Positions 1 through 64,000 of a DNA stretch of 64,000 bases are shown in pieces (position 1 is the stretch's first letter; each line of letters opens with the position of its first letter). The position numbers and the translations under genes were made by a program. Source of the stretch: Candidatus Poribacteria bacterium (GTDB taxonomy: Bacteria > Poribacteria > WGA-4E > WGA-3G); contig JAPOQK010000032.1 of the NCBI GenBank assembly GCA_026710795.1, positions 1 to 64,000 on the forward strand. Reading direction: 5' to 3'. A model generated the notes under the pieces. That model was not told where the DNA came from. It did not search any database and saw only the letters and a program-made list of their open reading frames with translations.

Positions 1-41
1 ATAAACCCAGACAGGAACTAAAACCAGTGAAAAATACCAAA

Positions 42-87
42 AGTTACCGTTATGCAGAAATTAGACACAAAACGGTAACCTTTTTAT
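42..87 (+). terminator. Possible Rho-independent terminator of a gene left of the window
   Basis: A perfect 9-bp inverted repeat (GTTACCGTT at 43-51 and AACGGTAAC at 71-79) is followed by CTTTTTAT. The 19-base loop is long, so this is only a candidate. It would end a transcript entering from the left. The rest of 1-230 shows no coding sequence that I recognise. Confidence 0.45.
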
Positions 88-237
88 ACGGAAGAAAAAT
101 CCAATGAAATTACAAGATAAACACAAACAATTCACAGTCAATTATGATGTCCGAAGTCTTGTGTATGGTGTTTCCATTTCTTTCTTTATGCAAAAAACTT
201 TACACACACTTATGACAATGTTTCTAATGGGATTTTG

Positions 238-246
238 TGGTATACT
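238..246 (+). promoter_or_regulatory. Extended -10 promoter candidate
   Basis: TGG followed directly by TATACT (241-246) matches an extended -10 box (TGn-TATAAT type). No convincing -35 box lies 17 bases upstream. The predicted start near 253 would leave a short leader before the ATG at 277. Confidence 0.4.
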
Positions 247-276
247 AATCTTTTACTCTATGCAAAGGGGTTTGGA

Positions 277-2337
277 ATGAAAACCTCGCGACTTTTCCTT
301 ATCATACTTATGGTTATTGTTGGTATCCTCGTATTGACTGTGTTTGTCCGCATGTTAACTGATAGAGATACCTCGGAAATAACACTACAATCATCTAATA
401 TTGAATTTTCACAATGGGAGTTACCGGTTGGAGTTAAAGCACGACTCGGTAAAGGAAGTATAAATGACATTAAGTTTTCATCAGACGGTACCCGGTTTGC
501 TGTAGCAACAACTATCGGTGTCTGGATGTATGATGCAATAACAGGAGAAGAAATTGCCTTGTTCAAAGGAGATAGACAAGACATTAAAGGAATTGCATTC
601 ACACAGGACGAGAATGTTCTTATCGGAGCAAATGCGTTAGGGCAGATACCGCTATGGAATGTAGAGAACGGAGAACTTAATAAAATCCTTGTACACGAGG
701 ATTTCAAACCCATTAACACTGCAGTTTTCTCTGAGGATGGCAAAAAACTTGTTACCACACGTGGACTTGATAAAGCACAGGTTTGGCACATTGATGACAA
801 GTCAACATCGCCAACCATTACATATATTGAATTATTTGAGAGAAGAGGACGACAACCTCTTGTCGCACTCACACCAGATAAACGTTTTCTTGCAACCACT
901 ATTCTTGAAAAGATTGATAGTTATCCAATACATGTGTGGAATACAGCAACTGGGGAGCATGAATTCACACTGAAAGGGAATCCACGATGGATAAAATGTA
1001 TGGTATTCTCACCTGATGGAAAAACACTCGCAAGTGGGGATGAATATGAGACAATTCATCTGTGGGACATCGAGACTAAGACATCACGAGCAATCTTCAA
1101 AGCAAATAATGTTAGCTTCCAAGCATTAGCATATTCACCAAATGGAAAACTCCTTGCCAGTGGTAGTGGAGACGGGAGTGTACGTATATGGGATGCAACC
1201 GTGAAGGAACAAAAAGGTATTACCGGCAAAATCAGTCAATTTCTTCCTTCTTTAAATCTCAAAGGACACAAGGATAAAGTCTCCAAAATGGCGTTTTCTC
1301 CTGATGGAAAACTACTACTTACAGGCAGCTTGGATGGCACAATTCGTGCTTGGGATACTACCACCGGTAGTCAGAAATATACATGTCCAGGACATTCAGC
1401 GGAAATCAGTGAGGTAGGTATAACAAAAAATGAAGGTTCCTTGACAACTGTACATTCAGGGGAAAATCAACTTCTACATTGGAATATCAATATTGGACAC
1501 CATGTCTCAGGATCCTACTATAGAAATAAAATGATAGAAGCAATTTCACCTGATGCAAATACGGTGGTTATAAAAGACTGGAGAGCGAAAAAACGGTTAA
1601 GATTGTACGATACTTCAAAACAACGTATTCATGCAATCTTGGGTGGACATGGATATCCGCAAGCTGCAATCAATTTCGTATTCGCGTTTTCTTTGGATGG
1701 GAAAAGGTTTGCAAGTTACTCTATAGAAAATCGTGTTAGAGTTGTTCATTTATGGGAAATACCTAATCGGTCTCAACCATATTTTAAAAGACTGCTTTCC
1801 AGATCAAAAACCATTCAACCACGGTATACTCTTGAAGGACACAGAGATAGGGTATTCGCATTAGTATTCTCATCAGACAGAAAAATGCTCGCAAGTGGTG
1901 GAACCGATAAAATAATACATATATGGAATGTGGAGACCGGTTCCAAATTATTTACGCTAACTTCTGATCGTGATGATACAATCAGAGCATTGGCATTCTC
2001 ACCTGATGGAAAAATGCTCGCAAGTGGGGGTTTTTCTCGTTCTATTTTATTTTGGGATGTAACCACCGGGAAACTGAAAACTGAATGTCAGAATGTGGAA
2101 TACCCAACTATCCTGAAATATTTTCCAGATGGTAACACGCTAATAAGTGGCACTTATAACGGTAAAATCCAATTATTTGATGCACATTCGTGTCAACTAT
2201 TATCAACACACTTAGGACACAGCAGTTGGGTAAACGATCTATTGTTTATTGATGATGGAAAAACCTTAGTCAGCGCAAGTAAGGATGGTACTATTCTTCT
2301 TTGGGATTGGGAACATATCGCACAGGTCAATAGGTAA
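277..2337 (+). CDS. Membrane-anchored 14-blade WD40 beta-propeller protein
   Basis: The protein has 686 residues. Residues about 5-25 form one hydrophobic segment after a short basic start, so it is probably an inner-membrane signal anchor with the rest outside the cytoplasm. The remainder has about 14 WD40-type blades with the repeated FSPDGK...LASG...IxxWD pattern, which suits two seven-bladed propellers. I chose the ATG at 277 rather than the in-frame ATG at 235 because AAAGGGG lies 6 bases upstream and because the paralogue at 2498 begins at the same point. WD40 propellers usually act as protein-binding scaffolds. No catalytic domain is visible and the partner is unknown. The next gene is a full-length tandem paralogue. 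Confidence 0.85.
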   Translation: MKTSRLFLIILMVIVGILVLTVFVRMLTDRDTSEITLQSSNIEFSQWELPVGVKARLGKGSINDIKFSSDGTRFAVATTIGVWMYDAITGEEIALFKGDRQDIKGIAFTQDENVLIGANALGQIPLWNVENGELNKILVHEDFKPINTAVFSEDGKKLVTTRGLDKAQVWHIDDKSTSPTITYIELFERRGRQPLVALTPDKRFLATTILEKIDSYPIHVWNTATGEHEFTLKGNPRWIKCMVFSPDGKTLASGDEYETIHLWDIETKTSRAIFKANNVSFQALAYSPNGKLLASGSGDGSVRIWDATVKEQKGITGKISQFLPSLNLKGHKDKVSKMAFSPDGKLLLTGSLDGTIRAWDTTTGSQKYTCPGHSAEISEVGITKNEGSLTTVHSGENQLLHWNINIGHHVSGSYYRNKMIEAISPDANTVVIKDWRAKKRLRLYDTSKQRIHAILGGHGYPQAAINFVFAFSLDGKRFASYSIENRVRVVHLWEIPNRSQPYFKRLLSRSKTIQPRYTLEGHRDRVFALVFSSDRKMLASGGTDKIIHIWNVETGSKLFTLTSDRDDTIRALAFSPDGKMLASGGFSRSILFWDVTTGKLKTECQNVEYPTILKYFPDGNTLISGTYNGKIQLFDAHSCQLLSTHLGHSSWVNDLLFIDDGKTLVSASKDGTILLWDWEHIAQVNR

Positions 2338-2497
2338 TAGTAATAAGCATGCTCCGCATTCAGTCATTAATATTATGCGTTACTTCTCCCAAGTTGTGAT
2401 TTCGGATAATTTGTTTTGCTTTAATTCTGTATGTCACTTAGGATAGGTGGTAAATTCCAATGTATAGTGAAGTTATATAACAAAAGGAACTAATAAA

Positions 2498-4576
2498 GTG
2501 AAATCATCACGTCTGTTTTTCATATTACTTTGTGTGATTGTGGCGATCCTTCTAATGACTTTGTTTATCAGCGGGATGCCGAACCGAGGCTTTTCAACAA
2601 TCTCCTTACCACAATCCGATGTTGATTATTCCAAATGGGAATTACCACACGGTGCAAAAACTCGCCTCGGAAAAGGGAAGGTAAATGACATCAAGTTTTC
2701 ACCAGACAATACTCAGTTTGCAGTGGCAACGACAATTGGAGTGTGGATGTATGATGCTAAAACTGGAAAAGAGATTGCTTTATTCAAGGGAGATAGACAC
2801 AATATAAATGGAATAGCATTTTCAGCTGATGGTAAATTGCTAACAGGGACAAGTTACGCAGGTGCAATATTACGTTGGAATGTAGATAACAGAGAACTTC
2901 TCGGTATTATACCAAAAGCAAAACGCCAAGCCTTTCACTCGGCACATTTCTCTGAAGATGGAACAATACTTGCTACAACAGACTTACTACGTAAAGGAGG
3001 CAGCATACTTAAAAAAGTACATGTACAGTCAATTGAAGAAAACTCAACAGATACACCAACTATTTCAAATATAGATATGGACATGAAGGAAGAGGATATT
3101 AACGGTATCACAATTTCACCAGATGGTCATTTTCTCGCAACATCATACTACGAAAGAAAAAAAGATGATCTAATTAATGTTTGGAAGACTGATACGGGAG
3201 AACATCTGTTAACCCTGACAAGTCATAAACAAAGATTGTTATCTGATTTAGCGTTTTCACATGATGGCAAAACAATTGCGAGTTGCAATAGATATAGTAT
3301 CAAATTATGGGACATAGACACAGCAACACATCGGGCAACATTTAAGGACATATCTGGCATCAAAAAGATAGTCTTTTCCCCGAATGATAAACTCATTGCA
3401 GGTGGTGGAGATGATGGTGAAGTAACTTTATGGAGTGCTACTCAAAATCAACAAGGTTTAAGAGGTTTCTTTGGTAAATACTACCCAACATCAGAGTTCA
3501 AAGGACACAAAGACGAGATAACTGCATTAGCATTTTCACCGGATGGAGAAATGTTACTTTCAGCGAGTGAGGATAACACAATTCGTGCTTGGGATGTTAC
3601 TACAGGTAGTCTTCAATTTACTTGTACAGGACATTTAGACGAGATTTCAGGTATTGGTGCTTTAAAACAAGATAATATTATAGTTAGTGTGGTGCCAGGA
3701 CATGGGCAAATTCAACACTGGAACATTGATAATGGACATCAATTATCAGTATCTTCTGTTAAAGGATTTGTTTCTTCCGAGACAATTTCTTCAAATGCAA
3801 CAACACTTGTCCTGAAAAATTTTTTAGGTAAAAAAATAAGGTTGTTGGATATTTCTGAAAACCGAAACCGCGCAATATTTACCGGACACGGATATTCGAA
3901 AGACGCATACAGTTTCATTTTTGAATTTTCTCCAGATGAAAAAATATTGGCTATCACATCTTATGATGATCAAGTTGGAGAAATTCAATTGTGGGATATT
4001 ACAGATCCCCCACTGCCATTTTGGGAAAGACATATCACAAAATCAAAATCAAATCGTCCCAAATATAGGCTAAAAGGAAACAAAGAAAAAGTGGCCGTAA
4101 TTACCTTTTCCCCAAATGGTGAACTACTTGCAAGCGGCGGTGACAGTGAACAAATCAACCTATGGAATGTGGAGACAGGCAGGCGTTTATTCACACTTAC
4201 TGGACAGAGTAGACGCACGAGTGCTTTAGCATTTTCACCGGATGGAAAGATTCTTGCAAGTTCGAGTTATGGGATATTCTACTTGTGGGATCTAACCAAT
4301 CGTATGCTACTTAGAAAATGCCAAACCGATGATGGTAATTATGTTATTTTATTTTCACCAGATGGCAAAACACTTGTGGTTTCGGCATGGGATAAAGTCC
4401 AATTATATGACGCGCAAACTTGTCAACTTCTGTCAACACACAAAGGACATAGTAGTTGGCTACAACAGATAACAGACATGGTTTTCATTGAGGGAGGAAA
4501 GACATTAGCAAGTACCGGCGGAGACGGAACAATTGTTCTATGGGATTGGGAAGAAATATCACGAAAGGATCCTTGA
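2498..4576 (+). CDS. Membrane-anchored 14-blade WD40 beta-propeller protein (tandem paralogue)
   Basis: This 692-residue protein starts at GTG with an AAAAGGA site about 10 bases upstream. It has the same plan as the gene before it: an N-terminal transmembrane segment (about residues 5-24), a short linker ending near the conserved LGKG...NDIKFS, then about 14 WD40 blades. Long stretches match the upstream copy, for example VWMYDA followed by EIALFKGDR, so the pair arose by tandem duplication. About 160 bp separate the genes, so they could be co-transcribed or have separate promoters. Its role is unknown beyond likely protein-protein scaffolding at the cell envelope. Confidence 0.85.
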   Translation: MKSSRLFFILLCVIVAILLMTLFISGMPNRGFSTISLPQSDVDYSKWELPHGAKTRLGKGKVNDIKFSPDNTQFAVATTIGVWMYDAKTGKEIALFKGDRHNINGIAFSADGKLLTGTSYAGAILRWNVDNRELLGIIPKAKRQAFHSAHFSEDGTILATTDLLRKGGSILKKVHVQSIEENSTDTPTISNIDMDMKEEDINGITISPDGHFLATSYYERKKDDLINVWKTDTGEHLLTLTSHKQRLLSDLAFSHDGKTIASCNRYSIKLWDIDTATHRATFKDISGIKKIVFSPNDKLIAGGGDDGEVTLWSATQNQQGLRGFFGKYYPTSEFKGHKDEITALAFSPDGEMLLSASEDNTIRAWDVTTGSLQFTCTGHLDEISGIGALKQDNIIVSVVPGHGQIQHWNIDNGHQLSVSSVKGFVSSETISSNATTLVLKNFLGKKIRLLDISENRNRAIFTGHGYSKDAYSFIFEFSPDEKILAITSYDDQVGEIQLWDITDPPLPFWERHITKSKSNRPKYRLKGNKEKVAVITFSPNGELLASGGDSEQINLWNVETGRRLFTLTGQSRRTSALAFSPDGKILASSSYGIFYLWDLTNRMLLRKCQTDDGNYVILFSPDGKTLVVSAWDKVQLYDAQTCQLLSTHKGHSSWLQQITDMVFIEGGKTLASTGGDGTIVLWDWEEISRKDP

Positions 4577-4633
4577 AATTGTTTCTTACTATGCAATTAT
4601 AATATCAGGGTATTGAATACATTAGATATCGTG

Positions 4634-5008
4634 TTACTGACGAAACGCAGCGATCATCAGACATCCCCATCCAGCGATAAATACCAAACCGCCAATCGGT
4701 GTGATTGCACCAAGCCAACGGACTCCAGTCAGACTTAGTATATAAAGACTGCCAGAAAATATAAGAATACCAGCAACAAAACACCACCCTGCGGCATTTG
4801 TGAGTGAGTTTTGCCATTGTGATATTGCCCAAGCAACAACAATTAATCCTATACTGTGATACATCTGATATCGCACTGCAACCTCAAATATATCCAACAT
4901 CTCTGGTGTTAGTTTCTTCTTCAGGGCATGTGCTCCGAAAGCACCAAATAATACACTCAGTAGACTAAAACCTGAACCTAATGCAAAAAATAGCATTTTC
5001 ATTTTCAT
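4634..5008 (-). CDS. DUF423 family small membrane protein
   Basis: This 124-residue protein has four hydrophobic segments. The N-terminal pattern, a glycine-rich helix with FGAFGAHALKKKL, followed by a conserved YQMYHS segment, is the hallmark of the DUF423 (YgdD-like) family. The length is normal for the family. Its function is not established. It is convergent with the WD40 gene to its left and divergent from the EF-G gene to its right. A start one or two Met codons later (5002) is equally possible, because AAAGGAT lies very close to the first ATG. Confidence 0.85.
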   Translation of the reverse strand: MKMKMLFFALGSGFSLLSVLFGAFGAHALKKKLTPEMLDIFEVAVRYQMYHSIGLIVVAWAISQWQNSLTNAAGWCFVAGILIFSGSLYILSLTGVRWLGAITPIGGLVFIAGWGCLMIAAFRQ

Positions 5009-5161
5009 ATCCTTTATACAATTTTCTTGGTGTACATTATATCATTTTTAAGGAATAATTACCCATTACCTGTTTTGTGAAATTTGATGTAATAATGCAC
5101 AAACTTGATCGTTAAAATATAACCACTCAAAACATATCGTAAATTGGAGTGTAGGTTTTTG

Positions 5162-5191
5162 TTGAAATTTATATGCCATATATGCTAAAAT
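5162..5191 (+). promoter_or_regulatory. Sigma-70-type promoter of the EF-G-like gene
   Basis: TTGAAA (5162-5167), an 18-base spacer, then TAAAAT (5186-5191) preceded by TGC, which also makes an extended -10. It lies about 65 bases upstream of the ATG at 5257. Confidence 0.55.
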
Positions 5192-5256
5192 ATAATATCT
5201 TTAAACGGCATAGTTTGACCTATTCCGTGTGGTGACAAAAGGAGAACATAGTATAA

Positions 5257-7332
5257 ATGAGACAATACAGAACTGATGAAATTCGGAATATCGGTATAAT
5301 TGCTCATTCGGGATCTGGTAAGACATCCCTAATTGAAGCAATGCTATATAACGGCGGTGCCATTGAGCGAATGGGTTCCGTGGATGACGGAAACACGGTA
5401 GCTGACTATGCCTCGGATGAGATAGAACGCAAAACATCACTCAATTGTTCAGTGTGTATATCGGAATGGGAGGAAAATAAACTTAACCTTATTGATACTC
5501 CAGGAGCAGAGGATTTTTATGGTGATCTGCATGGTGTGCTACGAGTCGTTGACGCTGTTATCGTCGTAGTAGATGCTACAACAGGAGTAGAGGGTGGTAC
5601 AGAAAAGGTCTGGGAAGTAGCTGATAAATATGAACTACCGCGAATCCTCTTCATCAATAAAATGGATAAAGAGAACGCAAGTTTTGAAAATGCATTAGCA
5701 AGTATTTCAGATATATTAGAGACACGGGCAGTTCCAGTACAAATCCCAATTGGTAAAGAGGAACAGTTTACAGGTGTTGTAGATGTGATACAGAATGCAG
5801 CATTTCTTGAACCAAATGGAAACGCACCTGTCGCGCAGACCGATATACCTGATGACTTAGCAGGTGTCGCTGAAGAATACAGAGAAGCTCTTGTTGAAGT
5901 TGCAGCAGAAAGCGACGATGAACTTATCGAAAAGTTTTTTGAAGGAGAACTCTCTGAGGAGGAAATACAAAACGGTTTACAAACAGGTATTTCTGAAAAT
6001 CAGTTTGTTCCAGTATTATGCGGTTCTGCATTGAAAAATATAGGCGTTCAACAGTTGATGGATATGATTGTTAGTTGTTGTCCATCTCCTGTTCAGGTTG
6101 GAGCAGCACAGGATGTTGATGATGAGGATAATACGCGTGAACCTTCAACAGAAGCACCTATGTCTGCAGTAGTATTCAAAACTATAGCAGACCCATTTTC
6201 AGGTCAACTTAGTCTCTTTCGTGTCTATTCCGGGACATTGGTAGGTGATGTACAAGTTGCCAATTCTACAAAAGGTGGGACAGAACGGCTTGGTAAACCA
6301 ACATTTATGAATGGTAAGCAAGCTATCAACACACCAGGTATTCCCGCAGGTGATATAGGTGCATTGACCAAGCTCACTGCGACACATACAGGAGACTCAT
6401 TGTGTGACAGAGATGCTACCATTAAACTACCTGGAATTGAGTTTCCAAACACGGTCATCTCTTATGCTATTTCGCCAGCACGGGAAGGGGATGACGAGAA
6501 ACTTATGTCCGCCCTTACACGAATTAGTGAAGAAGACCCATCCTTTCAAATTGATCGGAATGATGTAACAAAGCAGCTTTTGGTTTCAGGTCTTGGGGAT
6601 CTACATATTACAGTGAACCGTGATCGGATTGTAGAGAAATTCGGTGTTGAGACACAGGTTGCTGCCCCAAAAGTACCTTATCGTGAAACTGTGCGTAGAC
6701 GCGTGCAAAACATCCAAGAACGGCACAAAAAGCAATCTGGGGGTAAAGGACAATTCGGAGATGTCACCATTAATCTCGGACCTTTGGAACGTGGTGAAGG
6801 GTTTGAGTTTATTAACAGCATTAAAGGTGGTGTGATTCCGTCCAACTATATCCCCGCAGTAGAAAAAGGTATACGTCAAAGAATGGAGAATGGAGTCCTT
6901 GCGGGTTATCCATTGGTTGATATACAAATTGATCTGCATGATGGAAAATATCATGATGTAGATTCATCGGATATGGCGTTCCAAATCGCAGGCTCAATGG
7001 CTTTTGCAACAGGTGTACAACAAGCCGACCCATGTTTACTTGAACCGATTATGAATGTCTCAATCTCTGTTCCTGAACAATATATGGGTAACATCATCGG
7101 TGACCTGAACGGCAGACGTGGACAGGTTATGGGTGTTGAACAGTTGGGCAAACGACAGATAATTCAGGCTATGGTGCCACAATCCGAGATGCTGCGTTAT
7201 TCAATTGATTTGAGATCTATGACGAGTGCACGTGGGAACTTCACAATGGAATTCGCTCGTTATGAGATAGTTCCCGATGACGTTGCACAAAAGATTGTTG
7301 CTGCATCTAAAACGGAAGAAGAAGAAGCGTAA
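5257..7332 (+). CDS. EF-G-like translational GTPase (type 2 EF-G)
   Basis: The 691-residue protein spans the full EF-G fold: GTPase domain (about 1-270), domain II, and domains III-V ending in a typical EF-G C-terminus (LRSMTSARGNFTMEF). The G motifs are diverged. The P-loop is SGSGKTSL rather than GHVDAGKTT, switch II is DTPGAEDF instead of DTPGHVDF, and switch I (IERKTSLNCSV) lacks the usual RGITI. NKMDKEN is a good G4 motif. These changes are typical of the second EF-G paralogue found beside housekeeping FusA, so canonical elongation activity should not be assumed. AAGGAGA precedes the ATG by 12 bases. It is followed by a strong terminator and appears monocistronic. Confidence 0.85.
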   Translation: MRQYRTDEIRNIGIIAHSGSGKTSLIEAMLYNGGAIERMGSVDDGNTVADYASDEIERKTSLNCSVCISEWEENKLNLIDTPGAEDFYGDLHGVLRVVDAVIVVVDATTGVEGGTEKVWEVADKYELPRILFINKMDKENASFENALASISDILETRAVPVQIPIGKEEQFTGVVDVIQNAAFLEPNGNAPVAQTDIPDDLAGVAEEYREALVEVAAESDDELIEKFFEGELSEEEIQNGLQTGISENQFVPVLCGSALKNIGVQQLMDMIVSCCPSPVQVGAAQDVDDEDNTREPSTEAPMSAVVFKTIADPFSGQLSLFRVYSGTLVGDVQVANSTKGGTERLGKPTFMNGKQAINTPGIPAGDIGALTKLTATHTGDSLCDRDATIKLPGIEFPNTVISYAISPAREGDDEKLMSALTRISEEDPSFQIDRNDVTKQLLVSGLGDLHITVNRDRIVEKFGVETQVAAPKVPYRETVRRRVQNIQERHKKQSGGKGQFGDVTINLGPLERGEGFEFINSIKGGVIPSNYIPAVEKGIRQRMENGVLAGYPLVDIQIDLHDGKYHDVDSSDMAFQIAGSMAFATGVQQADPCLLEPIMNVSISVPEQYMGNIIGDLNGRRGQVMGVEQLGKRQIIQAMVPQSEMLRYSIDLRSMTSARGNFTMEFARYEIVPDDVAQKIVAASKTEEEEA

Positions 7333-7377
7333 ATCGCTGGTAAGTTCTCTATTAGTAATCACAAGTATTCTTTATAG

Positions 7378-7415
7378 TAGGCGCATTCCTTCTACATAGG
7401 ATGCGCCTATTATTT
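7378..7415 (+). terminator. Rho-independent terminator of the EF-G-like gene
   Basis: TAGGCGCAT (7378-7386) pairs perfectly with ATGCGCCTA (7401-7409), giving a 9-bp GC-rich stem followed by a T-rich tail (TTATTTAATT). It sits 45 bases after the stop codon. Confidence 0.7.
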
Positions 7416-7444
7416 AATTACTTAACACTAAAATTGGAGACATA

Positions 7445-8581
7445 ATGAAAGGTATGAAAATAATTACTACTATTCTTTGTTTTATGGTTCTAACTTCATA
7501 CTACCTAACAGCTGACATACGACCACCTATTAAGTTATCCGACATTACTCCACCTCGCTTCAAGAACCTACAAAAACCAATTTATCCAATAGAAGCAAAA
7601 AGAGCACAAAAGGAAGGCACCGTCTTTCTATTAGCAACCATTGATGAAAACGGTATGGCACAGGATATTAAAGCACTGACACAACTCGGTTTTGGGTTTG
7701 AGGAAGCCTCTATTGAAGCACTAAAGAAATCCACCTTTCACCCCGCAACACGGGAAGGTAAACCAGTAAGTTATTTGGCAAGAATACCTTATGAATTTTT
7801 ACTGGAGGACACTTCTCCGGACATGGCACACATTCCAGCGGGTGAATTCCAGATGGGTAGCAATAATGATGGTCTTGATGAAAAACCTATACATGCAGTG
7901 TACCTTGATACCTATTATATTGACAGATTCGAGGTGACGAATGCACAATATAAGCAGTTCGTTGATGCAAACCCACGATGGCGAAAAGACCAGATTCCAC
8001 GTGAGTATCACGATGGATACTACTTGGCAGATTGGTTTGACAACAACTATCCTGCTGGAAAGGAAAACCATCCAGTTGTATATGTGAGTTGGTATGCTGC
8101 GATGGCTTACGCAAAATGGACAGGAAAACGTTTGCCAACTGAAGCAGAATGGGAGAAAGCTGCTCGTGCAGGTTTAGAAGGTAACAAATATTCGTGGGGT
8201 AATACAATTGATGCTTCCAAAGCAAACTACTTTGACGGTACTGATAAGGAAATCACACCCGTAGGTTCTTATCCCGCAAACAGATATGGTTTATACGATA
8301 TGGTAGGTAATGTCAGGGAGTGGTGTCTTGATGTGTATGATGAGAACTTCTACAGCAATTCTCCACGTGAAAATCCGGTGGCTGGTGTAAACAGTATTAG
8401 TCAGGTGATGAAGGATTATGTCAACCTAAAAGACAATCGCGTGTTACGCGGCGGTTCATGGCTCAATAGTGCTCAAAGTTCACGAATTGGCAACCGACAC
8501 TGGCGTGCACCTACTGACACCAACCCAAATGAAGGATTCCGCTGTGTGAAGTCTGGAAACTCATCACTCCAACAAGAATAA
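7445..8581 (+). CDS. Exported TonB C-terminal domain / FGE-sulfatase domain fusion
   Basis: This 378-residue protein has an N-terminal signal sequence (about 1-23). Residues about 35-118 resemble a TonB C-terminal domain (YPIEAKRAQKEGTVFL, IDENG, the closing ALKKSTFHPA). Residues about 122-372 are an FGE-sulfatase (SUMF1) domain: IPAGEFQMGS, EVTNAQY, PVVYVSWYAAMAYAKW, LPTEAEWEKAARAG, GNVREWC, RGGSW and a closing EGFRCV. True formylglycine-generating enzymes carry two active-site cysteines shortly after RGGSW. Here the stretch reads LNSAQSSRIGN and has none, so classical sulfatase activation is unlikely and a binding role is more probable. The ATG is preceded by GGAGA. It is convergent with the aldehyde dehydrogenase gene. 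Confidence 0.8.
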   Translation: MKGMKIITTILCFMVLTSYYLTADIRPPIKLSDITPPRFKNLQKPIYPIEAKRAQKEGTVFLLATIDENGMAQDIKALTQLGFGFEEASIEALKKSTFHPATREGKPVSYLARIPYEFLLEDTSPDMAHIPAGEFQMGSNNDGLDEKPIHAVYLDTYYIDRFEVTNAQYKQFVDANPRWRKDQIPREYHDGYYLADWFDNNYPAGKENHPVVYVSWYAAMAYAKWTGKRLPTEAEWEKAARAGLEGNKYSWGNTIDASKANYFDGTDKEITPVGSYPANRYGLYDMVGNVREWCLDVYDENFYSNSPRENPVAGVNSISQVMKDYVNLKDNRVLRGGSWLNSAQSSRIGNRHWRAPTDTNPNEGFRCVKSGNSSLQQE

Positions 8582-8614
8582 AATTGCGAGATTTGTGTAT
8601 AAACTTTTTTTGAA

Positions 8615-8640
8615 TAGGTGCGGTTGGGAAACCGCACCTA
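8615..8640. repeat. Perfect hairpin between convergent genes
   Basis: AGGTGCGGTT (8616-8625) and AACCGCACCT (8630-8639) form a perfect 10-bp stem with a four-base GGGA loop. No T-tract follows on either strand, so it is probably a member of an interspersed GTGCGGTT/AACCGCAC repeat family, though it may also slow transcription between the two convergent genes. Decayed pieces of similar sequence occur near 14930, 28490 and 28712. Confidence 0.6.
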
Positions 8641-8656
8641 CAACGTATATTTCTAC

Positions 8657-10075
8657 CTAACTATCCAGATGGAAGATAGCCATTTTTAACTCTGTCATTT
8701 CTTCAATTGCGTATTTTGGACCTTCTTTACCCATACCGCTTTCTTTAACACCACCATACGGCATTAAGTCTGCACGCCACTGAGTTCCCCAGTTAACCAT
8801 AAGGTTGCCAGAGTCTACTTCACGGACGAACCGCATTGCCCAATCAATGTTCTGTGTGAAGATAGCAGCACTCAATCCGTAATTCGTATCGTTAGCAAGG
8901 GTAATTGCTTCGTCAATATCGTTGACACGGGTTACTCCGACAGCAGGACCGAATACTTCATCACAGGATATTTTCATTTCCGGTTTGACGTTAGCAAGGA
9001 TGGCAGGTGTAACAAACTGATCCTGCTTTTCTCCGCCTGTGAGGAGTTCTGCCCCATCGGCAACTGCCTCCTGAATCCATTCGGCAACTCTTGTAGCATC
9101 ACCTTCTCGTATCATCGGTCCCATGCGAACACCAGACTCTAATGGATTACCGATACCGATTTGTGCTACTTCTGCTTGGAATGCGTCCAAGAAATCACCA
9201 TAGATTTTTTTGTGTGCGATGACACGTTGTGTTGAGATACAGACCTGTCCAGCATTAGAATATCCGGACGCTGCTGCTGCTCGTGCTACCTTCTCAGGAT
9301 CTGCATCTGGCATAACGATAAGCGGAGAATTTGACCCGAGTTCCATTGTAACCCGTTTCAGTCCTGCAACCTTACAGATATGTTCACCGACATCGCGGCT
9401 GCCAGTAAAAGTAATTTTCCTAACGCGACTATCAGCACAAAGTGTATCCCCAATTTCTCCACCGGGACCAGTAACACATTGAATTGCCTCTGGTGGGGTT
9501 CCTGCTTCTAAAAAGAGTTCAACCAACTTCAGTGCAGAGAGTGGCGTGTCTGTTGCTGGTTTGATGATGATAGCGTTTCCACCCGCAATTGCTGGACCTG
9601 CTTTATGGCAGACAAGGTGCAGCGGAAAGTTGAATGGACTGATACCTGCAACAATTCCGCACGGTACGCGCACTGTAAAACCGAGTTTGTTTTTTACTCC
9701 TGGTGCCCCCTCAAGCGGTATTGTTTCACCTGTTAATCGTTTTGCTTCCTCTGCAGAAAGTGCGATGATTTCTGAAGCACGAGTGGCTTCGCCTGTCGCT
9801 TCTGCTAATATCTTACCCTCTTCACGAGTGATTACTTCGGCAAGTTCATTTGCTTTTTCTACCATCAAGTCAGCGACTTTGCGTAATATCTCATAGCGTT
9901 CATAGCCTGTCAAATCCGCCATGATTTTTGCGCCGCGTTCTGCGGTTTGTATCGCTGTTTCAACGTCGCTGGCATCACCTTTCGGAACAGTATCAACAAC
10001 AGAACCGTCAAAAGGACTCAGTACGTCTATTTTATTTGATTTATCAACCCATTGACCGCCAACGTGCATTTGCAT
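8657..10075 (-). CDS. NAD(P)-dependent aldehyde dehydrogenase
   Basis: A 472-residue, full-length aldehyde dehydrogenase superfamily member. Visible motifs are the cofactor-binding KPATDTPLSA (about 172), FTGSRDVG (about 223), catalytic Glu245 in MELGSNSP and catalytic Cys279 in NAGQVCIS. It oxidises an aldehyde to a carboxylate or thioester in the cytoplasm. The sequence style is that of the lactaldehyde / GapN-like branch, but the substrate cannot be read from sequence. The start has GGAGA upstream. A LamG-protein gene lies directly upstream on the same strand, so the two may share a transcript without an obvious functional link. Confidence 0.9.
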   Translation of the reverse strand: MQMHVGGQWVDKSNKIDVLSPFDGSVVDTVPKGDASDVETAIQTAERGAKIMADLTGYERYEILRKVADLMVEKANELAEVITREEGKILAEATGEATRASEIIALSAEEAKRLTGETIPLEGAPGVKNKLGFTVRVPCGIVAGISPFNFPLHLVCHKAGPAIAGGNAIIIKPATDTPLSALKLVELFLEAGTPPEAIQCVTGPGGEIGDTLCADSRVRKITFTGSRDVGEHICKVAGLKRVTMELGSNSPLIVMPDADPEKVARAAAASGYSNAGQVCISTQRVIAHKKIYGDFLDAFQAEVAQIGIGNPLESGVRMGPMIREGDATRVAEWIQEAVADGAELLTGGEKQDQFVTPAILANVKPEMKISCDEVFGPAVGVTRVNDIDEAITLANDTNYGLSAAIFTQNIDWAMRFVREVDSGNLMVNWGTQWRADLMPYGGVKESGMGKEGPKYAIEEMTELKMAIFHLDS

Positions 10076-10121
10076 ATTTCGTTATCTCCATTTCTGTTAG
10101 ACACACTGTGTGTCTGTTTCT

Positions 10122-10892
10122 TTACCTAATAGACTTTAACAACCCCCATGTTGTGGTTGCTTTTCCAGCTGCTTCAACAGCAGCATAATCTTCTAACCCG
10201 TTATCCATGACATCATTGACCTGTGCTTCAGAAAGTGCTTTTGTAAAGAACCCGACTTCATCAAAGAGTCCAGTAGCAGCAATATTACCGGGACGTGCAC
10301 CAATCCAAATCGGTGATTTTCTTGTATCCAACGTTCCGCCACTTGCCATTTCACCATCAAGCTTTCCATCAATAAACATCTGTACATTTTTCCCATCATA
10401 GACTTTAGCGATATGATGCCAATTACTATCTGCGACGATTGTCTTACCATCTATACGTCCGACTTGACCCTTGACATGCCACATAAACACTGGAATGTGG
10501 GTATTACTTATCCATATATCAAGATGTCTTAATAAGTCTGGTTCAGGCCAAACTTCCCCATTACGCCAAACGACGTATTGCCATGATTTTGGTTGTAACT
10601 TTACCCAGACGACAAAGGTGTAAGGATCAGCATTAAATAGGTCGTCATGTGGTATGTGGATGTAACTATCGCCTTTTCCTGGAAATTCTAATGCTGTGCC
10701 AAATTTTCCGTTATCCGTCCAATCAACGGAACCCTTGATTTCACCGTCGTGTCCACCGACAATATCTTTTGCTACCTTTCCACCATTTTCTTCGAATAAC
10801 CATGCACTTGCTAAACCAAGTTTTGCGGCATGCGCAGACATAATTGCTCCAACGAGTAGTATGGTCAGACATAATAAAGTTGTTTTCATCAT
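10122..10892 (-). CDS. Exported LamG-domain protein with C-terminal TTWG tail
   Basis: This 256-residue protein has a clear signal peptide (about 1-22, ending SAHA). Residues about 25-230 are a concanavalin A-like LamG fold: GLASAWLFEENGG, GTALEFPGKGDSYIHIP, the NWHHIAKVYDG segment and a FIDGKLDGEMASGG strand. Such domains usually bind carbohydrates or surface proteins. The last residues, KATTTWGLLKSIR, match the short C-terminal tail of the YWTD propellers at 15-17 kb and the LamG protein at 40.6 kb. AAGGAG precedes the start. Confidence 0.8.
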   Translation of the reverse strand: MMKTTLLCLTILLVGAIMSAHAAKLGLASAWLFEENGGKVAKDIVGGHDGEIKGSVDWTDNGKFGTALEFPGKGDSYIHIPHDDLFNADPYTFVVWVKLQPKSWQYVVWRNGEVWPEPDLLRHLDIWISNTHIPVFMWHVKGQVGRIDGKTIVADSNWHHIAKVYDGKNVQMFIDGKLDGEMASGGTLDTRKSPIWIGARPGNIAATGLFDEVGFFTKALSEAQVNDVMDNGLEDYAAVEAAGKATTTWGLLKSIR

Positions 10893-10917
10893 ATTCTCCT
10901 TTTATGTCAGAACGCGA

Positions 10918-11922
10918 TTAAACACGGCAATTATCAAGTGCGTTTTCATCCAATTCGACACCTAAGCCGGGTTTATCAGGGATTGTTGCATATCCTTCAT
11001 CAAGTGGAATAGTTGAAGGGGTAACAATATCATAAGCGCGTAATGCATTTAATGTTATCGATGGCATCGTTGCATTTTTCATTACTGCAGCGAGGTGCAT
11101 GACGTAACAGGTCGTTATACCAAGTCCGACTATTTGTATCCAAACAGGAAGATGTGCAGAGTCTGAGACTATTGCTTCGCGTTTTGCATTTGCAGCGCGT
11201 GAGTCAGGATATGCGATTATAAATGAATCGTTCATATTTGCACGAATAGCTTTCACTGGGTCAGGGTTCCCGAAGTGGATTGTTATCGGCATATCTGTGT
11301 GTTGTTTGATCTCTTGGTATCCTTCTATATCGGACTGTGGAATCGGGGTTTCAAATGATTCAATATTGAAATCTTTTAGTTGGCGGGCGACTTCAAGCGT
11401 GCGTTGTGGAGTCTCAAATGAGTCATTAGCATCTACACGAAGTTGAAAATCATCGGGAACTCCCTCTGCGATTGCCTCAACTTGCTCGCGCACCTCAAAC
11501 CACGGACGTGCTTTGATTTTATGGAGTCGGTATCCGATGGAGTATGCATGTTTAGCCTCGGCTGCCCATTCCTCCGGGGTCATATCAATCGACCAATAGC
11601 CGAAAGAAGCTTTGTCGTTAACTTTTTCACCTAATAGTTGATGCACTGGCACACCAAGTGATTTACCCATAATATCGTAAAAAGCCTGCTGTAGTGGTGT
11701 TGGTGCCCAACCACTCATAAACTCAAACGGATTTCTACCGATAAATCTCTGAAGTGATTCGTCCGATTGAAATGAACCGTCACCAATTCCGGTAATTCCA
11801 TCATCAGTGTGTACTTTGTAGACATGATCAATCTGATAAAGATTTCGACGAGTCATCAATTCATATATGCCATCATGATATGGCACTCGAACTTTGATTA
11901 CCTCTATATCGGTTATTTTCAT
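10918..11922 (-). CDS. Enolase-superfamily (mandelate racemase/muconate lactonizing-like) enzyme, atypical active site
   Basis: A 334-residue protein starting at MKITDIEVIKV. This start was chosen over an ATG seven codons upstream because GGAAGAGGAG lies 8 bases before it. It shows the N-terminal capping domain (TDDGITGIGDG) and the barrel with KIKA (the usual KxK position), VDAND (first metal ligand) and ESFETP (second ligand). Where the third acidic ligand is normally found (usually DE) the sequence reads ITIHFG. The later lysine or His-Asp base is also not obvious. It is therefore an enolase-fold protein with a changed active site, and the substrate is unknown. Confidence 0.75.
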   Translation of the reverse strand: MKITDIEVIKVRVPYHDGIYELMTRRNLYQIDHVYKVHTDDGITGIGDGSFQSDESLQRFIGRNPFEFMSGWAPTPLQQAFYDIMGKSLGVPVHQLLGEKVNDKASFGYWSIDMTPEEWAAEAKHAYSIGYRLHKIKARPWFEVREQVEAIAEGVPDDFQLRVDANDSFETPQRTLEVARQLKDFNIESFETPIPQSDIEGYQEIKQHTDMPITIHFGNPDPVKAIRANMNDSFIIAYPDSRAANAKREAIVSDSAHLPVWIQIVGLGITTCYVMHLAAVMKNATMPSITLNALRAYDIVTPSTIPLDEGYATIPDKPGLGVELDENALDNCRV

Positions 11923-11998
11923 TTTATTAACTCCTCTTCCCAATAAACAATTTCTTTAGGTAGTGGTTAAGAGTAACAATATATGGACACAGATTAAG

Positions 11999-12451
11999 TT
12001 ATTCATCACGGCGAATCCAACTGACAACATCTTCAGCTTCACCTGATCCACCCTCAACTCCATCACTTCCAAATGAGAGTAGGTCATAACCGTAAGGGTC
12101 ATGAACACCTGGACGGATATAAATATATTGATTGCCCCATGGATCCTCTGTTATAGGGATTTGAAGATATGGACCTAACCAATATATTGGAATGGGTGGT
12201 TTCTCTGGGTATTCCCATAATGCCTTCAAACCTTGTTCAGTAGATGGATAATCCCCATTGTCTTTTGCATACCTGTCAAGTGCAATGCCAAGCGTCTCAA
12301 TGTCTTCAGCAGCACGTGTTTGAAGGGCGCGTCCTGCTTGCCCGAGCAACCGTGGTGCCAATAAAACAGCGGCAATGACTGCAAGTATAACTACGACAAT
12401 TAGTATCTGTACCAGGGTTAAACCTGATTGTTTTGAATCAATTTGTTTCAC
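11999..12451 (-). CDS. GspG-like type II secretion pseudopilin
   Basis: The 150-residue protein has a prepilin leader (KQSG, then LTLVQILIVVVILAVIAA), a long hydrophobic helix, and a soluble domain with DNGDYPSTEQGL, TEDPWGNQYIY and LSFGSDGVEGG, which are hallmarks of the major pseudopilin GspG. It would be cleaved by the prepilin peptidase after the Gly. Position +5 of the mature protein is Gln (LTLVQ) instead of the near-invariant Glu used in pilus assembly. It starts at GTG with GGAG upstream and stands alone, with no other gsp gene in the window. Confidence 0.85.
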   Translation of the reverse strand: MKQIDSKQSGLTLVQILIVVVILAVIAAVLLAPRLLGQAGRALQTRAAEDIETLGIALDRYAKDNGDYPSTEQGLKALWEYPEKPPIPIYWLGPYLQIPITEDPWGNQYIYIRPGVHDPYGYDLLSFGSDGVEGGSGEAEDVVSWIRRDE

Positions 12452-12811
12452 GAAGGTGACTCCGCACTTGCCAATTTTGAGATTTTTCTAATAGCGTTTA
12501 GAAGTCTATCATATATAATTGTATGTGTCAACTTTTTTGTGTATTCTGGGTCGTCTGTTCATTTGTAATTATGACTGATCTATTGTCTGAATCACTGAAA
12601 ACGCAGAGGACACAGAAGACGCGGAAGGGGATTCCCTTTTATTTCTGTCTCTTTTGACAGAACCGGTTTATTAGGATTATAGGATTTTCAGATGTATTTC
12701 ATTTCGTATAATAGACATAGTTGCATACTTAGTAGAAAGGTCTATACAATATCTGGAAAAATATCACTACATCTGTGCAAATAACTTTACACACCAGTGT
12801 ATGTACAATAC
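12452..12811. other. 360-bp intergenic stretch
   Basis: No gene seen. It holds AT-rich sequence with short degenerate repeat-like words (for example GCAGAGGACACAGAAGACGC near 12603). No convincing promoter or terminator was found. Confidence 0.5.
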
Positions 12812-13426
12812 CTATTTCAACTGAACCTGTGGGTCGTCTTCATAGGCAGAATCAATTTGGACCAGGCGTTGCAAAGTTATACAGAACAATCCGAACAGGT
12901 TTTTTAGTCGTTCTGTTTCTTTGATAACACCTCCACAACTAAAATACAATTCATCAACACCTTCAGGAAATTCAGTACCGAAGAAACCTTCATCATCTTT
13001 GATTGAGAAATGTATATGTGGTTGTTTTTGACATAATTCTTTTATTTTAGGTTCTGCAAGTAGTAACTTTATTTTTTCTGGATTATTTCCTTTTATAACA
13101 AACTGGTCATCAAAAAACGGATCTCCTATTACAATGTCCTGCATTCCAAAAAATTTACCTATTGAACTGAAAAATCCTTCGCGAGAAATCTTGAAATAGA
13201 GACCGTCTTTGTTTATAAAAGGTGCTCGCATGCGAGTATACGTTTGTGAGGAATTTTGTGTTGAAACTGTGTAAGTATCAAGGAGTATCCGCCATTCACC
13301 GTGTTTGTAAATGAGTACGTCCTTTTTCCAAAACCCACCATCTATAAATTCTCCATCAATATCAGTCGCAATTTGTGACCAGATTTCATCCTTTGAAGGA
13401 CCGAAAAAGGATCTACGTTTTTTCAT
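12812..13426 (-). CDS. Conserved-looking hypothetical protein, cytoplasmic
   Basis: I do not recognise this 204-residue protein. The start at MKKRRSFFGP was preferred over an ATG four codons upstream because GGAG lies 6 bases before it. It has no signal peptide or transmembrane segment. The N-terminal half contains FFGPSKDEIWSQIATDIDGEF, whose charged first part is followed by alternating beta-like stretches, and the C-terminal half ends in a hydrophobic helix (LKNLFGLFCITLQRLV). Only 24 bp separate it from the upstream zinc-ribbon-like gene, so the pair is probably one operon. Confidence 0.6.
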   Translation of the reverse strand: MKKRRSFFGPSKDEIWSQIATDIDGEFIDGGFWKKDVLIYKHGEWRILLDTYTVSTQNSSQTYTRMRAPFINKDGLYFKISREGFFSSIGKFFGMQDIVIGDPFFDDQFVIKGNNPEKIKLLLAEPKIKELCQKQPHIHFSIKDDEGFFGTEFPEGVDELYFSCGGVIKETERLKNLFGLFCITLQRLVQIDSAYEDDPQVQLK

Positions 13427-13450
13427 TTTTAACTCCATTTTGGATTATTG

Positions 13451-13687
13451 TTATTCTCTTTGAGTATATATTTGCGACAAGCCTTCTGGGTTTTTCACAG
13501 TAAGACTAATGTAACCACAATCAGCACAAATATTTGCGAATAAATCCTTTTTGTGGTTACCCTTGAATAATAAAGCATCAGGTTTGGTTGCGATATGTAT
13601 ACATACTTTAAAACCTTGACCGTCTCGTATCGGGCAGTTGGTCATAATTCTTTCAGAATCACAATTTTGACATTGCATTGTTGCCAT
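13451..13687 (-). CDS. Small zinc-ribbon-like protein
   Basis: A 78-residue protein with two Cys pairs, CQNC near residue 6 and CADC near residue 54, spaced as in a zinc ribbon; Cys18 and Cys28 lie between them. There is no membrane segment. GGAGA precedes the start by 8 bases. It is probably co-transcribed with the unknown gene that follows. Metal binding is inferred from the Cys spacing only, and the role (nucleic-acid or protein binding) cannot be stated. Confidence 0.6.
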   Translation of the reverse strand: MATMQCQNCDSERIMTNCPIRDGQGFKVCIHIATKPDALLFKGNHKKDLFANICADCGYISLTVKNPEGLSQIYTQRE

Positions 13688-13725
13688 TAGTAATCTCTCC
13701 TTATCTCGTTATGGATTTCAACTGC

Positions 13726-14844
13726 TCATTCCTTCTGCCATTTTTCAAGTGGATGTTCACGTGATGTCAATGGCATATACACCCTACCTTTTTGACGTTG
13801 TGATTCCCATGTTGTATGTATCATCTCAAGGCAATCTCTACCATCTCTACCACTTGCAAATGGATCTCTATCTTCTTCAATGGCTGCAATTAGGTCGCGT
13901 ATCATGAGTCGTTGCAAATACAACCTGACCGATCCTTGATCGCGTTGTTTACCATTTTCGTCAATCTCTTCTTCTGGGAGATGTACGGGTTCCCATGCTT
14001 GTATAGGTGTTTGATGCTGTCCTTTATGGATAAACATCGTTGTACCGACACTTTCTCGGATTGCTATACGACCTTCCGTTCCGATTATATCAATGCCGTA
14101 AGCGTTATCATTGGTTTGGGGTTGTGCGAGGAATTGCACGTCTGCATGGATACCGTTTTTAAACCGAAAGGCGACGTGACCGCGTTCACCCAATACAAGT
14201 CCAGCATCTCGATCGTTTGGGTGTACCTCTTGCGTATGTTTGATGTCATCAACGGTCGATTCACGTCCATCCAACTGCACCAGGTGTGCATGTGTCCACT
14301 CCACATCCCCACCGAAAAGACGTAGCCAATCGTAAAGGTGAGTGCCCATTTCCATCAGTGAATTGCCTACTTTGCGTCCACCTTTGTCTGTTGCTTTCAT
14401 CAAGACAACATCACCGATTTCACCTTTTCCGATTAAGGATAGAACATACCGATTGTATAGACTGGCGCGTTTGATATGGTTTATGGCAAACTTGACGTTG
14501 TTTTGGTCGCAAGTTTCGACCATTTCGTCTGCTTGGATTAAGTTGAGTGCGATCGGTTTTTCACAGAAAACGTGGATACCACGTTGTGCAGCTGCGATTG
14601 TAGGTGGGTGATGCATGGGTGCTTGGGTGGGTATGATTACAATATCCAGTTTTTGCTCATCAAGCATCTTTTCGTAGTCGTCATAGATAGCGTTGACGTT
14701 GAATCGTTCACCCCATGCTTTTGCCCTATCTGGATTGATTTCTGCTCCTGCGACAAGTTCGCAGTTCGTTTCTAACTTCACTGCTTGGGCATGGGCTCCG
14801 CCCATACCACCTAAGCCAATAATTGCAATACGGTATTTTTTCAT
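13726..14844 (-). CDS. Gfo/Idh/MocA family NAD(P)-dependent oxidoreductase
   Basis: A 372-residue enzyme. The start MKKYRIAIIGLGG was chosen because GGAGA precedes it and the Rossmann fold begins at once; the longer frame upstream lacks any signal. Motifs are the dinucleotide-binding GLGGMGGAH (about 10-18), the CEKPIALN segment (about 92) that carries the conserved lysine of the family, and a C-terminal alpha/beta domain with GTEGRIAIRES. These enzymes oxidise or reduce sugars, inositols and similar alcohols. The substrate is unknown. It is followed by the YWTD propeller cluster on the same strand but is preceded by a gap, so it is probably its own unit. Confidence 0.9.
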   Translation of the reverse strand: MKKYRIAIIGLGGMGGAHAQAVKLETNCELVAGAEINPDRAKAWGERFNVNAIYDDYEKMLDEQKLDIVIIPTQAPMHHPPTIAAAQRGIHVFCEKPIALNLIQADEMVETCDQNNVKFAINHIKRASLYNRYVLSLIGKGEIGDVVLMKATDKGGRKVGNSLMEMGTHLYDWLRLFGGDVEWTHAHLVQLDGRESTVDDIKHTQEVHPNDRDAGLVLGERGHVAFRFKNGIHADVQFLAQPQTNDNAYGIDIIGTEGRIAIRESVGTTMFIHKGQHQTPIQAWEPVHLPEEEIDENGKQRDQGSVRLYLQRLMIRDLIAAIEEDRDPFASGRDGRDCLEMIHTTWESQRQKGRVYMPLTSREHPLEKWQKE

Positions 14845-14973
14845 ACAAGTCTCCGTTGATGTACTATTCTTATCTGCAACCATAATAACAACATAAAAAT
14901 GAAAGTGCAATAAAAAATGGTACGGGTAGGACACCGCACCAAATTTGGAATACATATCAAGTTCTTATATGGA

Positions 14974-15966
14974 CTATTCTGCTTTTATGTTTCCCCAAGT
15001 GGTTGTGATTTGATTTTTTTCAGGGCTTACACCGTAAACACCTTCGGTATCCAAGGCAATACCATATACATAATTCAATCCAGTCAGAAGATCAGTGGCA
15101 TTCGTGCCATCAAAATTTACAGTTCGTATCGTACTTTCCTCTGTTTCGTGATTCCTTTCAGACCAGTATATTATTTGAGAATGAACATCCAGAGCAATAT
15201 GTATAGGATAGTTCAAATTTGTAAGAATAATATCACGATTTGTTCCGTCAAGGAAATATGATCGTATTTCATTGAAAATGATTGTTGTCCGAAATATTCT
15301 ATTATTAGATAAATCAAGTGCAATTTTGTCATGATATGGCGTTGTAAGAGGAAGATTCTCATAATTTGATCCGTCCATGTCCACACGTGCGATATTGTCA
15401 TTTAATGAATCTTGAAAATATATCTTACCTTCTTTCACATCAAGTTGAATGTCTTCCGCATCCACTCGTATATTAAAAACACCTCCATTGACAGGTAAAA
15501 TTATTATATCTTCAATATTAGTTCCATCTAAATCTGCCCGCGTCATTCCCCAAGGTCCCCACATATTACCCCAATATATCTTCTCGGCACTTGTATCTAA
15601 TGTGATCGTAACTGGAGAATGTATCCGTTCAACTTTATCCGCGTTTAAAGCTTGTGGATTGTAGATAGTCTCAACATCCGTTCCATCAAGGTTTGCCCGT
15701 TTGATGCTATGTGCCCCACCAATCCAGTAAATCTTATGGTTCTGAATGTCCAAAGCGATATCCCTTATCCAATTATCATTTGTTAAGACATTTTCTACAT
15801 TCGAACCATCAAGATTTGCCCGTCTGATTTTGCCGTCTTCTGACCAGTAAATTTTTCTTGCCCCTTGTCCATAACTTGTAAATTGGACAACAGAAATCAA
15901 TAGAATTATCATTGAAACTATCGTGAGTCGTTTGTAAGTCATCAAATGAATATTCATTTCATACAA
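14974..15966 (-). CDS. Exported YWTD-type beta-propeller protein
   Basis: A 330-residue protein with a signal sequence (about 12-35, ending SYGQG). Six or more repeats have the pattern KIYWxxxxxxxIxRANLDGSNxExI, which is the LDL-receptor class B (YWTD) propeller seen in low-density-lipoprotein receptors and NHL-like proteins. The protein ends with NQITTTWGNIKAE, the short tail shared by several exported proteins here. The gene follows a close paralogue (15982-16932) and a broken third copy, making a tandem cluster. Likely function is binding at the cell surface. The ATG at 15966 has a modest AAGGG site, and later Met codons are possible. Confidence 0.8.
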   Translation of the reverse strand: MYEMNIHLMTYKRLTIVSMIILLISVVQFTSYGQGARKIYWSEDGKIRRANLDGSNVENVLTNDNWIRDIALDIQNHKIYWIGGAHSIKRANLDGTDVETIYNPQALNADKVERIHSPVTITLDTSAEKIYWGNMWGPWGMTRADLDGTNIEDIIILPVNGGVFNIRVDAEDIQLDVKEGKIYFQDSLNDNIARVDMDGSNYENLPLTTPYHDKIALDLSNNRIFRTTIIFNEIRSYFLDGTNRDIILTNLNYPIHIALDVHSQIIYWSERNHETEESTIRTVNFDGTNATDLLTGLNYVYGIALDTEGVYGVSPEKNQITTTWGNIKAE

Positions 15967-15981
15967 TCCCTTATGTTATCC

Positions 15982-16932
15982 TTACTTGGATTTCACTCTT
16001 GCCCATGTGGTTGTCAATTTGTTTGCGTCTGGATTAACATCGTAAAACCCGTCCGTTTCCAACACTATTTCTGACGGACGATTCAAACCTGTATATAAAT
16101 CTCGAACATTGGAACCATCAAGATCTGCACGCTGAATCTTATATGAATCAGTTTCCCAATCCCAGTCTACCCAAAAAATCTTATGAGAGTTAAAATCCAA
16201 AGTAATACCGAAAGGTTTTCTTAATCCTGTAACAATGTCTTCAATCTGCAGTCCATTAAGATTTGCGCGATGAATTTTACCATGTATTACATCCGTCCAG
16301 TACATCTTACGGTTGCTTAGGTCTAATGCTAAGTCGTTAACTCCATCAACATTGGTAACAAGGTTTTCAGTTTCAGTTCCGTCAAGATTAGCACGTGCGA
16401 TTACATTTTCCCAATAATCTGCCCAATAAATTTTACCTGAATCTAAATCCAGTTCGATATTCGCAGCAGTAATCCAAATTTTGTTAATATCAATGTTTTC
16501 AATATTTGAGCCATCAAGTTTTGCCCGTTGAATAACTTCCAATACCTCATTTCCCCAATATAGTTTTTCCGATTTAACATCTATGGCAAGAGAGCTAATT
16601 CTTTTACCTATCAAGATATCTTCAATATTTGAGCCATCAAGGTCAGCACGTTGAATCTTTTTTGTAGTTCTGTCTATCCAATACATCTTATTGTTATGCA
16701 GGTCTAACTCAAGTTCTACAGGACCATACAACCCAGTTACTATATCTTCCACAGCTGTTCCGTTAAGGTTGGCGCGTTTGATTTTACCTTCTTTAGCCAG
16801 CCAATTTGATGATTCTGTCCAAAACATCTTGCCCCTTGCTTGGGCATAATTTATATACTGAACAACACTTGTCAGCAGTACCAGAACTAAAATGAGAATG
16901 AATCGTTTTTGTAATGTCTGTAGGTTTTTCAT
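15982..16932 (-). CDS. Exported YWTD-type beta-propeller protein (paralogue)
   Basis: A 316-residue protein with an N-terminal signal peptide (about 10-32) and six or more YWTD-like repeats (KMYWIDRTTKKIQRADLDGSN and its variants). The C-terminal tail is NKLTTTWARVKSK. AAGGAGTGAC stands before the ATG. Only 15 bp separate it from the next paralogue at 14974-15966, so the two are probably co-transcribed. It is probably secreted or surface-attached and involved in binding. No enzyme motif was seen. Confidence 0.8.
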   Translation of the reverse strand: MKNLQTLQKRFILILVLVLLTSVVQYINYAQARGKMFWTESSNWLAKEGKIKRANLNGTAVEDIVTGLYGPVELELDLHNNKMYWIDRTTKKIQRADLDGSNIEDILIGKRISSLAIDVKSEKLYWGNEVLEVIQRAKLDGSNIENIDINKIWITAANIELDLDSGKIYWADYWENVIARANLDGTETENLVTNVDGVNDLALDLSNRKMYWTDVIHGKIHRANLNGLQIEDIVTGLRKPFGITLDFNSHKIFWVDWDWETDSYKIQRADLDGSNVRDLYTGLNRPSEIVLETDGFYDVNPDANKLTTTWARVKSK

Positions 16933-17004
16933 TAAGTCACTCCTTATTGATGTATAACATTAGATGTTTCTATATGAACCACATCACAATAACAGGACAA
17001 TGAT

Positions 17005-17417
17005 TTATTGTGATTTTATATTTCCCCATGTCGTTGTCACTTGATTTAACTCAGGGGAGACATCAAGAGTACCGTCATTGTCCAAAGTTAAACCTGCAAG
17101 GTAATTTATACCAGTGTAGATATTCCTAATGTTTGCTGTCTGAATTTTTGCTGCATATTTTCTATCCAATACATTTTGCTGTTATGTAAATCCAAAGTTA
17201 TTTCTGAAGCTGCATGTAGACCCGTAAGAACTTCTTCAGGTGTTGAACCGTTAAGTTGTGCACGCATAATATTGCTATCTAAAGAGTCAATATCAGTTTC
17301 AATCCAATATAATATACCTCTACTATGAGCGTATTGTGATTCTTGAAGAAAATAAATAGTCAAGAATACGATGAAAATAAATAGTACTCGGTTCTGTATA
17401 ATTGTCTGATTACGCAT
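17005..17417 (-). pseudogene. Frameshifted short YWTD-propeller gene
   Basis: The first part (17417-17146) encodes a signal sequence and one to two YWTD repeats (GILYWIET, LHNSKMYWIEN). The frame then runs into a stop near 17106. If one base is added in the A-run (T-run on the plus strand at 17145-17149), the protein continues as IQTANIRNIYTG and ends in NQVTTTWGNIKSQ at 17005, exactly like the neighbouring paralogues. It is therefore a -1 frameshifted, internally shortened copy. A sequencing error in the homopolymer, or programmed slippage, cannot be excluded. Confidence 0.7.
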
Positions 17418-17456
17418 TCATTGACCCTATAAATAAGAAAATATATTGACAACTAT

Positions 17457-19787
17457 TCATTTCCTGATTAACATTTTTCGTGTTGCTGAGAAGTCACCAG
17501 CGTTTATTGTATAGAAATATATTCCACTACTCACAGGTTCACCATCGTTATTCTTTCCATCCCAGTGAACGGCTTGCGATTGGTTTGAATACTCTCCTGC
17601 AGTCTTTCTTCCCGGTGATATGGAACGAACAAGCTCTCCTGTGGAATTATGAATTTCTATGGTTACAATGCTTTCATCAGTAAGTTTGAATGGAATCCAT
17701 GTTTCTGGATTGAAAGGATTTGGAAAGTTTTGCATCAGTTGGTTGCGTTTTATCTGCCCGAGTGTAACGAGCTGCTTTCCATTCGGTTCAACGGAATAAG
17801 GGAGGGTAGAAAATAACTCTTTAGCATCCCATATTTGGTATCGTCCTATTTCATCTGTTCCTACTAAATATGATCCATCAGGACTGAGACCTTGATAATT
17901 TGGACTTGATGGAAACTTAATACGTCTACTTGTTTTCCAATCCCAAATTTGAAGTTCTCCATATTGATTGGTAAACAGGTATCTCTTTTCATGCCCAAAA
18001 TGTATTGGTGAATTTGCACCCGGTAGCGTACTCACATGTTGAGTTGTTTCAGGAAAAATTCTCCAAATTTGAGTTTCTGATTGACCGGCAATGGCTAATA
18101 CCGTTGCTCCATCCGCTAAAGTAGCAAAGGTTAGTGATGAATAGTGAGAATCATCATGTTTGGAAGTTTCGAATCTATATTGAAATTTGAAATTGTCTAC
18201 ATTCCTTTTCCAAACTATAACCCAGTAATTATAGTTATCATTCTCTTCTGTTCTGGCAGTAGCAGCCATATATTGATCATTATCACTAAAAGCGATTTTC
18301 TCAAAGCGGTGTTTCCACGCTGGATAATCTGTATTAACTCTATGCATTTTTTCTGGATCTATTAAGTCCCAAACAAACAGATAACCGAAGGAATCTACCG
18401 CAGCAAGCCATCTTCCTGATGAACTAAATTCTGCATCCTCAAAGTAAATAGCAAATTCCTGAGTTTGTGCTTCAATTTCTCCGTTTTGGATATTTGCAAT
18501 CTCAACCCCAGGATATTTGCTATAAGCAATTCTTTTATTATCAGGAGATATAGCGATACCTTTTTCAAAGTGATATAATCCAGGCAATGCAAAACGCACT
18601 TGTTGTGTTGGAATATCCCAGACTTTAATATAGAAGGATTCTATACTTATCATGGTTTCACCATCTGAACTTAATACTGGTAAACCTCCGATATAATCAG
18701 CGAAAACCTTCTTTTGTTTTTTCATATTTGTATCCCACAATTCTAAAACACCACCTTGAAAATAATTTCCACCATATTGAAGAAGCATTATATTCCCATC
18801 AGGGGATATTATCATTTGCTGCAATTGCCAATAATCGTTTCCAAAAGAGTCAATCCGTTGACCTGATTTTACATCCAATATATACACGTTATTGTGGGCA
18901 GCATACAGGTGTTCTCCATTTGGACTGAATAGTAATTCCGATATTTCCCTATCATCAATCGGTACTTTCCATAGCAGTTGTGTTGATACGACATCCCACA
19001 AATAAACGAAATTTGTTATACTCTCAAAGGATGCAAGATAACGTCCATCTGGACTAATCGCTAATCCTTCGACCCAGTTTCCAGCATGTCCTTCATAGTG
19101 TCCGATCAATTCGTGCGTTTCCAAACTCCACAATTCTATATCTGGTCGTTTTGAGGCGACAATGAGATGTTTACTGTCTGGTGTAAACACATAATCATGA
19201 TCATCTGGTCGACTTGAACATGTTCTACCTACACTCTTATTAATTGGGGGCTGAAGGTCAACATCACATTCAATTGAAGGACGTCTTTCACCATTCATTT
19301 TCCCAATTAATTCACCAGTTTGCCAGTTCCATATCAATATCTCATTATTATCGGAACTGACAAGCAAAGGTTGTATAGGATCAAATTCTGCATTATGATT
19401 TATGAAGGAGGGTGCCTCCCACTCCGATATCAGTTCTCGTGCAATGACATCCCAGATATTTACTGTAGTGGTTTTCGCAGAATTGTTTTCTTCCAATATA
19501 GCTACATGTTCAGCAGATGGACTAAACACGACATAACTGTCTTTGGAACGGACACCGAATTCGTCAATAATTTCTCTGGTATCCCCGTCAACAATCTGTA
19601 TATTAGTGCCAAAATAGTCTGTTCTTAAAAGTGTTTGATTTGTAAGAAAAGCATGCTTTTCAGGTGATGGTTTGCCAAAGGTTGCAATTGGTTCAATACC
19701 AAACGTAGAACAGGGCAGAATTATACTGAAAATTAGTGCAATTAACACATTGACGTTCGGTCTCAAATTCATTAGAAGGTATTTCAT
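17457..19787 (-). CDS. Exported WD40-like propeller protein with C-terminal sorting domain
   Basis: The 776-residue protein has a signal peptide (about 10-32). The body has roughly a dozen degenerate WD40-like blades (FSPSAEHVAILEE, SPDGRYLASFES, WDVVSTQ and similar). Residues about 685-776 are a sorting or FlgD-like Ig domain with NFPNPFNPETWIP, HWDGKNNDGEPVSSGIYFY and a basic end (MLIRK). This domain type resembles the type-A sorting domains that direct proteins to a type IX-like secretion route in Bacteroidota. The pathway used here is unknown. The gene starts 12 bp after the upstream paralogue, so they share a transcript. GGAG precedes the ATG. Confidence 0.85.
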   Translation of the reverse strand: MKYLLMNLRPNVNVLIALIFSIILPCSTFGIEPIATFGKPSPEKHAFLTNQTLLRTDYFGTNIQIVDGDTREIIDEFGVRSKDSYVVFSPSAEHVAILEENNSAKTTTVNIWDVIARELISEWEAPSFINHNAEFDPIQPLLVSSDNNEILIWNWQTGELIGKMNGERRPSIECDVDLQPPINKSVGRTCSSRPDDHDYVFTPDSKHLIVASKRPDIELWSLETHELIGHYEGHAGNWVEGLAISPDGRYLASFESITNFVYLWDVVSTQLLWKVPIDDREISELLFSPNGEHLYAAHNNVYILDVKSGQRIDSFGNDYWQLQQMIISPDGNIMLLQYGGNYFQGGVLELWDTNMKKQKKVFADYIGGLPVLSSDGETMISIESFYIKVWDIPTQQVRFALPGLYHFEKGIAISPDNKRIAYSKYPGVEIANIQNGEIEAQTQEFAIYFEDAEFSSSGRWLAAVDSFGYLFVWDLIDPEKMHRVNTDYPAWKHRFEKIAFSDNDQYMAATARTEENDNYNYWVIVWKRNVDNFKFQYRFETSKHDDSHYSSLTFATLADGATVLAIAGQSETQIWRIFPETTQHVSTLPGANSPIHFGHEKRYLFTNQYGELQIWDWKTSRRIKFPSSPNYQGLSPDGSYLVGTDEIGRYQIWDAKELFSTLPYSVEPNGKQLVTLGQIKRNQLMQNFPNPFNPETWIPFKLTDESIVTIEIHNSTGELVRSISPGRKTAGEYSNQSQAVHWDGKNNDGEPVSSGIYFYTINAGDFSATRKMLIRK

Positions 19788-19799
19788 ACGATACTCCGT

Positions 19800-22169
19800 C
19801 TATTTTTGTATCAACATTTTTCGTGTGGCAGAGAAGTCGCCTGCGTTTATTGTATAGAAATAGATGCCGCTACTCACAGGTTCACCATCGTTATTCTTTC
19901 CATCCCAGTGAACTGCTTGCGATTGGTTTGAATACTCTCCTGCAGTCATTATTCCTGGGGACAAAGACCGAATGAATTCTCCTGTAGAACTGTGGATATC
20001 AATTGTTACTGTACTCTCGTCTGCAAGTTTGAATGGAATCCATGTTTCTGGATTGAAAGGATTTGGAAAGTTTTGCATCAGTTGGTTGCGTTTTATTTGT
20101 CCGAGTGTAACGAACTGCTTCCCATTCGGTTCAACAGCATAGGGTAAGAAGGACAGCATGTGATTTAAATCCCAGATTTGGTATTGTCCTGGAACATCAT
20201 TCGTTAGTAAAAGTGATCCATCCTGACTGATAGACTTATACCATGGAAAAGGTGTTTGATTTACAAGCTTACTCCTCTGCCAGTCCCATATTTGAAAGTT
20301 CATTTCACTGTATGCACTGTATGCAAATAGATAGCGACCATCGTCACTAAATTGTAAGGGGTATACTCCGTTGAACGATGATAATAGAATAGGTTCATCT
20401 GCTAAGAGTTTCCATATATGGATTCCGTCTCTTCCGTTTCCTGCTAAAAGAGTTGAACCGTCTGTATTGGTCAGGAATAAAGGTTGTGCAGCAAAACCCC
20501 CTAACCATGCGTATTTAAAGACAAAGGTGTCCTCTACCCGTTCCCACAACATAATCCAATATTTTGATATATCATCAATTTTTGTGTGTCCCGAAGTTGC
20601 AAAATATTGATCATTTTCACTGAAACCAATTGGGTAGTGTCCACCGGGTAATTGTAGTTTAAAGGGTGGTTCAAGCCTTTGTTTGTTTTCTGGTAAATCG
20701 GTGTTTAAGATATCCACATGTCCCCAATGACCCTTCACTGCAAGCCATTTTCCAGATGAACTGAAGGTAATATTTTCAGGAAGTAAGAAGGAATGTGGAA
20801 ATTGTGTTTCAACTTTGCCCGTATGTAGGTCGCGTATTTCAATTAAAGGTTCTCTCCCAACAGCAATTTTTTGACTGTCGTGAGAGATTGCAATCGTATT
20901 ATATATATAGTCTTCGGAAGGAATGAGTAGTCGCATCTGTTGTGAAGAAACATCCCAAGATTTAATAAAACTTCCTGACATAGCAAGCACGGTATTTCCA
21001 TCTGGACTCAACTTAACATCCCTTGAATAAGACCACTCATTGGCAAAGTCTGCCCATGTCTTGTGTATTCGTTTATTTTCGATGTCCCACACTATTTCAC
21101 CATCAAAATATAATAATAGTAACTTTTTACCGTCAGGTGAAATTCGTAAAGATTGAATAGCCTTAAATTGTGTTTGGAATATATCTATCTGTTGTGCGGA
21201 TTGGACATCCCATACCCGAACTTTATCATACCATCCTTCCAAACCCTCTAAAGGATCATTACCTGACCTACGCAACCCGTATGTATCTGTCGCAACATAT
21301 AGGTGTTGACTGTCAGGGCTGAATACTAAATCTGAAATTCTTCCAATTTCACTTTTTTGCTTCCATATAAGTTGTCTTGACTGGAAATTCCACAGATATA
21401 CTGTACCCGGATCGCTGTCATAGGAAGCGATATATGTACCATCTGGACTGACAGCTAATCCATTTACCCAACTACCAGAATGCACGCCTAAGTGTCCTAT
21501 CAATTGGAGTGTTTCCACATGCCATACCTCTATGTCTGGTCGTTGTGATGCAACAATTAGATATTTACCATCCGGAGTAAACAACATATCATGACTGCGT
21601 GTTTGAAATGCACATGAAGTCTTATATTGTTTGCCATTGGAAGCTGTATAATAATTGCATTGCTCTATCGGACGCCGTTCACCTACCATTGTACCAATTA
21701 GGATTCCGGTTTGCCAATTCCATAGATGAATCTTGTCATAAACTGAGGTAGCAAGTAATGTTTGTGTCGGACTAAATACTGCGGTTTGAAAATTGTCGTC
21801 ATGAACCCATGAAGATATTCGTTCCCTCGCGTTTACATCCCAAATGGTTAAATCATAAGTCTTTGTACTACTGGAATAATTCTGAATTACGACATGTGAA
21901 CCTGTTTTACTAATTACACTACTAAAGTGGTATTCCAGATTACCAAATTCATCTTCTACCTCACCTGTGTTAGCATCAACAATCTGCATCTTTGAAGAAA
22001 GAACACGAACAACCGTATCATTGTTCAAGAATGAATTCTGCAGAGGTAAGGGGCTTCCAATCGTGGCAATAGGTTCATTTGCAAATACTATGTCGATTCT
22101 ACATACTAAGAGAATCAAAAAGGTATAAATGAGTAATTTGAGGTTTATTCGGTTCATTAGGGTTCGCAT
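19800..22169 (-). CDS. Exported WD40-like propeller protein with C-terminal sorting domain
   Basis: The 789-residue protein has a signal peptide (about 10-31, ending VFANEP), WD40-like blades across about 35-690, and a C-terminal sorting domain (about 698-789) with NFPNPFNPETWIP and a closing MLIQK. It is a paralogue of the genes on both sides, and the sorting-domain DNA is nearly identical to the 17457 gene while the propeller parts have diverged. GGAGAGTCGCG precedes the ATG. It is the first gene of an operon headed by a sigma-54-type promoter at 22283-22298 with two palindromic upstream sites. Confidence 0.85.
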   Translation of the reverse strand: MRTLMNRINLKLLIYTFLILLVCRIDIVFANEPIATIGSPLPLQNSFLNNDTVVRVLSSKMQIVDANTGEVEDEFGNLEYHFSSVISKTGSHVVIQNYSSSTKTYDLTIWDVNARERISSWVHDDNFQTAVFSPTQTLLATSVYDKIHLWNWQTGILIGTMVGERRPIEQCNYYTASNGKQYKTSCAFQTRSHDMLFTPDGKYLIVASQRPDIEVWHVETLQLIGHLGVHSGSWVNGLAVSPDGTYIASYDSDPGTVYLWNFQSRQLIWKQKSEIGRISDLVFSPDSQHLYVATDTYGLRRSGNDPLEGLEGWYDKVRVWDVQSAQQIDIFQTQFKAIQSLRISPDGKKLLLLYFDGEIVWDIENKRIHKTWADFANEWSYSRDVKLSPDGNTVLAMSGSFIKSWDVSSQQMRLLIPSEDYIYNTIAISHDSQKIAVGREPLIEIRDLHTGKVETQFPHSFLLPENITFSSSGKWLAVKGHWGHVDILNTDLPENKQRLEPPFKLQLPGGHYPIGFSENDQYFATSGHTKIDDISKYWIMLWERVEDTFVFKYAWLGGFAAQPLFLTNTDGSTLLAGNGRDGIHIWKLLADEPILLSSFNGVYPLQFSDDGRYLFAYSAYSEMNFQIWDWQRSKLVNQTPFPWYKSISQDGSLLLTNDVPGQYQIWDLNHMLSFLPYAVEPNGKQFVTLGQIKRNQLMQNFPNPFNPETWIPFKLADESTVTIDIHSSTGEFIRSLSPGIMTAGEYSNQSQAVHWDGKNNDGEPVSSGIYFYTINAGDFSATRKMLIQK

Positions 22170-22282
22170 CGCGACTCTCCATATTTGAATGCTGAAATAT
22201 ATTCTGTCGATAATTCTTGATATAAAATGATTTCTACATTATAGGTTGTCAATATGAGACAGAAGTATTTATTCAATATAGC

Positions 22283-22298
22283 AGCAATTTTTGTGCCA
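22283..22298 (-). promoter_or_regulatory. Sigma-54 (-24/-12) promoter
   Basis: The minus strand reads TGGCACAAAAATTGCT, a full match to the sigma-54 consensus TGGCAC-N5-TTGCW, with GG and GC separated by 10 bases. Transcription would start near 22272, about 100 bases before the ATG at 22169. The spacing to the upstream palindromes (62 bp between elements) is the same as at the second copy near 28230. Confidence 0.75.
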
Positions 22299-22360
22299 AA
22301 ATATAATTCGTGTAAAACTGCTACTTTTCAATGTTAGAAGGTATTAAAAAAGAAATCAGC

Positions 22361-22406
22361 TGCACGTGGATGTGCAGCTGATATTGATTATGCACGATAT
22401 TGTACA
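22361..22406 (-). promoter_or_regulatory. Paired palindromic upstream activator sites
   Basis: Two 16-bp dyads fit TGCACR-N4-TGTRCA: TGCACGTGGATGTGCA (22361-22376) and TGCACGATATTGTACA (22391-22406), exactly 30 bp apart. They lie about 63 bp upstream of the sigma-54 promoter, the usual place for a bacterial enhancer-binding protein. The first dyad sits in a longer 11-bp inverted repeat (22355-22382), which could also act as a terminator for the gene ending at 22483. Confidence 0.6.
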
Positions 22407-22482
22407 GTCATCAAAACATTATAATCAAAGTTGTGACGCCTAAATGTTGTGCTTAAGTGGTTTTTAACGCCACAAAACCGTC

Positions 22483-24765
22483 TTATTTCCTGATAAGCAT
22501 TTTTCGTGTTGCTGAGAAGTCTTCTGCTTGAATAGTATAGAAGTAAATACCGCTACTCACAGGTTCACCATCATTATTCAATCCATCCCAATGGACTGCT
22601 TGTGATTGGTTTGAATAATCTCCTGCATTCATTTTTCCAACAGACAAAGAACGGATAAGTTGTCCTTCGTAATTATGAATTTCTATGGTTACATTGCTAT
22701 CATCTGCAAGTTTGAATGGAATCCAAGTTTCAGGATTAAATGGATTAGGAAAGTTTTGCATGAGTTGATTTCGTTTTATCTGTCCGAGGGTAACAAACTG
22801 CTTACCATTTGGTTCAACTGAATAGGGTAAGAGAGATAGGATATTATTTATATCATAGATTTCATATAGTCCGTCTGTATTATATGCACCTATAACAGAA
22901 CAATCCTCGCTAATTGAATATACACTTGGAAGTTGCGTGTGTTTAATAGGTTTGGTTTTCTGCCAGTCCCAGATTTGGATGTGATCAATATTATTGACAA
23001 AGAGATAACGACCTGTACCACAAAATTGTAATGAATTTTCTCCATCCAATGTAGTTAATAGTCGAAGGTTGTTTAAGAAGACTTTCATCAGGTGAATTTC
23101 ATTATTGATAGATGCCGCTAAAACTAATGAACCATCTTTAGTTGTTGTAAAGATAAGATCGGATGCCAATTTTGGTGTGGACATCACGTTTTGGAAGAGG
23201 TAAATGCCTTCAATGCGTTTCCATACCATTATCCAATATTTCGTATTGTTATTCACTGATGTAGTGCATGAAGCAGCCAAATAATCTTCATCGTTGCTGA
23301 AAGCAATAGAATGGTGGTTTGGACTCTGAAAATCTATATTTCTATTGAGCCGAAGTATATTATCCATCCTGTTTACATCAAGAATAATGAGATCATTCCA
23401 TCCATTCACTACTGCCAACCATCTGCCCGAAGGACTGAATAACATTTTCTCTATATCAGATACATAATGTGGAAAACGCGCTGTTACTCTACCACTTTGA
23501 TTGTCACGCAATTCAACCCTTAAATTCTTACCAACAGCAATATTCTGATTATCTGGAGAAAATGCTATTCCAGAAAACATATAGTTATCTGAAGTCTCAA
23601 CAAACAGTATCTTCTGTGTTGTTATATCCCATGTTTTAAAAGTTACATATGATATAGTAGATAATGTTTTTCCATCTGGACTCATTTCAAGCTTATTATG
23701 GAGTCGACTCCTTGTATAATCTGCCCAAACGTGTTTATTCTTTTTCTTTTCAATATCATAGACTACATCTACATCCCAATATCCTAAAATAGCAGTTTTT
23801 TCATCAGGAGATAGAACTACAGACTCCAAAAAGTTAAAATCAGTTCCATACGAATCAATCTGTTGTCCTGATTGCGTATTCCAGACACGGACTGTGTCAT
23901 CCCAGCCAACGTATGGGTTATCACCTTTTCTACTCAATGCACCTGTCCTTGTAGCAACATATAATTTTTGACTATCGTCACTGAATTCAACATTTGTAAT
24001 TCGACCAATCCCATTCTTCTTATACCATAGTTGTTGTCGTGTTTCCACATCCCAAACATAGAAATATGTTGTATTGTCTTCAAAGGCCGCAACATACTTT
24101 TCATTTGGACTGACGGCAATACCTTCCAGACTATTAAAGCTGAGATCAGTAACTGTAGTTTCTAAAAGATGTGATTCAATATTCCATATCTCTATATCAT
24201 GCCTTGACGCAATGAATAGATGTTCTCCGTCACGAGTAAACTCCATTGAGACTAAATATGGAAAGTTTACACGTTCCATTTTCCCAATAGATTCCCCATT
24301 TTCCCAGTTCCATAAATGTATTTCATTTGGTAAATTTGTTGCGATTATAGGTTTCGTAGGACTAAATGCAGCATCATTATCATCAATTCGCGATGCTATC
24401 TTCCACTGTGAAACAAGTTCTTTATCAATCACACTCCAAATATTGACAGTGGTCATCCTTGTATTAACATTAAAACTTAGAATTGCCAAATGTTCTGCAT
24501 CTGAACTGAATACAACATCATCCCTATAGTCTTTTTCTCCAAATTCATCCATCACTGTATTTGTAGCGACATCAACAATTTGGATATTCGTCCAATTGAC
24601 CCGGAGTATCGTTTCGTTGTTAATAAATATATGTTTTTGAGGGATTGCCTGTCCTATTGTCGCTATTGGTTCAATTGCAAATCCTATACTTGGAATACTG
24701 GCGATGTAAATAAGAATAGAATAAATCCAAATGTATCGTTCAAAACTTGATCTGAAATATTTCAT
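22483..24765 (-). CDS. Exported WD40-like propeller protein with C-terminal sorting domain
   Basis: A 760-residue paralogue of the two genes downstream. It has a signal peptide (about 10-30, ending GFAIEP), WD40-like blades through about residue 660, and the C-terminal sorting domain (about 669-760) with NFPNPFNPETWIP, HWDGLNNDGEPVSSGIYFY and MLIRK. It starts 39 bp after the large putative outer-membrane barrel gene and has GGAGATATTAA before the ATG, so it is probably co-transcribed with the barrel from the sigma-54 promoter at 28223-28238. It is likely an extracytoplasmic binding protein; no enzymatic motif is seen. Confidence 0.85.
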   Translation of the reverse strand: MKYFRSSFERYIWIYSILIYIASIPSIGFAIEPIATIGQAIPQKHIFINNETILRVNWTNIQIVDVATNTVMDEFGEKDYRDDVVFSSDAEHLAILSFNVNTRMTTVNIWSVIDKELVSQWKIASRIDDNDAAFSPTKPIIATNLPNEIHLWNWENGESIGKMERVNFPYLVSMEFTRDGEHLFIASRHDIEIWNIESHLLETTVTDLSFNSLEGIAVSPNEKYVAAFEDNTTYFYVWDVETRQQLWYKKNGIGRITNVEFSDDSQKLYVATRTGALSRKGDNPYVGWDDTVRVWNTQSGQQIDSYGTDFNFLESVVLSPDEKTAILGYWDVDVVYDIEKKKNKHVWADYTRSRLHNKLEMSPDGKTLSTISYVTFKTWDITTQKILFVETSDNYMFSGIAFSPDNQNIAVGKNLRVELRDNQSGRVTARFPHYVSDIEKMLFSPSGRWLAVVNGWNDLIILDVNRMDNILRLNRNIDFQSPNHHSIAFSNDEDYLAASCTTSVNNNTKYWIMVWKRIEGIYLFQNVMSTPKLASDLIFTTTKDGSLVLAASINNEIHLMKVFLNNLRLLTTLDGENSLQFCGTGRYLFVNNIDHIQIWDWQKTKPIKHTQLPSVYSISEDCSVIGAYNTDGLYEIYDINNILSLLPYSVEPNGKQFVTLGQIKRNQLMQNFPNPFNPETWIPFKLADDSNVTIEIHNYEGQLIRSLSVGKMNAGDYSNQSQAVHWDGLNNDGEPVSSGIYFYTIQAEDFSATRKMLIRK

Positions 24766-24804
24766 TTAATATCTCCAGTCTATCTTTTTTATCTGTTTTC
24801 ATAT

Positions 24805-27800
24805 TTAGAATCCGATCATAGTACGTACAAACAGTGTATGACTAACTACATTCCGGAACAGATTAGTTGTCCTACGTAATCCTGCCATTGTAACAATGTT
24901 AAAACCGAGAAATTCACCTCGATTGATGGTTTGGATTTCAAGAATACGTGATCTGATGTCTGGTCGATAAAGAAATGGAATTTCTTGGTCAGTAGGGAAT
25001 TGGCTTAGGTATTGCTTGTAATTCTTATCTCGGTTAACGAATTTTCTATATTGGAAGCCACCAAGTATTTTTACTTTTGGACTAAAATGATAGTCAAGAC
25101 GTACACCCAGTATATCCTCGCGACTACGTCTATTGAATCGCAAATATTCATACGGTTCAATATCAGTTGGTATGAACAAATTGGGGTTGAGTGTTAATGG
25201 TATTTCTTCAGCAGTTCTGTCAAAAGCACGATCCCAAACATACTTAACCATTGGTGTCAATATTATATCTTCAGCGATTCTTGAAACATAAGGAAGATCC
25301 CCAATTTGGATTTCGTATCTCGCTTTTAAAATTGTCAACTGATTACGTGTGACACGTTCTGGGTATCGACGTATCTTCCAGTTCGCTGGGTCATAGATTA
25401 ATCCTGTGTCAGTCGGGTCAAGTGCATATATACCATGATCAGGGTAGAACGGGTTCACTCGTCTTTGACCTTGAGTATAAACCTGTCTAATGGGTATCAT
25501 AAAGTCTACGCGTTCGTCAGGTTCATAGTACTCTGTAGAAGGATTGTAAGCAATATTTGTGAATAGGGCATTCTCTTTATCTTGCTCAAACTGTTTTTGC
25601 ATCACAACAAGACTCTTTGCTTCAAGTGTCAAGTTTGGGATTCCAGAATAAAGGAATTGGAGGGTTGTTGTATTTAATCGTGCGTTATAAAAATCAAGTT
25701 CATCATTTATTAAAATCTGCTCTAATGCATCAACAGGTAAGGTGATTGTATAATCCGGGATGTCATCCTGTACTCGGACATATCGGTTTTGAAAAAGAAA
25801 ACTGCCAATTTCTGGGATGTCACGTTGATATATGAGATGTATGTATTTATTATTATTATGCCGTCTGCTTGAAATTTCGCTTTCGTTTAACCAGCCTAAT
25901 CTCAATGTAAGATTATCAAGTATATCATAGTCTGCAGTAATATGATAACCTTTACGGTCAATTCCGTATTCGTATTCCGGTTCAAAGTTATCCTCAATTG
26001 TATCAACGGTACCATTGTTATTCAGATCAATTATACCTATAAATACAGCTGGGTCAGCATCAAAGATGAGAAAATCCTCTTGGTAATCTAATACTCCATT
26101 TTGATCTCTGTCGTCTGCACGAGGTAATACACCATCAAAATCAATGTCATCGGGCCAACCATCTCCATCATCGTCATCCTCAACCAGAGCATAGTTGGTT
26201 GCATCCCATGATTCAAGTTGATTTGGTAAATCATCCAAAGGCACGTCATCAAGTGTAAATATCTGTCCTCTGCCAGGATGTGTCCCAAAATTTAGATAGG
26301 TAGTTGTATAACCTGGGTCAATATGATACAAAACACCTTCTAAAAGAAGTTTATTAAAACGTGCCTTCAGTTGTATGAACCACGCCTTTTCTCTACCAAG
26401 TTGTCCATCACCATCCAATTCTGTTCCATCTCCACCTAAAAATGCTTCAAATCGTTCTCCTTCTGTCTCAGAATATGTTGGGATACCATTCCCATCTACA
26501 TGCAGTCCGGTGCGAGAATCAATTGAAACACCGGTTGCTTCATCTCCAGTAGGAGTCTTAACAGATGTTTCTTTTCGACTAAAACCGACTTTATCTTTTG
26601 GTACTGTAGGATACTGTTTGTATTTACCGTTTATAGAATAGTGAGTTCTAATATAAACATTACCGATAGTTCCTTCAAGGTCAATTCCATAGAGTGTTGC
26701 TGCTCGTGCAGCTCCATAGCGGTATTTCACTCTACGTGGTCTGCCCTCACCTTTCCATTTACTTGGATTGTCTTGAAGTTCTTTTCTATTTTTTCTGTAA
26801 TCTGGGGATTGTCCATAATTCCCTGGTGCCTCAATAATGTCGCGATATGGCATCTCGATATGACCATCTTCAGTTTTAATCCATTCTTGAATTTCAGGAT
26901 CGGTTTCAGATTTGTTTGCTTCACTGAATCCAATGATTGCAATGTTGTAATCCCCCGCAACAACCATGTCAAAGACAACCGATTTTACTGTGCGTGGGTC
27001 AATGTTAATAGCACTATCCAATAGGTTAAAGTCATATTTCATTTTATTGAAACCATTGACTATTTTCCACTCACCATCAACTGAGGTGCGAATCTTCGAA
27101 TCGCCTCCCGCCAGAATTACTGGAACTACTTGATCAGCGGTGACATCAAAATGATGAGTCTTTTCAGATAGTAGTTTGGGTTCAATTCCTTCTCTTATAT
27201 CATCAATATGTAAATCTTCAAGTGCTTGGGTAACAACCGTAATCTTCATACTTTTAAACGCTGCACCGACACCTTCTTGAAGATTGTTACTGTGTCGATC
27301 AGGATCGTAATTGTCAAAATCTGTGAATGCTCTGGTATGATTATCCTCAGGTGAGTCATCACGGAAAACGATTGATATTGATTCAGGAGGTGTATTTGGC
27401 ACAGTTCCCATATAGGTTGTAATTAGACGTTCAGGATGGTCTTTATGCATATTTATATATGTATAACCGACACGGAAATTTTCAGTTAATAGTGTCTGTC
27501 CACGAAAACCCATAAGTCGTGCATTTTCTATATTCCTGACACCAGAGTCGGGATTCCATCCATTACGTCTTCCAAGATCAAGACCAAGATTCTCGGCTGC
27601 CATTGCTGCAGTTACTAACCTTATAGAGTTAGAAATACGAGAGTGAAGAAACGTGAACAGGTGATGTTCTTGTGCAAATGTGGTGTCCCAACGAAGTCCA
27701 TCAAATTCAGTTTTGGAAATAATATATTCGTTTGGAAATAGTGTATCGGGTTTCAGCCGTATATGATCCCCAATTGCGATATCGGTATGTCTACCAAGAA

Positions 27801-28146
27801 ATGTTTCCTCGACGATGATTGCCCTATTCAATTGTGTTGTAAACCTTAGACTGTCAAGTTGACCGGACCAACCAACTACTAATTTGCCGTTCTTATCGAA
27901 ATGTTGCTGGTCACTGTATCTGCTGATTTCACTACCTTCAACGATTTCTCTACCATAAAGGTCTTGAAAGAATCTTGGTTCTTCTTCTAACCTAAATCTA
28001 TCAGAGAATTTTTCTTCACCAGAAACAAGAGGTAATAGATCCTTATGGGGTCCGAGACTATCCGCACCACAACCGTAGAACAGAAATATGCTAAGAATGC
28101 AGTTAAATATTAGCAGTGAGTGAATCGTTCGTTTATATATGTTCAT
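24805..28146 (-). CDS. Large outer-membrane beta-barrel-like protein with calcium-loop repeats
   Basis: The ATG at 28146 gives 1113 residues; a TTG eight codons upstream (28170) is the alternative. The N-terminus (hydrophobic segment ending FLFYGC) looks like a lipoprotein signal, though Tyr in the lipobox is unusual. The middle contains Asp-rich loops (DRDQNGVLDYQED, DLNNNGTVDTIED) like EF-hand or thrombospondin type-3 calcium loops. The C-terminal third has alternating beta strands and ends in Phe (VRTMIGF), the usual end of outer-membrane barrels. It shares segments with the 38283 gene (VIVEET...F-DGLRWD; PEYEYGIDRKGYH). Function is unknown. It heads a sigma-54-type operon with a WD40/sorting protein. 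Confidence 0.7.
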   Translation of the reverse strand: MNIYKRTIHSLLIFNCILSIFLFYGCGADSLGPHKDLLPLVSGEEKFSDRFRLEEEPRFFQDLYGREIVEGSEISRYSDQQHFDKNGKLVVGWSGQLDSLRFTTQLNRAIIVEETFLGRHTDIAIGDHIRLKPDTLFPNEYIISKTEFDGLRWDTTFAQEHHLFTFLHSRISNSIRLVTAAMAAENLGLDLGRRNGWNPDSGVRNIENARLMGFRGQTLLTENFRVGYTYINMHKDHPERLITTYMGTVPNTPPESISIVFRDDSPEDNHTRAFTDFDNYDPDRHSNNLQEGVGAAFKSMKITVVTQALEDLHIDDIREGIEPKLLSEKTHHFDVTADQVVPVILAGGDSKIRTSVDGEWKIVNGFNKMKYDFNLLDSAINIDPRTVKSVVFDMVVAGDYNIAIIGFSEANKSETDPEIQEWIKTEDGHIEMPYRDIIEAPGNYGQSPDYRKNRKELQDNPSKWKGEGRPRRVKYRYGAARAATLYGIDLEGTIGNVYIRTHYSINGKYKQYPTVPKDKVGFSRKETSVKTPTGDEATGVSIDSRTGLHVDGNGIPTYSETEGERFEAFLGGDGTELDGDGQLGREKAWFIQLKARFNKLLLEGVLYHIDPGYTTTYLNFGTHPGRGQIFTLDDVPLDDLPNQLESWDATNYALVEDDDDGDGWPDDIDFDGVLPRADDRDQNGVLDYQEDFLIFDADPAVFIGIIDLNNNGTVDTIEDNFEPEYEYGIDRKGYHITADYDILDNLTLRLGWLNESEISSRRHNNNKYIHLIYQRDIPEIGSFLFQNRYVRVQDDIPDYTITLPVDALEQILINDELDFYNARLNTTTLQFLYSGIPNLTLEAKSLVVMQKQFEQDKENALFTNIAYNPSTEYYEPDERVDFMIPIRQVYTQGQRRVNPFYPDHGIYALDPTDTGLIYDPANWKIRRYPERVTRNQLTILKARYEIQIGDLPYVSRIAEDIILTPMVKYVWDRAFDRTAEEIPLTLNPNLFIPTDIEPYEYLRFNRRSREDILGVRLDYHFSPKVKILGGFQYRKFVNRDKNYKQYLSQFPTDQEIPFLYRPDIRSRILEIQTINRGEFLGFNIVTMAGLRRTTNLFRNVVSHTLFVRTMIGF

Positions 28147-28222
28147 ATATAGAAACTTTACCAAAGTCAAATAATTGTTGAAGTATCGGTATCAGTCAAA
28201 TTGATGAGATAACTTGTTTTAG

Positions 28223-28238
28223 AGCAATTTTCGTGCCA
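28223..28238 (-). promoter_or_regulatory. Sigma-54 (-24/-12) promoter
   Basis: The minus strand reads TGGCACGAAAATTGCT, an exact consensus sigma-54 promoter (GG-N10-GC). Transcription would start near 28212, some 65 bases before the ATG at 28146. Confidence 0.8.
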
Positions 28239-28300
28239 GAGAGTGTTAGGTAGGAAAGACTTTACTTTTCAAGGGTTAACAGAGAAAAATAAAAATGAGC

Positions 28301-28346
28301 TGCACAAGTATGTACATTATTAATGGACGATGCACATACTTGTGCA
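28301..28346 (-). promoter_or_regulatory. Paired palindromic upstream activator sites
   Basis: Two dyads, TGCACAAGTATGTACA (28301-28316) and TGCACATACTTGTGCA (28331-28346), are exactly 30 bp apart and 62 bp from the sigma-54 promoter. The arrangement is identical in pattern and spacing to the site at 22361-22406. The two dyads can also pair with each other to form a 13-bp hairpin. Confidence 0.65.
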
Positions 28347-28566
28347 TACATTACACAAGTTAAAATGGACCATGACTTACGCACAATCGGTAGGCATCGA
28401 ATGTCATAAGCGCATTCGACGTTGATTCTGAGCTTTGATGAAAATTAAGTCATTAAATCGGTAATTCCTATTTTCATTAGGTCCTGTAAGTGCGGTTTCC
28501 TAACTGTTCTCAGATGTCAAATAAGATCATGTCTTTGGTTGAGGGATATTGGATAACCGAATTTTG

Positions 28567-28684
28567 CTATACACTTTCCGCACCTCTGGTGCTGCGAGGC
28601 ATTTACGATAGCCTCGGAGAGGCGAAAGGTGTATAGTTAGCGTTGATCCACATATAACAAGCCCCGGAGGGGCGAAAGGTGTAT
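28567..28684. repeat. Intergenic GC-rich repeat unit, two direct copies plus an inverted partial copy
   Basis: GCCTCGGAGAGGCGAAAGGT (28611-28630) continues with GTAT, and a near-identical copy starting GCCCCGGAGGGGCGAAAGGT is at 28661, exactly 50 bp later. A degraded inverted copy (CTATACACTTTCC) begins at 28567. Each copy contains a CCCCGGAGGGG-type small palindrome. The stretch is richer in G and C than its surroundings. The rest of 28347-28960 shows no gene. Confidence 0.6.
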
Positions 28685-28967
28685 TAGACACAAGAAAATA
28701 GTGCCTATTATGCGGTTTAGAAACCGAACATAATTTGATCAAGGAATTACCTAAATATTTATTTAATCTTCATGTAAGCGCACTGAATAACCACAATTCT
28801 TCTGGAAATTACACCAATTCTGTCATAATTCTTGGTAAAATCGTGAAAATTGCGTAAGTACCGTTCTTATAAAACTTTAGACATCAGTTAATTTTGTTGT
28901 CCATTTTCTGAACAATCATGTATAAAATATAGACTGAACAACAGATCAATACCTTATACAGAATTCA

Positions 28968-28996
28968 TTGACGTGCCTATCGTAATCAAGTATACT
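28968..28996 (+). promoter_or_regulatory. Sigma-70 promoter of the DUF5060 gene
   Basis: TTGACG (28968-28973), a 17-base spacer and TATACT (28991-28996). Transcription would start near 29003, giving a leader of about 113 bases before the ATG at 29117. Confidence 0.65.
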
Positions 28997-29116
28997 TAAG
29001 CGATGTGTGGAAATATCGTAATAAAATTGAAATTTGTTATATATCCCGTAATCTTTATTGGTTTCATTACCTATGGAATTTTGTGGGCACAATTGAACCA
29101 AACTAAGGAGGAAACT

Positions 29117-31447
29117 ATGGTTGAACGTTGGGGAATGTATGAAGTGACGTTGAATGGTCCAAAAACAGGAAATCCGTTCGTTGAGGTAGAATTATCCGCA
29201 GTTTTTAAACATAAAACTCGAGCATTTGAACCACAGGGGTTCTACGATGGAAATGGAATATATAAAATAAGGTTCATGCCAGACGAAATCGGTGAATGGA
29301 CATATACTACGAAAAGTAACATCTCTGAACTCAACGGCAAAGCAGGTAGTTTCACCTGTATTGAACCCTCAGAGAGTAACCACGGTCCAGTGAAAGTCCA
29401 TAAAAAGTACTATCTCCAATATGCTGACGGATCACCATATCATCAGTTCGGAACAACCTGTTATGCTTGGACACATCAGGGAGAAGAGATGGAGGAACAA
29501 ACCCTCGAAACCCTTGCTGATGCTCCCTTTAACAAGATGCGTATGTGTATCTTTCCCAAAGATTATTCATATAACAAAAATGAACCTGTCTACTATCCTT
29601 ATGAAGGAAAACCTTTAACAGATTGGGATTTTACAAGATTCAACCCAGAATTCTGGCAGCATTTTGAGCAACGGGTTCAAGATATTTTGGAACTTGGTCT
29701 TGAAGCGGATATCATCCTATTCCACACCTATGACCGATGGGATTTTGAGAATATGGATGCAGAAAGCGATGACCGCTATATCCGTTATGCTGTTGCACGT
29801 TTAGCTGCTTTTCGTAATGTGTGGTGGTCCCTGGCAAATGAATATGACATCATGCCTGCGAAGGAAGAGTCCGATTGGGATCGGTTTTTCCAGATTATCC
29901 GTGACCATGACCCCTATCAGCGGTTACGCGGCATCCACAACTGTCGAGGTTGGTACGATCACAACAAATCGTGGGTAACTCACACCAGTATACAGACTTC
30001 AAACATGGCTGAGGGTATCCTCTATCGCACACGATACGGAAAACCCGTAATCTATGATGAATGCCGCTACGAAGGGAATATTCCGCAGGGGTGGGGAAAT
30101 ATCACCGCACAGCAGATGGTACAACACTTTTGGGCTGGCACTGTTTCAGGGTGCTACGTTGGACACGGAGAAACATATAAACATCCAGAAGACCTACTCT
30201 GGTGGGCAAAGGGCGGTGTGCTACGCGGAGAAAGTCCAGCTCGTATAACCTTTCTCAAAGATTTCATGGCAGACGCACCACCATTTGATACACTTGAACC
30301 TGTTGGAGATGACAAAGGTAAATATGTCCTTGCGAAACACGGGGAATATTATCTCGTTTACACTACCCAACCACAGACAATTACGGTCAATTTACACGGA
30401 GACCAACCCTATAAAATTGATGGTGTGGATACGTGGAACATGAAAATACTACCAATCGGGACTGCGCAACCAGGAGAATATACATTCGCTGCACATCGTA
30501 AAGATTTTGCATATCGTTTTACACCTTATGCCTCTGGTGAAAAACTTCGTCCTGAAGCAAAAGTATCTGCGGATGTTTTGCAAGGAAGTGCTCCGTTAAC
30601 AGTCGCTTTCGCTGCTGAAGGGAACTTGAAACAACAATGGGATTTCGGTGATGGCTCATCATCTGATCAATCAAATCCTACACACGTCTATGAAAAACTT
30701 GGTCAATACACTGCGATTCTTACTGTTACTGATACTGAAGGTTCATCATCAACAACAGCACTGACTATTAATGTATTACCACCCGTTCCCACAGATATAG
30801 GAACTCATACAGAGTTTCCCGGTTCACGCGACGGACTAATAGTTCGCTGGCATAGTTCACATGAGGATAATATCGAAATAGAAAAACATGGTGACGCAAA
30901 ATTCACTGAAGATGGACAGATGGATCTAACCGGTGGCTCGTTCGTAGCTAAGAATGAGAATGATACGCTACTTGCAACATGCAAGGAAAGTAATCAACTC
31001 ACGATTGAATGTTTGGTTACAACAGATAATCTGAAGCAAAGTGGTCCAGCAAGGATTATCTCTTTTTCAAAAGATCACACGCATCGTAACTTCACTTTAG
31101 GGCAAGATGGTAACCGATTTGCCATACGAATTCGGACACCGCTCACTGGAGAAAACGGACAAGGTGGTGAATTTTCTTTCGGTAAAATTGAATCGGGCAA
31201 ACAGACGCACGTCATCGTCAGTTATTTTGAAGGAAACATTTATTGCTATGTTGATGGTGAATTAGTCCACGCTGGTAATGGAATTCAAGGGAACTTCAGC
31301 AATTGGGAATTATATCCGCTAATTTTCGGTGATGAAGCAAGTGGTGGTAGAAATTGGGAAGGTATGCTCAGCCATGTGGCGATTTATAGTCGGTTTGTCG
31401 GAATGGAAGAAGCTGCACACAAGTTCCAACTGATACATGGTGAGTGA
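29117..31447 (+). CDS. DUF5060 / DUF4038-type glycoside-hydrolase-like protein with PKD and LamG domains
   Basis: Starting at 29117 gives 776 residues. An in-frame ATG at 29003 would add 38 residues with a signal-like hydrophobic stretch, but AAGGAGG lies 6 bases before 29117 and the sigma-70 promoter would start the RNA at about 29003. Domains in order are DUF5060 (about 1-80, WGMYEVTLNG, GEWTYTT), a DUF4038-like TIM barrel (about 95-330, FGTTCYAWTHQ, WWSLANEYDI with a likely acid), a collagen-binding-like C-domain (to about 475), PKD (about 480-560, WDFGDGSSSDQSNPTHVY) and LamG (about 570-776). It probably acts on or binds plant- or host-type glycans. Whether it is exported depends on the start. 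Confidence 0.8.
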   Translation: MVERWGMYEVTLNGPKTGNPFVEVELSAVFKHKTRAFEPQGFYDGNGIYKIRFMPDEIGEWTYTTKSNISELNGKAGSFTCIEPSESNHGPVKVHKKYYLQYADGSPYHQFGTTCYAWTHQGEEMEEQTLETLADAPFNKMRMCIFPKDYSYNKNEPVYYPYEGKPLTDWDFTRFNPEFWQHFEQRVQDILELGLEADIILFHTYDRWDFENMDAESDDRYIRYAVARLAAFRNVWWSLANEYDIMPAKEESDWDRFFQIIRDHDPYQRLRGIHNCRGWYDHNKSWVTHTSIQTSNMAEGILYRTRYGKPVIYDECRYEGNIPQGWGNITAQQMVQHFWAGTVSGCYVGHGETYKHPEDLLWWAKGGVLRGESPARITFLKDFMADAPPFDTLEPVGDDKGKYVLAKHGEYYLVYTTQPQTITVNLHGDQPYKIDGVDTWNMKILPIGTAQPGEYTFAAHRKDFAYRFTPYASGEKLRPEAKVSADVLQGSAPLTVAFAAEGNLKQQWDFGDGSSSDQSNPTHVYEKLGQYTAILTVTDTEGSSSTTALTINVLPPVPTDIGTHTEFPGSRDGLIVRWHSSHEDNIEIEKHGDAKFTEDGQMDLTGGSFVAKNENDTLLATCKESNQLTIECLVTTDNLKQSGPARIISFSKDHTHRNFTLGQDGNRFAIRIRTPLTGENGQGGEFSFGKIESGKQTHVIVSYFEGNIYCYVDGELVHAGNGIQGNFSNWELYPLIFGDEASGGRNWEGMLSHVAIYSRFVGMEEAAHKFQLIHGE

Positions 31448-32078
31448 AACTGTTACGTGATTTCGATGTCAGTTGATGGAGACAGATGGATGGAACGACA
31501 CTTGTAAGTCGGTATGCAGGTGGCGAAGTGCTTGTGTGGGACTTTGCTTCTATATTATACCAATTCTAATATTTATTGTCCCATTACTGGATTCAACTAT
31601 TGTTATTGATTGGAAATCTTTCTTCTGTAGGAGCGACCCGGTGAATCATGCAGAATACCACACGCGTATTCTGCCAATGGCATTCATACCGTTGATTTAC
31701 CGGTCGCGATTTCTTATCCTGCAAATCCTGGTTTAGTCTTCGTAGGTCGGAGCGAGCAACGCGACCTCCGACATCTTTCTTCCGTAGGAGCGACTCGGGG
31801 AATGCCTAAATTGCATTCATACCGTTGATTTGGCGCATTTGGCGTTGATTTGGGGGAACGCCTACAGGCGTTCATACCGTTGATTTCTTGATTTCCCGGT
31901 CGCGACCAGGGGGTCGCTCCTACAAGTATTCCTCAGCAAATGGCACTTTATTTATTAGAAATGGTATTAGGTGCTGCAGACACGCATAATTGATTATAGA
32001 TAATCGAATTACTGAATATACCTTAATCAAATCTAATTGTTGTTTGAATTCATATATATTAACAGGTGAATCTCACAC
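31448..32078. repeat. Intergenic region built of decayed interspersed repeats
   Basis: No gene. Between about 31620 and 31930 several copies of TAGGAGCGAC...ATTCATACCGTTGATTT-type words occur in tandem and inverted order, with GGTCGCTCCTAC near 31912 as the reverse of GTAGGAGCGACCC near 31630. A copy of the same unit lies inverted at 46860-47040. Confidence 0.65.
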
Positions 32079-33431
32079 ATGAAAAGCATTCCCAGAACAA
32101 TACAAAATCTTATTCTATTTATAATCATTATATTCTCCAACACACTGCATGCACAAGATGTGACAGAAAAGAATCATTGGAACCAGTTCCGTGGACCAAA
32201 CGGAGATGGGACAACATCCGCATCAAATCTCCCAATAGAATTTAACGAACATAAGAATGTCAGCTGGAAAACAGCCATTCACGATAGAGGATATTCATCA
32301 CCGGTCATTTGGGAAAATCAAATCTGGTTAACAACTGCGCGGGTGGATGGTAGTGAACTCTTTGCGATTTGTGTGGATCTTGACAGCGGCGACATATTAC
32401 ATGACATCAAAGTCTTTGACGTTGAGAAACCCCAACTTGAATATCCCGATATGAACAGTCACGCATCTCCTACACCAATTGTAGAGGCAGGTCGGGTTTA
32501 TGTTCACTATGGCACTTATGGTACTGCATGTCTGGATACAAATACTGGTGATATACTATGGGAGCGGAGAAACCTAAATTGTGATCATAGAGTCCGTCCT
32601 GCATCTTCACCGATTATTGACGGGAATTCACTATTTCTTACTTTTGACGGAGTTGATGTACAATTTATCGCATCACTCAACAAAAATACGGGTGATACTA
32701 TCTGGTTAGAACATCGGAAAGTTGAATCAGATTTTGGGAAAGTCCTCAAAGCAAAGGGAATAACTGACATAGAAAAAACTAAAAAAGAAAAACCAAACGA
32801 TAACAGAAAATCTTATGGAACCCCAACAATCATAACATATCAGGGAAAGAAACAGTTGATCAGTCCTGCAGCAGAGGTCACATTCTCTTATGATCCTGAA
32901 ACTGGTGATGAACTCTGGCGCGTTCGTCATGAGGAATGGGGATGGAATGTTGCATGTCGACCTATTTATGCACACGACATTGTCTACTTTACTACTGGTA
33001 TTGAAAAGAACTTGTTGGCTGTTGATCCGTCAGGCACGGGTGACGTTACCGATACACACATCGTTTGGCGAATGCGAAAGGGAGCACCTGAAATACCTTC
33101 ACCTGTGATCGTTGACGATTTAGTATTTGTCGTCAACGAAGGGGGTGTGGTTACCTGTGCAAACGCTAAGACTGGAGACACAATATGGAAAGGTCGTATC
33201 AGAGGAAAGTATTGGGCATCACCCTTATATGCTAACGGTAACATCTACTTCTGTAATATAGATGGTATAGTATCGGTTATTTCTGCAGGTCAAGAGTTTA
33301 AAATGCTTGCTCGCAACAAGTTTGAGGCAGAATTTGTCGCATCAGGAGCGATTGCTGGTAATAAGCTAATCCTACGTTCACTTACACATCTTTATTGTAT
33401 TGAGAATATACCAAATTCAGATATACATTAA
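32079..33431 (+). CDS. Exported PQQ-like beta-propeller protein
   Basis: A 450-residue protein with a signal peptide (about 1-26, ending LHAQD). It opens with WNQFRGPNGDGTTSASNLP, a hallmark of PQQ-like propeller proteins common in Planctomycetes and Poribacteria. Repeats such as AICVDLDSGDIL, ACLDTNTGDILWERR and VTCANAKTGDTIWKGR are the A(x)DxxTGxxLW motif of PQQ/BamB-type blades. No residues of a quinoprotein active site are evident, so it is probably a periplasmic scaffold and not a dehydrogenase. No strong ribosome binding site was found. Confidence 0.8.
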   Translation: MKSIPRTIQNLILFIIIIFSNTLHAQDVTEKNHWNQFRGPNGDGTTSASNLPIEFNEHKNVSWKTAIHDRGYSSPVIWENQIWLTTARVDGSELFAICVDLDSGDILHDIKVFDVEKPQLEYPDMNSHASPTPIVEAGRVYVHYGTYGTACLDTNTGDILWERRNLNCDHRVRPASSPIIDGNSLFLTFDGVDVQFIASLNKNTGDTIWLEHRKVESDFGKVLKAKGITDIEKTKKEKPNDNRKSYGTPTIITYQGKKQLISPAAEVTFSYDPETGDELWRVRHEEWGWNVACRPIYAHDIVYFTTGIEKNLLAVDPSGTGDVTDTHIVWRMRKGAPEIPSPVIVDDLVFVVNEGGVVTCANAKTGDTIWKGRIRGKYWASPLYANGNIYFCNIDGIVSVISAGQEFKMLARNKFEAEFVASGAIAGNKLILRSLTHLYCIENIPNSDIH

Positions 33432-33543
33432 CATTATCTCATCAGAGCAATTCAATGTCTCGCATCACATTTATAGAAGGGGTTTCGAAACCCAATTCAC
33501 CCACACAAATTGTTGCTACAAAGATTTACCACACAAACTATCT

Positions 33544-33694
33544 GACTCTAAATAAAAATGTCATACTTTAGAGTCAATTCTGACTATATTTATCATAAAT
33601 AAGCCGTAAACCCAGTCCTGATATGAATCTTTCTGCGTATGTTAAAGTTGAAAAAATTGAGATTGACTCTAAAAACTCTAAAGTATGACATTTT
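33544..33694. mobile_element. MITE-like element with terminal inverted repeats
   Basis: A block of about 150 bp is bounded by inverted copies of AATGTCATACTTTAGAGTCA (33558-33577) and its reverse complement (in 33662-33694, interrupted by a 9-base duplication). GACTCTAAA/TTTAGAGTC is also inverted inside the left end. No ORF is present. The palindrome GGGTTTCGAAACCC (about 33481-33494) lies just outside. The rest of 33432-33880 shows no gene. Confidence 0.5.
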
Positions 33695-33880
33695 AAAACC
33701 ATTCAATTGTCGCAAATGTTTTCATAAACGGAGTATATAAAATTGTATTTTTAGGAGGCGTAGAACGAGAAGGATGGAGGTGAACCTTGTATGTAAAACA
33801 GCCGCATCCTTCCACTATAATATTATTCACCGTTTGGATACGCAACAATTGAATGACTCTGGTAATTTCATAAACTATAC

Positions 33881-33909
33881 TTGACTATGAAACGTTTTAA
33901 TATCATAAT
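33881..33909 (+). promoter_or_regulatory. Sigma-70 promoter of the Reg_prop lipoprotein gene
   Basis: TTGACT (33881-33886), a 17-base spacer and CATAAT (33904-33909), about 60 bases before the ATG. Confidence 0.6.
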
Positions 33910-33968
33910 TGGTGTTAAATATAAAAACTGAACTTCAATTGTTGACTCATACTTATTGAAGGAACATT

Positions 33969-36900
33969 ATGTATTACACTAAGAATTTAGATGAAAGTGA
34001 TCCTCCCCAAACGTCCTACAAATATATATGGTTAACTCCCCAAACGATAATATATATATCATTATTTATAGTTCTGTTTCAAATTGTAGGATGTGGACCG
34101 TTAGGTATCACTGACCCTCAAACCGATGCCCCCTTCTCCAAACCTCAAGATTCCAAACAAATAAAGAAATGGCAAATTAAACGCACGCTTGTCAGCAACG
34201 AAGTCAACTGTATCGCTGCTGATTCAGAAAATGTTTGGTTTGCAACAAACAAAGGTGTTTCCCGATGGATACGCAACAAAGACAAATGGCTACATTACAC
34301 GATGGAGGACGGTTTAGCGAATGATTTGGTCAATGCAGTCGCAATTGATGGGAAATGGGTTTGGTTTGCAACACAAGAAGGTGTTAGTCGATACGATATG
34401 GATACCGATACCTTTTCAACCTTTCGTAGTATTGACGGACTTGCAAGCGATCAGGTATCCTCCATCGCTGTAGATGGAAATTACGTCTGGTTTGGCACAT
34501 CAAATGGACTGAACCGTTATGACAAAACCATAGACAGTTGGGCAGTCCGCACACGAAAAGATGGATTGATTAGTAGAATTATAACCACAATCGCTGTTGA
34601 ACCAGAATATGTTTGGGTCGGCACTGATAGAGAAATCAACCCTGATCCGCATGGATGGGATGATGATCCAAGGTTCAGCAAAGGAGGGGTGAGTCGATAT
34701 CATAGAGATACCGACTCGTGGAATAACTATACAAAGTCAGATGGCTTGATAGACAATGAAATTGCGACTATCGCAGTGGATGATGATAGTGTTTGGTTGG
34801 GAACTCAGCACAGAGGTGTTAGTCAATATAATCAGGTTGATCAGACTTTCGTAAAAACCTATACAAAAAGTGATCTGCTAAAAAGCAATGTTATTAGTTC
34901 TATTCGATCAGATGGTTTCCAAGTCTGGTTTGGCACGGCAAATGCAGGTGTACATCGTTACATCAAACCTGTCAATACTTGGGTGCATTATACTAAGATA
35001 GACGGCTTAGCAAGCAATAATATAAGTTGGATCACAACACAAGGCAATGATGTATGGTTTGCCAGTAAAGAGGATGGTGTAAGTCGTTTTGATAAGGTCA
35101 GCGGTGAATGGATTATCTACAAACAAGCCGATTTTCTTGCAGACAATGATGTACGTGACATTGAAAGAGATGCTGATGGGAATCTATGGATGGCAACAGT
35201 CTCAGGACTTTCAGTTTACTCACCTAAAACTCATAGTTGGGAGATAATCTCAAGAGAAGATGGACTGCCAACAAATTATATCATGTCGGTAGATGTGGTA
35301 ACACCATCCTATGAGACTGAATCAAATACCTTGAGTGAAATCTCAAACACTAAAATAAATAGTCCTCGTATCTGGATCGGCACTGCTCGCGGACTCGGTT
35401 CGTGCACTCACCTTGGCGGAGACTGGAACTTTCATCTTTCATCTGAAAGTGAGACATTTGTAACTGCTGTTGCTACCGACACTGTATCAACTTCATCTTA
35501 TGGAGAGAGTCAGATTTGGCTTGGTACGAATTTGGGTCCAGCAATGTTTGACACAAAACAACAGAAATGGACTCAACTTGTTTTACCTGATACAACTATT
35601 ACTCCGCATATTTTATCTGTCCATATACATGATAGTAATGTCTGGTTTGGAGGGATTAATGGTATATGGAAATATTCAATTACTGAAAAACAGATGTATG
35701 ATGTATCCGATGGTTTAATTGACTTGTCAGTAAATACACTCACATCCGTCAACGATTCCGTTTGGGCAGGAACACAAAAAGGACTTGCAAAATACGATGC
35801 TACTCAACAATGTTGGATACCTATCCCTTTAGAGAAGAATTCAGATAAGCACAAGACTCAACCCAGTATCACCGCACTCGCATATCATGATGATGTGCTT
35901 TGGATTGGAACACCGCAAGGATTAGGCAGCTACACAGTTTCAACAAAAAAGTGGAATCCTCCTAAAAAATCGAAAAACATTCGCGATGTTGTTTGTAATG
36001 AGAACGGAAAACTTTGGTTAGCTACATCAATGGGATTGGTGGAATACAATATTTCTAATGGAAACGAGGATATACATCAATCACGTCCGGTACGCCAGCC
36101 TTTGGTTGAAACCCAAGTATCACAAATTATGTTTGACGGGGATTATATCTGGTTTTCTAACTGGAGGTCTTCGCGAAACGGCGGGATTTTAAGGTTTCAT
36201 CGACCTACAAAGACCTGGCTACGCTTTACACGGTTTGATATTTTCAAGTCTACTTTGAAAAAAACTATGACAGTGTTGCGTTGGACTTTTGTAGATAAAG
36301 ATGCGGTTTGGTTCACAACAGACTTCGGTGTACTTCGTTTTGATAAAGAAAAAGAGACATGGCAACATTATACGATGAAAGACGGTCTTTCTTCAGACGA
36401 TTTGGATAAGATTTCTGTCAGTGATAAAAGCGTTTGGATCATTGCTATGACAGGTATGGAGTTGAACCGTTTTGATAAAGAAACTGCCACATGGGAAATT
36501 GTCAAACAACCAGAAAGAAGAGATGAGCATGAGAGGCTGAGGGGACTCGCCGTTGATGGATCTGAGGTGTGGTTCGGATCAGGACATTCTCTTACGCGTT
36601 ATAATGAGAATACTAAGGAATGGAAGGAATTTAGACCGAGCGATGGTTTGGCAGGTAGAGGATGTGAATGGATTACGATAGATAAAGATTTCGTCTGGGT
36701 TGCACGGTCCGAATATGATAGAGGCAGCAACCGTCCTTTGTCAAGATACGATAAAAAGACTAAGGAATGGTCGACATTTTCTACAAATGATGTCCTTGCT
36801 GCAAAGACAATAAAACGAATAATTGCAACAGAAAATGATGTCTGGATACAATACAGACCTTGGGATAATGTCGTTACACGGTATGATAGACTGAATAAAG

Positions 36901-38192
36901 AATGGACTACTATCACATCTGGTCGCGGGACACTTGAACTCGCTGCAGATGATGATTATCTCTGGTTAGCAGCTCCAAATGAGGGACTTCGTAGGTTTCA
37001 TTTCGCTTCTGGAAGTTGGACTACATTTAAAGACATCAAAGGGTTGTTACATAACCACGTAGGAGAATATGCCTTAGCAGTGGACAAGGATTATGTTTGG
37101 GTAGGTACAATACGTGGTCTTTCTCGTTATGACAAACATCGTGAATCTTGGACACCATTCCCTCCCTTACCAACGCTGTCTGGACGTACCGTCCGCACAG
37201 TAGATACCGACCAACGTTTCGTATGGGTTGGTACCGACAATGGTCTGTCTCGCTATGATAAGAAAATAGGTACTTGGAAGAACTATAAGCAAACGGGTGG
37301 TTCAGAGGAGATAGCAACACACAACGGACACTGGCACCGTCACCGTCCAAAATCTCGTGGAATGCTCTCAGACAACGCAGTCAGTTCTATCGTCGTTGAT
37401 GAACAATATGTTTGGGTAGGAACACGCGATGGTGTGAACCGATTTGACAAAATAGCACTACGATGGGATCAATACAAAACTGAACATGGATTACCATCTA
37501 ATAATGTCACTTCTGTCAGCACCGATGACAACAACATCTGGGTTGGCACAAATTCAGGAATTGGTAAGTATCCGAGAACTGCTGATGATCTCAACGCATG
37601 GATCGCATATATATCCGGAACAGAAATCCAACCCTCGACCGTATCCAAGGAGTTTGCAGAATCATTGGTTACCGATGAAATCTGGTGTATTACTGCAAGT
37701 AAAAAATTTGTGTGGGTAGGAACACGTAGAGGGGTGAGTAAATACGATATAAGAAGAGACATCTGGAAAACAATTACCTCGGAAGATGGACTGGCAAGCG
37801 ATGAGGTAAGTTGTATAGCAATTGATGGAGAACGTGTTTGGTTTGGAAGTGACCGTGGTGTAACCCTATTCAATGAAAGGACTCAAGATTGGCGTGTCTA
37901 TACAACCCAAGATGGACTCGCAAGTGACAAGGTCACAACTATCGGGGTTGATGGAACTGATGTGTGGATAGGCACATACAACGCAGGGATCAGTCGGTTT
38001 AACCATTATGATGATAGTTGGAAAACATACACACGAAAAGATGGACTGGCACATAACGGAATACTTTCAATGTCAATTGATAGTGATTACGTTTGGTTCG
38101 GCACCTATCGTGGATTGAGCCGTTTTGATAAACGTACAGGAATCTGGACGACTTTCACTGAGGCTTACGGACCTGAGGATATATTAAGGTAA
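33969..38192 (+). CDS. Giant lipoprotein of Reg_prop-type beta-propeller repeats
   Basis: The 1407-residue protein has a hydrophobic segment with a good lipobox (QIVGC, Cys near residue 43), so it is probably lipid-anchored. The rest is more than 20 repeats of V-WFGT--GVSRYDK---W--Y---DGL, the two-component regulator propeller (Reg_prop) pattern, enough for three or more propellers. In sensor histidine kinases this fold is the periplasmic ligand-binding part. Here no transmembrane helix, kinase or regulator domain follows, so it is a stand-alone binding module. AAGGA precedes the ATG. A putative outer-membrane barrel gene follows 90 bp downstream. Confidence 0.85.
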   Translation: MYYTKNLDESDPPQTSYKYIWLTPQTIIYISLFIVLFQIVGCGPLGITDPQTDAPFSKPQDSKQIKKWQIKRTLVSNEVNCIAADSENVWFATNKGVSRWIRNKDKWLHYTMEDGLANDLVNAVAIDGKWVWFATQEGVSRYDMDTDTFSTFRSIDGLASDQVSSIAVDGNYVWFGTSNGLNRYDKTIDSWAVRTRKDGLISRIITTIAVEPEYVWVGTDREINPDPHGWDDDPRFSKGGVSRYHRDTDSWNNYTKSDGLIDNEIATIAVDDDSVWLGTQHRGVSQYNQVDQTFVKTYTKSDLLKSNVISSIRSDGFQVWFGTANAGVHRYIKPVNTWVHYTKIDGLASNNISWITTQGNDVWFASKEDGVSRFDKVSGEWIIYKQADFLADNDVRDIERDADGNLWMATVSGLSVYSPKTHSWEIISREDGLPTNYIMSVDVVTPSYETESNTLSEISNTKINSPRIWIGTARGLGSCTHLGGDWNFHLSSESETFVTAVATDTVSTSSYGESQIWLGTNLGPAMFDTKQQKWTQLVLPDTTITPHILSVHIHDSNVWFGGINGIWKYSITEKQMYDVSDGLIDLSVNTLTSVNDSVWAGTQKGLAKYDATQQCWIPIPLEKNSDKHKTQPSITALAYHDDVLWIGTPQGLGSYTVSTKKWNPPKKSKNIRDVVCNENGKLWLATSMGLVEYNISNGNEDIHQSRPVRQPLVETQVSQIMFDGDYIWFSNWRSSRNGGILRFHRPTKTWLRFTRFDIFKSTLKKTMTVLRWTFVDKDAVWFTTDFGVLRFDKEKETWQHYTMKDGLSSDDLDKISVSDKSVWIIAMTGMELNRFDKETATWEIVKQPERRDEHERLRGLAVDGSEVWFGSGHSLTRYNENTKEWKEFRPSDGLAGRGCEWITIDKDFVWVARSEYDRGSNRPLSRYDKKTKEWSTFSTNDVLAAKTIKRIIATENDVWIQYRPWDNVVTRYDRLNKEWTTITSGRGTLELAADDDYLWLAAPNEGLRRFHFASGSWTTFKDIKGLLHNHVGEYALAVDKDYVWVGTIRGLSRYDKHRESWTPFPPLPTLSGRTVRTVDTDQRFVWVGTDNGLSRYDKKIGTWKNYKQTGGSEEIATHNGHWHRHRPKSRGMLSDNAVSSIVVDEQYVWVGTRDGVNRFDKIALRWDQYKTEHGLPSNNVTSVSTDDNNIWVGTNSGIGKYPRTADDLNAWIAYISGTEIQPSTVSKEFAESLVTDEIWCITASKKFVWVGTRRGVSKYDIRRDIWKTITSEDGLASDEVSCIAIDGERVWFGSDRGVTLFNERTQDWRVYTTQDGLASDKVTTIGVDGTDVWIGTYNAGISRFNHYDDSWKTYTRKDGLAHNGILSMSIDSDYVWFGTYRGLSRFDKRTGIWTTFTEAYGPEDILR

Positions 38193-38282
38193 GATCGTCA
38201 GTCAATCATCGTTCTATCGCACAGGTTTTGGAACTATTTTATTTCTTGTTATATAAGATTATGACAGACGATTGATATAAAT

Positions 38283-40235
38283 ATGAACGTAAAAACCTGC
38301 CTCCGAAAGTATCTGTTTCCTTCCTTTCTTCTTTTCCTATTCAACTGTTCTTTTATATTCTATGCCAATGCTGAGGATGTATACAGTCTATTCGGTAAAT
38401 TATTCCTTTCTGGTCGTGTTGAATATGATTTCACAAACAGACGTAATTTGCTTGCTGGAACTGAGGATGAGCGAGTCCGCCAAGATAATTTTGATTTTGA
38501 CAGACTCTTTCGTCGTGGATTCCATAGCGTTTTGGTCATCGAAGAAACCGCGGGCAGCGTCCAAAATATACTGAGTCTGGGTGAAATTCCAACTACATTT
38601 ACGAAATTTACATTTGATCAGATTGATCTAAATGGTATCCGTTGGGAAGTACGCTCTAATCATACCGATTGGACAATCCTAATGGTTCCAGGAACACTCA
38701 ACCGACTGAACGGTCAAGAGAGTCAAACGGTTGGTTCGGGTCTCGGATTACGTGAAGTTACAAAATTCGGTAGGTCGCAGTTAGGTTTGTCATGGTATTT
38801 TCGTGAAAAACCTGTGTGGTCAATGGATATGGCGACCAATTTCACTAATTATGGACTGAAGGCAGAGATAGCTGTAACACCAAAAAATGCATTGGAGAAA
38901 AACCTACGTTCCCGTTTTGACGCAACGACAACCGTGTTTAAAGCATTTCAAACTGTTGGAGCCACGCTCTTTCAGGCGGAAGCGTTTCGCGTCGGTCCCC
39001 GATTTGATGCTTCCCATTCTGTAGGGGATAACGATGACCAAGATAGATATTCTGATAACACATTTCCTGACCCACCATCCTTGATTATACCGGGTGATCT
39101 GGATAAGAATAATAACGGAACTTTTGACTATGAAGACGATATTCTTCTATTCGATGTGGATGAGGATTTTCTGGATGAAACGGATCGGAATAACAACGGT
39201 ATACGGGACCAAGAAGAGAACGACTTAGACCCAAATTATGAATTTGATGTCGGACTACAAGGATTACGTCTTTTTTTGGACCAAAAATTGAGTCAGCAGA
39301 AGAGTAAAATTGATTTAAAACTTGGAATGCAGATTGAAAAAAATATAAGATACCGAGATGAACCCACTTCCAGAAAAGCATTTGCTAATCTCATATATCA
39401 AAAAGAACTTCCACATGCCTCTTCGCTTATTTTTGAGAACGAACTAAAATGGGTTAAGGACAATATTCCAGACGAAACGTGGTATTTTGCCAGCTTCCTT
39501 GGTAGAGAGGATGAACGTCTTTACCGATCTCAACCAGATATACAGGAGATGATTAGAGATAACGATTTACAGTTTTTCTATATAGATGGAGGGGTTGAAC
39601 TTGAAAAACGTCGGATGGACCCTTTACTGATGCAGAATGATCTAATCAACACTGCTAAAATAACTTGGGAATATAAAGGTATCGATCGGATGATCACCAC
39701 AGCACGCGCCAAACTTCAATATGATATAGACTTTGATAATAATAATGAACACTATGAAGTCGGCATATTCAAAACACTGTACCGTCTCCGCCCCACCAAA
39801 TCTCTGGAAATCAGTCCTATGTTTAAATACACTATCCGTAATGGATTTCGAATGGCAGAAGACCGACTTGAATATATAAATCTACAGGGTAGGATTGATG
39901 ATAGAGATGTCACACGAGATATAAGATTACGCGATATTGAACAGACACATGTGCGGGATATGACTCCAGCCCTTATTTTAAAGGTCGTCTATCAGTTCAC
40001 AAAAACAATCAAGATCACAGGTGGTGGACAGATACTTCTGTATAACGATATGCTCAAGGATGATAACGATTATGTCCGTCAAGCATTATTGGCGGAAATG
40101 GAAAAGAGTTTTTTCGCCTATCGGAAGCAGCTTTTTCTACATATCGGGGCACGCTATATAGACCAGCGCGCTATTGGAGATGTGAACGATCAAAATTTCA
40201 TGGAAATATTTGTGCGTGTCTTTGGAAAATTCTAA
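38283..40235 (+). CDS. Outer-membrane beta-barrel-like protein with calcium-loop repeats
   Basis: The 650-residue protein has a signal peptide (about 1-30, ending YANAED). Its N-terminal half matches part of the 1113-residue protein at 24805 (VLVIEET, FDQIDLNGIRWE). The centre has Asp-rich loops, DLDKNNNGTFDYEDD and DRNNNGIRDQEEN, like EF-hand or thrombospondin type-3 loops. The C-terminal half has alternating beta strands and ends in Phe (EIFVRVFGKF), as outer-membrane barrels do. Function is unknown. Adjacency to the Reg_prop lipoprotein suggests a surface complex, which is inference only. No clear Shine-Dalgarno is visible at the ATG. Confidence 0.7.
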   Translation: MNVKTCLRKYLFPSFLLFLFNCSFIFYANAEDVYSLFGKLFLSGRVEYDFTNRRNLLAGTEDERVRQDNFDFDRLFRRGFHSVLVIEETAGSVQNILSLGEIPTTFTKFTFDQIDLNGIRWEVRSNHTDWTILMVPGTLNRLNGQESQTVGSGLGLREVTKFGRSQLGLSWYFREKPVWSMDMATNFTNYGLKAEIAVTPKNALEKNLRSRFDATTTVFKAFQTVGATLFQAEAFRVGPRFDASHSVGDNDDQDRYSDNTFPDPPSLIIPGDLDKNNNGTFDYEDDILLFDVDEDFLDETDRNNNGIRDQEENDLDPNYEFDVGLQGLRLFLDQKLSQQKSKIDLKLGMQIEKNIRYRDEPTSRKAFANLIYQKELPHASSLIFENELKWVKDNIPDETWYFASFLGREDERLYRSQPDIQEMIRDNDLQFFYIDGGVELEKRRMDPLLMQNDLINTAKITWEYKGIDRMITTARAKLQYDIDFDNNNEHYEVGIFKTLYRLRPTKSLEISPMFKYTIRNGFRMAEDRLEYINLQGRIDDRDVTRDIRLRDIEQTHVRDMTPALILKVVYQFTKTIKITGGGQILLYNDMLKDDNDYVRQALLAEMEKSFFAYRKQLFLHIGARYIDQRAIGDVNDQNFMEIFVRVFGKF

Positions 40236-40598
40236 CAAGTATTATCAAGTTACATATTATTTCAATTTATTACTGAAATTCTTGAATTATTATTGGGAAA
40301 ATATTATCATAGCGTATGTTCAGAAAACATTGTAGATACTTGAATTAATAATACACTAACGGATTGTAGGAGGGAACTCCAATTCTTCACTACAAGCGTG
40401 TTAGTCACGATTCGAAGATCGCTTCTACAGGTGAACTGACTGATTATTTCAAGAATTCACCATTATTAGTAATTACGTATAGTTGTTGAATGGGTTTTAG
40501 TATTAACCTTTGACTAAATTCAGTTTGGTTGATTATGATCAACTGCAGACATCTGATCGTAATTATCCCAATTACTAAACGAAAATAAGGAGACGAAA
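40236..40598. other. 363-bp intergenic stretch with promoter candidate
   Basis: No gene. Short remnants of the interspersed repeat family (TGTAGGAGGGAACTCC near 40366, GATCGCTTCTACAGG near 40418). A promoter candidate for the next gene is TTGACT (40510-40515), 18 bases, TATGAT (40534-40539). Confidence 0.5.
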
Positions 40599-41375
40599 AT
40601 GTCAAATAGAATGTTCTACATACCATTTGCAGTTATAGCAACCATTTTTCTCGGGACAGGTATGGTAAAAGCTCAAGTGGTTTCTAAAGGTTTAGTAAGT
40701 TTTTGGACCTTTGATAAGACTAATATAGACGGTATTTCTGTTATAGATGTATTTGGTGAAAATGATGGAACCATGATGGGGGATCCTAAAGTAGTTGATG
40801 GTGAAGTAGGTCAAGCACTTGAGTTTGATGGTGATGATTATGTGGATTTCGGAACTCCCGAGAGTTTGAATATGAAACCACCACTTACTGTAGCAATGTA
40901 TATTAATAACAACGATGAGTCGGCAAGTTTTATATGGCAGGGAGGCGAAAAGGGTGGATCAACTAAAAACTACATTTATGTGAGACCAGATGGGGGATTG
41001 AACGTTGGTCAATGGCCTCCTGGTGGTGGAGATTTAAACTCACCCGCAGGACTTCTTGAAAAACGAGGTACTTGGTATTACATCACTGCAGTCTTTGATG
41101 ATAAATACCTACTTTATGTTGATGGATCTTTAAAGGCTGAATTCCCATCAGAAGTATATTCAGGTCCGAACCCATCTGGATGGTTGCTTGGAACAAGGTT
41201 ATTTCCCGCAAATGCTGCCTATTACTTCATAGGTCTTGTTGATGAACTTGGAGTTTATAATCGAGCTCTAAGTGTAGATGAAATCAACCAAAACATGAAC
41301 GCAGGAAGATGGGCATTTGTAAAGCCTGACAACAAACTGGCTATCACTTGGGGTGACCTAAAAGTTTCAAGATAA
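40599..41375 (+). CDS. Exported LamG-domain protein with C-terminal TTWG-like tail
   Basis: A 258-residue protein with a signal peptide (about 1-25, ending VKAQ). A LamG/concanavalin-like fold covers about 28-235 (GLVSFWTFDKTNIDG, ALEFDGDDYVDFGTPES, TWYYITAVFDD, LYVDGSLKAEF, DELGVYNRALSVDEI). The end, NKLAITWGDLKVSR, is a variant of the tail found on the LamG protein at 10122 and the YWTD propellers at 15-17 kb. AAGGAG precedes the ATG. It probably binds carbohydrate or a surface partner. Confidence 0.8.
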   Translation: MSNRMFYIPFAVIATIFLGTGMVKAQVVSKGLVSFWTFDKTNIDGISVIDVFGENDGTMMGDPKVVDGEVGQALEFDGDDYVDFGTPESLNMKPPLTVAMYINNNDESASFIWQGGEKGGSTKNYIYVRPDGGLNVGQWPPGGGDLNSPAGLLEKRGTWYYITAVFDDKYLLYVDGSLKAEFPSEVYSGPNPSGWLLGTRLFPANAAYYFIGLVDELGVYNRALSVDEINQNMNAGRWAFVKPDNKLAITWGDLKVSR

Positions 41376-41428
41376 TCCTTCATTACTCACTTTCACATTA
41401 TCATTAATGAAATCTGATTCTGTTCGTT

Positions 41429-41466
41429 GAGTCTGGGAATGAATCCTGATGATACTACCCAGACTC
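41429..41466 (+). terminator. Hairpin after the LamG gene, possible terminator
   Basis: GAGTCTGGG (41429-41437) pairs perfectly with CCCAGACTC (41458-41466). The tail TGCGTATTTCT is only weakly T-rich. It lies 54 bases after the stop codon. The remainder of 41376-41693 shows nothing else. Confidence 0.4.
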
Positions 41467-41693
41467 TGCGTATTTCTGGTGTTGATCCTTATACATACAC
41501 ATCATTTTTCAATAGGTTAACACAATTAGAAACCTATTCTCAAAGTTTAACGTGTTATTAATTTAATAAAACTTAGAATAATGTTTGTTGAATATTAACA
41601 GCACAATTTATGGTTCGTATAGCCTCTGTAAATCATAGGCTTAGCAAGAACTTCGATTTTAGTGTAACCACGTTATACTCAGGAGAATTAAGA

Positions 41694-42506
41694 ATGCGGA
41701 AATACCGATGGATTGTTATGATCTCACTCATTGGTTATATGGTTTCCTTTATGAGTTGCACCAAATTCCAGAAAAAGTCTATGCCAGTTGTTTCTGATAA
41801 ATTAAATGCAAAACCGGTGGATGTATTGATTTATACAGGTAGTGTTTCGTGGATTACATTGGAAAATGCAAGAACTGAAGCAAAAACGACAAATTACAAA
41901 TTAGAATCCAATGGAATTCGTGTAGCAATGACCGAAAGCGAAGAAACCCTTAGGAATTGGATGGTTGAAACAACTGCAAATGGTGCAGTGAATGTCTGTA
42001 TCCTTTATGGGATTTTACCAACATCAATCTATGCTCCAGGGAATACTGAACCCGAAGGATCAATCGTTGAAAACTGGATTGAAACAACCGATGGCGATAC
42101 GATTCTGAATCAAGGTGATTACTTTGGTTACTACAGTTCAGACGAGACTCCTAACTATAAAGCTCCTTTACAAAATATAATGGATCTTCCTGATATTGAT
42201 ATCAATGTTGAATATTTTGATCAACTACAAATGCATGTTACTGACAGCGGTAAGACATTAACACCGAGTTTAGTCAATTTTGATTCGGATAGACCTTTCC
42301 CTATAGAACAACTCGGATCTGAATGGTATGCTGAAAAGATATTTGCAAGTAATTCTGTTGATGATAAAGGTAACTTCGCAGACCCTATAATCCTAAGAGA
42401 TGGAAATCGTGGCAGATTAGCTATGGTTTATCAGACACATCACGGTGATAATCCAAAAGGGGAAGTTGCTGCCGAGATTATCATCAATTATCTTTTAGCT
42501 AAATAA
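41694..42506 (+). CDS. Putative lipoprotein of unknown function (paralogue 1)
   Basis: I chose the ATG at 41694 because AGGAGAATTAAG precedes it; the in-frame ATG at 41610 has none. The 270-residue protein has a lipoprotein-like signal (MISLIGYMVSFMSC, Cys near residue 22). The rest is one compact alpha/beta domain: DVLIYTGSVSWI, a segment NVCILYGILPTSIYAPGN, IETTDGDTILNQGDYFGYYS and a closing NPKGEVAAEIIINYLLAK. The order of strands suggests a flavodoxin- or glutamine-amidotransferase-like fold, but no catalytic triad is evident. The next gene is a close paralogue. Confidence 0.7.
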   Translation: MRKYRWIVMISLIGYMVSFMSCTKFQKKSMPVVSDKLNAKPVDVLIYTGSVSWITLENARTEAKTTNYKLESNGIRVAMTESEETLRNWMVETTANGAVNVCILYGILPTSIYAPGNTEPEGSIVENWIETTDGDTILNQGDYFGYYSSDETPNYKAPLQNIMDLPDIDINVEYFDQLQMHVTDSGKTLTPSLVNFDSDRPFPIEQLGSEWYAEKIFASNSVDDKGNFADPIILRDGNRGRLAMVYQTHHGDNPKGEVAAEIIINYLLAK

Positions 42507-42646
42507 ATAATGCTAATTGTCCATTACCCTACGTTCAATATTGAACGTATAGTACCAGTGTCCACAGATACTTTCCACAAAATTGTGGCACAATCAATTT
42601 ATGACTATGACGGAAACCACTCGCTTTGTTATTTGGAGAATAATTC

Positions 42647-43471
42647 ATGCAAAAGTACCGATGGATAGTTTTTATTTCCCTAATTGGCTTTATTATTTCC
42701 TTTTCCAGCTGCAATAAAACGCAGCAAATGGAGATAAATGTTACAACTGATATAGAACCGTCAGACATGTTGGTAATGGAATCACCTGATGATGTTTTGA
42801 TATATAAAGGCAGAACTTTATGGATAAGACCTGAACATGCAACCATTGAAGCAGAGAAAACGAAAAACTTATTGGAATCCGATGGGATTCAAGTAGGGAT
42901 TACAGGAAGTGAAGAATACTTAAGAGACTGGATGTTACAAACAACAGCGAATGGTGTCGTTAATGTCTGCATCCTATATGGTATTTTACCTTCCACGATT
43001 TATCCGTCAGGAAATGCCGAACCGGAAGGTTCAATCGCTGAAAACTGGATTGAAACAACCGATGGTGATACTATTTTGAATCAGGCGGATTATTTTGGTT
43101 ATAACAGTTCAGAAGGTCAAGCCAATGAACGTGGTGCTTTGCAAAACCTAATGGACATCCCCGATATTGAGATCAATGTATATGAACACAACATAGGTAT
43201 GTTCGTTACTGAAGTAGGAAAAGCAATAAGTCCAAATTTAGGTAATTTTGCATCTGACAGACCGTTCCCGTTAGATCAGTTCGAAGGTGAATGGTTTGCT
43301 GAGAAAATCTTAGCCAGCGATACTGGAAATACACATGCGACCTTGGCAGATCCGATCATTGTTCGAGATGGGGATCGTGGTAGATTAGCAATTGTATTTC
43401 ATACGCAATATAAAAATAATCCTAAAGGCGAAGTTGCTGCCGAAATCATCAATTATCTATTAGCAAAATAG
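42647..43471 (+). CDS. Putative lipoprotein of unknown function (paralogue 2)
   Basis: A 274-residue paralogue of the preceding gene with the same plan: a lipoprotein-like signal (FISLIGFIISFSSC), DVLIYKGRTLWI, NVCILYGILPSTIYPSGN, NWIETTDGDTILNQADYFGY, FASDRPFPLDQFEGEWFAEK and a closing GEVAAEIINYLLAK. The pair arose by tandem duplication. Whether they share a transcript is unclear (140-bp gap). The domain is conserved between the copies, especially the acidic DGDT loop and the final helix, which argues for real function. No reaction can be assigned. Confidence 0.7.
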   Translation: MQKYRWIVFISLIGFIISFSSCNKTQQMEINVTTDIEPSDMLVMESPDDVLIYKGRTLWIRPEHATIEAEKTKNLLESDGIQVGITGSEEYLRDWMLQTTANGVVNVCILYGILPSTIYPSGNAEPEGSIAENWIETTDGDTILNQADYFGYNSSEGQANERGALQNLMDIPDIEINVYEHNIGMFVTEVGKAISPNLGNFASDRPFPLDQFEGEWFAEKILASDTGNTHATLADPIIVRDGDRGRLAIVFHTQYKNNPKGEVAAEIINYLLAK

Positions 43472-43544
43472 GTTGAAGCCTAAATCATATCTAAGAAATA
43501 AGAACCTAAGGAAGTCTTACATTCTAAGCGATAAAACAAGTGGG

Positions 43545-44252
43545 TTATATACTGGATATAATATCGTATAAATTTGATATTGAAATGTCTGGTTGACCGT
43601 CAACTATTTTTGAGTATGATACATTCATCTTTCGGTCAATCAAAATACTTGTCATACCCGCACGGTTAGCACCAATAATGTCATTTTCAATGGAATCTCC
43701 TACAAGCACAGACTCATTCAGCTTAACCTTTGCACGTTCACAAGCCACTTTGAAGATCTCACATTTCGGTTTTCTGACACCAATTTCATCGGATATTGTA
43801 AGTGACTGAATACGTTCGTTTAGACCCAGATATCGAACTTTAGATAGTTGGCTATCAGTATGTTCATCGTGTGCACCGTTTGTAATGATACCGACATGGT
43901 ATGACTGTAACTCTTTAAGGACAGTGACATCTTCAAACAGACGTAAATTCGTGATATAACGTGAACTAAGAAAATCGTTAAGTTCTTCTGATATTTTACT
44001 TGATGGCAAATTTAGTTTATTGAATAAAAATGGGAAACGGGAATCTCTTACTTCTGCCATAGAGCATTTTCCCGAATCGAGTTGTTGAAAGAGTTCCTGA
44101 TGAACCGCAGTCCACTCCTTTGTAAAGGTCTCCTCTGAGACTATTGGTTCATGTTTAATAAACCGCTGAAATGTTTCTCCTACCGCTATGTTCCATGCTG
44201 TATCGGAGTCACAGAGTGTGTTATCAAGATCAAAGAATACAGCCTTAATCAT
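43545..44252 (-). CDS. HAD-superfamily phosphatase
   Basis: A 235-residue haloacid-dehalogenase-like hydrolase. Motif I is FFDLDNTLCDSD (nucleophile and acid-base Asp), motif II is IITNGAHD, motif III is the Lys in GVRKPKCEIF, and motif IV is VGDSIENDIIGANRAG. A helical cap sits between motifs I and II (type C1), like the YjjG/GS1 subgroup. The start MIKAVFFD lies 10 bp after the OCD-family gene, so the two, with the enolase gene before them, form one operon. The substrate is a phosphoester that cannot be named from sequence. Confidence 0.85.
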   Translation of the reverse strand: MIKAVFFDLDNTLCDSDTAWNIAVGETFQRFIKHEPIVSEETFTKEWTAVHQELFQQLDSGKCSMAEVRDSRFPFLFNKLNLPSSKISEELNDFLSSRYITNLRLFEDVTVLKELQSYHVGIITNGAHDEHTDSQLSKVRYLGLNERIQSLTISDEIGVRKPKCEIFKVACERAKVKLNESVLVGDSIENDIIGANRAGMTSILIDRKMNVSYSKIVDGQPDISISNLYDIISSI

Positions 44253-44262
44253 TTTCTTCGCT

Positions 44263-45228
44263 TCACTCCAAATCAACAATTGTGCCTAACTTTTTTATCT
44301 CCGCTTCCTTAAGCACAATTGCAGCAGAAACTGCATCTTGAACGGCTACTCCAACAGATTTGAAGAAGGTTATTTCATCATCTGATTCACGCCCCGGTTT
44401 ATCTCCATTGACAATTTCCCCGATTTCAGCATCCGCCTCAGCGTTTGGTATAATCAGGTCTCCCGCTTCCTCCAAACAGTCTTTCCTTGAATCTACTACA
44501 ATTCGGTTTGCGCGTCTAATTGTTGTTGTATCTACCTCACGTTTTTCTGGGACAAACGTCCCAACCGCAGTAATGTGGGTTCCAACATTTAGGTCTTTCC
44601 CATCAAAGAGTGGTGTACCCGATGTCGTTGCACAGATAACAATATCAGCATCTTCAACCACCTCTTTCGGTGTGGATACGAGATTGACTTTAGGAGCATT
44701 ATTCCACTCAGTGATTTCTGTCGCAAGTTGTTGTGCAGAGATCTGTGTTCGACTTATGAGATTGACGTGGGTGATATCCCTGACTGCCATTACAGCCTGT
44801 AATTGTGCTCTTGCCTGAACCCCCGCACCGAACAATCCTACTGTCTTTGTATCCTTCCGAGCAAGCAATTCTGCAGCTAATCCACCACCTGCTCCTGTTC
44901 GGATTGCTGTTAGGCTGCTACCATCCATAAACGCTAACGGCACTCCAGTTGTTGGATCAAGTACTAAGACTGTTGCAGAGATACGCGGTAAATTCTTATT
45001 CGGATTGTCATCATAAACAGAGACAACTTTGATTCCAAACTCGCTCCGTTCAGGAAGATATGCAGGCATTATGAGGGTAACACCTTTATTAGTGGATATG
45101 TGTTGTCGTGGTGGTGCTATTGCTTTATCCGCTGAAAGTTGTCCGTATGCATGACGCATTCCTTCAATTGCTTTTGACATTGGCAATGCTTTTCGGACAT
45201 CGTCACCTGTTAGGATTCTAATATTCAT
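44263..45228 (-). CDS. Ornithine cyclodeaminase / mu-crystallin family reductase
   Basis: A 321-residue protein starting at MNIRILTGDDV, 4 bases after the stop of the enolase gene. Motifs include RQHISTNKGVTLIMPAYLP, KVVSVYDDNPNKNLP, AVRTGAGGGLAAELLARKD-type residues around 104-125, the Rossmann GLFGAGVQARAQL, and TTSGTPLFDGKDL. Family members include Delta1-pyrroline-2-carboxylate reductase, which makes L-proline. Being coupled to a cis-3-hydroxyproline-dehydratase-like enzyme favours that activity over ornithine cyclodeaminase. This is inference from context. Confidence 0.85.
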   Translation of the reverse strand: MNIRILTGDDVRKALPMSKAIEGMRHAYGQLSADKAIAPPRQHISTNKGVTLIMPAYLPERSEFGIKVVSVYDDNPNKNLPRISATVLVLDPTTGVPLAFMDGSSLTAIRTGAGGGLAAELLARKDTKTVGLFGAGVQARAQLQAVMAVRDITHVNLISRTQISAQQLATEITEWNNAPKVNLVSTPKEVVEDADIVICATTSGTPLFDGKDLNVGTHITAVGTFVPEKREVDTTTIRRANRIVVDSRKDCLEEAGDLIIPNAEADAEIGEIVNGDKPGRESDDEITFFKSVGVAVQDAVSAAIVLKEAEIKKLGTIVDLE

Positions 45229-45232
45229 AACA

Positions 45233-46336
45233 TCATTCCACAATAACTTTTGCTTCGCCTAACACATCCATATTTGGTACGATTCCAAGACCTGGTTGTG
45301 TTGAGGCTGCCATCCTTCCATTGACTCGTTGCGGTGCCCCTTCTGCCGTACTAACGGTGACATAGCTATTGAAATCGGTAGCTGTGAATAGGTAATTTGT
45401 AGGTGTGCTGTGTGCCAGATGTGCAATCGCAGCGGTTGTTATATCACCACCCCAACTGTCTTCAATAGTCATTGCAATACCGAGTTCAACACATAAATCT
45501 CTTGCAAGTTTTGCCTTGGTAAGTCCACCGAATTTACTGATTTTTATGTTCACAACATCCATAGCACGGTCAGCATGTCCGCGTAACAAAGTATGGATAC
45601 TGTCTACTGTCTCGTCAAGAACAAATGGATGGTCTGTGTGTTCACGTATTGCAAGGCATTCTTCATAAGAGAGACAAGGTTGTTCAATGTAGACATCTAC
45701 ATCCCTTACTCCACGCACAACCCTGGCTGCTTCGTGCATTAACCAACCGGTATTTGCATCAGCAATGAGCACATCTCCTTGTTGCATCAATTCCGCAACC
45801 GCATGAATACGCTCAATATCTGTATGTGGATCGCCACCTACCTTCAATTGAAACTTACGATATCCTTCTGCGCGATATGTGGCGACTTTTTCTGCCATCT
45901 CGTCTGGAGATTGTTGTGAAATCGCACGATAGAGCATGAAATCCTCACCATATCTTCCTCCGAGAAGTGTACAAACTGACTGATTAGAAACCTTACCGAG
46001 TATATCCCAACAAGCTATGTCAATGCCTGATTTAACATAAGGATGCCCCTTGAGTGCTATATCCATATATTGATTTAGTGGTAGGAGTTGAGTTGGATCT
46101 TCACCGATGAGATGCTGTGCAAGTTCAGCAATACCTGTCCGTGTTCCTTCAGCATAAGCGGGAAGATAAAACGGTCCTAAAGGACATACCTCACCATATC
46201 CAGTTATCCCTTCATCTGTTTCAACAGAGACGATAGTGCTGTCAAATACGGATACAGATTTTCCTCCGGACCAGTTGTAGCTACCTTCGTGGAGTGGAAG
46301 GTCAACTTGATAAGCTTTAATACGACTTATTTTCAC
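45233..46336 (-). CDS. Enolase-superfamily dehydratase, probably cis-3-hydroxy-L-proline dehydratase
   Basis: A 367-residue enzyme starting at GTG with AGGAG upstream. It has every expected active-site element: [15 protein letters not shown] in the capping domain, FQLKVGGDP, metal ligands in [13 protein letters not shown] and VLDETVD, then NIKISKFGG and [14 protein letters not shown]. The loop with WSGGKS and the ending DFNSYVTVS closely resemble cis-3-hydroxy-L-proline dehydratases as I remember them. The product would be Delta1-pyrroline-2-carboxylate, which the next gene's family reduces to proline. The operon partner supports this assignment. Confidence 0.8.
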
Positions 46337-47189
46337 GAATACTCCTATATTGAGAATAGTGCCATTAAGGGCAAAACAAACACATCTTTATATTCAAATT
46401 ATATTACCATGTATAACAATGACAGTAAAGATAAAACTATTACAACTACTACATCTACATTGTTTATCCGTATGTGCTATAAATTGTGACTTTTTGCACG
46501 TCACTGTGACGTTTTAAATCCAGTCAGGATAAGGAATGTGACGCGAATTTCGCTTTTTTTTATTTGCTCCTTTTATCTCTTTTTCTTATCTTGATCTACC
46601 TTCACAATTTGTAAGACATGAAACTTAGAAAACACATATACAGTCCCTTAGTCACAAAATCCAAGCACTATACACTTGGTGAATTTGTGTTTATACCTCA
46701 TTCTAACGTATCTCAACTCGTGTCACAGATATAATCGTATATTCTAAACAAATGTTAATTATATAGTATCTTTTTGTGGGTGTCAAATTAAAAAATGAAA
46801 TGTCTTATTGGATATATATTGGTATTTTATATGTATATTGAATTGTGATTGTCTGAATCAGGATTACAAGATTTTCAGGATAAGAAATGGCGACCGAGAA
46901 ATCAACGGTATGAATGCCATTGGCAGAATGCGCGTTTGGCATTCTGCATGATTCCCCGGGGTGCTCCTACAGAATATAAGATGTCGGACTTCGCTGTGCT
47001 CACTCCGACCTACGAAGACTGCAAATCCTGGTTGAGACAAATAATGATTGAACACCCCCGTGTATTCACTCTCGGATAATTATCAACAAAATATATTATA
47101 TTTTTAATTTGACTTAATTTTTTTAGGTATTATAGTAAAGTCCATAAATATGTTGACATTTTAATTTATTCATGTGAGACTCTGTTATT
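46337..47189. repeat. Gene-free region holding an inverted copy of the interspersed repeat
   Basis: 46857-46977 is an inverted, about 80-90 percent similar copy of 31621-31735, with shared words AAATCAACGGTATGAATGCC and ATTGGCAGAAT. It is followed by a second unit (ATGTCGGACTTCGCTG near 46980, compare 31740-31775). The rest (46337-46850, 47080-47189) is AT-rich with no recognisable gene. Confidence 0.6.
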
Positions 47190-47690
47190 ATGAGATATTC
47201 AGCAGATTTACGTAAACGCGTTTTAGATTTTGTGGAGGAAGGTGGTAGTATAACAGCCGCATCACGAACATTTTGCATCTTGCGCATGTGTATCTATACT
47301 TGGCTAAAATCCAAAGACACTCTCACTTCTAAAAAACCGGGACCTCGCGGACCCTATCGTCTTAATTATGAAGCACTAAAGCAACATGTTATCGATTTTC
47401 CTGATCATACACAACTTGAACGCGCCTCACATTTCGGCGTTTCCAAGCATTGTATTTGGTATGCGCTGAAAAAACTGAAAATCACGCGAAAAAAAAAGCA
47501 GTTCGGATATAAAGAACAATGTGCTGTGAAAAGAGACACTTATATGTCCGCACTCACGGCAGCATTGCGTGAAGGCAAAACACCTGTTTATATTGACGAA
47601 AGTGGTTTCACGATAGAAGCAGTCAGACATTATGCTTATGCGCCAAGAGGAGCTATTGTCTCAGATTTGCGTTCAAGTCAACCACGATAA
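47190..47690 (+). pseudogene. Truncated IS630-family transposase
   Basis: A 166-residue N-terminal part of an IS630-type transposase. It has the helix-turn-helix (MRYSADLRKRVLDFVEEGGS, AASRTF, TWLKSK), a second winged-helix segment (HFGVSKHCIWYALKKLKI) and the first catalytic Asp of the DDE triad in YIDESGF. The frame stops after APRGAIVSDLRS, and the part carrying the remaining D and E is missing. The following 100 bp look like scrambled remains. It is a dead insertion-sequence remnant, bordered by a second remnant of another family at 49 kb. Confidence 0.8.
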
Positions 47691-47838
47691 TATGCCCGAT
47701 GCTTGGGATCAGTGGAATGCGTCAGCCTCCATTCTTTTTGAGATCTAATGATTCTTCTCTGTCAAATAACAACGCAAGTGATATGGGGTTACCTGCATCG
47801 CTTGCCCCAAGAATCACCTGTCCAGGAGGTATCCACCG

Positions 47839-48903
47839 ATGAAACATCTAAAGATATTTTTTCTTTCACATATCCGTTTTCTTTTTTTTATCTGCTGTTT
47901 ACCTTTGTTCGCTGGTATGACAGTTTGCATTGATGCGAAAATCGTATTCTGTGTAGATGGTGATATTTACATCAGGAACGACGATGGCACGAATAGGCGT
48001 AGGCTCACAAAAAACATGGTGTCAGAAGACCGATATCCCAACTGGTCGCCAGATGGGACAAGAATCGCCTTCATCCGACGAATGGACAAGAAAAAGGGGC
48101 AAACCTCGGGTGAGTTATTTATCATGAACGCAGATGGAAAACATCTACAACGACTTACTCACAACGACTTCAGTGATTCATATCTGTCTTGGTCTCCCGA
48201 TGGCAAAAGGATTGCCTTTACGAGTGGTCGAAGCGGGAAATATGAAGTGCATGTCGTAGATATGGAGACACTTGATGTCACGCAGCTAACAAGTGGTGAA
48301 GGTGCACAAGGTGCCGCTGTCCCCGACTGGTCTCCCGATGGCACCCAGATCGTTTATGAAAAGTTTATAAACAACCTCGTCAGACGTGCTGGGTTTGCCG
48401 CCGGTTTATCCCACAAAAATATCTACGTGATGTCTGCGGATGGTGAGAATCAGCGTCCCCTCCTTCCCGATCCGAAGCCCGGTGCGGACACGGTGATCAT
48501 GCGGTTCTTCCCGCGTTGGTCCTCGGATGGACGACGGCTCGTATTTAAGGACTGCACATGGAAAAAAGAAATAACATGCCGGCTCTCTGTGATGCGTATC
48601 GGCGGCGAGATACAGGTCATTCAGGATATTTATGACAAACTCGGAGAAAACTTGCAGATCGGATCCACCCGTTGAATAGAGAATGACAAAGCACTCCTTT
48701 TCAACATGATTCTAAAGGACAATCCCAATGTGAAGACTTATGATCTCTATCGATATGAATTTGAGACGGGAAGTATCAAAAGGTTGACACTGACGCTTGG
48801 TAATGAGAGGTACCCTGACTGGATAGAGGGGACGTTGTCCGTTTTATCGCACGGGAAGTTGCCCGAGCAGTGGGGAGAGAAAAAGCAGACCTTATCCCGG
48901 TAG
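47839..48903 (+). pseudogene. TolB-like WD40-type (PD40) propeller gene interrupted by an in-frame TGA
   Basis: The frame is open for 354 codons except for one TGA at 48673-48675. Before it comes a signal-like segment and four to five TolB-type repeats (NWSPDGTRIAFIRR, SWSPDGKRIAFTSG, DWSPDGTQIVYEK). After it the same frame continues with a matching blade (YRYEFETGSIKRLTLTLGNE) to 48903. The context IGSTR-stop-IENDKALLF fits a lost Trp (TGG to TGA), since Trp is common there in related propellers. No stem-loop follows the TGA. AGGAGG precedes the ATG. The gene is clearly richer in G and C than the window and lies between two dead transposases. Confidence 0.75.
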
Positions 48904-49014
48904 TTTCAAATCCATCTCCATGCTGTTTTGATACATCCATTTTTACCGCAGAAACACCCAGTTGACCGAAACATTACAGAACGATAAAAAATTTACTCGA
49001 ATCTCTTAGAGCCC

Positions 49015-49386
49015 GTGCCACAGCTGTGTCAAGGGCTCTTTGGCAAAGTTTTTGCCGATAAAGGATACATCAATAAAGATCTACGGGAGATACTCCAAGA
49101 AGATGGCATAACACTCGTCTATAAGGTCCGTAAGAATATGAAACCTCAACCTTTGTCTGATGTTGATACAGCACTTCTAAAAAAACGGATGCTCATTGAG
49201 TCGGTGTATAAAGAACTCAAAAGTCAGACAGAGATAGAACACACACGCCATAGAAGTTGTGCTAATTTTCAAGTGAACACAGTTGCCGCCTTGATCGCTT
49301 ATACCTGTCTGAAGAAGAAACCTTCACTCAAACATAAAAAACTACAGGGAAAAGAATGTCAAGTTTCAATGATATGTGACTTCTAA
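49015..49386 (+). pseudogene. C-terminal remnant of an IS982-like transposase
   Basis: This 123-residue frame matches the end of IS982-type transposases: VFADKGYINKDL, YKVRKNMKPQPL, LLKKRMLIESVYKELKSQT, IEHTRHRSCANFQVNTVAALIAY and a Lys-rich end. The N-terminal two thirds, including the first acidic catalytic residues, are absent. Upstream sequence from 48904 shows no matching piece. It is a decayed insertion. Confidence 0.75.
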
Positions 49387-50307
49387 GAATATTTATCAAA
49401 CTCACGTTAAAATACGATTAATTCGTTTTTTATCAAGTTAACTTTTGGTATAAAATGGCAAAAATAGTGTTCTTAAAAAGACTTTCTACAACACTATTTT
49501 TTAGTCGCGCAATGGAAAGTCGCGACCCTTTAAAAAAATAAAAAAAATATGTCCGACTCCTCCCACTTTATACAAAATTACACTAAATTCTGATGATAGT
49601 GAATATTTTGATTTTTTCTCGATAAGCCACGAAATAACGCAGTTAAACCTTATTAGCTCTACATTTCTTTCGTATAGCATACCGCGAATCCATAAATACA
49701 ACTTTATCGAATAATTCACAAAAATATCGCTAATTGTGCGTAAAATTCCTAAAAAACACCCGTTTTTCCTACATTTTTCAGTTTTTCAAACGTTCCGTTC
49801 AAATCCCAATCCTTTAGTTTTGGAAGCCGTCAGACAAACACTGTTGAATACAAATAAAAACATGCTACAACCCACAAAACAAAAAACATTCAGATTGGCT
49901 TGTAACGCATTCTTTTAAACATCAATGATAAATCCACGGGCATTCAAACGTATGTTGTCAGTTCACAGAATCAACAACACAACTTCCTCTATGGCTTCTT
50001 ATACCCATGACGTGCAATTTATTTAGCAAGTATTCATTCGTCTCGTCACCCTTTAGCGAGTTACAGTTGAAACACAACAACTGTAGATTTACAAGGTCAT
50101 TTGTACCCCTAAAAAAGCAAATAGAAACAATAAGGTTTGTGATAGAATCTGATCAAAAACCATAAAACTCAATAAATCTGACTAACCGTGGTTTTTCTGG
50201 CATGTTGGCATAATATCTGGTATCATAATTCTAAAGGTGTACTATAGTACAATTACATTAGTTGAGATAGGACCTATTATTTTAAGTACGTTATTAAAGT
50301 TGGAGAT
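49387..50307. other. 921-bp gene-free AT-rich region
   Basis: No convincing gene. A 10-bp inverted repeat (AAATAGTGTT at 49462-49471, AACACTATTT at 49490-49499) followed by TTTT may end transcription from the IS remnant. GTCGCGCAATGGAAAGTCGCGACC near 49504 holds two GTCGCG words as a direct repeat, with the final TCGCGA also a short palindrome. Remaining sequence is simple and AT-rich. The palindrome before the RNase J gene is listed separately. Confidence 0.5.
50238..50251. promoter_or_regulatory. Perfect 14-bp palindrome upstream of RNase J
   Basis: TGTACTATAGTACA is a perfect dyad 56 bases before the ATG at 50308. It overlaps the region where a promoter or leader is expected, so it may be an operator. 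No factor can be named. Confidence 0.4.
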
Positions 50308-51972
50308 ATGTCAGAAGAAAATATATCAATAATCCCATTAGGAGGGTTAGGTGAATTTGGTCTCAACATGATGGTATACGAGACCGAGGATGATATTGTT
50401 GTCGTTGACACAGGTTTCATGCTACCGAATGCTGATATGCCTGGTGTCGATCTAATATTTCCGGATATTCACTACCTCGTTGAACGTCAAGAAAAAGTTC
50501 GTGCTATACTTCTTACACATGGACACGAAGATCATATCGGTGCTTTAGCATACGTTCTGCAACAGTTAGATGTCCCGGTATACGGAACACATCTTACGCT
50601 TTCTATTGCCAGGGGTAGATTGCAGGAATATGGTGTGTTGACTAAAGCAGACTTGAATGTAATTACGCCAGGAGACAAAGTGGATTTAGGTGATTTCTCA
50701 GCTGAGTTCATTCATGTCACACATAGTATCCCAGATTCAGTAGCTATTGCGCTACACACACCTGTAGGTGTTGTCGTTCATACTGGGGATTTCAAGTTTG
50801 ATTGCACACCTGTGGATGGAAAGTTGTCCGATATTCAAACATTAGCAAGGTTAGGTTCTGAGGGAGTTCACCTTCTACTTTCTGATAGCACAAACGCCAA
50901 TTGGCAAGGTCAAACACCTTCAGAACGAAGCATATACGATGACATAGATAACATCTTTCAAAAAACTGAGCAAAGACTTTTCTTGTGCACTTTTTCTTCC
51001 AGCATACATCGTCTGCAACAATTTATAGATTTGGCATTGAAACATAGGAGACTTGTTGCAGTTACGGGACGTTCACTCGTTAACAATATCCGTACTGCTA
51101 CTGAACTCGGGCACTTAAAGATGAACCCCGATTATCTCATTGATGCACGTGATGCAGCTATGTTCAAACCTAATGAGGTGGTGATTCTTAGTACAGGTAG
51201 CCAAGGTGAACCGCGGTCTGCAATGGCGTTGATGGCACTTGATAATCACCCATTTTTGAAGGTAGAACCTAACGATACAGTTGTAATATCTGCCCGAATC
51301 ATTCCGGGAAACGAAAAATCTGTTGGAAATGTAATAAACCACTTACTTAGACGCGGTGCCAAGATATACCATGAACGTAACGCAAATGTACATGTTTCCG
51401 GACACGGTTCAAGTGAAGACCTGAAACTGATGATCAATCTGTTACAACCAAAGTTTTTTGTTCCAATACATGGTGAATATCAAAACCTTGTGCGACATGC
51501 CGAACTCGCTGAATCAGTTGGTATTCCTCGTTCTAACATAAGAGTCGCTGAAGATGGGGAACTTATATGTCTTACTCAGGAGTCCTGTGAAGTATATGAA
51601 AGACAAGGACGATCTGGTAGGGTATTGGTTGACGGTAAACCGGAAATTGAACTTGAGGATATTGTACTACGGGATCGTATCCAACTTTCACAAGACGGCA
51701 TGGTTATTCCGATTATTGTTTTACATAGCGAGGGAGATGCGATTGCAACTGAACCTGAGATTGTATCTCGCGGTTTCGTATATATGGACGAATCGGAGGA
51801 CCTCGTTACTGAAGCAAAAGAAATTACACGGAGTGTCATTGAAAATTTAACTGACGAACAGAAACAGGAAACAGAAGTGGTTCAGGATGAGATAAGAATT
51901 GCACTCCGTAGGTTTTTCGCTAAACAGATGAAACGAAGCCCATTAGTTCTTCCCGTCGTAATGCGAGTGTAA
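50308..51972 (+). CDS. rnj: Ribonuclease J
   Basis: A 554-residue metallo-beta-lactamase-fold RNase. LGGLGEFGLNMMVYE opens the protein, HGHEDHIG (His71, His73, Asp75, His76) gives the zinc ligands, TGDFKFD and HGSSEDLK are typical beta-CASP motifs, and IPIHGEYQNL carries the late histidine. The C-terminal domain (about 450-554) matches RNase J. The enzyme acts as a 5'-3' exonuclease and endonuclease in mRNA and rRNA processing. Length is normal. The gene looks monocistronic, with only a modest GGAG site before the ATG. Confidence 0.95.
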   Translation: MSEENISIIPLGGLGEFGLNMMVYETEDDIVVVDTGFMLPNADMPGVDLIFPDIHYLVERQEKVRAILLTHGHEDHIGALAYVLQQLDVPVYGTHLTLSIARGRLQEYGVLTKADLNVITPGDKVDLGDFSAEFIHVTHSIPDSVAIALHTPVGVVVHTGDFKFDCTPVDGKLSDIQTLARLGSEGVHLLLSDSTNANWQGQTPSERSIYDDIDNIFQKTEQRLFLCTFSSSIHRLQQFIDLALKHRRLVAVTGRSLVNNIRTATELGHLKMNPDYLIDARDAAMFKPNEVVILSTGSQGEPRSAMALMALDNHPFLKVEPNDTVVISARIIPGNEKSVGNVINHLLRRGAKIYHERNANVHVSGHGSSEDLKLMINLLQPKFFVPIHGEYQNLVRHAELAESVGIPRSNIRVAEDGELICLTQESCEVYERQGRSGRVLVDGKPEIELEDIVLRDRIQLSQDGMVIPIIVLHSEGDAIATEPEIVSRGFVYMDESEDLVTEAKEITRSVIENLTDEQKQETEVVQDEIRIALRRFFAKQMKRSPLVLPVVMRV

Positions 51973-52008
51973 ATTGGGATGATTCATCCTATCTACAAAC
52001 ATCAACAC

Positions 52009-52929
52009 TTACGAATCAAGTTCCCAAACAAGAGCAGAATGATCTTCACTTGCACTTGCAATTGCACTTCCATCAGGTGAATACGCCACACTTCTTACAG
52101 AACCGATATGACCTTTTAAGACTGCTTTTGACTCACCCGTAACTGCATCCAATAATCGCACTGCGCCATCCCGTCCACCGACAGCGATTGTACTACCATC
52201 AGGTGAATATGCAACACTCCAAATGTAAAACTTATATTCTGCAAGTGTGTTTCTGCGTCGTGTTACCAATCCATCCCATAAACGTACCGTGCCATCGGAA
52301 CTTCCTGTGACAATAGCGTTACCATCAGGGGAGTATGCTACTGAATTGACTACGTGGGTATGACCTTTGAGTGAGGTTTTGGATTGTCCAGTAGCAGCTT
52401 GCCATAGAATAACCATCTCGTCTGAACTTGCGGTTGCAATCGTGTTTCCACCCGGTGAAAATGCAATACTTCTTATTGACCCAGAATGTCCTTTGAGTGT
52501 GGCTTTTGGTTCCTCTGTAGCAACGTCCCAGAGTATCCCAATATTGTCAGCACCACCGCTCGCGAGCGTGCTACCGTCGGGTGAATATGCCAATGCTCTG
52601 ACATAATCCCTATGTTCACTTAGTGTCGCAGTAGGTTGTCCAGTATCACTATCCCATAACCATATCTCTTCATAACTACCCGTAGCGATTGTTCCGCCAT
52701 CTGGAGAATATGCGACGCTCCAAACATATTCAGTATGTCCCGCAAGGAGACTAACTTCATCACCACTCTCTGTATCGTAGATCCAAGTTCCTATATCCCC
52801 AGCAACAGCGAGTCGTGTCCCATCTGGGGAGAATACTATATTACCAATTATACTGCTCTTTCCAAGCCGAAATTTTGCACCTTCAGGTAAATCTGATTGT
52901 GGAGTCTCTTGACCAATATCTGTTCCCAT
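52009..52929 (-). CDS. Seven-blade WD40 protein without signal peptide
   Basis: The 306-residue protein has exactly seven WD40 repeats, from FSPDGTRLAVAG...IYD to YSPDGSAIASASEDHSALVWE, forming one propeller. A short N-terminus (about 1-20) has no signal or membrane segment, so it is probably cytoplasmic, unlike the other WD40 proteins of the window. The start has AAAAGGA nearby. It shares the opening PEGAKFRLGKS with the 277 and 2498 proteins (LPxGAKxRLGKG), so they have common ancestry. It is probably a scaffold; no partner is evident. Confidence 0.85.
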   Translation of the reverse strand: MGTDIGQETPQSDLPEGAKFRLGKSSIIGNIVFSPDGTRLAVAGDIGTWIYDTESGDEVSLLAGHTEYVWSVAYSPDGGTIATGSYEEIWLWDSDTGQPTATLSEHRDYVRALAYSPDGSTLASGGADNIGILWDVATEEPKATLKGHSGSIRSIAFSPGGNTIATASSDEMVILWQAATGQSKTSLKGHTHVVNSVAYSPDGNAIVTGSSDGTVRLWDGLVTRRRNTLAEYKFYIWSVAYSPDGSTIAVGGRDGAVRLLDAVTGESKAVLKGHIGSVRSVAYSPDGSAIASASEDHSALVWELDS

Positions 52930-53010
52930 TTTTCATTATCCTTTTAAAATTTATGAACTCAGTATAACACAATCAAGGGGATTATGCAACACCCAGAAAA
53001 GTGCAATATC

Positions 53011-53039
53011 TTGACTGCTACAGGTAAATATGTTATCAT
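53011..53039 (+). promoter_or_regulatory. Sigma-70 promoter of the exported unknown protein
   Basis: TTGACT (53011-53016), a 17-base spacer and TATCAT (53034-53039), about 90 bases before the ATG at 53131. Confidence 0.6.
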
Positions 53040-53130
53040 ATCAATGATTAGTATAATACGGGCCATTTCAAATACACAATTTTCCCCTCAACCTTTCTAA
53101 ATCCTTCAAACATATAAGTGGAGAAAACTC

Positions 53131-54771
53131 ATGAAACGTCAATATAAAACTATCCTGCTGGTCATTATTCTTGTGTGTTACACAGTTACGGTAAATGCTG
53201 CTACCATTAAAGATTTTATACCTCATAATTGCGCGCTTTATGTAGAATTGAATGAACTTGGAGATGTTACTTCAGCAATAAAAACCGAAGAAATATCAAT
53301 CATACTTAATTCTTTGGGTGCTACAAAATTAATAGATTCAATAGGAAACCGTAGTTGTCTGGCAATATGGTTAGATAAAAAAGATCGTATAAACGTAGGT
53401 TTCATTGTTGATACAGAAGGTGATCTGGTTGAAATACAACGACTGAAAAAGATTGCTACAAGACTCATAGGACTCATTGCTTCCACAATCAAAGAAGACG
53501 TTGGAAAACATCGTAATGTAAGATATGGGGAACTGAATTCGAAGGAAAATAAGGTTCTTTTTGGCTATGTTGATGAGTATTTTGTAATCGGAATTGGAGA
53601 AAGTAGTTTTAAAACTATAATTGATACTTACAGAAAAAAAACGGTATCAATATTGACTAATGACCGTTATGTAGCAGCCTCAGATAAAACAGGGGATGGA
53701 GAAATTTCCATATTTTGCGATGTAGATGCCCTTGTTACTGTTGAAAAACAAGATAGACTCGAACCCTATAAAAAGGTGATTGAAGCACTAAATGGCTTCA
53801 AGACTATATCGGTTACTCTCAATCTTAGAGAACCCGGTAACTTCCTAAAGATATACACCTCTCTCACACCAACAGTACAGAAAAATATAAATGATCTTAT
53901 TCCCATTCCTTTACAGCATTCCAGCAAATTAGACCCAGAGAAAACAATCAAGGCGTTGACTGGTGAGGAAAAGTTATTTATTGCAATATCACCAGCCATT
54001 ACACAATTTTTATGGCATCTCTTTCGACAATATGCTGATACAAAAGCGGAGGGGCGTTTGGACAATGTTATTAATTTTGTTGAAGGAGAATATAACATTG
54101 ATTTATATGATGATGTGGTCCCTGCACTTACGGGAGAACTCGCCTTGTCAGTTTCAGATTTTCATCCGTTTGCATACGGTATTTTGGATGAGAGGGAATT
54201 AGGGATTAATCTCTCGTTTTCTACGAATGCTGACAGTGGGACTGAAATTGAGGCTGAACCGTTCGACAGATTTGGACTCATTTTTAGTTCAAGTAACTAT
54301 ATCAAATGGAACGAGTTTAGCAATGCTTTAGCAAATAAGGATAGGAACTCATCAATACAATTCTTTGATTATAATAGTATTAGGGTGTCTGAAATCGGAA
54401 ACGCGGTTTATCTATGTAATACAGACGGTTTGACAATTTCAAGTGTAGGTGAAGACCAAGTCTATAATTTAATCGACGCACTACAAGAGGAGAAACAATT
54501 TCCGATTAATATTGAACAGGTAACACAAACATCTATCGTCTGTGTTCAACTAAACCTTGTAACGCTTTTAGAAATCTTACTTGGTTCTGATCATATACCA
54601 GACCCTAATGAGACATTACCCATGCTCACATGGCTTTCTGTGGAGGATAATACTCTCTTGTTACAGGCAGCATTTTTAAATGAAGAAGCACCTATTGACA
54701 CATTGACATCATTTACAATAATCGCTGCTAAAAGTATTTTGTCATCAAGAAACAAACCTACCAATGAATAA
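53131..54771 (+). CDS. Exported protein of unknown function
   Basis: The 546-residue protein has a clear signal peptide (about 1-23, ending VNA). After it comes IKDFIPHNCALYVELNELGD, resembling the opening of DUF3352-like envelope proteins, followed by mixed alpha/beta sequence with a possible internal repeat (LFGYVDEYFVIGIGE; AVYLCNTDGLTISS). No catalytic motif or lipobox was recognised. The product probably lies in the periplasm or on the surface. It is followed, with its own promoter in between, by leuCD. Confidence 0.6.
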   Translation: MKRQYKTILLVIILVCYTVTVNAATIKDFIPHNCALYVELNELGDVTSAIKTEEISIILNSLGATKLIDSIGNRSCLAIWLDKKDRINVGFIVDTEGDLVEIQRLKKIATRLIGLIASTIKEDVGKHRNVRYGELNSKENKVLFGYVDEYFVIGIGESSFKTIIDTYRKKTVSILTNDRYVAASDKTGDGEISIFCDVDALVTVEKQDRLEPYKKVIEALNGFKTISVTLNLREPGNFLKIYTSLTPTVQKNINDLIPIPLQHSSKLDPEKTIKALTGEEKLFIAISPAITQFLWHLFRQYADTKAEGRLDNVINFVEGEYNIDLYDDVVPALTGELALSVSDFHPFAYGILDERELGINLSFSTNADSGTEIEAEPFDRFGLIFSSSNYIKWNEFSNALANKDRNSSIQFFDYNSIRVSEIGNAVYLCNTDGLTISSVGEDQVYNLIDALQEEKQFPINIEQVTQTSIVCVQLNLVTLLEILLGSDHIPDPNETLPMLTWLSVEDNTLLLQAAFLNEEAPIDTLTSFTIIAAKSILSSRNKPTNE

Positions 54772-54789
54772 TTTGAGAATCAGCAGCAT

Positions 54790-54818
54790 TTGACATTCAC
54801 ACTAAATTCTGATACAAT
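54790..54818 (+). promoter_or_regulatory. Sigma-70 promoter of leuCD
   Basis: TTGACA (54790-54795), a 17-base spacer and TACAAT (54813-54818), close to consensus. It lies about 40 bases before the leuC ATG, so no room exists for a leader-peptide attenuator. Confidence 0.75.
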
Positions 54819-54857
54819 TTACCCTTATGAAGACAACAGAATAAAGGAACAGAATCT

Positions 54858-56261
54858 ATGAAAAAAACGATGTACGAAAAAATATGGGACGCTCACCTCG
54901 TCCGGTCTTCCGCAGACGAGGTGCCTATTCTCTATATTGACACCCACCTTGTTCACGAAGTGACGTCTCCCCAAGCGTTTGAAGGACTACGGCTTAACAA
55001 CCGGAAAGTGCGACGACCTGACCTAACGTTTGCTACGATGGATCATAACGTGCCAACTACGGATAGAAGTCTACCCATCAAAGATCTGATTGCCGCGAAG
55101 CAGATGGAGACACTTGCACAGAACTGCAGTGAGTTTGATATTCCGCTTTACGACATCAACAGTCCTGAACAAGGTATCGTCCATGTCATTGGACCAGAAT
55201 TAGGCATAACACAACCCGGAAAAACGATTGTGTGTGGGGATAGTCATACCTCAACGCACGGCGCGCTCGGTGCGCTTGCATTCGGTATTGGAACAAGTGA
55301 AATTGAGCATGTCCTTGCAACGCAATGCCTATTACAACATAAATCAGAGACATTTGAGATACGTGTTGATGGCACACTTCCGTTCGGTGTAACTGCGAAA
55401 GACATTATCCTATCAATCATCGGTCATATAGGTATAGACGGGGGTAATGGGGCGGTAATAGAATATACAGGTTCCGCAATCCGAGCACTTAGTATTGAAG
55501 AACGGATGACTGTTTGCAATATGTCTATTGAGGCAGGTGCACGTGCAGGTATGATTGCACCGGACGATACGACATACGAATATATCGCTGGCAAACGTTT
55601 CTCTCCGAAAGATGAGGCATTTGATGCTGCGGTTGAACAATGGAAGCAACTCCCAACTGACGACGGAGCAAAATATGATCGCACGTTAATACTGGATGCA
55701 GCTGAAATCGCACCACAGGTGACATGGGGAACAAACCCTGGTATGGTTACAGATGTAACAGGACAGGTACCGGATCCAGCAGAAATGGCATCAACCGACG
55801 AGAAGCAAGCAACTGAACACGCATTAGCATATATGGATCTCAAACCCGGTACACCGATGACTGATATTTCAGTTGATAGGGTTTTTATCGGGAGTTGTAC
55901 AAATTCACGGATAAGTGACCTACGCGCTGCTGCAGAAGTGGTAAAAGGAAGAAAGGTCGCAGATACAGTAAATGCCATGGTTGTTCCTGGATCACAAGCG
56001 GTCAAACGACAAGCGGAAGCAGAAGGACTCCACGATGTATTCCGAACAGCGGGATTTGAATGGCGTGAAGCGGGTTGTAGCATGTGTCTTGGCATGAATC
56101 CCGATACCCTCATGCCGGGTCAACGTTGTGCAAGCACATCAAACAGGAATTTTGAAGGTAGACAAGGAAAAGGTGGACGCACGCATCTTGTCAGTCCACA
56201 GATGGCGGCTGCAACTGCAGTAACAGGTCGTTTCGTTGATATTAGAGAATTCTCATCTTAA
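54858..56261 (+). CDS. leuC: 3-isopropylmalate dehydratase large subunit
   Basis: A 467-residue aconitase-family protein. The [4Fe-4S] ligands are Cys347 (GSCTNSR), Cys407 and Cys410 ([11 protein letters not shown]). Other signatures are [24 protein letters not shown]-type residues at about 127-150 and RTFEGRQG-like [16 protein letters not shown] near the end. With LeuD it isomerises 2- to 3-isopropylmalate in leucine synthesis. The length is normal. The small-subunit gene follows at once. Confidence 0.95.
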
Positions 56262-56280
56262 CAATATAAGGAAACAAATA

Positions 56281-56871
56281 ATGGAAGCATTCAAAGAACA
56301 TGTAGGACTTGTTGTTCCGCTTGACAGAATTAATGTAGATACCGACCAGATTATACCTAAGCAATTTTTGAAACGGATTGAGCGGACAGGTTTCGGTGAA
56401 TTTCTATTTAATGATTGGCGTTACCTTGAAAATGGTGACCCGAATCCAGAATTCGTATTGAACCATCCTCGTTATACAGGTGCAAGTATCTTAATTTCAG
56501 GTGTAAACTTCGGTTGTGGAAGTTCACGAGAACACGCACCTTGGGCATTACAGCAGTATGGTTTCAAAGCGATTCTTGCACCATCTTTTGCAGACATTTT
56601 TCGCAACAATTGTTATAAGAACGGTATCCTCCCGATTACCTTACATGCAGATGTGATCGCAACATTAAGCAAGGCAGCACATAAGACCGAAGGATATCGT
56701 CTGATGGTGGATTTAGAGGAACAATCTGTCGTCTGTCCTGATGGAACTGCACACACTTATGAAATCGGTGATTTTGAGAAGTACTGCATGCTAAATGGAC
56801 TTGATGAAATCGGTTGGACTCTGCAGTATGAAACAGACATTACTGCGTTTGAAAATCAAAATCGCTTATAG
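56281..56871 (+). CDS. leuD: 3-isopropylmalate dehydratase small subunit
   Basis: The 196-residue protein starts at the ATG at 56281 with AAGGAAAC upstream; a longer frame begins at 56236 inside leuC but lacks a site. Signatures are [22 protein letters not shown] near 20-40 and the [13 protein letters not shown] swivel-domain motif near 75-88. It completes the isopropylmalate isomerase with LeuC. No other leu gene lies in the window. Confidence 0.95.
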
Positions 56872-57197
56872 ATATAAGTCTGTTCGTTTAAACAATTTCT
56901 GTGGAATATTGATTTCTGCTAACTTCATCAGACATAATTTCAAGTATATAGATGGAGGTAGTACATGTCTCAAGAGGCACTGTGTTATTATGCTTGAAGA
57001 ATTTGTTGATTCATTGTGAATGAAAGTCATTGTATTTTACGAAATATCAGAAATGTGCCTTAACATTCTGATTTAACGCTTTCCTACCTAAACAAACAAT
57101 TCCTATAGTTCCCTCCTAATGTATCCGCGAATATTGTTAAACTGCATCCGAAAATGTGTATATGTGGTTAAAATAAATACCTCTAATGGAGTATACT
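56872..57197. other. 326-bp region before the selenoprotein array
   Basis: No gene and no strong promoter. TTGTTA near 57133 and TATATG near 57158 are 19 bases apart and could be a weak promoter. No convincing terminator for leuD was seen, so read-through from leuCD into the array cannot be excluded. Confidence 0.4.
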
Positions 57198-58736
57198 ATG
57201 AAATCGGTATCAAACAAAATTACACTTAATCTTAGTAGCGATGAAAAAGTGACAATCAAAGGTAACATCGCGCCTATTGAGGACATGAGTCCAAACTTCC
57301 ACGAAGAATGGGATGCATTGGCGAATTTCCGTGTTCACGAACCTGAAAAGGAGTATTCCACATCAGTTTTTCGTGCGTTTCTTCCGAATGATCCTGTTAC
57401 TGTTGGAGAATATTGGGAGGTTGAAGAAACTGGTATATTGGAGCTGCTTCGTCAATTAAATCCCAACCCTAATCTGGAAATGCATATTGATATTGGTGAT
57501 TCTTCTGGACTGTGGGCATGCCTACTTGCCCATAACGATCAACATGCACATATCGTGTTTCGTATCCACGCAGAATTTGCATTACAAGATGGATGGTTCA
57601 CCCCTTCTCACTTTGCGGGAGATCTGATTATTGATCAAACTAAAAAGGATGTCGTATCCTTCCAAATGCACGTTCCAGAGGGCAAATGGTTTGATGTAAA
57701 CTGGAAAAAAGATAAGGACGCTCCTGATTTTGTTTATAGTACTGCTGCTGGTGTTTGTCCGCTAATTCAACTCTACGGTCATACACGAGAAAACCCAAAG
57801 GATACTAATTACACAACGTTCGTAACACGAGAAAAAGCTAAAAACATCCTTTTACGGCAATTCTATAAATCACACCAAATTGATTGGTTACCTTTTGACG
57901 AAGCTTATGAAATAGCACAAGCAGAGCAGAAACCGATCCATGTCCTATCAATTGACGGTCCTCTTGACGACGAGGCGTGCTGAGGAAGTGGAAAAAACTT
58001 GAGGGCAGTTGTCCTCGCCGATGAACGAATAATCAACTATCTAAATGAAAATTACATTAACACATGGATACGTACTATTGATTTGAAACGCTTACGTGAT
58101 ACTATGCGGCTTGAGAAAATGCCACCTTTAGCCCGTTCAATCATCTGTAATAAATGGCGTAGAGGACCAGTAGATACATGGATATTTTCACCTGAACTTG
58201 AGACTATAGGACATATCCCTGTCAATGATTATCTTGGAAGCAACAGACGAGAAGATGGTACACTTGAAAGTGACAATTACCTGTTGTTTCTCAAGGATGC
58301 TTTAGCAGCAAAACTTCCCGGTTTAGGAAACATTATTCTTACCCCAGAACAACCGTCACACACAGTATTGGATGTATTTCGCACACCGGAATATGGGCAT
58401 CAGGATTACAACGTAGTCGTGATTGATACTACCGCGTTTGAAAACGGCGGCACACTCACTGTTGATATGGAATTGGGAATCGATAAAGCGTACGGTTCAT
58501 TCTTCCTGCTTGATGCAGAACATAAACTTTCCTTTGATGCTGATAAGAACCGACCAGATGCTAACATGTTTGATGGTGCACACGACATAGGATGGTATGA
58601 TCCATGCGAAATTGGTCAGATGACTCATTGTTTTGAACAAGGACAAATCTACAAATTGGTAGGTATGGGTTGGGCATCTAACGAAAGGGGAAGCATTAAC
58701 GCCTTTCAAGCGAAGATCTCTGTCGAGGAGAACTGA
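57198..58736 (+). CDS. Selenoprotein N-like protein 1 (UGA at 57981 read as Sec)
   Basis: Read through the TGA at 57981-57983 this is one 512-residue protein with Sec262. The start at 57198 (GGAG 6 bases before) aligns with the paralogues; an ATG at 57186 lacks a site. An N-terminal domain has FRIHAEF (121-127) and FTPSHFAG (134-141), followed by AEQKPIHVLSIDGPLDDEAC-U-GSGKNLR, matching the central and redox parts of animal SELENON, then a thioredoxin-like half with LNENYINTW and FLKDAL. Residues about 388-512 are an added beta-rich domain. There is no signal peptide or EF-hand. A stem-loop follows the TGA. Reductase activity is expected by family; the partner is unknown. Confidence 0.85.
57981..58017 (+). 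promoter_or_regulatory. UGA Sec codon and bacterial SECIS-like hairpin 1
   Basis: TGA (57981-57983), 17 bases, then stem GAGGGC (58001-58006), loop AGTT, stem GTCCTC (58011-58016), with a U-G pair below. The loop has a G in second place, as in SelB-bound bacterial SECIS loops. Confidence 0.75.
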
Positions 58737-58737
58737 A

Positions 58738-60258
58738 ATGGACACTTTACCAAACAAAATTACACTTAATCTTGACGGTGATGCAGAAGTGTCCGTCAAA
58801 GGTTTCATCGCACCGATTGAATACACACAATACAACTTCCATGTGGAGTGGGATGAACTGGCAAACATGCAGGTTGCACAACCTGAAAAACAGTATAAAA
58901 CATCGGTTTTCGATGCATTTTTACCATCGGAGTCAGTTTCAGTGGGTGAATGTTGGGAAGTTAATGAAGGTATCTTGGAATTACTCAGCCAACTTCAACC
59001 GAATCCGAACTTAAAAATGCACATTAATAATGGAGATTCTCTTGGATTATGGGCATGTCTACGAGCTTACAACGATAAATATGCTGACATTATGTTTCGC
59101 GTTCATGCAGAATTTAAGCTAAAGGAAGGTTGGTTCACACCGTCCCAATTTGCTGGACAAATCGTTATCAATCGAAACTCAGAAAAAATCGTATTCTTTC
59201 AAATGCACGTGCCTAATGGCACGTTGAACTTTGATGTTAATTGGGACGATACGGGTACTGATATCGGTTTTTGTCCTAAAATGGAACTTTGTACTGGCAC
59301 ACTTCCTCAGGAAATTGAATACTCAGAGTCAATCACAGAAATTGAAGCTGCACGTGAACTAATACTACGTTTCTACAATTCAGAAAAAATTCATTGGGTT
59401 TCTTTGGAAGAGGCATTGGAAATGGCACCGATACAACAGAAACCGATCCATGCAGTCTCAATAGATGGACCTCTCTTGGACGAATCCTGCTGAGCAAGCG
59501 GTAAAGGTTTGAGGGCAGGTGTCCTCGGTAAAGATAAAATAATTGACTTTTTAAACGAACATTTTATTAACACTTGGGTGTTAAACTCAGATTTAGGACG
59601 TGTTCGCAGCTTACGTGAACCAATAGCCAAGAGACGTGAGCATGAATCCAAACCGTTTGATACAACACATCCTTTGGCACAAGCCATCATAAAAGGTTGG
59701 AAGACGGGGTCAAAAAAGGGGTCTCCTGTGGATTGCTTTGTCATATCACCTGAGTTTGAGTTGATGGGTAAGCAACAGATTCATAAACTTGAAAGGGGAA
59801 TCAACCGAAAAGAATATTACCTTACATATCTCAAGGATGCATTGGAGGGTAAAGAACCAGGATTGGGAAATATTGTTCTCACGAGAGAGCATCCTTTGGA
59901 AGAGGTATCAGACTTAATCCGGACTCCAACAGCTGACGATGAAAACCTAACAATTATAGTTATTGATGCAATGTCTTTTGAAAACGGAGGAACATTAACC
60001 GTTGATATTGTCATCGGTAGAGAAGATGGAGAAGGGGCATTCTATCTGTTTGATAGAGATTTTGAACTACCTACAGAGGAAGAAGTATCGGAACAAGGCA
60101 GTCTTGCGTGGACATGGGGAGAACCTGATGAGAAAAGACAAATTGAGTATAGTTTCAATCGTGGACAATTCTTTAAATTAGTTGTTACGCGTTATTGGGA
60201 TGAAGATGTGCCTTATATAAACGCTTTCCACGCCAAAATTTCTGTGGAGGAAAATTGA
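58738..60258 (+). CDS. Selenoprotein N-like protein 2 (UGA at 59491 read as Sec)
   Basis: A 506-residue protein with Sec252 when the TGA at 59491-59493 is read through. It begins 1 base after the previous stop, with AGGAG in the last codons of that gene. The N-terminal half has WACLRAYND, FRVHAEF, FTPSQFAG and FDVNW. The redox motif is DESC-U-ASGKGLR, with Ala where the other copies have Gly. The C-terminal half is thioredoxin-like (FLNEHFINTWV, PVDCFVISPEFELMG, YLKDALEGKEPGLGNIVL), then one beta domain (GGTLTVDIVIG, ending FHAKISVEEN). It is likely a redox protein of the SELENON type. Confidence 0.85.
59491..59526 (+). promoter_or_regulatory. UGA Sec codon and bacterial SECIS-like hairpin 2
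   Basis: TGA (59491-59493), 17 bases, stem GAGGGC (59511-59516), loop AGGT, stem GTCCTC (59521-59526). Confidence 0.75.
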
Positions 60259-60259
60259 A

Positions 60260-62290
60260 ATGGACACTTTACCAAACAAAATTACACTCAATCTTGACGG
60301 TGATGCAGGAGTGTTGGTCAAAGGTTTCATCGCACCGATTGAATACACACAATACAACTTCCATGTGGAGTGGGACGAATTAGCAAATCTACGGGTTGCT
60401 GAACCGGAGAAACAGTATCCTGCATCGGTTTTCCAAGCATTTCTTCCGTCGGATCTCGTTTCAGTGGGTAAATGCTGGCAGATTGGAGAAGAAAGTGTGC
60501 TTACGTTGTTACAGCAGCTCCATCCCAATCCAAAACTAAGGTTGCAAAATGATGACGAGGATTACACTGGATTCTGGGCATGTCTACGTTCTTTTAATGA
60601 TGAATTCGCTGAAATCGTATTCCGTATTCATGCAGAATTTATCATGAAAAACGGTAAATTGACACTATCACAGTTTACAGGGAATTTAGTAATAGACCGA
60701 ATTCAGCAGAAAGTTGTGTCTTTCAAAATGTTCGTTCCACCAACAACACTGAACTTTGATGCCGGTTGGAAGCAAGAGGACGGGAACTACTTTGCAGAGA
60801 TAGGTTATTGTCCACGACTTGAACTATCTGCTGGTAGATATCCTACTGATGTTGAATTCACCACATCAATCACCCAAGAAGAAGCAGAAAGTAAACTGAT
60901 ATCGCATTACTACATGTTTCATAAAATAAAATGGGTATCGTTGGAGGAAGCGTTTGAACAAGCACCTATCCAACAAAAACCGATACATGCTGTCTCTTTA
61001 GATGGACCGCTTTTTGACGAGTCGTGCTGAGGGACCGGCAGAATCTTGAGGACAGGTGTTCTCTCTAAAGGCAACATAATTGACTATTTAAACGAAAACT
61101 ATATCAATACGTGGGTGGAAAATGCGGAATTGGGACGGACAGGCAGTTTACAAGACCCAATTGCAAAAAGACGTAAACGTGAAGGCACAATATTTAACAC
61201 AAGCCACGCCTTAGCCAGAACTATAATGAAAGGATGGGTTAAAGGTTCACCAGTAGACTGTTTCGTTATCTCACATGATTTTGAATTGATGGGAAGTGTT
61301 GACTTCAATGAATTCCTTGACAACATGCAAAAGCCTGAAGATGAACCTATTGCATATCTACAGTTTCTCAATGATTCTTTGGAAGGAAAACGACCTGGAT
61401 TGGGCGATATAATCCTTACCTCTGAACAACCCTCACAAGAGGTAATTGGCACTTATGTCACACCAAAGATGGCACATGAGAACTATACCGTTATCGGAAT
61501 AGATACCATTGCATATAATGAAGGTGGGACACTTACTATTGACATCAAAGTTGGTAGAGATGATGCAATAGGCTTGTTTTACCTGCTTGATGTAGAAAAG
61601 AAAATACCAACTGAGAAAGTTCCTGAAGGCGTTGATCCTGGTGATTGGCACAATCAGGAGAGTGATGAATATGAAAAGGCACTTGGTGCACTTGCGAAAT
61701 CTTGGGGGATATTCCCCGGTAAAACTGGTAAAATAACACACACTTTTGATAAAGGACAACGATTTAAATTGTGTGCAACTGGGGATCAATGGGGTGGAGT
61801 CGGAGGAATAAATGCTTTCCATGCAAAAGTGACTGTAGAGGAGGGACAAATGGAATCCTCAGAGAAGAATGAGACTGAAGTAAGTAAAAATACTATAAAG
61901 GAGTTGCACATTGTTCTTAACAAAGAAAATCAAACACAGCAGGTATTAGACATTTTTCGTACACCGGGAAGAGGTTTTCAGGATTACAACGTTATTAATA
62001 TTGACACAACTGCATTCAAAGGTGGAGGAGTCTTAACCATTGAAATTGAAGTCGGTGGGGCAGAACCTGCTGGATCGTTTGATCTCTTTGATGAGGACGA
62101 TGAACTTCCCATTGAAGGCATACCAGATGCTCTCGTTTCCGCATGGGGTGTATTACCCTGTCAGACAGATAAAATAACACACGAATTTGATACTGGCAAA
62201 GTCTTTAAACTTGGTGCTACCGGTGACTGGTTTAGTGAGAAAGGAAATATTAACGCATTTCAGCTTAAAATATCTGTTGAGGAAAAATAA
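60260..62290 (+). CDS. Selenoprotein N-like protein 3 with duplicated C-terminal domain (UGA at 61028 read as Sec)
   Basis: The 676-residue protein (Sec257) starts 1 base after the previous gene, with a GAGGA site inside it. It shares FRIHAEF, the TLNFDAGW strand, IGYCPRLELS (compare DIGYIPQMEL in human SELENON) and DESC-U-GTGRILR. After the thioredoxin-like half it carries two copies of the beta domain (about 392-526 and 560-676) joined by a charged linker. The linker starts with GGAGG and an in-frame ATG (61850), just like the junction between separate genes, so the second copy looks like a fused remnant, or a second start that could make a short product. Confidence 0.85.
61028..61063 (+). 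promoter_or_regulatory. UGA Sec codon and bacterial SECIS-like hairpin 3
   Basis: TGA (61028-61030), 17 bases, stem GAGGAC (61048-61053), loop AGGT, stem GTTCTC (61058-61063). Relative to copies 1 and 2, pair 5 changed from G-U to A-U and pair 4 from G-C to G-U, keeping the stem. Confidence 0.75.
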
Positions 62291-63919
62291 GTGAATACAC
62301 ATTCTAACAAAATCATACTCAACATTTCCCCGAATGATACTATTATAGTGAAGGGTAATATCACACCAATTACACTCACACAAAACGATTTCCATGAGGA
62401 ATGGGAAGCATTGGCAAACTTTCGGATTGCGGAACCTGAAAGGGAATATACGACTTCAACTTTCCAATCTTTTCTCACTAATAAATCAATTTCAGTTGGT
62501 GATGTCTGGCAGATTGATGAAGAGGGTGTCATGGAGTTACTTCGACAGATTCATCCAAACCCTAACCTGAAAATGTCAATTAATGCAGGAGATTCTTGTG
62601 GGTTATGGGCATGTCTGCGGGCTTATAATGACAAGTTGGTAGACATTCAATTTCGCTTACATGCGGAGTTTAAGTTTGATGATGGACGGTTTACACCTTC
62701 TCAGTTTACGGGGAAACTAATTATTGACCGAATACAACAAAAAGTTGATTATTTCAAGATGTATGTTCCCGAAGGCACAGTGAACTTTGATGTCGCGTGG
62801 AAAAAATATCCCGATAAACCATATAGTGTTATTGATTCTGGTTTTTGTTCTCAATTGGAACTCTCTACTGGGATACCAAATAATCTGGAGGACACAGAAT
62901 TCACAGAATTTATTTCCCAAGAGGAAGCACAGAAGAAGCTAATGCGTTGTTTCTATAAGTTTGAAGAAATAAATTGGGTGTCGTTTGAAGAAGCAATAGA
63001 AATGGCGAAAACACAACACAAACCTATCCATGTTATTTCAATTGATGGTCCCCTAAAAGATGAGTCCTGCTGAGGAACAGGAAAAGGTTTGAGGGCAGTT
63101 GCTCTCTCTGATAATAAGATTATTGAATTCCTTAATGAAAACCTTATTAACACTTGGGTTTCAAATGTAGAACTAAAACGAACTGATGTCAATAAAGAAT
63201 ACTTTCCGAAGCGTTACCCTGATGATTCAAAAGGTTATGACACAACACTTCCGTTCACACAAGCAATTATGAAGGGGTGGCATCAACATTCACCTGTAGA
63301 TTGTATGGTCATATCTGCTGACTTTGAGTTATTGGGAAGTCTACCAATCAATGAGTTTAATGATATGAGCAAGTCATATCACAAATTTATTCAGGCTGCA
63401 CTATCAGGACAAAATCCTGGCTTGAATAATAAAGGTAATGCTTCACGTACAACCGATTGGTACGCTTTTTTTAACTCAGGAAAACAGGTTGCGGTGAAAA
63501 AGATACCTGAAAATAAGGTTGCGAGGTTAAATGTTGAACTCAATCCTGAACATTTAAGTCAACATGTTATGAATATATTTCGTACACCTGAACACGGTTG
63601 TCAAGATTACACTATTGTTGACATAGATACAAAAGCGATTGAATATGGTTATATGCTTAACATTGATATTCAAGTAGGGAATGCTGAACCCGCAGGTTCG
63701 TTTGATCTATTTGATGGTGATAGCGAAATACCTACAGAAGGCATCCCTCATGAAGCACTTGCCTCTGTGTGGGATATTCCTCCAGGTAAAACTGGGACAA
63801 TCCGACATCGCTGTGAGAATGGTCAACGTTTTAAATTGGGTGCTACTGGTAACTGGTTCAGTGAAAAAGGGAGTGTCAACGCCTTTTACGCAACAATTAC
63901 TGTAGAGGAGAATCAATAA
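62291..63919 (+). CDS. Selenoprotein N-like protein 4 (UGA at 63071 read as Sec)
   Basis: A 542-residue protein with Sec261. It starts at GTG directly after the TAA of the previous gene, with GAGGA inside that gene. Motifs are WACLRAYND, FRLHAEF, FTPSQFTG, TVNFDVAW and DESC-U-GTGKGLR, followed by LNENLINTWV and a thioredoxin-like half. Between that half and the beta domain it has an insertion of about 40 residues (NKGNASRTTDWYAFFNSGKQ and on) not seen in the other copies. The beta domain ends in FYATITVEENQ. It is likely a redox protein of the SELENON type. Confidence 0.85.
63071..63106 (+). promoter_or_regulatory. UGA Sec codon and bacterial SECIS-like hairpin 4
   Basis: TGA (63071-63073), 17 bases, stem GAGGGC (63091-63096), loop AGTT, stem GCTCTC (63101-63106). 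Pair 5 is G-C and pair 4 G-U, again different bases with the same stem. Confidence 0.75.
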
Positions 63920-64000
63920 TTGAATACGCCATCCAAAAGAATCTCACTCAATCTCAATGGTAACGAAACAGTATCTGTGAAAGGTCTCATTGCACCGATC
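63920..64000 (+). CDS. Selenoprotein N-like protein 5, 5' end only
   Basis: A TTG start directly follows the TAA of gene 4, with GAGGAG in that gene's last codons. The 27 codons inside the window read MNTPSKRISLNLNG, then ETVSVKGLIAPI, clearly a fifth member of the array. The redox region, where a TGA would be expected about 250 codons on, lies outside the window. Confidence 0.8.
   Translation, partial: MNTPSKRISLNLNGNETVSVKGLIAPI

Follow-up and report, generated by a model that had tools for sequence, protein, structure and literature searches.

A tandem array of selN-like genes with an internal TGA

At the end of the window (the whole 64,000-nt stretch of Candidatus Poribacteria DNA analysed), five selN-like genes adjoin one another on one strand, each containing one internal TGA when the frames are read with TGA as selenocysteine (Sec). 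The four complete genes span 57198-63919, and the fifth lies at 63920-65506 of the contig. The features are as follows.

57198..58736, + strand: selN-like gene 1; putative Sec codon TGA 57981-57983; terminal stop TGA
58001..58016, + strand: putative SECIS-type hairpin of gene 1; six pairs closing a 4-nt loop; pairing and recoding tests, 51-nt fold
58738..60258, + strand: selN-like gene 2; putative Sec codon TGA 59491-59493; terminal stop TGA; structure predicted
58738..59307, + strand: gene 2 N-terminal beta-rich domain (about aa 1-190) in the predicted model; holds the FRIHAEF-type stretch
59326..59853, + strand: gene 2 thioredoxin-fold domain (about aa 197-372) with Cys251-Sec252; predicted model and Foldseek
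59511..59526, + strand: putative SECIS-type hairpin of gene 2; pairing and recoding tests, 51-nt fold
59890..60252, + strand: gene 2 C-terminal beta-sandwich (about aa 385-505) in the predicted model; beyond the end of the SELENON match
60260..62290, + strand: selN-like gene 3; putative Sec codon TGA 61028-61030; C-terminal domain present twice
61048..61063, + strand: putative SECIS-type hairpin of gene 3; pairing and recoding tests; the 51-nt fold favours another structure
61856..62287, + strand: putative second C-terminal beta-sandwich of gene 3; from the end of the profile match and reading of the sequence
62291..63919, + strand: selN-like gene 4; putative Sec codon TGA 63071-63073; GTG start
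63091..63106, + strand: putative SECIS-type hairpin of gene 4; pairing and recoding tests, 51-nt fold
63920..64000, + strand: first 81 nt of selN-like gene 5, which runs past the end of the window (to 65506 of the contig, TGA at 64700)

Gene 1 was started at 57198, which has GGAG upstream, in preference to the mechanical start at 57186, and it shows 41-46% identity to the other five copies of its own genome. In gene 3, the profile match stops at 61855. The next long frame after gene 5 lies on the opposite strand, and thus the array consists of five genes. This bears out the tandem array of at least five selenoprotein N-like genes with in-frame UGA that a preliminary description had proposed. 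The frames also confirmed its four complete genes with TGA in a shared motif and homologous sequence up to a common end: the TGA of all copies in the genome sits in C-U-[GA]-[ST]-G-[KR], and in genes 1-4 homologous sequence follows it as far as the ending [ST]-V-E-E. A sixth copy was found on another contig, where G000:C70:20767-21525 (minus strand) is its first half; it continues past its TGA.

The stop-to-start gaps between successive array genes are 1, 1, 0 and 0 nt, and a GAGG stretch lies within the last codons of every preceding gene; these short gaps and GAGG stretches make translational coupling of the array genes plausible. Upstream of the array, a promoter scan gave 3 candidates, compared to 2.8 in shuffles, and Tandem Repeats Finder, whose longest period is 500, reported nothing in the array. 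When the 4.7-Mb genome was searched with a covariance model of the 51 nt that begin at the TGA, for which relatives and among them the six own copies were used, these six copies were recovered (E 2.4e-22 to 3.8e-17), and the next match had an E of 0.01.

Reading of the TGA as selenocysteine

The genes that the preliminary description had suggested looking for, selA, selB, selC and selD, are all present in the same genome with scores over the family cut-offs. The tRNA-Sec (73.9 bits, cut-off 47) adjoins selB (360.9 bits), and selA and selD scored 611.9 and 354.4 bits, respectively. The selD frame itself holds a TGA, in K-C-A-G-U-A-S-K, the usual Sec/Cys site of SelD.

If the TGA were a true stop, each gene would encode a protein of ~250-265 aa, and the rest would be a decayed tail or a separately started protein. 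Mechanical ORF calling does yield such pairs, the second half with a TTG start, and this TTG lies at the hairpin described below. The codons found at the site argue against this reading. Among 118 copies from this genome and the Poribacteria records, the Sec site was TGA in 117 and TCA (Ser) in one, with no Cys form and no TAA or TAG. The natural Ser copy is full length and open from end to end under the ordinary code. In 11 chosen genomes, all 52 matches to the thioredoxin domain had one TGA inside. The first motif scan had given 99 matches, 98 of them with TGA; the remaining TGT match was set aside as an unrelated WD40-type protein, and a profile check added 20 missed copies, most of which lack the D of DGP and have a different residue there. 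The count of 118 left out five fragments not covering the site, and L082, which is on the same contig as L046. The median pairwise dN/dS (87 genes) was 0.169 before the TGA and 0.237 and 0.273 behind it, indicating that both halves of the gene, before and behind the TGA, are under purifying selection.

A putative SECIS-type hairpin of six pairs with a loop of 4 starts 18 nt behind the TGA. In 88 distinct sequences, 95.1% of the 528 cells were paired and 10 cells were changed on both sides, neither of which was reached by any of 500 shuffles; pairs with such both-side changes numbered three of six (reached by 11 of 500 shuffles). The hairpin was also, on average, more stable than synonymous recodings, with a mean z of -2.0 over 71 distinct windows (p<0.05 in 42 of them), as opposed to mean z values of -0.37 to 0.35 in eight control windows of the same genes. 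The recoding test, the dN/dS analysis and alignment A1 used the copies from the first motif scan. In subfamily B, each of the six pairs was kept in 12 or 13 of 13 sequences. Twelve of the 88 sequences break two pairs of the 4-nt-loop hairpin; by eye, they could still pair if the register is shifted and the loop lengthened, a form left out of the count. The 51-nt folds of the six own copies gave no z-score under -1.50 and favoured another structure in three. A search of Rfam at E up to 10 returned six weak families with no SECIS among them. Codon choice departed from the background at codons +6 to +11 (KL 1.4 to 2.65) and also outside the hairpin, at -2, -1, +1, +2, +12, +15 and +20 (KL 1.0 to 2.1).

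The purifying selection behind the TGA, its constancy, the hairpin and the full-length Ser copy led us to reject the two-ORF and pseudogene readings, and we regard a true stop at this codon as highly improbable. Another reading, which we consider equally improbable, is that the UGA is read through as a residue other than Sec by a near-cognate or suppressor tRNA. Nothing favours it directly, although readthrough too would keep the frame. Genes 1 and 2 themselves stop at TGA, and TGA closes 6 of the 25 stop-to-stop frames of at least 300 codons in the window, so UGA is not generally recoded and general recoding was rejected. Furthermore, the hairpin, the tRNA-Sec, SelB and SelA are present, as is a SelD whose TGA falls at the usual Sec/Cys position. 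The Sec machinery, the hairpin, the purifying selection behind the TGA and the conservation of TGA at the site together support selenocysteine as its reading. SelB with Sec-tRNA is predicted to bind the hairpin, whereby Sec would be inserted at the UGA.

Relationship to selenoprotein N

The human SELENON sequence used for comparison was entered by hand; its residues fit the mutation positions given in four papers. The single discrepancy is a sentence in the available part of PMC12839072 that places the human Sec at 458, against 462 in the paper's own mutation list. The preliminary description had noted a close match to human SELENON, and the profile test supported it with 142.8 bits (E 1.6e-42) against the hand-entered sequence, compared to 4.5 bits for the best of 2000 shuffles. 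The alignment covers human residues 290-511 of the 290-590 entered. All six own copies showed 27-33% identity to this SELENON sequence over 208-314 columns (E 4e-27 to 2e-33). The match begins ~75 aa before the thioredoxin domain, at aa 120 in gene 2.

Among 48 aligned rows, the residues of human R291, G315, Sec462 and R469 are the same in all 48, and R466 is K or R in all 48; five myopathy sites of SELENON are thus conserved in the bacterial homologues. In the S-C-U-G motif, C and the Sec site occur in 48 of 48 rows, the next residue is G in 44 and A in 4, and C is preceded by S in 28, by A in 17 and by another residue in 3.

The likeness could be no more than what any thioredoxin-fold protein with a CU motif would show, given that no Pfam or NCBIfam family scored above its cut-off for these proteins and that the human sequence was entered by hand. 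However, the identity to all six copies extends outside the thioredoxin domain, the profile score lies far above the shuffles, and the hand-entered sequence fits the published mutation positions, which makes a merely generic likeness the least probable of the readings considered. A sequence search of the PDB with one protein found nothing, and the profile gave one weak match (E 0.89). From the sequence evidence as a whole, we consider it very likely that the array holds five genes, probably both co-transcribed and translationally coupled, whose selenoprotein products are homologues of eukaryotic selenoprotein N in its luminal, catalytic half.

The bacterial and eukaryotic proteins have in common a core that begins at the FRIHAEF stretch and takes in the C-U motif and the [KR]xxR behind it, the thioredoxin-like domain, and a site that is almost always Sec. 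In contrast to SELENON, the bacterial proteins have no EF-hand (the 48 members together matched 12 Pfam families at E up to 1, with no EF-hand family among them) and no membrane anchor seen in the array copies, whose N-termini are not hydrophobic by eye. They also have an added C-terminal beta-sandwich, many tandem paralogues and an in-frame hairpin of bacterial type behind the UGA, whereas SELENON has its SECIS in the 3'UTR. In animals, the physiology of SELENON includes calcium sensing and a redox action on SERCA. The preliminary description had regarded the bacterial copies as soluble, which agrees with the array copies but not with the sixth copy and some relatives, whose N-termini look by eye like signal peptides or lipoboxes. 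It had also treated SELENON as usually an animal protein; according to the available part of PMC7539508, algae have it too, almost always in the Sec form. Among sponges, a SelN is reported for Amphimedon (PMC3473315).

Domain structure and likely function

The fold evidence comes from a predicted structure of the gene 2 protein (pLDDT 88.0, pTM 0.86). Foldseek with the isolated thioredoxin domain gave the DsbH-type 7tkv (E 2.1e-5), DsbH 2ju5, ERp19 1sen and AGR3 3ph9 as best matches, with UAS 2dlx further down the list. The TM-scores by query length were 0.41-0.50 among the first eleven matches, so the fold class is clear but there is no close relative. With the whole 506-aa model as query, TM-scores were low and most matches were to beta-rich proteins. 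With the Thioredox_DsbH/UAS/AGR group (PF03190), whose members presumably have Cys motifs, the bacterial proteins share the fold and the place of the redox site. Their sequence similarity to it is marginal, with 5 of 48 members matched and a best E of 0.11, under the cut-off.

In the predicted fold, Sec lies beside the invariant Cys at the start of the helix behind a strand, and an invariant Pro precedes a later strand. The Cys-Sec pair may cycle as a selenylsulfide, and the proteins would be soluble thiol/selenol oxidoreductases, some exported or lipid-anchored. The beta-sandwich may be a binding or docking module, with diverged copies serving different partners. The many diverged paralogues with extra beta-sandwich domains could also suggest binding functions, and animal SelN is described in the available part of PMC12839072 as both sensing calcium and acting in redox chemistry. 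Sec-containing SelN homologues that are not oxidoreductases, for example structural, metal-binding or sensing proteins, are therefore conceivable, but we consider them unlikely: in the thioredoxin-type active site, an invariant Cys is followed by a Sec that hardly ever varies, and 2 of 14 subfamily B sequences carry a further C-terminal domain, AhpC-TSA by Pfam, a fusion that points to redox chemistry. Thioredoxin-fold selenol oxidoreductases are the likely function suggested by the model.

Distribution and possible origin

The family was found in 64 of 84 genomes of the phylum Poribacteria and in none of 302 sampled genomes outside it, with the best eight candidates per genome scored. A separate scan of genome contigs with six peptides of one protein picks up near relatives only. 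A single-contig genome has up to 12 TGA-bearing matches, and tandem selN-like genes occur up to seven in a row, an arrangement recurring in many Poribacteria genomes. The array that the preliminary description had found striking is thus real but not peculiar to one genome. Its extra domain in each copy holds for the array copies, whereas the array in G013/G014 lacks the beta-sandwich. A tblastn search with gene 2 against plasmids and phages gave no match. At 40 relative loci, many of them short, leuD was found at five and the downstream TonB-type gene at one.

In a tree with the hand-entered human sequence, human joins subfamily B at 99, with one eukaryote, no outgroup and long branches meeting. 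With one eukaryote and no outgroup, the tree shows only that the human sequence attaches between subfamilies A and B. We tentatively suggest, as a possibility somewhat short of even, that SelN was transferred, in one direction or the other, between the sponge-symbiont Poribacteria and eukaryotes (animals or their relatives among the algae) and kept its Sec, and that Poribacteria then expanded it into tandem arrays of specialised selenol oxidoreductases. The Sec signal lies in the 3'UTR in eukaryotes and in frame in bacteria. The SRE of animal SELENON is a hairpin just behind the UGA (PMC12839072, available part). If the transfer is true, the SRE and the in-frame bacterial SECIS would occupy one place, one replacing or giving rise to the other.

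Significance

Mutations in SELENON cause congenital myopathy, and the protein resides in the ER membrane, is hard to study and has an uncertain chemistry. More than a hundred bacterial relatives, of which many are apparently soluble, retain the residues affected in disease and may allow SELENON to be studied in simple soluble forms. As they carry their own in-frame Sec signal, the bacterial copies could be tried in E. coli with selABCD, and the domains fused to them can point to partners.

Other bacterial selenoprotein families likewise have selABCD and a hairpin directly after the UGA, as far as described in the available part of PMC13188914. For nearly every selenoprotein, numerous Cys homologues are said to exist (PMC12013277, available part), in contrast to the selN-like copies, with no Cys form and one Ser form in 118. 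The open-access literature, as far as available, yielded no tandem, diversified families of one selenoprotein, and isolated bacterial SelN, mentioned in the preliminary description as reported, was not found there. Given the distribution pattern, where an animal selenoprotein came from can be put to the test. In one study, most of the sponge-symbiont bins have SelA and SelB together, according to the available part of PMC5649159, and the selN-like family may bear on this co-occurrence.

Organization and distribution of the selN-like genes

Five selN-like genes lie in tandem at the end of the window and beyond it.

57198-63919, + strand: four complete selN-like genes, TGA read as selenocysteine (Sec)
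63920-65506 of the contig, + strand: fifth selN-like gene

Successive genes are separated by stop-to-start gaps of 1, 1, 0, and 0 nt, and a GAGG-type stretch within the V-E-E codons ending each gene precedes the next start. Among relatives found in the first motif scan, 33 of 56 neighbouring pairs were ≤5 nt apart or overlapping, 25 of these 33 with an SD-like word upstream. A sixth copy on another contig of the same genome has a signal-peptide-like N-terminus. The six copies share 41-54% pairwise identity, and the array copies cluster with copies of other species, not with one another, indicating that these paralogues are old. Elsewhere in the window, positions 17457-24765 (- strand) encode three tandem WD40-like proteins (by eye) with a common, sorting-domain-like C-terminal N-F-P-N-P-F-N-P-E-T, and the last of them was the source of a TGT match in the first scan.

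Scanning genome contigs with the second array gene (gene 2) gave 40 loci, every one titled Poribacteria. In a profile census of these loci, the window, and two further loci, L007 and L008 (43 sources), 118 copies covered the Sec site, with TGA in 117 and TCA in one. Sec sites lay <2.6 kb apart in 26 of the 43 sources, the longest runs comprising seven sites (L027, L030). The family was present in 64 of 84 genomes of the phylum (45 of 55 good genomes), all 64 from one order. Beyond the phylum, another 302 genomes gave no Trx-domain match at E 1e-6 among the eight best candidates scored in each. The single-contig genomes G081 (from the window genome's family), G083, G082, G079, and G045 had 12, 9, 8, 6, and 3 matches, respectively. 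One TGA lay inside each of 52 matches from 11 genomes, in part of which the Sec site itself was read directly; one of the 52 also contained a TAA.

Comparison with SELENON

SELENON is an ER protein with an EF-hand and a Trx-like domain, as described in part of PMC12839072, and excerpts of PMC3473315 and PMC7539508 place it in animals, including the sponge Amphimedon, and in algae, respectively. Bacterial SelN was not found among the matches listed in searches of the open-access literature, nor did those searches pair Poribacteria with selenoprotein or selenoprotein N; Poribacteria and selenocysteine occurred together in two papers. Term searches in the accessible text of two reviews (PMC13188914, PMC9312934), deep-Sep (PMC12013277), an Asgard study (PMC11227280), and PMC5029168 also did not find SelN.

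The printed mutations and length of SELENON come from portions of PMC12839072, PMC5356628, PMC8639696, and PMC8967691; one sentence of PMC12839072 puts Sec at 458, contradicting the mutation list of the same paper. The presumed human stretch used for comparison fits the printed S-C-U-G with Sec462, R291, R466, R469, S429, Q509, and the length of 590, as well as G360-Y361-I362 ahead of P363. This stretch, residues 290-590, is taken to be the human sequence. The family profile scored 142.8 bits against it (best of 2000 shuffles, 4.5), and all six own copies matched it by blastp with 27-33% identity. The myopathy residues R291, G315 (placed from c.943G>A), Sec462, and R469 were identical in 48 of 48 aligned rows, and R466 was K or R in all 48.

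Motifs such as L-L-W-G-A-L-D-D-E-S-C-U-A-N-G-K mark a second bacterial subfamily, subfamily B, represented by 13 complete proteins. These scored 111-143 bits with 28-34% identity, on the whole above the own copies (98-115 bits). A tandem array in G013:C14 and G014:C41 (L091, L092, L100, L101) encodes short Sec proteins of ~360 aa; these have no C-terminal domain and end 109-110 aa after Sec, near SELENON's own end.

Selenocysteine machinery

The preliminary description had named selA, selB, selC, and selD in the same genome as a check on the Sec reading. All four were found above curated cut-offs in the window's genome (4.70 Mb in 114 contigs, completeness 94.4%).

C27:128724-128813: tRNA-Sec, adjoining selB
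C27:128874-130769: selB, profile match
C64: selA
C43 (L068:1399-2445), - strand: selD

The selD gene has its own in-frame TGA in the motif K-C-A-G-U-A-S-K, presumably at the usual Cys/Sec place of SelD, and a hairpin (TGGCTC-CGGGT-GAGCTA, by eye) 3' of it. Besides the selN-like genes, selD is the predicted second Sec gene of this genome. Across the phylum, selB was found in 75 of 84 genomes, including 59 of the 64 family-bearing ones; the other five (G029, G032, G047, G058, G059) are 73-83% complete.

Hairpin and coding sequence behind the TGA

The selN-like TGA is followed by a 17-nt spacer and a six-pair hairpin with the loop A-[GC]-[GT]-T. In 88 distinct sequences out of 98 first-scan copies, 95.1% of hairpin cells were paired and the covariation score was 0.149, values each reached by 0 of 500 shuffles. 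Both-sided changes occurred at three of six pairs (equalled by 11 of 500 shuffles), and two pairs were broken in 12 of the 88 sequences. Subfamily B has a hairpin version of its own, in which pairs switch from G-C to C-G and from C-G to U-A. The hairpin was on average more stable than protein-preserving recodings (mean z -2.0 over 71 distinct windows, p<0.05 in 42), whereas eight control windows stayed near zero (mean z -0.37 to 0.35), and protein constraint therefore does not explain it. Codon choice was off background at +6 to +11 and also outside the hairpin, e.g., at +1, +2, and +15. A model of the TGA-hairpin stretch found the six own copies in the whole genome, the next match having an E of 0.01 or worse. 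Against the Sec reading, isolated 51-nt folds of the region were not exceptionally stable, and Rfam gave no match to it.

Across 87 genes, median pairwise dN/dS was 0.169 ahead of the TGA, 0.237 in the Trx part 3' of it once the first 14 codons were excluded, and 0.273 for the C-terminal domain; the maximum was 0.61. The TCA (Ser) copy, in an array (L046:4426 = L082, G036:C82:175886-177472), retains the hairpin sequence, and its frame is uninterrupted over the full length in the ordinary code; apparently, this copy represents a recent loss of Sec.

Domains and likely function

In the gene 2 model (pLDDT 86.3), a beta domain at the N-terminus is followed by a Trx-like domain, in which Cys251-Sec252 sits at a helix start, and then by a C-terminal beta-sandwich. 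The isolated Trx domain (pLDDT 88.0) matched DsbH-type, ERp19, AGR, and UAS structures (best E 2.1e-5). The array proteins share their C-terminal domain (blastp E 1e-17) with a sigma-factor-like protein encoded near the sixth copy (L008:4206-5564, - strand, G000:C70), which by eye includes a hydrophobic segment, and this domain thus looks like a reusable module. Two diverged Sec copies of G079 (L124, L125) have lipobox-like N-termini, LQSC and LPGC (by eye), so some family members may be lipoproteins.

Two of 14 subfamily-B sequences (L115 in G081, L123 in G082) bear a further C-terminal domain with W-A-V-W-N-G-F-C. A Pfam scan of these two and one other assigned the extra domain of L115 and L123 to AhpC-TSA (PF00578; E 2.8e-18 and 4.4e-20). 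Judging from sequence and model, the selN-like proteins are most likely Cys-Sec oxidoreductases, and the AhpC-TSA fusion suggests that they may exchange electrons with peroxiredoxin-like or TlpA-like partners.
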